The notes beneath the pieces are model-generated. The model had not been told where the DNA came from and searched no databases. It saw only the letters and a list, made by a program, of their open reading frames with translations. This document shows positions 1 to 25,390 of a DNA stretch of 25,390 nucleotides, in pieces. Within the stretch, counting starts at the first letter, position 1; every line of letters starts with the position of its first letter. The DNA lies in IMG/VR virus record IMGVR_UViG_3300022074_000344, positions 1 to 25,390 of that record; one strand, 5' to 3'. Position numbers and translations under genes: made by a program. This DNA is from a virus.

Positions 1-240
1 GATTGTATTTGGATTATCATCAATCGGTCCACCACTACCAGTATCAAGATTGGGATTTACAGGTGCAGTGATGATTACATTGGGGTTATCATCAATCGGT
101 CTACCACTACCAGTATTAATATTAGGATTTATAGGGGCAGTGATGATTACATTGGGGTTATCATCAATCGGTCTACCACTACCAGTATTAATATTAGGAT
201 TTATAGGAGCAGGACCGACTGTATTTGGATTATCATCAAC
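1..240 (-). repeat. 72-bp in-frame tandem repeats
   Basis: Positions 61-132 and 133-204 are adjacent 72-bp copies that differ at a single base (position 64 versus 136). Positions 1-60 are a diverged copy, with about nine differences over 60 bases, cut by the window edge. Positions 205-240 are a partial, diverged copy. The unit equals 24 codons, so copy-number changes keep the minus-strand frame open. The array probably continues past the left edge. Confidence 0.9.
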
Positions 241-618
241 GCCACCATCATCAAATGATGGTGTGTCAAAGATTGTGATAAATCCACCGCTATTGGTTAT
301 ATCAGGATTACCCGGACCCACAGGCGAAGGAGGATTCACACCACCACCGCCACCACCGGGACCGAAATCTATGTCAAATGGGTTGTTATCATTAAATCCA
401 CCACCCGGAGTAATCTCTGGTCTGGGATTATTGATTAAGATAAAACCACCGGGATTGCCACCACCCGGAGGACCGCCACCAACATTACCACCGGAAGTTA
501 TATCAGGAATGATTGGGGGTCGGTTGCTTGCACCACCATCAACATCGCCGCCGGGATTGTTGTCTAAACCACCACCACTGTCGCGGGTTGGACTTGTTCC
601 AAAATCAAACTTTGACAT
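1..618 (-). CDS. Gly/Pro/Asn-rich tandem-repeat protein, 3' end off window
   Basis: An open minus-strand frame starts with ATG at 618 and stays open for 206 codons to the window edge without a stop, so the C-terminus is missing. The start has a good ribosome binding site (AGAGGA a few bases upstream). The protein begins MSKFDFGTSP. Residues 14-110 are dominated by Gly, Pro, Asn and Asp, including a run of six Gly near residue 109. From about residue 135 it becomes a 24-residue tandem repeat built on NPN, NTGSGRPIDDNPN and VIITAP segments. I see no Cys, no signal peptide, no membrane segment and no coiled coil, so it is probably disordered or extended. It sits directly downstream of the major capsid gene, behind a terminator. 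A head decoration or fibre role is possible from position only. I do not recognise a family. The opposite strand is also open here, but it starts poorly and reads against every neighbour. Confidence 0.8.
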   Translation of the reverse strand, partial: MSKFDFGTSPTRDSGGGLDNNPGGDVDGGASNRPPIIPDITSGGNVGGGPPGGGNPGGFILINNPRPEITPGGGFNDNNPFDIDFGPGGGGGGVNPPSPVGPGNPDITNSGGFITIFDTPSFDDGGVDDNPNTVGPAPINPNINTGSGRPIDDNPNVIITAPINPNINTGSGRPIDDNPNVIITAPVNPNLDTGSGGPIDDNPNTI

Positions 619-628
619 AAGTTCCTCT

Positions 629-636
629 TTTTTATG
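629..636 (-). promoter_or_regulatory. weak candidate late promoter for the repeat-protein gene
   Basis: On the minus strand this reads CATAAAAA, six of eight matches to the T4-type late promoter box TATAAATA, a short distance upstream of the ribosome binding site and start codon at 618. The terminator just upstream means the gene needs either read-through or its own promoter, which is the only reason to propose this weak match. Confidence 0.2.
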
Positions 637-643
637 TAGGTGT

Positions 644-678
644 AAAAAGATAAGGGAGTCTTTCGACTCCCCTATCTT
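644..678 (-). terminator. rho-independent terminator after major capsid gene
   Basis: On the minus strand a 14-bp stem (AAGATAGGGGAGTC with GACTCCCTTATCTT) closes a GAAA tetraloop and is followed by a run of T (positions 648-644). The stem contains one position that is a G-U wobble in minus-strand RNA but an A-C mismatch in plus-strand RNA, so it is built for the minus strand. It lies about 25 bases after the gp23 stop codon and should end or reduce transcription of the head genes before the repeat-protein gene. Confidence 0.9.
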
Positions 679-702
679 GCGTATTTAGTTTTTTACTCTA
701 GA

Positions 703-2154
703 TTATCCGCCACCGTGAAGGTTAATAATACGGAAGATTCTAAAGTATTGGTTATTACGAACTGCCGCAGCACTGTGAGGATCAGATCGGTCATTCGAAG
801 GTGCTGACACGAATGGGTTGTTGACCATTCCGTAGCGGGTCTTGAAGCCAATCTTAGGCTGGAAGGTCGTTTCCGACACAGCACGAACCATTTGCAGCGG
901 GACGTATGGGCAGTAGAACATACCAGCATCGTATGGGCTGGAACCCCTGTAGCCAACGGTCACATAATCAGCACCCGAGACAGAGTACGGATCGATGTAA
1001 ACCTTGAGTTTACCGTTGAGCGTGCCAACAAAGGTGTTGCCAGCATCATCAACGTCAAGGTCATAACCAGTTGGTGTAGGAGTCAAGTTCAAGAAGCCAG
1101 ACATCGAGAGAGCCGAAGCAACGTCGGAGGTGCAGATAATAAAGTTACCTTTACCACGACGAGTTTCTTTAGCAATCACGTTGGCTTCGCGGTCGATTTG
1201 GAACATCAAACCACGGAACTTCTCAGCACTCCAACGACCATCGGAGTCGTTCTGGACATCATAGATGCCACCGCCTGCGACAGCACCACCAGCAGCGGTG
1301 ATACCAGCAGTCTTGAAGAACAAGTCACCTTGTTGACAACCGAGTTTCGCGTTGCTGTAGATCGAACGAATAACATCACGGTTGATTTCAGCGAGGATTT
1401 CAGCCGAGAGAATGTTAGCCAGTTCGGTTTCAGCGTCAAGACCGTGAACAGCCTTGAGGTCTTGTGCGAGTTCGGAGGTGTATTCAGCCTTCAAAGCACG
1501 AGTCTTAGCAACGACGGACTGACGGTCGATGACGAACGACATGTCGTTGAAGGTAGCAGCGTTATCTTCGAACACTGAGGTAGGCGCACCCGGAGCAGCG
1601 TACTTACCAGCAGTACCACCAGCGAGGTTTTCGGTGAAGGTAATACCAGTTTCAGGAGTAGCACCATTGGTAGCACCACGGTCACCGATTGGGTCACCAG
1701 TTCCACCAGCAACGGGGAAACCAACACCGTCTTGCGTTCCAGCAAAGCCGGGGGTTGCACCGAATCCGGTTGGGGCTTCGTCGAAGAGTGCTTCAGCAGA
1801 TCCGTGGTTACCGAACTTAGCCTTCATCGCAAAGATCAAGCCGGTGGGACCAGACATAGGCTGGACACCACAGACATCGTATGCGATCAAGTTAGGCATG
1901 GCACGACGAACGAGCGAGATAAGAACAGGGTTGAATCCACCAACTGCGTTAAACGCACCGGAGGTGTCACCGAAAACGGAATCAGTACCGGAGTGGTTAG
2001 CGATTTCGGCTTCTCTCAAAGCCTTTTCTTGGTTTTCAAGCATGATCGCAGTAATGTTCTTGCGATAGTCATCCTTGATGGTTGGCATGTCGGCGTGTTC
2101 AAGTACCGGCTGCCACTTTTGTCGTAGATTTTCTACGAGGAGGTTATCAGACAT
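703..2154 (-). CDS. 23: major capsid protein (T4 gp23-like)
   Basis: This is a 483-residue HK97-fold major capsid protein of the T4 type, which forms the hexamers of the head. I place the start at 2154 (MSDNLLVENL), preceded by an AAGGAAA ribosome binding site. An in-frame ATG 38 codons upstream lies within gp22 coding sequence and gives an Arg/His-rich leader unlike any gp23. Recognisable segments are GFNPVLISLVRRAMPNLIAY at about residues 73-92, followed by the VQPMSGPTGLIFAMKAKFG segment, and a C-terminal QPKIGFKTRYGMVNNPF segment. A prohead-protease site of the L-x-E type occurs at L46-R47-E48, followed by A-E-I, closely matching the T4 gp23 cleavage context. The mature protein would therefore start at A49, with residues 1-48 as the delta region. 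Position after gp22 agrees with T4 order, and the gene is followed by a strong terminator. Confidence 0.96.
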   Translation of the reverse strand: MSDNLLVENLRQKWQPVLEHADMPTIKDDYRKNITAIMLENQEKALREAEIANHSGTDSVFGDTSGAFNAVGGFNPVLISLVRRAMPNLIAYDVCGVQPMSGPTGLIFAMKAKFGNHGSAEALFDEAPTGFGATPGFAGTQDGVGFPVAGGTGDPIGDRGATNGATPETGITFTENLAGGTAGKYAAPGAPTSVFEDNAATFNDMSFVIDRQSVVAKTRALKAEYTSELAQDLKAVHGLDAETELANILSAEILAEINRDVIRSIYSNAKLGCQQGDLFFKTAGITAAGGAVAGGGIYDVQNDSDGRWSAEKFRGLMFQIDREANVIAKETRRGKGNFIICTSDVASALSMSGFLNLTPTPTGYDLDVDDAGNTFVGTLNGKLKVYIDPYSVSGADYVTVGYRGSSPYDAGMFYCPYVPLQMVRAVSETTFQPKIGFKTRYGMVNNPFVSAPSNDRSDPHSAAAVRNNQYFRIFRIINLHGGG

Positions 2155-2173
2155 ATGACTTTCCTTTCTTGTC

Positions 2174-3250
2174 TTAGTCCTTAAGGGTAGTAGCGTTATG
2201 AACGGATGCCGACCGTGAAAGTGCCTTTGCGTACGCTTCCATTGACGGGGTAAGTTCAATAGATTCATTCAAAGCGTCTTCTTCAGAGGACGCAAACTCC
2301 TCGACGAGAGGGGTTACCACAGATTCTTCAACATCGAAGAAGTTTTCCTTCAAAGTTGTAAGTTTATCATTGAAGTCCTCAATACCGTCGAAGTCAAGGG
2401 ACTCGACCAAACCACGGAATCGTGACTCATCAGACTGAGTAAGATCCTTTGCGGCTGCTTCATAGAGGGCTTCACATTGAGCCTTGACCAAACCCTCGGA
2501 GAGTGTGAGGTTTTTGTCGATAGACTCGTTGAGTTTAGTTTCAAGATCATCAATCTTGTCGTTCAGTCCTTCGATGAGATCGTAAGATTCATCAGGCATG
2601 GTGACATAGTGAGTCTCGAAAAGTTCTTTCAAACCAGCCATGAAGGATTCAGTCACATCGGTTTTTACACCAGTTTCGATTGCGACTTCATTTTCCTTCA
2701 TCCAGTTTTCAACAACGTATGAGAGATATTGATCAAGTTTGTCAGCCATTTCTGACTTTGCTTCCTCAAGTTTACCATCAAACTCTTCATCGAGTTCGGA
2801 GCGAACTTCATCAACACGCATAGTAACGGCTGCTTCAAAAACAACAGATGCTTTGTCTTTGAACTCTTCCGAAAGTTCCTCGCCAGAAAAGAGTTGACCA
2901 AGATGCTCTTTCATACCTTCGCCGGGAGTAGCATCTTTGGCTTTCTTGGAACCGTAGTCCTCAAGTTCCTCTTCCTCTGCATCGCCTTCCATTTCGTACT
3001 CGTACTCCTCTTCCTCTGCGTCAGCATCAGATTTTTTCATCTCTGGCTTTTTAGCAGTGGTAGCGGTTGGTTTGGCGGCTTCTGGTTCAACACCATCAGC
3101 AGACATCGATCCACCTTCAAGCCCTGCGGCTTTGGTTTCGGTGTCTTTGTCACCTTTCATTTCTTTCTCTTTTTTGTCATGCATACCCTCTTCAAGCGTT
3201 GCTTGTTCAAGGATATCCTTGGCAGTTTCCAATGCAGATTTAAGACTCAT
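2174..3250 (-). CDS. 22: prohead core scaffold protein (T4 gp22-like)
   Basis: The 358-residue protein is the main internal scaffold around which the gp23 shell assembles; in T4 it is then degraded by gp21. It is longer than T4 gp22 (about 270 residues). Residues 25-110 are a highly charged, low-complexity stretch with Glu/Tyr/Asp runs, probably disordered. From about residue 115 to 330 it is largely helical and acidic. It carries the conserved-looking region around W183, with ENWMKENEVAIETG, and a GLKELFETHYVTMPDE segment at 206-221. More than ten L-x-E tripeptides, the T4 protease recognition pattern, are spread along the chain. The start at 3250 has a strong TAAGGAG site. The gene lies between gp21 and gp23, as in T4, with only short gaps on both sides. 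Confidence 0.92.
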   Translation of the reverse strand: MSLKSALETAKDILEQATLEEGMHDKKEKEMKGDKDTETKAAGLEGGSMSADGVEPEAAKPTATTAKKPEMKKSDADAEEEEYEYEMEGDAEEEELEDYGSKKAKDATPGEGMKEHLGQLFSGEELSEEFKDKASVVFEAAVTMRVDEVRSELDEEFDGKLEEAKSEMADKLDQYLSYVVENWMKENEVAIETGVKTDVTESFMAGLKELFETHYVTMPDESYDLIEGLNDKIDDLETKLNESIDKNLTLSEGLVKAQCEALYEAAAKDLTQSDESRFRGLVESLDFDGIEDFNDKLTTLKENFFDVEESVVTPLVEEFASSEEDALNESIELTPSMEAYAKALSRSASVHNATTLKD

Positions 3251-3271
3251 GTTACTCTCCTTAGTCTTCTC

Positions 3272-3928
3272 TTATTTATCTTTGATTAGATTTGAGAGGA
3301 AATCTGCGAAAGCATACAACTTTGCTTCCTCCAAGTCATTCTTAGTAGCACTACGAATGTGCTTTTTATATGTATCGATTTTACGAGCGGTGAGAATACC
3401 GTTTTCCCACACCCACTCTTTGCCTTCCATGATTCCCTCAACAAATGCGTCAGGAGCGGAAGGGTCAGCGACGATATCAACTGCCGAGAGGCTAAAGTCA
3501 TCTTGGACTTCGTTGACACCGCTGCTGTTTTGTTTCAGTGATCCCATACCACGGGAAGAAACACCAATCTTCACACCCTCAGAGATAAGGTTTTTAACAA
3601 TCTTACCATATGGAGTGTCAAGGATTTTTGCTTTACCATAAACATCGTTACCATCGATGCGAAGTTCCTTGATCAAGTGGGATACTCTTTCAAGGTTCAG
3701 TTGGGGACCATCGGGGTGACCGAGTTCACCCATGGCTCTTTTGCTTCTCACATAGTCATTGTTATACTTTTTGACCTCGTTCATCAAAACCTTTGAGGGA
3801 TAAACGCGACCATTACGGTTCTTTTGTTCGGCTTGCATGAAGATGCCATCAATATGATATTGCTTCTCACCGTTTACTTCCTCAGTGACAAGGTTTACAT
3901 TATCGTTGACCTCGGTAATAAGAAACAT
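3272..3928 (-). CDS. 21: prohead maturation protease (T4 gp21-like, peptidase S77)
   Basis: The 218-residue protein (T4 gp21 is 212) is the serine protease packed in the prohead core that cleaves gp23, gp22 and other head proteins after L/I-x-E. Likely catalytic residues are H71 in GELGHPDGP, S124 or S125 in GVKIGVSSRGMGS, and an Asp in SAVDIVADPSAPDA (D151 or D155). The N-terminal strand-rich part (YHIDGIFMQAEQKNRNGRVY, residues 24-43) matches the family opening. The start overlaps the preceding stop by one base (TAATG at 3926-3930) with AGAAGGAAG upstream. The family assignment rests on these motifs plus position directly before the scaffold gene. Confidence 0.93.
   Translation of the reverse strand: MFLITEVNDNVNLVTEEVNGEKQYHIDGIFMQAEQKNRNGRVYPSKVLMNEVKKYNNDYVRSKRAMGELGHPDGPQLNLERVSHLIKELRIDGNDVYGKAKILDTPYGKIVKNLISEGVKIGVSSRGMGSLKQNSSGVNEVQDDFSLSAVDIVADPSAPDAFVEGIMEGKEWVWENGILTARKIDTYKKHIRSATKNDLEEAKLYAFADFLSNLIKDK
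3273..3280 (-). promoter_or_regulatory. candidate T4-type late promoter before gp22
   Basis: On the minus strand this is GATAAATA, seven of eight matches to the T4 late promoter box TATAAATA. It overlaps the last codons and stop of gp21 and lies about 23 bases before the gp22 ATG. A promoter here would boost scaffold and capsid transcripts, which are needed in large amounts. The match also encodes the gp21 terminal Asp-Lys-stop, so chance is possible. Confidence 0.4.
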
Positions 3929-4305
3929 TACTTATCTTCCTTCTTGGTTTCCTCGCGGGCAACCTTTTTATCATCGTCTGCATCAGGATCTTCCTTGCCC
4001 GTAGCCTTTTCGACATCTGACTTGAAGTTCTTGTCAATGAAGTCAAAGAACTCTTTCTTCTTTTCGTCGGTCTTCAAATCAGCAGGTGAAGAAATACCAA
4101 ACTTTTTCATTGCCTTGTTGAAGAACTCGTCATAGTCTTTGTCGTGTTTGCCTTCACCGAGTTGACCACCAAAGTCTTGAGATACTTCTTCTTTCTTTGC
4201 AACCAGAGCATCAGACACCTTAGCCTGAAGCATTTCTGCGATGGCTTCTTCCGCAGCGTTAAACTGTTTGTTGGCGATTGCGTTTACAACTGTGTTTGCG
4301 TTCAT
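3928..4305 (-). CDS. 67: small prohead core protein (T4 gp67-like)
   Basis: The 125-residue protein begins with a helical segment, residues 4-41 (AIANKQFNAAEEAIAEMLQA and onward), that strongly recalls the N-terminus of T4 gp67 (AIKSNDLVAARKLFAEAMAA), including the following Lys/Glu-rich stretch. Its tail, residues 96-125, is very rich in Asp, Glu and Lys, as in gp67. In T4, gp67 is an internal head protein needed for correct head shape and is cut by gp21. It overlaps its upstream neighbour by four bases (ATGA) and gp21 by one base, indicating coupled translation. It is longer than T4 gp67 (80 residues), with a middle part (residues 57-95) containing FFNKAMKKFG. It may combine the roles of gp67 and gp68; that is inference. 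Confidence 0.7.
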   Translation of the reverse strand: MNANTVVNAIANKQFNAAEEAIAEMLQAKVSDALVAKKEEVSQDFGGQLGEGKHDKDYDEFFNKAMKKFGISSPADLKTDEKKKEFFDFIDKNFKSDVEKATGKEDPDADDDKKVAREETKKEDK

Positions 4306-4973
4306 ACTAGATTCCTCTTTAGTCTTTCTTGAAAGAAACCGATCATATCTGCTGCATCTTTTTGAGACTTACGCAGTCTTTCTTCAAAGGCAACTCTATG
4401 CTCTTTATTTAGCCTGTGATATATTTCAAGTGCGTCTTGAATGTCCGAAAACTTCATTGCACTGTGTGAACCATCGGCATGTTCAACGATTCCACCATTT
4501 ATACCAAAGGCTCTGAGACTTTCAACTGTTGCCTCTGGCTTAGGTGTTTTTACGAAACCATTATCAATAAGTTTTTTGATTTCTCGTTCAGCCTGTTTTT
4601 TGGACATGAACAGTTCGGCACGTTTTCCATCAACGTACGCGGACACGGGTGCGGACACACCCATACCAAGTTTCTTCAACACGATTTTTTTATCTTTGTA
4701 ATCAAAAGATGAAAGATAAAACTCTTTCTTGAACTCGGGGTCAAGGGTTGGGTCGTTTGCATCTGCATCTGCTTCAGCCTTTTCTGCATCGGCTTGCGTC
4801 TTGTCGATTTCAGCCTTTTCGAGATCAGGGGACTTCTGCTCCTCGGGTGGCTTTTTAAACTCTTCCTCGATAGCACCCAAACAACGTGATGCAAGAACAG
4901 ACATGGTATACGCGACCGACACCTTCTCAGGGGCTTCTAGAATCAAGTTGAGATGGTTCAGTCTTTCGTCCAT
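4302..4973 (-). CDS. uncharacterised head-assembly protein next to portal
   Basis: I do not recognise this 223-residue protein. Residues 1-40 form a probable helix. Residues 42-80 are a very acidic Lys/Glu/Asp/Ala linker, rich in ADA/AEA steps and probably disordered. Residues 85-175 look like a compact alpha/beta domain (FYLSSFDYKDKKIVLKKLG, then SAYVDGKRAELFMSKKQAER). Residues 176-223 form a charged helix (DIQDALEIYHRLNKEHRVAF). It starts inside the portal stop codon (TAATG) with a GGAGG site and overlaps the gp67-like gene by four bases. T4 has genes 67 and 68 between 20 and 21, so by position it may stand in for gp68 as a prohead-core component, but I see no convincing sequence match. Confidence 0.85.
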   Translation of the reverse strand: MDERLNHLNLILEAPEKVSVAYTMSVLASRCLGAIEEEFKKPPEEQKSPDLEKAEIDKTQADAEKAEADADANDPTLDPEFKKEFYLSSFDYKDKKIVLKKLGMGVSAPVSAYVDGKRAELFMSKKQAEREIKKLIDNGFVKTPKPEATVESLRAFGINGGIVEHADGSHSAMKFSDIQDALEIYHRLNKEHRVAFEERLRKSQKDAADMIGFFQERLKRNLV

Positions 4974-6490
4974 TAGAATCCTCCGTCACCATTTTTCTCT
5001 GGCAACAATCCAAGTTCTCTTTCTGTATCTATCTGTTTGTCTTGTTGCTTGATGTCTGCATCAGTTTGTCGCAAGATTGCACGACGAACATAATCGCGTG
5101 AGTAGTAATCACCAATGTATTCTGTCATCTCTCGCAACACATCAAGACGTTCTTTGATGATTTCGTACTCTTTACTTTCTTCGAAGAATGAGTCAGAAAC
5201 AAAGTCAAAACGAATGTCTTGATTGATCTTGTAAAACTCGTCCTCACTTACAATACCTTTGAGAATCACCTGAACACGGAGACTATTCATAAACAGCATA
5301 CTAAACTTGTTTTGAAGTCTACCAATGAACTTCTGGAAGTTGAGTTCATCACGATTGATTTCGGATGCTCGACCCATGTTGAATCCGGTGTCGGTTTCGA
5401 TTCTTGACAGTGGCACATCTAAGGCTTTGTAAAGTTTCTTTTCAAAATACATAACGTCATCCATCTCGCCGAGGTTTTGTCCCCCATCAAGAGTGGTGAT
5501 TTCTGTACCTTTACCACCTTCACGACGAGGAAGCCAGTAGTCCTCAAGCATAGACATAAACTTACGATCATCTTTCATCTCACCAGTTGAAGCATCATAT
5601 GTCAACTTATTACGGTAGCGATTCATCAGATCTCGAACATATTGTTCGGCTTTGGTTTTGGGCAAGTTACCAACGTCAACATAGAAGATCCTACGCTCGG
5701 GCGCACGCGAGAGGCGATAAATCACAGTTGCGTCTTCGACCATGCGAAGTTGATTGAGTGGCTTGATCGCTTTATGCAGGTATGAGATCGCTCTTGATCT
5801 TGAAGCATCATACAAGCCGGAGGGATAATAACAAATAGCCTCTGGTGCGATTTCCAATGCAGAAGTTTCATTCGGCTTATCACGATAAACGTATTTTTCT
5901 TTTACACCCTTGACAATCGCAGCACCAGTTTTTGGATCTTTATCTTTGATGACCTCTGCGATCTTTTTGATTTTTGCAGCGTCAACAGGACGCATTTCAA
6001 GAATACCCTTTTTAGGTTTCTTAGGATCAACGATCATGTGATAGTAGCCTTTGCCGTCGATGTACCAACGACGAAAGATTTCATATCCTCGATTGTTGAA
6101 ATCAAGAAGTCTCAGCAAATATTGAAACTCTTTACGGATTGAATCTTTAACATTGTCAGGGAGGTTCACATGATCCAGTACGATTTCTACTGGATAGCGT
6201 TGTTCGTCATAGACAATCGCTTCATTGCAGATATCTTCAACAGCCTTTTCAAGTTCAGGCTGCATCGCCATATCACGATATTTGAAAACGTATTGGCTGT
6301 CGGTGCGGAGTGATCCGTCAAGATCAACGCCATAGCCCAAATATCCACCTGCGTCAACAGTGTACGCATCATCAACTTCTGGCATGACAAAGGACGGCAC
6401 ATTTGCTTGTGCCGCCTCTGGCGAAACCATGGAGTTTACATTGTTTCTCTTTGTTCTACCAACAGAGAAACCGAAAAGATCAATAGGCAT
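4973..6490 (-). CDS. 20: portal vertex protein (T4 gp20-like)
   Basis: The 505-residue protein (T4 gp20 is 524) forms the dodecameric portal at the head vertex, which nucleates prohead assembly and later docks the terminase and neck. Family-typical stretches are the QPELEKAVEDICNEAIVYDE region (about residue 77-96), the MRPVDAAKIKKI segment, RSRAISYLHKAIKPLNQLRM with EDATVIYRLSRAPERRIFYV, and the GGKGTEITTLDGGQNLGEMD clip/stem region. The C-terminal domain has SRIETDTGFNMGRASEINRD followed by a long helical part. The start at 6490 has AGGGGAT upstream. It follows the tube gene gp19 after a 16-base gap and overlaps the 223-residue gene downstream. Confidence 0.97.
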   Translation of the reverse strand: MPIDLFGFSVGRTKRNNVNSMVSPEAAQANVPSFVMPEVDDAYTVDAGGYLGYGVDLDGSLRTDSQYVFKYRDMAMQPELEKAVEDICNEAIVYDEQRYPVEIVLDHVNLPDNVKDSIRKEFQYLLRLLDFNNRGYEIFRRWYIDGKGYYHMIVDPKKPKKGILEMRPVDAAKIKKIAEVIKDKDPKTGAAIVKGVKEKYVYRDKPNETSALEIAPEAICYYPSGLYDASRSRAISYLHKAIKPLNQLRMVEDATVIYRLSRAPERRIFYVDVGNLPKTKAEQYVRDLMNRYRNKLTYDASTGEMKDDRKFMSMLEDYWLPRREGGKGTEITTLDGGQNLGEMDDVMYFEKKLYKALDVPLSRIETDTGFNMGRASEINRDELNFQKFIGRLQNKFSMLFMNSLRVQVILKGIVSEDEFYKINQDIRFDFVSDSFFEESKEYEIIKERLDVLREMTEYIGDYYSRDYVRRAILRQTDADIKQQDKQIDTERELGLLPEKNGDGGF

Positions 6491-6506
6491 AAGTATCCCC
6501 TATGTT

Positions 6507-7058
6507 TTACTCTCTGATTGGTGCGGCTCCAACAGGAATACCATTTACACCACTGGTCAGGAAGTAAGAGTATGAAAGTGTCACTTGGAAATCAGAAAGT
6601 CCGTCAGCATCAGCAGCAAGGTCTTGTGCAGAAACGCTGGTTGGGAAACAATAAAGAAGTTCATACGATTTGATAGGTTGACCATTTCTGTTGAGTTGAT
6701 CAATCGACCATGTAGGGAAGTCCACTGCGTTAGTCAAAGTAATCGGACGCTGTGCGACGTTGCTTGCTGCTCCGTTGAGATCATCCAACCATTTTTCAAA
6801 GCGTGAGCGAAGGAACATACCCTCGTCATTCAAGATGGTCAAAGTCCAGTTTTCAAAGGTTCGAGAACCCGGAAGTTTGATCTGGCGACCTCTGTAGTTC
6901 ACAGGGATTTCTCCAAGAGTTGATGCAGGAAGTTGTGCGGCAGTGACCAAGAAACTCATGACATCGGGGCTGGTGGTTGTACCAATGTTGCCTTTTACTC
7001 TAAACAGCGAGGGTCTTACGCCGCCGCCGATTGCGTTTTTAAACTTGTCGATGTTCAT
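6507..7058 (-). CDS. 19: tail tube protein (T4 gp19-like)
   Basis: The 183-residue protein (T4 gp19 is 163) polymerises into the inner tail tube through which DNA passes. Diagnostic stretches are the N-terminal MNIDKFKNAIGGGVRPSLF, the LPASTLGEIPVNYRGRQIKL segment (residues 43-62), the FENWTLTILNDEGMFLRSRF segment (68-87) and the final beta-rich SDFQVTLSYSYFLTS. These are the conserved features of T4-type tube proteins. The start has TAGGAGC upstream. It lies between sheath and portal, as in T4. Confidence 0.96.
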   Translation of the reverse strand: MNIDKFKNAIGGGVRPSLFRVKGNIGTTTSPDVMSFLVTAAQLPASTLGEIPVNYRGRQIKLPGSRTFENWTLTILNDEGMFLRSRFEKWLDDLNGAASNVAQRPITLTNAVDFPTWSIDQLNRNGQPIKSYELLYCFPTSVSAQDLAADADGLSDFQVTLSYSYFLTSGVNGIPVGAAPIRE

Positions 7059-7086
7059 CTAGTTTTGCTCCTATGGTATGTATGCG

Positions 7087-9588
7087 TTATGCACCGATTT
7101 CTTGGAAGTTTACGCCACTGCCCGTTGCAACAAAGTTGAGGGTGATAAAGTTGATTGAACGAGATGGTTTGATGAAGATACTTGCAACAAACTCATTTCT
7201 ATCAACGACAGTTGAAGTGTTATTGCTCTCGTCACAGATCACCTTAAAGTCAACGACACCTCGTCGGGCTTGAACATCACGAAGGAATGGATCGATCAAA
7301 CTCTTGAACTGCGAGCGAGTGAACGCATCGTTGATTTCGAAGAGTTGGAACTTGGCTGCCGTAGCAATCGCTTTCTCCAGAATGATGAACAGGCGACGAA
7401 CGTTGATTCTGTCGAATGCAGATGGTCGTTTCTGCATGGTCTTATCTCCAAACAAGACAGTGCCTTGTCCGGGGAAGGACACAACAGGGTTGATGCTGTT
7501 CGTGTAAAGTTCATCTCTCTCCGCTTGGTTTGGACTGTAAGCCAAAGACACTGCACCGAGAACTTGACCACGGTTGAATCCAGCAGGAGAGAACCATGGT
7601 TCTGCGATGATGTCCGTTCGTACGGTGACACCAGCGGTGTCAGCACTCAAAGGAATGTAGCGGAACGTATCATTGTAGCGGTCAAAGGTAAGTTTCCAAC
7701 CACTGTCAATGACGGCAAACGAAGTATCAACGTTGAGGTTTGCAGATGTAAAGTCTTGGTCACCGCCAGACTTCCTCGCATTTGTACCTTTACGATATGC
7801 AACAGTGTTTGCAGTAGCCTTCACGCTTGACAGTGGTGATTTTTCAGATGAGTCAAGAACGGCATTTGCAGGTGGTGAGAAGAACGCGATACAGTCCTTA
7901 CGGGAATCTGCAATATTCGCAAGAGCGATTGCATCAGCACCAGTAACTCCACCACCGACAAGAATATTCACATCAACAGTTTCGGAGTCTTCAAACTGAT
8001 CGAATCCATCAGTGATTCTAGAAGTTGGTGCGGCAAGCGTTCCGCCAGTCAGTGAGTTGGTGGCTGCTCTTTCGAGTGTTCTGAACCGAAGTCCATCAAC
8101 TGCCGCAGATCCGTATGATCCACCATTGTTAGCCGTGGTTCCGAAGCCCTCTCCGATGAAGCCAGTAACACCACCAGTAAAGTCAGGCAAATCAGTATGA
8201 CCCGTGACAAACACGAAGTCAGAGTCGGCACGAATACGATCTTTATAGTAGAGACTATTGCCAAACACATCTTTAACATTTGATGCTTTCGACACCGAGT
8301 CAAACTTCTCAATAACTGCACCCTTCTCGCCAAACGCACCATTCTCATCGATCACTGCAACGTGAACGAGGTCAAAGGATGCTCCACGATCTTCTGCATC
8401 GGGGCTGGTCGCAGGAAGTTGCGTAGAGAAGTTTCCACCATATTGCCAATCAACCGATCCAGCAGTCAAACCAGATTGTCCGGCAGCAGTTCCGCCAACA
8501 TCAATCTGACCCAACACATGAAGAATGTTTCCTGCACCGGCGAGGGGTGCGGATACGGTCATGAGTTTACCCGACTGAATAGCACCACCATTGAAGGTAA
8601 TACCAATCTCAGTTTGTGTCGCACCAGATGCCTGTGTAAAGGATGTGATTTGACCAATCGCATCAAAGGTTAGACCGGCGGTGTGACCCTGAACATAGAC
8701 AAAGTTACCTGCAACGAGAGAAGCAAAGGTAGAGTCTGATGCACCACCCGATGCACCATCAACCGTAATGCAGTCAACACCCGAAGCGTTTCCACCAAGA
8801 GTCAGTGATGTCGTGATTCTAAACGCAATCGGAGCGGTGAATCCAGTGATCGTTCGAAGTGGATCAACAAGACCGTTGATTCTAAGATTATCACCGTTCA
8901 CCCCGTTCGGATCAACATTTGCAATATTTTGTGGAAGACCGATTGGCAGACCAGAAGTATCGGATGAAATGCCACCATCGGGTCCAGTTCCAGCAAACTT
9001 TTGATGTTCGGTGTGGAAGAAGTATTGTTTAGTTTCTGAGGTCGGTGTGAAAGTAGCACCGGAAGCATCAGGATATGACAAACCACCAAGAGCGTCTGAT
9101 GCACCAAAAGTCAAACCATAAAGTCTAACTTCAGTTGAGGTTCTATCTGCAACAGAAACCTTAAGAGAGTTATTGCCTACATCAACATCACCACCGGGAC
9201 TTCGTGCGGCAAAAACACCAAAGGTCGTGCCGAGTGTTGCTCCGCCAGTTGTACCGTACTGTGTATCATAATCTGCAACAGTTTTGATGGTTCCAGCACC
9301 ACCAGCCACACTTGCGTTCACGGAGCCAGTGCCAATCACGCGAACGATTTGAAGGTTGTTTGTATACGCAAGGAAGTTCGCAGCAGAGAACCAGTCAATG
9401 GCGTTGTCATCGGTTGGATCACCAAACACGTTGCGAAGTTGGTTTACACTCGTAATCAGGGTTCTTGAACCCACAGGTCCGTCATTGAACCTACCTGCAA
9501 ATCCCGCTCTCGTCGTAGAAACAGACGGGATAATCGAAGTTAGATCGATTTCTTTTACTTGAACGCCGGGGCTAACTTGAAATGCCAT
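7087..9588 (-). CDS. 18: contractile tail sheath protein (T4 gp18-like)
   Basis: At 833 residues this sheath subunit is clearly longer than T4 gp18 (659). The N-terminus (residues 1-90, SPGVQVKEIDLTS, then RAGFAGRFNDGPVG and SAANFLAYTNNLQIVRV) and the C-terminal half (from about residue 560: DSGWKLTFDRYNDTFRYIPL, EPWFSPAGFNRGQVLGAVSL, then NVRRLFIILEKAIATAAKFQ) are canonical and include the core domain that drives contraction. The extra length is mostly at residues 175-400, a Gly/Thr/Ser-rich beta segment between the SLKVSVADRT strand and FDLVHVAVIDENG. This is expected on the sheath exterior, away from the tube. The start has CAGGAGA upstream. The gene lies between terminase and tube genes as in T4. 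Confidence 0.96.
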   Translation of the reverse strand: MAFQVSPGVQVKEIDLTSIIPSVSTTRAGFAGRFNDGPVGSRTLITSVNQLRNVFGDPTDDNAIDWFSAANFLAYTNNLQIVRVIGTGSVNASVAGGAGTIKTVADYDTQYGTTGGATLGTTFGVFAARSPGGDVDVGNNSLKVSVADRTSTEVRLYGLTFGASDALGGLSYPDASGATFTPTSETKQYFFHTEHQKFAGTGPDGGISSDTSGLPIGLPQNIANVDPNGVNGDNLRINGLVDPLRTITGFTAPIAFRITTSLTLGGNASGVDCITVDGASGGASDSTFASLVAGNFVYVQGHTAGLTFDAIGQITSFTQASGATQTEIGITFNGGAIQSGKLMTVSAPLAGAGNILHVLGQIDVGGTAAGQSGLTAGSVDWQYGGNFSTQLPATSPDAEDRGASFDLVHVAVIDENGAFGEKGAVIEKFDSVSKASNVKDVFGNSLYYKDRIRADSDFVFVTGHTDLPDFTGGVTGFIGEGFGTTANNGGSYGSAAVDGLRFRTLERAATNSLTGGTLAAPTSRITDGFDQFEDSETVDVNILVGGGVTGADAIALANIADSRKDCIAFFSPPANAVLDSSEKSPLSSVKATANTVAYRKGTNARKSGGDQDFTSANLNVDTSFAVIDSGWKLTFDRYNDTFRYIPLSADTAGVTVRTDIIAEPWFSPAGFNRGQVLGAVSLAYSPNQAERDELYTNSINPVVSFPGQGTVLFGDKTMQKRPSAFDRINVRRLFIILEKAIATAAKFQLFEINDAFTRSQFKSLIDPFLRDVQARRGVVDFKVICDESNNTSTVVDRNEFVASIFIKPSRSINFITLNFVATGSGVNFQEIGA

Positions 9589-9627
9589 ATTAATCTCCTG
9601 TTGCTACTTATCTATTGATATATCGGT

Positions 9628-11271
9628 TTAGAGGAACTCATCATTTCTATCCACCGACCAAAGATCACCGTTGTTATCTACAAATGAGTCTTCGTCAACT
9701 CCATTTTCGACAAACCCAAATGGCATCATGTCCTCTTCCATTTTGGCGATCTTCTCTTTCAAGAGTTCTTCTCTGATATTTATGTCTGTCAAATCTTTGA
9801 AGTAGTCTTGATTAGAAGCCCACGCAAACAAAATCAACGTGGTGATTAGATCATCATGGTGTCCCACCTCCGCTTCAAATGAGCCGCGTTTCGATACGAA
9901 TGCAGCGAGTTCGTTTACGATATGATAATCATTGATGATTGCCTTGTCCTGCTCAACCATTTCTTTCAGTATGGTACACCCGACCCTTTTTACTTTAGGA
10001 CTCATTCGCACCCCATGTTGAGTTTGATGGCTGCCAAATCCCCCATCCATGACTTGTCCCTTTCTTCCTCGCACAGAAGTGACCAAAAGATTTTCATATT
10101 CGAGGTCATTGTGCAAAATATCAACCACCTCTTGTCCGATGTCATTTATTTCAACAAGAACTTGAGCCTCATTGTATCTCATTGCAAAGTTGTAAATGAG
10201 ATTTGGCAAAATAAATGGCTGCATATCATTGTTTCGGAACGTAGCGACCACTTCGTAAGGCATTCTATCAAAACGTATAATCGTAAACGCATGATAATCT
10301 AGATCCTTACCACGGGATACATCAAGACCTAAAAAATATTCTGCATCTGGGATAGGCTCTTGATAGATTGAAATGCCCTCGTCAGATGATTGCATTGGTC
10401 TGTGATAGACAAGAGTCTTAAGTTTCGCAGGTGAAATAAGTGTATTGACTGATCCCAAGAACTCACATTCAAACTCTGCCCGAAACTGCTCTGGTGATGT
10501 ATTGCGGATCGTTTCCTTTTTCCACTTTTCATCACGACCCGGCACTTCAGACCAATGCACCTCTATGGGTGTATAAGAGTTTTTCTTTTCGATAGCGTCG
10601 TTCCAAAGTTTGTAATACATGTTCAAACCTTTGGGCGTGCTAATGATCAAAACTTTAGTTTCTTGTCCAGCAGAGATCGTAGGATAGACAGAACTGAAGA
10701 ACTCGTCTGCCACGTTTTCTGGAACAAATGCAAACTCGTCAAGAAACAGCATGTTGAATGACCCACCCCGCACGGCTGAAGATGATGTCGAGGACGCAAG
10801 AATCTTCGAGCCGTTCTCTAAGTGAATCGAGCCTTTATTCCATTCGATGACCCCTTGCTGAAGCCACTTAGGCAAATGCTCATATGCCAACTTTAGACGA
10901 CCTAAAAGTTCGCGTGCAGTGACCTGCTTGTTTGCCAAGATTGCAACATTCTTTGAAGAGTTGAACAAGACATAGTGCAAAAGGTAAGAAATAACGGTCG
11001 TTGACTTGCCGGACTGTCTTGGTAGTTTTGCAATAACGAAGCGATCCTTGTGGATTTTCTCGATCATGTTCTTTTGATATTCGTAGGGTTTGAATGGGAC
11101 AAGACCATCGTCGAGAGAAACGATATTGATGTAAGTTTCGATGAAATACATCGGGTCTGAAGCACACTTGGCGTACTCTTCGATTTGTTCTTTTGTGTAT
11201 TCTGTCTCTACGTTTGTCGCTTTGAGATTGATGTTTCCAAGGTAGGATTCTGCATCATGTTTCTTGGTCAT
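9628..11271 (-). CDS. 17: terminase large subunit (T4 gp17-like)
   Basis: The 547-residue packaging motor has an N-terminal ATPase and a C-terminal RNase H-like nuclease. Visible ATPase motifs are Walker A at LPRQSGKST (residues 83-91), Walker B at MLFLDEF (174-180, with catalytic E179) and the coupling motif STPKG (211-215). The nuclease acidic residues are D317 in LGLDVSRGKD, E374 in VLVEIND and D473/D474 in GHHDDLITT. It is somewhat shorter than T4 gp17 (610). The start lies inside gp16 (17-base overlap), with AGAGGA about 12 bases upstream, so translation is probably coupled to the small subunit. It docks on the gp20 portal during DNA packaging and is absent from the finished virion. Confidence 0.98.
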   Translation of the reverse strand: MTKKHDAESYLGNINLKATNVETEYTKEQIEEYAKCASDPMYFIETYINIVSLDDGLVPFKPYEYQKNMIEKIHKDRFVIAKLPRQSGKSTTVISYLLHYVLFNSSKNVAILANKQVTARELLGRLKLAYEHLPKWLQQGVIEWNKGSIHLENGSKILASSTSSSAVRGGSFNMLFLDEFAFVPENVADEFFSSVYPTISAGQETKVLIISTPKGLNMYYKLWNDAIEKKNSYTPIEVHWSEVPGRDEKWKKETIRNTSPEQFRAEFECEFLGSVNTLISPAKLKTLVYHRPMQSSDEGISIYQEPIPDAEYFLGLDVSRGKDLDYHAFTIIRFDRMPYEVVATFRNNDMQPFILPNLIYNFAMRYNEAQVLVEINDIGQEVVDILHNDLEYENLLVTSVRGRKGQVMDGGFGSHQTQHGVRMSPKVKRVGCTILKEMVEQDKAIINDYHIVNELAAFVSKRGSFEAEVGHHDDLITTLILFAWASNQDYFKDLTDINIREELLKEKIAKMEEDMMPFGFVENGVDEDSFVDNNGDLWSVDRNDEFL

Positions 11272-11716
11272 TAGAAGTAATCCTCTTCACATGCTTCTTG
11301 GGCAGTTGCTTGTTGACCAACTCTTGAAGTTCCTTTGTTGATCCAACGAAGAAGGCGTTGTTTGTTACATTCTTTGCCTTATCTTCTGCCTCAAGTTCTT
11401 TCATCTGTTTATGAACATCGAGTAGTTCCTTATTTGCTTCTACTGATGTTTTGAGTAACTGACTAACAACTTCGAACGCACGCGGACTGTCGCTCTCAGA
11501 CGCGACCTTGAGAATACCATCGAGTGCAATCTTGCCACCATCAATCAAGTCCTTGAGATTTTCACGCACCTCAGAATAGTCTTGTCTTTGATGTATTTGC
11601 TTACGCTCGGGAAACTTCGACAGGTCAATCTCAACCTGTTTACGCATTGGCATCTTTTCCTCTTTTTCAACAGGCTCAATATTGAGTGCGTCCTCTAGTG
11701 GATTTTTATTGCTCAT
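11255..11716 (-). CDS. 16: terminase small subunit (T4 gp16-like)
   Basis: The 153-residue protein (T4 gp16 is 164) regulates the packaging motor and DNA recognition. The central part, from DYSEVRENLKDLIDGGKIAL through SPRAFEVVSQLLKTSVEANK (residues 46-95), matches the conserved helical core of gp16. It is followed by a charged coiled-coil-like stretch to residue 115 and a basic tail (KKHVKRI). The N-terminal 30 residues are acidic and then basic. It starts in an ATGA overlap with the gp15 stop and overlaps gp17 by 17 bases, so the two terminase subunits are translated together. No frameshift is needed for either. Confidence 0.93.
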   Translation of the reverse strand: MSNKNPLEDALNIEPVEKEEKMPMRKQVEIDLSKFPERKQIHQRQDYSEVRENLKDLIDGGKIALDGILKVASESDSPRAFEVVSQLLKTSVEANKELLDVHKQMKELEAEDKAKNVTNNAFFVGSTKELQELVNKQLPKKHVKRITSNDQET

Positions 11717-12558
11717 GATAAGGTTGCTCCAGTGATACTTAGTCCACTACCAAACTCAAAGTTTTCTGTTGTGATAGATGCGTTAGGTGGCATGCTACTC
11801 GCACCGGACGGACCAGTGATTGACGAAATCGATCTCGCAATCGCTCCGGTCGGACCTGTAATAGACCCATCCGTATTGAAGCCACTAATGAATGTGGTAA
11901 CATCGGTCTTGCGAATGATCTTGTTGGTTTTGATCGGGGAGAACACATAAGACAAAGCGGTAAACGATAGGTTGAAAGTCACGTTTCTTTGTGTTGACGT
12001 ATCTCCCTCGAACTCAAACTCAGGAGACACCGAGTTGAGAATGATTGGCACATCAATCTTTGTGTTAAAGTTATCAGTAAAGTTGATTGTCAAAGTAAAC
12101 TCTGGTGTAAAGTATGGCAAGATTTGTTCAACAATCTGCAAACAGTCATCAGTGCTTCTTCCACCAATAGCCAAGTTGAAACCAATGTTATAAGGAACCT
12201 CAGTAAACTGAGTTTTATTTTGCTCTACCAAACCAGTCGTGGGATTCACTGCTCCATCCACATAGCGTCTAAAAACAGTGTTTCGTTTTCTCGAACCATC
12301 GTAGTCAATGTTTGTGATTGAAAATCCCATCCGAGGGAGAATCTGCCCAATATGTGTGTCTGATTCATCACCTTTCAGTAGAGGAAACTCTCGCAGCATT
12401 CTAATAAACTTCTCTTTTGGTGAATACGAGACTGGAACAAGAATCTTCTTTTCAAGTTGTCCAGAGGAGTTCAATCTTTGCACATAAATGTCATCAAAAA
12501 GACTACCGAACCCAATCACAGTTTTGCGAATAGTCTCATTGTAAAATGTAGTAAACAT
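11713..12558 (-). CDS. 15: tail sheath stabiliser / completion protein (T4 gp15-like)
   Basis: The 281-residue protein (T4 gp15 is 272) forms the ring that caps the tail tube and sheath and connects the tail to the neck. The N-terminus (FYNETIRKTVIGFGSLFDDI), VPVSYSPKEKFIRML, the ILPRMGF segment and especially QIVEQILPYFTPEF (residues 141-154) follow T4 gp15 closely. The last 55 residues differ. They are a Gly/Ser/Thr-rich tail with SITGPTG (232-238), SITGPSG (246-252) and SITGAT (274-279), separated by short spacers. This tail has no obvious T4 counterpart and looks like an added flexible or repeat extension. The start shares TAATG with the gp14 stop, with GGAGGG upstream. Confidence 0.95.
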   Translation of the reverse strand: MFTTFYNETIRKTVIGFGSLFDDIYVQRLNSSGQLEKKILVPVSYSPKEKFIRMLREFPLLKGDESDTHIGQILPRMGFSITNIDYDGSRKRNTVFRRYVDGAVNPTTGLVEQNKTQFTEVPYNIGFNLAIGGRSTDDCLQIVEQILPYFTPEFTLTINFTDNFNTKIDVPIILNSVSPEFEFEGDTSTQRNVTFNLSFTALSYVFSPIKTNKIIRKTDVTTFISGFNTDGSITGPTGAIARSISSITGPSGASSMPPNASITTENFEFGSGLSITGATLS

Positions 12559-13433
12559 TAGAAGTTACCCTCCGAGAATGGGTCTTTCTCAGTAAAGTCA
12601 AGAAAACTCGCTGCCTCAAAGTCAATCTCTGTGTTATCTTCAAGACCGTCTTTAGCAAAGTATTCTTGTGTTAGACCAATAGTATGAATGCCAAACGATG
12701 CTCCAGAGGCATCACCCCGCATACAAGTCGCACCAACTGTGGTTCCGTTGATAAGTCGAATCGTCGCGGTGTCCGTATTGGTATCCCATTCAATGATGTC
12801 GATAGTAGCCCCTGTGACGCTTCCTGCTGCGTCCGTGTAAAGGTGACCTCGTTCCCCATCTCTAAACTCTCCCGTCCCTGCGGTGGCTCCTACGACGAGC
12901 AACTGGTCAAATGCGGACATGGTTACGCCATCGATTGCATCGAAACCTGAAGTAAAGTCCTCGCCGGTATACTTGAAGAAACTGCAACGCATTTCGAATG
13001 TAAAGGTTTTACCAAAACTAAAGAAGTTCTTTTCTCTTTCAACAAAGTTGATTTCAAAAAGTGACTTATTCAAAGGGAAAAAAATCAGGTCGCCTTCTCT
13101 GGGAGATGTGTAGTTTTTATGACTAAACACTTCCTTGAATCTTCTTCCCGACACTGCAACGACCATCTCATCCTTGATCTCAAGACCAAACTGACCCATG
13201 ATTTCGCCTTCGCCCTCGAAACCCTCGTAGTTTTCGACGTACATCTCAATGTCTCTGGCATCAGAAAACAAAACAATCTTTGCATCACCTAGCGGGTCAT
13301 CAGTATTTTCAACTGTTCGCGGAATATAGACCATATCAACGCCATGAATCTTGATGGCTTCATCTACGAGATCCTGAACGAGTGTTTGCTCGTTTCTGGC
13401 TGCGAACTTATTGAAGTATTGATTAGTTGCCAT
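12558..13433 (-). CDS. 14: neck protein (T4 gp14-like)
   Basis: The 291-residue protein (T4 gp14 is 256) is part of the neck that joins the DNA-filled head to the tail. Residues 20-160 follow the T4 pattern: VDEAIKIHGVDMVYIPR, ENYEGFEGEGEIMGQFG, then PREGDLIFFPLNKSLFEINF, and FFKYTGEDF. The C-terminus (DFTEKDPFSEGNF) recalls the T4 NPFDNDF ending. Between them, residues 178-255 hold an inserted Gly/Thr/Asp-rich beta segment (GEFRDGERGHLYT, SVTGATIDIIEWDTNTDTAT) that T4 gp14 lacks. The gene starts in a TAATG overlap with gp13 and has no clear Shine-Dalgarno sequence of its own, so it probably depends on ribosomes finishing gp13. Confidence 0.94.
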   Translation of the reverse strand: MATNQYFNKFAARNEQTLVQDLVDEAIKIHGVDMVYIPRTVENTDDPLGDAKIVLFSDARDIEMYVENYEGFEGEGEIMGQFGLEIKDEMVVAVSGRRFKEVFSHKNYTSPREGDLIFFPLNKSLFEINFVEREKNFFSFGKTFTFEMRCSFFKYTGEDFTSGFDAIDGVTMSAFDQLLVVGATAGTGEFRDGERGHLYTDAAGSVTGATIDIIEWDTNTDTATIRLINGTTVGATCMRGDASGASFGIHTIGLTQEYFAKDGLEDNTEIDFEAASFLDFTEKDPFSEGNF

Positions 13434-14227
13434 TAGCCGACCCAGAAGTTAGCGGGGAGTTCGTACTTATCTTGAAGTGATTCCTCGATCCGCTCCATCT
13501 CCTCCTTTGCTTGAGACATAAGTTGATCACCATTAAACTGAACACCACCCGGAAGGTTGATTCCTTGATATTTCATCAAGTTGGTTCCCCACTGGTATTT
13601 AAAGGCAGCGGTCGTATATTTCTTGAGTAAGATATCGTTAAAGATTTCTGTATATGTTGCAGGATCTAGAGATGCATAAGCCTCAATCACCAAAAAATCA
13701 CCAGAGTTCAAAAGGTCACCGAAATCCATGTCAATATAGATTCTGTTTGTTACACGACTAAATCGCACAGACTTTTCTGGAGAGAGCATGTCCTTCAACA
13801 TTTGAATGTAACTTTGTGTAATAGCGTATTGTGACATGTTTCCGGGCGCACGAATACCATACACATCACTGAGTGCGAGTTGATAGTCCACGCTGAACAT
13901 GTTTGTTCCTGCACCACCCGCGTCAAACTGAAAAACCTTGTAAACAGAAACAATGTTGCTGCCCGGAGACACCTGTGGTGAGTCATTGGGACCAGTGCTA
14001 CCGATGTTTCCAACATCAATAAACCCGTTTGTGATATCGGTGTCAGTGACTTCGTACTTGTAGAAAACCTTTTCTACACCATCAAAGTGATACTCTGCAA
14101 AAATCTGCAAAGCGTCATCGAGTGCATCCTCAAGTTGTGCGTCATCAACATTGATCTCGATCACTGGTGCGCCGAGTTTTCTTAGAGCATACTGTTTTAG
14201 TTCTTCTCTTGTCGTGGGTGTTGCCAT
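13433..14227 (-). CDS. 13: neck protein (T4 gp13-like)
   Basis: The 264-residue protein (T4 gp13 is 309) works with gp14 to close the packaged head and form the tail attachment site. The N-terminus is diagnostic: TTREELKQYALRKLGAPVIE, then INVDDAQLEDALDDALQIFAEYHFDG (residues 5-50). The middle has a Gly/Pro/Ser-rich loop (NIGSTGPNDSPQVSPGSN, about 73-91), and the second half (FLVIEAYASLDPATYTEIFN, then KYTTAAFKYQWGTNLMKYQG) is typical of the family. AAGGAG lies about nine bases before the ATG at 14227. The 90-base gap upstream is the largest between genes in this module and may hold a small ORF and a promoter. Confidence 0.95.
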   Translation of the reverse strand: MATPTTREELKQYALRKLGAPVIEINVDDAQLEDALDDALQIFAEYHFDGVEKVFYKYEVTDTDITNGFIDVGNIGSTGPNDSPQVSPGSNIVSVYKVFQFDAGGAGTNMFSVDYQLALSDVYGIRAPGNMSQYAITQSYIQMLKDMLSPEKSVRFSRVTNRIYIDMDFGDLLNSGDFLVIEAYASLDPATYTEIFNDILLKKYTTAAFKYQWGTNLMKYQGINLPGGVQFNGDQLMSQAKEEMERIEESLQDKYELPANFWVG

Positions 14228-14318
14228 CTAGGTCGCTCCTTGTCCTTTTATATGTATTGGAACGAGGCTTCCTACGTCTTTTCATTCCACCCTTTGGTTT
14301 ATGCTCAGACTCACTCAT
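14145..14318 (-). CDS. possible 57-residue very basic protein overlapping gp13
   Basis: An ATG at 14318 overlaps the stop codon of the 353-residue gene as TAATG, the arrangement used by several real gene pairs here. It opens a 57-codon frame starting MSESEHKPKGGMKRRRKPRS, with a stop at 14145-14147. The first 30 codons fill the 90-base gap; the rest overlaps gp13 in another frame. The composition is extreme: Lys and Arg make up roughly a third, with no hydrophobic core. There is no Shine-Dalgarno, but gp14 also lacks one at its TAATG junction. A DNA-binding or internal head peptide is conceivable. Chance is also possible, and the overlap with gp13 limits independent evidence. Confidence 0.35.
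   Translation of the reverse strand: MSESEHKPKGGMKRRRKPRSNTYKRTRSDLDGNTHDKRRTKTVCSKKTRRTSDRDQC
14245..14252 (-). promoter_or_regulatory. weak candidate late promoter before gp13
   Basis: The minus strand reads TATAAAAG, six of eight matches to the T4 late box TATAAATA, about 20 bases before the gp13 start and within the largest intergenic gap of the module. It is the only sequence of this kind in the gap. It would place a promoter at the boundary between the fibre/appendage genes and the neck-packaging genes. Confidence 0.25.
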
Positions 14319-15379
14319 TAGAACGAGATATTCGTGATTTCACGAATCGTTGTAGCATCGTTCAGACTCTTGATCGTTGCATCAAGCGTCAGTTTTGTAT
14401 CAGTCTTAACTTTAAACAACTTACCGAGTGCATCGTCAAACTCAGAGATCGGATGTTCTCCAGTGCTAGCAGATCCACCAGTAACGGCATTGAAAGTAAT
14501 ACCCACAACACCGAAAGTTGCACTTGTCGCTCCCAAGAATGGCACATGATATGACGAAATGTAGTCAGCACTTCGACCCTTTTGATTGACCGACAACAGG
14601 TTGCTAATCGTTGAGAGTTCAGTGAGGTCAGTTGTTCCCTTAAAGAAGATTGCGGTTTTGTTGGCTGCGACCCCATAAGTAATCGCATTAAATGTCGCAC
14701 CATCAAGTGAAAGACTTGCTTGATCTTTTACAAACTCTCTGAAGGAGTTGACGTTTTTAACAGTTTTGATGTCGCCGCGTGCAGCCTGTGAAGTCGCCCC
14801 ATCAGGAGTCTCAAACAAGAACGGTCCCGTTCGTCCAATAAAGCCAGCGGTAACCGAGTTTCCGGTAGCACCAACAAGCATGATTTCAATCGAGTTCGTT
14901 GCACCCGTTGTAAACCCATCAAAGAATCTGGCAAAGTAACAATCAAAGGTGACACTCGAATCATTATCCTTGATGACAAGTTGTGTCATATGAGTGGGAC
15001 CAGTTACAGCAAGTCTACCAATCCCGTTTGTGGTTCCGTGCGGGAACGTAACTCTATGAGAGATACGAGGGTCAGGAATAGTTCGCACATCCCCTGAACC
15101 ATTACCAGTTTGTCCAGATCCGCTATTTGTGAAAAGATCAGATGAGGTCGTTTTAATCGTTGAGGACGAAATCGATTCTTGCACATAGTTCAGATATGCT
15201 CTGTTAGCCTTGAACTGATTTAACTGCGATGTTGTTGAAAGAGTAGCACCGCCAGCCGAAACGTATTCGGTGGTTGTTGAACCAAGTGTAATGCCTCTAA
15301 AAAAGTTAACCCCATTTTGAACGAGGAGAACTCTTTCACCATTTTGATCACCGATATACTGTTGATTAGTAAATGTCAT
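14318..15379 (-). CDS. uncharacterised Gly/Thr/Ser-rich structural protein
   Basis: I do not recognise this 353-residue protein. It starts MTFTNQQYIGDQNGERVLLV and is rich in Gly, Thr, Ser and small hydrophobics, typical of beta-rich phage appendage proteins. Recurrent short elements are TTGAT, VGATG, DGATF, LGATSATF and GITFNAV, plus TGPTH and RTGPFLFET. The C-terminal 50 residues (SEFDDALGKLFKVKTDTKLT and on) look more helical. There is no membrane segment or signal. It occupies the position of T4 wac (whisker fibritin), immediately before gp13, but lacks the long coiled coil of fibritin. A neck, whisker or tail-fibre attachment role is inferred from position. The start at 15379 has GTGGAG upstream and follows the previous stop by two bases. 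Confidence 0.85.
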   Translation of the reverse strand: MTFTNQQYIGDQNGERVLLVQNGVNFFRGITLGSTTTEYVSAGGATLSTTSQLNQFKANRAYLNYVQESISSSTIKTTSSDLFTNSGSGQTGNGSGDVRTIPDPRISHRVTFPHGTTNGIGRLAVTGPTHMTQLVIKDNDSSVTFDCYFARFFDGFTTGATNSIEIMLVGATGNSVTAGFIGRTGPFLFETPDGATSQAARGDIKTVKNVNSFREFVKDQASLSLDGATFNAITYGVAANKTAIFFKGTTDLTELSTISNLLSVNQKGRSADYISSYHVPFLGATSATFGVVGITFNAVTGGSASTGEHPISEFDDALGKLFKVKTDTKLTLDATIKSLNDATTIREITNISF

Positions 15380-15381
15380 TT

Positions 15382-17385
15382 TTACTCCACGTTAAAGAAC
15401 TTAGCACTAAAAGATCCGGGTGAGCGATAAATCGCACCGACACGTTGCCCAACCACCGCGTGGGTTTTTGATACAATCAAGGCAACACGGACACCCGTTG
15501 TGCAGTTGCCACGAAGATTAAAGGTAAGTTGTTGGGGACTACCAGAAACAAAATCATCAGTGTGAATCAAGTTTCTTCCTCTATTTGGACTGAATAGAAC
15601 AACTCTTTGGTTATTAGCATCATCGGAAAGGTTGATTGAAGATGGTACGTTAAGCAGTTTTTCTTGATCAACTAGTGCAACAGCACCGATCACAGATCTA
15701 ATCTCATTTGATGCTGAGATAGTAGGATCTCCTGTTCTTCTAGACTTAAGTTCGTTAACAAACAAGTAAGATGGCATTGTAATCTGAATATCAAAGTTAC
15801 CAACTGCATATCTTTTGTTTCCAGATGCGTCGTACTCAACAAACTCAAGGTATACGGCATCCTCGTTCAATAAGTCAAACTTTGAGTCTCCACCAGCGAG
15901 ATCGACACCCTCTTCATTTCTAGCCTCAAGAAGATTACTGTCATTACTTTGTCTTAGATCCATAACCATATCATCAGTGATGTTTCCACTAAATGTAATA
16001 TTTGAAAACACTGACGTAGAAGAACCACCGTTGGGTGAGTCCGCAAAGATATTCTTTTGCGTGAGCGTGCCACCCTTAGACATGAGCGTAAGCAAGCCAC
16101 CTGTCTCTGCGATAGTTGAACCAGCAGTTCCACCGAGAAGCAAACTACCACTAACAAGATTCAAACTACCAAAGGTGCTTCCAAACATCGTGGAGTTGAT
16201 ACCACCGATTGAAACTGTACCATCGTTGACAACAGTAAGCACCGGAGACATGGAAGATCCACTACTCTCCTGACCGAAAACACTAAAGTTTGTAGACTCG
16301 GTAGAGTCGTGTCTAAGTTCAACACCGACAGATGGCATCGAACCTTTGACCACGGTTCGCAGTCTATTCTTATCTTGGAAACCACTGAGTCTAGCCGTGG
16401 TAATGCTCGATGCACCCTCAAGTCCTTCATACTCACCAGTCGATCCAGAAATCGCAGTTCGAATAGCAATCGTGCTGCCACCAGAGTTTTGCAACAAAAT
16501 GTCACTTGCAGAGGTGGCACTGGTTGATTCTGTGACAAGGTGATACGTTCCAAGCGGAAAAGTGATTCCATTCAGTCCGAATCTTCTCAATGTTTGATCA
16601 ATAACAAGATTGGGACCAGAGGTGTCAAATGCATCTGTTCCGTTGGTCGAACCACCACCACGGAAAACTAAACCAACACTATTTGTTACACCACCACCAA
16701 CTCTACCAAAGAAGATTTGTGAGCCATACTCTGCGACATCGCTTCCGGTGTAGCCAAGATTTTTAAGATGAAGGTACGAGATGGTTGAGCCGAGTGTAGT
16801 GCCACCGTCATTTGCTATTTGTAGCGAACCGAGAGGTCCGTTTTTGAACATATGAACACCGGCAGATCCACCAGTCTGTCCACCAAGCAACATGCCGCCA
16901 GATGCGGCAAAGCGGAAGGGCATATTTGAAAAACTTGACCCTGCATTAGTGCCGTTGAAAAGTGAGTATGCTTCAAAGGTCGCAGAAGCCGCTTTGATGA
17001 TGATATCGCCAGTCGCGGTCGTTGGATCGTTGATTCCAGTTAGACCGATTGTGACCGCACCCGTCAAACCGTTGACACTTCGCACGACATTGCCAAACAA
17101 GGTCGCACCAGAGACATCTAAAGTCAAACCTGTAAAACGAACCTCGTTACTAAAAGTCAAACTTCCAGTAAAATCAGTGTCGCCGGTAGTTGCATCTTCC
17201 AAAGACAAACCAACAGTTGCAATGCCGTTTGTATTGATGGCAACAGTGATTCCTGTACCCGGAGTGATACCATAAACCGCAACAGGGTTTAGTGTTTCGA
17301 CGATTTCATTCGTCTTATCAAACCATGCACGGAAGTTATCCGAAAGGCTAATCGTGTTCAGGTTGGTAAATGCATCTCCAGCCAT
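15382..17385 (-). CDS. uncharacterised fibre-like structural protein
   Basis: The 667-residue protein has a short N-terminal module with SLSDNFRAWFDKTNEIVETL (residues 13-32), a helix that resembles the virion-attachment ends of cyanophage fibre-like proteins. A long Gly/Ser/Thr-rich beta region follows, including SVNGLTGAVTIG (103-114), a motif common in tail-fibre shafts, and many LxxGGxxGS-type strands. From about residue 480 the composition becomes more mixed and globular (LEFVEYDASGNKRYAVGNFD, LVDQEKLLNVPSSI). The end, VALIVSKTHAVVGQRVGAIY then FSAKFFNVE, suggests a terminal beta domain. I infer a tail-fibre or neck-appendage role; it matches no T4 gene I can name. The start at 17385 has TAGGAAAAA upstream. 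Confidence 0.88.
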   Translation of the reverse strand: MAGDAFTNLNTISLSDNFRAWFDKTNEIVETLNPVAVYGITPGTGITVAINTNGIATVGLSLEDATTGDTDFTGSLTFSNEVRFTGLTLDVSGATLFGNVVRSVNGLTGAVTIGLTGINDPTTATGDIIIKAASATFEAYSLFNGTNAGSSFSNMPFRFAASGGMLLGGQTGGSAGVHMFKNGPLGSLQIANDGGTTLGSTISYLHLKNLGYTGSDVAEYGSQIFFGRVGGGVTNSVGLVFRGGGSTNGTDAFDTSGPNLVIDQTLRRFGLNGITFPLGTYHLVTESTSATSASDILLQNSGGSTIAIRTAISGSTGEYEGLEGASSITTARLSGFQDKNRLRTVVKGSMPSVGVELRHDSTESTNFSVFGQESSGSSMSPVLTVVNDGTVSIGGINSTMFGSTFGSLNLVSGSLLLGGTAGSTIAETGGLLTLMSKGGTLTQKNIFADSPNGGSSTSVFSNITFSGNITDDMVMDLRQSNDSNLLEARNEEGVDLAGGDSKFDLLNEDAVYLEFVEYDASGNKRYAVGNFDIQITMPSYLFVNELKSRRTGDPTISASNEIRSVIGAVALVDQEKLLNVPSSINLSDDANNQRVVLFSPNRGRNLIHTDDFVSGSPQQLTFNLRGNCTTGVRVALIVSKTHAVVGQRVGAIYRSPGSFSAKFFNVE

Positions 17386-17397
17386 ATATTTTTCCTA

Positions 17398-20300
17398 TTA
17401 GGTCTTGATTATGTAGTGCATCGCAACAAACGGTGGCATCTGTTCTTTGAGGTCTTTGTCAAGTGCCGCTCCCGAAACATCTCCAGTAGTTCCGTTTGGA
17501 GTAGTGCCAAGAGTGATTCCATCTGGGTGGAAAGTTTTACTATGTGTGTCATCAAGAATAAACTGTGAAGTTTTTGAGTTTCCCACTTTGTTACCAGAGT
17601 CACGGAACTTACCACTGAAAGTGTTATTATAGTGATCAGATGCATTTGCAGAGCAAAGTTGCAATCCTGCACCATCATTCGTGCTATCATTCCTAGCATT
17701 GAAGGGCGCACGACCCGGAGTCAAGTGGTTGTGTCCTTGAAGTCTATGTGATCCACCACTCGAACCTCTGGTTCTAATAACTCGAACATCACCGGCTTGC
17801 TCACTCGCGGTTCCAGAGATAAACCCATCATTGAAACCCTCAGTCGTTTGTCTAGCACCGATTGGCATGAATGATCGAAGATCTGGAAGGCGAACTACAC
17901 TCGCATCATCATCAGAGAAGTTATACGCACTTCCAAGGACTCCTGCAAGATCGGGGAAACCGGCTTGATCCAACAATGTTCCATCACACCGCAAGAATCC
18001 GTCAGGAATGATTGCACCTGCATATGGGACCACAGCACCAACAGGCATAATAGTATTAAAGAACTGATTTCTTGTTTTCTTTCCAAGAGGCACAGCAGAA
18101 ATAGAGGTGATGATTGGACTATCATTATTCGTTGTATCTGCGTTAGGAATACAAATCTTAATCTGATACTCAGTAAATGTACCCAACGTAGATTGACCGG
18201 CGTTATCTTCATCAGTCAATACATCTGCGGCAAAGTTGTTGACAACAACTTCATCTTCTCTGGATATGTTATATCCACCTTCAACTGGTCTGAGTTCAAC
18301 GTAGTTTTGCTCTTCAATATTTTGATTACTAGAGCCACTCACTCTTGCAAAAACTTGCACCTTTGAAACGGCAGACGGGAAGATGCCGGATAGTTTAACA
18401 TTAATGTTATTAGCACTCTTACCCAACCCTACAATCTTCGAGTAATACGTTGCAACACTAGATGACTTTTGATCGTTCGCGTTTTCTTCCGCCGAGTTTT
18501 CAATCGAAGTCGAAGTAAATGACTTGATGGCAAGAAGTTTACACTGAGCCTCATCAATCAGTGGTGAAACCGATCTTACACTAGAGAAGGAAACTCTAGC
18601 CGATGTTGGTTTGCCACTTGTCTGTCTAACGAACCTGTAAGTTGCGTTTGGCTGTGTCGTAATGTCATCTCCATCATTGACGATGGTAACCTGCATGTTA
18701 TTTCTTGAGAGAATATCTCTTGCATTCGCAAAGTAGAAAACACTGTATTCATTTGAGGTGTCAAATACAACATCAGGTGTGAAGGTAACTGAGGCACTTT
18801 GAGTACTTGTAAACAACGAGCGAACAAGTTTAAGATCAAGGAATGTCTCAGAGTAAATAGTTCTTTGACCATCATTTCTAGGGACAAACAAACTGTTAAG
18901 TTTTCCACTGTCATCACTGATCGTTGTGTTAAGAGCAAAGCCATTATCATTAGTCAATACGCTAAGTGCATACTGACCCGGAGTAAGATAAACAGGTGCT
19001 TCGAACTCAAAGTCTGTCAACTCCGTAGTAGAGATGTCTGCTGCTCTTAGTGTTTTTTCAGAGAATGGCACGACATAGTTTCTTCTTGGCGAACCGTTGT
19101 CATCAACTGGTCGGATCTGAATACTGACAGTTGTATCATCAGTTTCTGGCTTGTCAGAAAAACTTAACCTTGCAGTCGAAAGCATCAAACCGTCAGGGAA
19201 AAGATTGGCATCAACTGTAAAGGTTTGTGCCAGAGGATCTAGAGAGTTGAAAACATTTACGCCAATGCCACCAAGAGAGTCAATGTATTCAGCACCGAGG
19301 AATGTTTCTGTATTGGACGCATCTCTTCTCTTGATAGGTGGTCGAATAGAGTCGATTCCATTTTCAACCGTCTGGTAGTTACCCAATGCGTAGAAAGTTG
19401 CATCCGCTGATGATGTTGCCGTAGTGATCACACCAGAGGTCAGTCCATCAGAAACACGAACAATCTTTTCTCCAGTTAGGAACGTATCAGTGGGAATAGT
19501 TACACTAAAGTCAAACGTTCCTGATGAGTTTGCGGAGTAACCACTCACGGTAGATCCAACGAGAGTCTCATCAAAGTAAAGATAGTGGGTTGCGTTTGGT
19601 TTTACGTTTTCAACAACACCCGTGATCGTGACAGCCTGCATATAAGGCACAACGGAAATGTCGATGAGTCTATCACCAACTTTTCTAACAATCTTCTCCG
19701 ACAACACGCGACGTACAAATGACGCACGTTTACTGGTGGACGAATAACGCTTGTTGTCTGGGTCATTTTGTGGTGAGTCATTCTCATCACCAATAACTCG
19801 ACCAAACCACAAACTTTCCCAGTCTTTCCACTGAGTGCCAAAGCCAAATCTTTTTCCGTCCACCCCAGTGGGTGCAGAGATCGCCTTTTTCCATGCGTTG
19901 TTTTCACCGGAAACATTAACAATAACTTTTGCTGCTTTTGTCTCACTCCAGTATCGATCAAAGGCTGGCTTGAGTTTAATCGTTCCTAAGTAATCAACGA
20001 TACCAAAGGGGTTTGGTGAAAGTGTTGCACCTCGACTTGATTGATTTGCGATATAGTCAGCAGTCCCTTGAACTGCTGCGGTGGCAAGTTTACCGTAGTT
20101 GGTATCATAAATCTGTGTGTTTGCGTTAACAGCAATCGTACCTGATCTTGAGAAAGTCTGGAACGGAGGATGAAGTTGTGCGGACGTTGGATCAATCGAA
20201 ACATTGTGCTGTGCTTTGGTGACATCGGCGTTGCCGTGACCAATCAAATCATCAACATACACACCAGTATCAAGAGCCTCCGCACCGGGGAACAATCCAA

Positions 20301-23121
20301 GTGCAGAAGCGATTGCTTGTGATCGCAGCGCATTTCTGTAAATAAACTCTGCATCGGTAAACGCGGTGTCTTCAATGTCACCGATATCTTGCATCGTAAA
20401 TCTTTGAGTATCGATATATCGAACATTCACAGAGTTATCATCAATGGTAAATGCATCTAAGAAGATACGATACAGTTCAAGATCTTTTTGGTTGACCTTT
20501 GGAACAACAGGGTTTGTTGATGGCTCTCCTTCAACAAGTCTCAAAACTCTATCTTCACCAAGAGACAAAACATCAACTCTCGGAAGGAAGGTGGTGAATG
20601 AAACTTCTGATCTGTCTTCCAAGAAATCATATGGAGTCGGAACGGTGTTAAAGTTGAAATCTATTCTGTTCAGTTCGGTTCTAAGGGGTCTAAAGTCAAG
20701 TGCATCAAACAGTCTGAGTGTATCACCAGTGTCAGGATCGATGAATGTCGGAGAGTCTGAGTAATCATTCAACTCAGTGATTGCAGCATAACTTTGTCGA
20801 GTAAACGGCGCACCGAAGCCACTTTGTTCGTGAGTAAACTTTCGATACGTTGCGGTTAGTTCTGCACCTTCACTAGATAAAGTTTCTCCGTCAGCAAGAA
20901 TCAATCTAGCAAAGTCATACATGTCAACTCGTTGACCAGTATCAACAATAAACTTTGATGTAACGTCAGTTCCACCATCAAGGATTGAGATAACATCAAA
21001 CAAGTCAGAAACAACCGTATCAGATCCACCAGCATCAAGTCCCCGTCCGTTGAAAACATAAATGGTATTATCACTTGTCAGTGGTGTGACCGCTGCCGTT
21101 TCTGTGACAAGTGTTTTCTTACGAATGGTTTTGTCAGAGGCATCAAGACTATATTTGAGTGGGACAGTAGCGTAAAACTCTTGGTTTGCAAACTTCACCG
21201 CATCATCAAACTGAACTTTGAGTGAAGGAGTACCAGTGTTATCAATCGTTGCTTCGTATGCGGACGCACCGGGGAAAGTCAAGTTTTGACTTCTACCATT
21301 GCCCTGATTGGAATCAAACTCAGTAATCAATACCACCAAACTAGACGAGTTGATAAACTCGACAGCACCAGACCCAGTTGGCAAAGTGAAGTTAATCAGA
21401 CCGCCAGAGTCAGAAGTTCCCGTAAAGATTTTGTTGGCTGTGAAATGTCCAGTGTGTGTTTCACCATCAATCGATTGTGTTGCAAAGGTATTTGGAAGTT
21501 TAAAAACCTTTCTGTTTGATTGAAGGGTGACATCGTTTCCGGGGGTTGGGGTTGTGAAGCGGAAAAGGTTGCTATTTTCACTCGGTGCAGGAGAGCCATT
21601 CGTTGGGTCATTGATTTCGGCAGAGGTATTGACCGAGTTCATGAAGGTCAAGTTGTTTGAGGTAAACAGACTGAACTTTCTACCCGTAGATGGATTTGTA
21701 CCCATCTCAATACCAGTGACATGAAATCTGAGGAACGCATTTTCGCCCTCAATCGATCTAGAGGATGGACGAATGTTTACAAATCTACACTGTCCGATAC
21801 AAGTATCTCCGTCAAAGATCTTGAGAAATGTACCCTTTTTCAAGTGTCCGATGTCGAGAGTGTTGAGATCGCCATCAGGATTGCTCTGTGTTGGAAGAGT
21901 GTAAACGTTCGTATCAACAAAAGTTGACTCAGTAAAGTTCAACTCTTGTCTGCCAAGTTGCTGCGTGGTTCTTGCTTTATTAACAATAAACTTAGATGGA
22001 GAGATGGTTTCAAACTCATATCCAGAGACATACGCTTTGCCCGGAGACAAAACTGCACCAAGTTTAGTGGTGTCAACAGAACCAAAAACATCTTCGTGTG
22101 ATTCGACCGTCAGCGTAAACGGGTTGACCGTGTAGTTGCCAGATTCATCATAAGTTCTTCTTGCAAGCGTACGCAAGAGGTCGCCATACTCTGCAAACTT
22201 AACCTTTTTAGTAACTGTGCCTGCGTCAACTCGAACGAGTTCAACATAATCACTCGTTCCACCAGAGATACCAAGAGCGGAGGAGTCTTCCGATCCTGAC
22301 AATGCTCTTTGTGAAAGAGTCGGGGTGATTCTAAATCGATCAGCACCGGGAGCATTAAAGTTATTGAATCCATTTGCAGGATCATTCAAAGAAGAATCAT
22401 CACTTGCATCAATGATGGTCTTGGTGACATCAAAGCCAACCGACACGGTTGGATTGTTAAACTCTCGGTAGGCTGCGGTGATTGAGTATGGTGCGAGTGT
22501 TTGAGGCTCGTTCAAACAGAAGTAGCCATCAAGATAGTAGATACCACGTTCTACGGAGGTGAGGTTTGTGATCGTTCCAGTAGCAGGGGCGATTGCCGAG
22601 CCAGAGTTAAAAGTAATATTAACTGCTGAGTCTGCCGTTGTTGAAAACGCAGTGCCAGTAAAAGTGCCTGCCGTGTTGTATGAAAAGAAAACAACTTGCT
22701 CGTTGTCTGCTGTCAGTGCAGTGGCATCAGGGGTTCCAGTGGGTGTATCAAGAACAGAAACCACGGTTGCAAGTGTATCGGAGGACACATCGGTGGTGGT
22801 GATTTTTCTACCGACGAGTGAGTTGAGATTTTCAGAAGACAGAGCGGAGTCGGTTGCGATGCGAGCAAAAAAGCCATTGAATACAGAGACTTCACCGCCG
22901 CTAACAAGAGAACCGTTTTCGAAGATGTGATCGCCAACTCGCTCGATTTGATTTTGCAGAATAGATTGAAGTGTAGAGAGTTCTCTTGCTTGAACATTTT
23001 GACCGGGACGGAACAAAACCTTGAGAAACTTCTTCTCTGGGTCAAAGTCATCATAGTAAGGGCTTCGTGCCATCAAGGTGCTATCAAAAGCACTCGTATC
23101 TGTATTCTTTCCGATTGTCAT
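17398..23121 (-). CDS. giant DUF4815/tail-collar structural protein
   Basis: At 1907 residues this is the largest gene in the window. The N-terminus (MARSPYYDDFDPEKKFLKVL, then FRPGQNVQARELSTLQSILQ, about residues 17-56) has the hallmark of DUF4815 proteins of T4-like cyanophages. A conserved-looking patch sits near residues 1090-1105 (FGTQWKDWESLWFG), followed by a beta domain from about 1155 (VPYMQAVTITGVV). The C-terminal 216 residues (1692-1907) form a phage tail collar domain: MPVGAVVPYAGAIIPDGFLR, RLPDLRSFMPIG, GHNH with His at 1797 and 1799, and a closing MPPFVAMHYIIKT. The HxH pair matches the zinc-binding arrangement of T4 short tail fibre gp12. It sits where T4 has genes 9 to 12, so it may provide baseplate-peripheral and receptor-contact functions in one chain (inference). 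AGGAGAG precedes the start. Confidence 0.93.
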   Translation of the reverse strand: MTIGKNTDTSAFDSTLMARSPYYDDFDPEKKFLKVLFRPGQNVQARELSTLQSILQNQIERVGDHIFENGSLVSGGEVSVFNGFFARIATDSALSSENLNSLVGRKITTTDVSSDTLATVVSVLDTPTGTPDATALTADNEQVVFFSYNTAGTFTGTAFSTTADSAVNITFNSGSAIAPATGTITNLTSVERGIYYLDGYFCLNEPQTLAPYSITAAYREFNNPTVSVGFDVTKTIIDASDDSSLNDPANGFNNFNAPGADRFRITPTLSQRALSGSEDSSALGISGGTSDYVELVRVDAGTVTKKVKFAEYGDLLRTLARRTYDESGNYTVNPFTLTVESHEDVFGSVDTTKLGAVLSPGKAYVSGYEFETISPSKFIVNKARTTQQLGRQELNFTESTFVDTNVYTLPTQSNPDGDLNTLDIGHLKKGTFLKIFDGDTCIGQCRFVNIRPSSRSIEGENAFLRFHVTGIEMGTNPSTGRKFSLFTSNNLTFMNSVNTSAEINDPTNGSPAPSENSNLFRFTTPTPGNDVTLQSNRKVFKLPNTFATQSIDGETHTGHFTANKIFTGTSDSGGLINFTLPTGSGAVEFINSSSLVVLITEFDSNQGNGRSQNLTFPGASAYEATIDNTGTPSLKVQFDDAVKFANQEFYATVPLKYSLDASDKTIRKKTLVTETAAVTPLTSDNTIYVFNGRGLDAGGSDTVVSDLFDVISILDGGTDVTSKFIVDTGQRVDMYDFARLILADGETLSSEGAELTATYRKFTHEQSGFGAPFTRQSYAAITELNDYSDSPTFIDPDTGDTLRLFDALDFRPLRTELNRIDFNFNTVPTPYDFLEDRSEVSFTTFLPRVDVLSLGEDRVLRLVEGEPSTNPVVPKVNQKDLELYRIFLDAFTIDDNSVNVRYIDTQRFTMQDIGDIEDTAFTDAEFIYRNALRSQAIASALGLFPGAEALDTGVYVDDLIGHGNADVTKAQHNVSIDPTSAQLHPPFQTFSRSGTIAVNANTQIYDTNYGKLATAAVQGTADYIANQSSRGATLSPNPFGIVDYLGTIKLKPAFDRYWSETKAAKVIVNVSGENNAWKKAISAPTGVDGKRFGFGTQWKDWESLWFGRVIGDENDSPQNDPDNKRYSSTSKRASFVRRVLSEKIVRKVGDRLIDISVVPYMQAVTITGVVENVKPNATHYLYFDETLVGSTVSGYSANSSGTFDFSVTIPTDTFLTGEKIVRVSDGLTSGVITTATSSADATFYALGNYQTVENGIDSIRPPIKRRDASNTETFLGAEYIDSLGGIGVNVFNSLDPLAQTFTVDANLFPDGLMLSTARLSFSDKPETDDTTVSIQIRPVDDNGSPRRNYVVPFSEKTLRAADISTTELTDFEFEAPVYLTPGQYALSVLTNDNGFALNTTISDDSGKLNSLFVPRNDGQRTIYSETFLDLKLVRSLFTSTQSASVTFTPDVVFDTSNEYSVFYFANARDILSRNNMQVTIVNDGDDITTQPNATYRFVRQTSGKPTSARVSFSSVRSVSPLIDEAQCKLLAIKSFTSTSIENSAEENANDQKSSSVATYYSKIVGLGKSANNINVKLSGIFPSAVSKVQVFARVSGSSNQNIEEQNYVELRPVEGGYNISREDEVVVNNFAADVLTDEDNAGQSTLGTFTEYQIKICIPNADTTNNDSPIITSISAVPLGKKTRNQFFNTIMPVGAVVPYAGAIIPDGFLRCDGTLLDQAGFPDLAGVLGSAYNFSDDDASVVRLPDLRSFMPIGARQTTEGFNDGFISGTASEQAGDVRVIRTRGSSGGSHRLQGHNHLTPGRAPFNARNDSTNDGAGLQLCSANASDHYNNTFSGKFRDSGNKVGNSKTSQFILDDTHSKTFHPDGITLGTTPNGTTGDVSGAALDKDLKEQMPPFVAMHYIIKT

Positions 23122-23133
23122 GAATCTCTCCTA

Positions 23134-25020
23134 TTAGAAATCGAACACCATTTCGATAACATCTTCCTGCTCGTCCTCGCGTGAAACAGCAGTGATACCT
23201 TCTATGTATAACATACGACCAGAATCCAAATCGATTTCTGGACCGTTAATCGTTTTGATTGTTGCTTCACCAACAGTAGTTGTGAGTTCCTCTTCAACTG
23301 TAAAGTCAACGGTTCCAGATGCATTTGCTCCATAAACTTGAGTTAAGAAAATCGTTGCAGTCTTGGCAGTGGAGTCAACATCTTTAACTTCCGCGATCAA
23401 ACCAACACCACCAGATCCACCAGTGATAGCGGTATCAATCACAGGCACAGTGTCAAACGAAATACCAACTTCGTGTGTGCCTCTCCAGTTTTGTTTTGGG
23501 ATTGTCAAAGTCGTATCACCAAGTCTTGTTCTAACACATTTGATATCTCTGTTTTTGACGGAGAGTGTTGTTCCAGTTGAATCGATCACTTGCAAAACTT
23601 CATTTTTGAGATACTCACCACGAATCGTCTTGATGTTAAAGTGTCCACTGTTTCCGTCTTTGGTAAGTGTTGAGATTTCTCCGAAGGATCTGCTCGACTC
23701 CCCGTAAAGCAAATCACCAACAACAGCAAAGTTGTCCACGATTGGATTGCCACTGACTGACTGAATGTCAACTCTTGTCAATGTCGATACATCATGACCA
23801 GCCAGTCTACCACTGTCTTCATAACTTGCACCAACTTCAAAGTCCGATGCAATAAAGATTTCACTATATTCATTTTGTGTCATGATTCCAAGGTCGTTGG
23901 ACTCAAGCCGAATGTAAAGTTTTGCCGCCGATGCAAAAAGTTCAAACACAGGATCTTGACCGACTTCTTTAAAGATCACAGGAGTCAGTGTGGGATCAGA
24001 ACCACTGGCGGCAGATGTGCTAATCGTTGCGGTGGCTGTTTTAAAGTTTGAACCGGAGTTTACCACAATGATGCCATCAACGTTTCCAGAGTTGTTCGTG
24101 GATGCCATCGCAGTCGCACCCGAACCGTCTCCTGCAAAGGCAACAAGCGGTCGAATCTCATACTTGTCATTTTGATTTGCGTTCGCAGAAAGAGATGCAT
24201 GAGTAACAGTCCTTGATGCACCATCGTAATCATTAATGGCAACGACAAGTCCTGTTCTGGGTCCGGTGTTAAACTTCAATGCATACCCGTTGTAGTAATC
24301 ATCAACTGCTGATGCTTGCGTGCTTAGAATGGTGGTGGTTGCACTTGATGATTGAACTTCTTGGTTTTGTCCAGCAAGAACAACTCTTGAGTAGACAGCA
24401 TCAGAGCCAGCAGAAATCTTTACCTTTTGGATCTTACCGTTGTTTACACTTTGTCTTGCTTCGTATTGAGTGGTGTATTGGAAAATGTCCTCATCAGTTT
24501 CTTCATAACTTGACGGTGCGAGGTCACTGTAGTATGGAACAATCTTGAGCGGAATATATGACGCATTCAAAAACTTCTCAAGGTCACCCGTGACTCTTGC
24601 AACAAACTTCCATTCGTATCCATCACCCATGACCTCTGGGACAGTATCAACAAGAGTGGGTTCAGTCACAGAGTTTCCACTACCTTTTGTAGTGCAAACA
24701 AAAACATTATTGTCTCTGTTCAAAACGTAAAACGTTTTTGTTGACATATCAACACTTGGGTCAAACTCATCGTAGGCTGTACCACTCGTCCAGTTTACGC
24801 GATCAATGACATACGCAATATCAGTTGGCGAAATCAGTTTTGCATAAGTGATGTTTTTTCTAGACAACGTATCGTTGCTTTCGGTTCTGGTCGTTTGACC
24901 TGTGCCAGTGATCTTGCCAAAGCCAGCAAAAAGATTCTCTTGACGAAACGGATCAAACTGATCGCGGAACGCCTTGGTAAGTTGAACTTTAAGTTGTGGA
25001 TCTAATGTTGCTGTTGCCAT
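23134..25020 (-). CDS. 8: baseplate wedge protein (T4 gp8-like), enlarged
   Basis: The 628-residue protein keeps the T4 gp8 framework (334 residues in T4) but has large additions. Family signals are YVIDRVNWTSGTAYDEFDP (residues 70-88), the FYVLNRDNNVFVCTTKGSG strand pair (97-115), GDGYEWKFVARVTGDLEKFL (132-151) with YIPLKIVP, and the extreme C-terminus GRMLYIEGITAV...EDVIEMVFDF. The last aligns with T4 gp8 GEMIYMENRPPI...EEINILFTF. Residues about 210-590 contain Gly/Ser/Thr-rich beta segments not present in T4, including YNGYALKFNTGPRTGLVVAI and VGDLLYGESSRSFGEI. gp8 sits in the wedge beside gp6 and gp7. The start has AGGATAA upstream. Confidence 0.88.
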   Translation of the reverse strand: MATATLDPQLKVQLTKAFRDQFDPFRQENLFAGFGKITGTGQTTRTESNDTLSRKNITYAKLISPTDIAYVIDRVNWTSGTAYDEFDPSVDMSTKTFYVLNRDNNVFVCTTKGSGNSVTEPTLVDTVPEVMGDGYEWKFVARVTGDLEKFLNASYIPLKIVPYYSDLAPSSYEETDEDIFQYTTQYEARQSVNNGKIQKVKISAGSDAVYSRVVLAGQNQEVQSSSATTTILSTQASAVDDYYNGYALKFNTGPRTGLVVAINDYDGASRTVTHASLSANANQNDKYEIRPLVAFAGDGSGATAMASTNNSGNVDGIIVVNSGSNFKTATATISTSAASGSDPTLTPVIFKEVGQDPVFELFASAAKLYIRLESNDLGIMTQNEYSEIFIASDFEVGASYEDSGRLAGHDVSTLTRVDIQSVSGNPIVDNFAVVGDLLYGESSRSFGEISTLTKDGNSGHFNIKTIRGEYLKNEVLQVIDSTGTTLSVKNRDIKCVRTRLGDTTLTIPKQNWRGTHEVGISFDTVPVIDTAITGGSGGVGLIAEVKDVDSTAKTATIFLTQVYGANASGTVDFTVEEELTTTVGEATIKTINGPEIDLDSGRMLYIEGITAVSREDEQEDVIEMVFDF

Positions 25021-25029
25021 GGTTTATCC

Positions 25030-25390
25030 TTAGTAGATAGTCTCGTTAATAAACTCTCCGATATTGAGATGTTCGAATGCGAATCTTTCAATAGCACTGT
25101 TTACCTTGTCGAAGTTGATCCCACCAGTGCCAATCGTATCGAACGTGAAACCTGTATCAGTATTTAGCAGTAGTCTTCGAGAGCCATCTTGATTCGGTAC
25201 ATTTGTGAACAATCCGTTTCGCTCTGCAATGGTGACCACGACTGCAAGTGTGCCACCTTTTGCCCTGACTGCTGCGAACTTAGAACCGGAGGCATTCTCG
25301 TCTGTAATGCCCACAACATCTCCGATAGCGGTTGGTCTATCTGATGATCTCTGAACGACAACTGATCCAATCGTCATACCAGTAAGAAAG
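25030..25390 (-). CDS. C-terminal fragment of an upstream structural gene
   Basis: The minus-strand frame is open from the right edge to a TAA at 25030-25032, giving about 120 visible residues ending ERFAFEHLNIGEFINETIY. An in-frame ATG at 25377 has no purine-rich site in front of it, and the frame stays open upstream, so the true start is probably outside the window. The visible part is a beta-rich segment (IGSVVVQRSSDRPTAIGDVV, TLAVVVTIAERNGLF, GFTFDTIGTGGINFDKV). T4 order would place gp7 here, but the fragment is too short for me to confirm that. It ends nine bases before the gp8 start. Confidence 0.75.
   Translation of the reverse strand, partial: FLTGMTIGSVVVQRSSDRPTAIGDVVGITDENASGSKFAAVRAKGGTLAVVVTIAERNGLFTNVPNQDGSRRLLLNTDTGFTFDTIGTGGINFDKVNSAIERFAFEHLNIGEFINETIY

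Follow-up and report, generated by a model that had tools for sequence, protein, structure and literature searches.

A gp3-like tail-tube terminator with a long and probably unstructured N-terminal extension

The tail tube of phage T4 ends in a hexamer of gp3, which is bound by gp15 (PMC3004832). In proteins that share the tube fold the N-terminus lies at the contacts between rings, and in AFP the N-loop of the last ring unwraps or rearranges and so makes contact with the cap protein (PMC8718954). The gene for gp3 is a core T4-type gene that is normally located after gp23 in marine T4-like phages, and the order gp23-gp3-UvsY-UvsW is common to the cultured phages S-PM2, Melnitz and Mosig. Accessory parts fused to tube-fold proteins are also known, as illustrated by the C-terminal Ig-like domains of the lambda, T5 and YSD1 tail tubes (PMC8718954).

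The stretch of DNA analyzed here (the window) is a complete IMG/VR virus record of 25,390 b, and it breaks off within the minus-strand gene that comes immediately after gp23. When completed from other contigs, the product of this gene shares its domain fold and sequence profile with the gp3 proteins of T4-like phages (T4, S-PM2, Mosig, Melnitz and phiM7), and its neighborhood, gp23-gp3-UvsY-(2OG oxygenase)-UvsW, is the same as in the marine relatives. However, gp3 in these relatives has ~153-220 residues with N-terminal arms of ~5-60 residues, whereas the proteins described here have 547-592 residues and arms of 379-424. This protein resembles the lambda, T5 and YSD1 tubes in joining an accessory to a tube-fold domain, but their accessory is folded and C-terminal and the one found here is an N-terminal chain without predicted structure.

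Completion of the gene at the contig end

The original prediction described a 206-codon minus-strand frame with a ribosome binding site, open at the window edge, of low-complexity Gly/Pro/Asn composition and with a 24-residue repeat, and all of these features are present (Table 1). It also pointed out an open plus-strand shadow, which is found at positions 2-688, although selection favors the minus frame. The dN/dS of the N-terminal block is 0.18 in the sense (minus) frame vs 0.25 in the shadow, and the corresponding values for the linker further downstream are 0.22 and 0.35, with the shadow containing stops there. The shadow is open because TTA, CTA and TCA codons are scarce in the extension (3, 0 and 4, respectively, among 379 codons), so it was rejected as a gene. 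The minus frame is also backed by the homology of its continuation in another contig, L026, to gp3.

A search with the 206 visible residues found matches in L026 (99% identity) and L002 (70% over 85 residues). The window and L026 share 1,459 bases and differ at two of them; both differences (window 162 and 90; L026:1298 and 1370) are G to A changes at the same site of neighboring 72-bp units, which suggests gene conversion or unequal exchange between repeats. To the left of the window, where a stop or frameshift would have ended the predicted protein, L026 has neither and carries the reading frame on to 547 aa, so what the window shows is no more than the N-terminal part of it. L083 and L162 also encode complete proteins, in which 424-425 of the 592-593 residues lie ahead of the conserved domain. 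As the extension is seen in at least six contigs and is complete in three (L026, L083 and L162), an assembly artifact was rejected. The window, L002, L082 and L084 each end inside the extended gene, a pattern that would follow if its repeats brought assembly to a halt, and this break made a piece of gp3 look like an orphan at the window edge.

Table 1. Positions of the features discussed (window coordinates unless a contig is named)
Feature	Position	Strand	Remarks
N-terminal 206 codons of extended gp3	618..1	minus	ATG at 618-616, open at window edge
Ribosome binding site AGAGGA	623..628	minus	4 nt upstream of gp3 ATG; read from sequence
Strong hairpin followed by U-run, between gp23 and gp3	647..678	minus	-24.6 kcal/mol, z -5.7
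gp23 major capsid protein	703..2154	minus	Directly upstream of gp3; Pfam PF07068 2.9e-129
Conserved Gly/Pro/Asn-rich block N1, residues 1-100 (MSKFDFGTSPTR...DNNPFDIDFGPGGGGGG)	319..618	minus	75-85% identical in L083, L002
NPF motif, residues 79-81 (NNPFDIDF)	376..384	minus	From alignment and motif listing; tentative
72-bp tandem repeats, 24 residues (APINPNINTGSGRPIDDNPNVIIT), three units	7-212/239	minus	
gp19	6507-7058		Separate gene from gp3
gp15	11713-12558		Separate gene from gp3
Complete extended gp3	L026:842-2485		547 aa with stop

The hairpin between gp23 and gp3 is probably a terminator or attenuator of gp23. The corresponding intergenic region of L004, L005, L007, L008, L083 and L109 may also contain it, as a readthrough peptide (IRKIGESKGSLIF) that recurs in relatives suggests that this element is conserved.

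Identity of the completed protein

Searches of Pfam, PHROG and NCBIfam with the 206-residue piece alone gave no match. In the completed L026 protein, however, the C-terminal ~168 residues (~380-547) constitute a domain with the tail-tube fold, and residues 360-540 match the tail tube family phrog_45 (E=8.4e-30), while a match to Pfam gp19 falls under the family cut-off. When a domain profile built from seven relatives was compared with the PDB, the T4 gp3 tube terminator was found at 9.9e-8 and gp54 at 0.017, and gp19 was not listed. The domain was also modeled with AlphaFold (pLDDT 74), and Foldseek ranked T4 gp3 of the portal-neck-tail complex first (9mkb_AC, E 4.9e-10, TM 0.75), followed by gp19 of KP1 and T4 (TM 0.72-0.78); because the gp19 folds are nearly as close, the fold alone cannot decide identity. 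By tblastn, 718-908 phage records were matched, most of them annotated as gp3, tail completion or head-proximal tip of the tail tube. A phmmer search of the PDB with the whole protein also returned FadL (0.002-0.3) on the low-complexity part, which was rejected as composition-driven.

Taken with the position of the gene, these results make it almost certain that it encodes the T4-type tail-tube terminator gp3, so the original prediction of an unrecognized protein unlike any T4 gene at this position gives way to an N-terminal extension of gp3, identified by profile, fold and position; the profile searches and structure prediction that it had proposed for the complete protein both have T4 gp3 as the best match of the C-terminal domain. 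That the protein could instead be a tube paralog of the gp19 or gp54 type would agree with the shared fold and with the name of phrog_45, but this reading is very improbable given that the window has a separate gp19 gene, that the best profile match is T4 gp3, far above gp54, that matches in classical T4-like phages bear tail completion or gp3 labels and few are called ‘tail tube’, and that S-PM2 has its gp3 in this position, after gp23. In addition, no second gp3 homolog was seen in the window, where gp13, gp14, gp15 and gp19 are each separate genes. The proposal that the frame encodes a stand-alone head decoration or fiber protein, which was based on its composition and its position after gp23, is scarcely credible unless the arm is cleaved off in the virion: the reading frame in L026, L083 and L162 has no stop before it reaches the gp3 domain, Pfam, PHROG and NCBIfam gave tube proteins only and no decoration family of the Hoc or Soc type, and no fiber or adhesin domain was found in the family searches. 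The size of the protein departs from that of its relatives, but small size is a habit of gp3 and not a defining feature.

Gene order also places this locus among the T4-like phages. Downstream of gp3, L026 encodes UvsY, a 2OG-Fe(II) oxygenase and UvsW, an order that is identical to that of Pelagibacter phage Mosig, oxygenase included. The minus strand of the window is a T4-type late-gene block that contains a baseplate wedge gene, a giant structural protein, gp13-gp15 and gp17-gp23. This giant protein (17398-23121, minus strand; 1,907 residues) matches phrog_358 and has a tail-collar domain at its C-terminal end. Between it and gp13 (14318-17385, minus strand) are proteins of 353 and 667 aa that have no PHROG match, the larger one also being without a Pfam match. 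Two tandem gp3-like genes, not one, follow gp23 in L028, L030, L031, L032, L039, L041, L044 and L045, and in L011 a 398-residue ORF is inserted between gp23 and gp3.

Layout, conservation and predicted disorder of the extension

The extended gp3 has four parts: a ~100-residue Gly/Pro/Asn-rich block (N1), a spacer of variable tandem repeats, a linker of ~110 residues and the cap domain. The extension measures 379-425 residues before the domain, as compared to mostly ~5-60 outside the clade. Between L083 and L026 the first ~100 residues are 85% identical and the ~111-residue linker 63-67%, whereas the middle stretch is unrelated between sisters, with 20-aa repeats (FKGDPTGILTPAPDVPSFDD) in L083, 24-aa repeats in L026 and poly-Pro in L002; L084 has another divergent linker. 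The ends of the extension are under purifying selection, with dN/dS ~0.2 (N1 0.18-0.23, linker 0.22) alongside 0.06 for the gp3 domain. No match to the linker was found among INPHARED phages at E up to 10, nor a relative among the genome contigs.

In a tree of the gp3 domain the extended proteins form one group (support 100/99). The domain of short-arm gp3 proteins from a sister clade (L003, L085-L093) is 58-63% identical to that of the extended proteins, and these proteins likewise have an LPG[LV]T motif (18-19 residues before the domain; 18 in extended gp3) and an NPF near the N-terminus, but they lack the repeats and the Gly/Pro/Asn-rich block. The NPF in N1 resembles the NPFxD/M near the N-terminus of short gp3 arms (L003, L007, L085-L093, L107-L110), but with so much N and P in the extension this match can only be tentative. 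Both motifs seem to be retained from an ancestral arm. An exception among relatives outside the clade is a gp3 with a different N-terminal addition (L011:7879-8725), in which ~120 residues include a single dockerin/EF-hand-like stretch (FDYNGDGNVDGADLGILL) whose match to Pfam Dockerin_1 is below the cut-off (E 0.044).

The original prediction had raised the idea of a disordered chain on a virion protein, and this is probably right, with the gp3 domain attached to it. In the full-length AlphaFold model residues 1-354 have no secondary structure (pLDDT ~36-60, mostly ~36-50), as compared to pLDDT 80-92 over much of the gp3 domain, so the N-terminal arm is probably unstructured. The extension is acidic, with a net charge of -19 in L026 and -38 in L083. 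Its charge-hydropathy score is borderline and not clearly that of a disordered chain, which counts against the explanation preferred below. A search of the open literature found no disordered extension on tail completion proteins.

Possible roles of the extension

By analogy with T4, six copies of the C-terminal domain would assemble into a ring that sits on the last gp19 ring as a cap and to which gp15 binds. An ancestral arm of roughly 5-60 residues grew to 379-424 in one clade, and the six arms may leave the neck wall at the junction of tube, gp15 and sheath; the N-termini at ring contacts and the AFP N-loop point to such an exit through the wall rather than into the lumen. Once outside, the arms could act as flexible tethers in which the repeat region only sets the reach, and the conserved N1 block may bind some partner, such as a neck or sheath protein, a fiber or the cell surface. 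The combination of conserved ends and a freely changing spacer is more easily reconciled with a tether than with a rigid structural element. The explanation that we prefer, at slightly better than an even chance, is that the arm is a flexible tether that points outward and is bound through its N-terminal block; a more specific form, in which the tube cap has become a six-armed disordered neck brush whose N1 blocks tether the virion to a partner on the host surface or on the virion, is rather unlikely. If the arm points outward, it would be comparable to other flexible neck appendages, the fibritin (wac) whiskers of T4 and the neck fibers of A-1(L) (PMC3004832, PMC10966104), but only in how they work, as those are separate trimers of folded beads or coiled coil and the arm is a part of the cap protein without predicted structure.

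The chief alternative to a tether is near-neutral growth of low-complexity sequence, in which repeat slippage lengthened a permissive arm that has no dedicated function beyond being harmless to assembly. It would explain why the repeat region is wholly different between sister lineages and why every relative outside the clade manages without the extension, and the paired differences between the window and L026 are what slippage or gene conversion predicts. We nevertheless regard it as doubtful, since identity is 63-85% over residues 1-100 and the linker, the dN/dS of both is low (see above), and no fewer than four lineages (L026, L002, L083 and L084) retain the extension. Alternatively, the arms could point inward and occupy the upper end of the tube or the neck, or bind to the tape-measure protein, aiding length control or DNA retention. 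T4 gp3 has been suggested to touch the tape measure gp29 (PMC3004832), and the reported negative charge of the lumen would go well with an acidic chain, but space is a difficulty: six arms of ~380 residues amount to ~230 kDa, which we estimate would occupy >20 nm of a 4-nm lumen at full packing, and the tape measure already takes up this space. Together with the location of tube-fold N-termini at ring interfaces, this makes an inward arrangement improbable.

The gene itself is an ordinary one; it is the variant that is unusual. For annotation, the extended gp3 is a warning, because it breaks contigs at its repeats and so leaves orphan low-complexity or antisense ORFs at contig ends. Few core components of T4-like tails are as constrained as gp3, which normally has <220 residues. 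If a clade has more than doubled its length by adding an arm that is unstructured and changes fast but keeps its ends conserved, the neck ring would be shown to be capable of carrying long flexible appendages. If the six-armed brush proves to be true, it would be a case of neck appendages built without a separate fiber gene.
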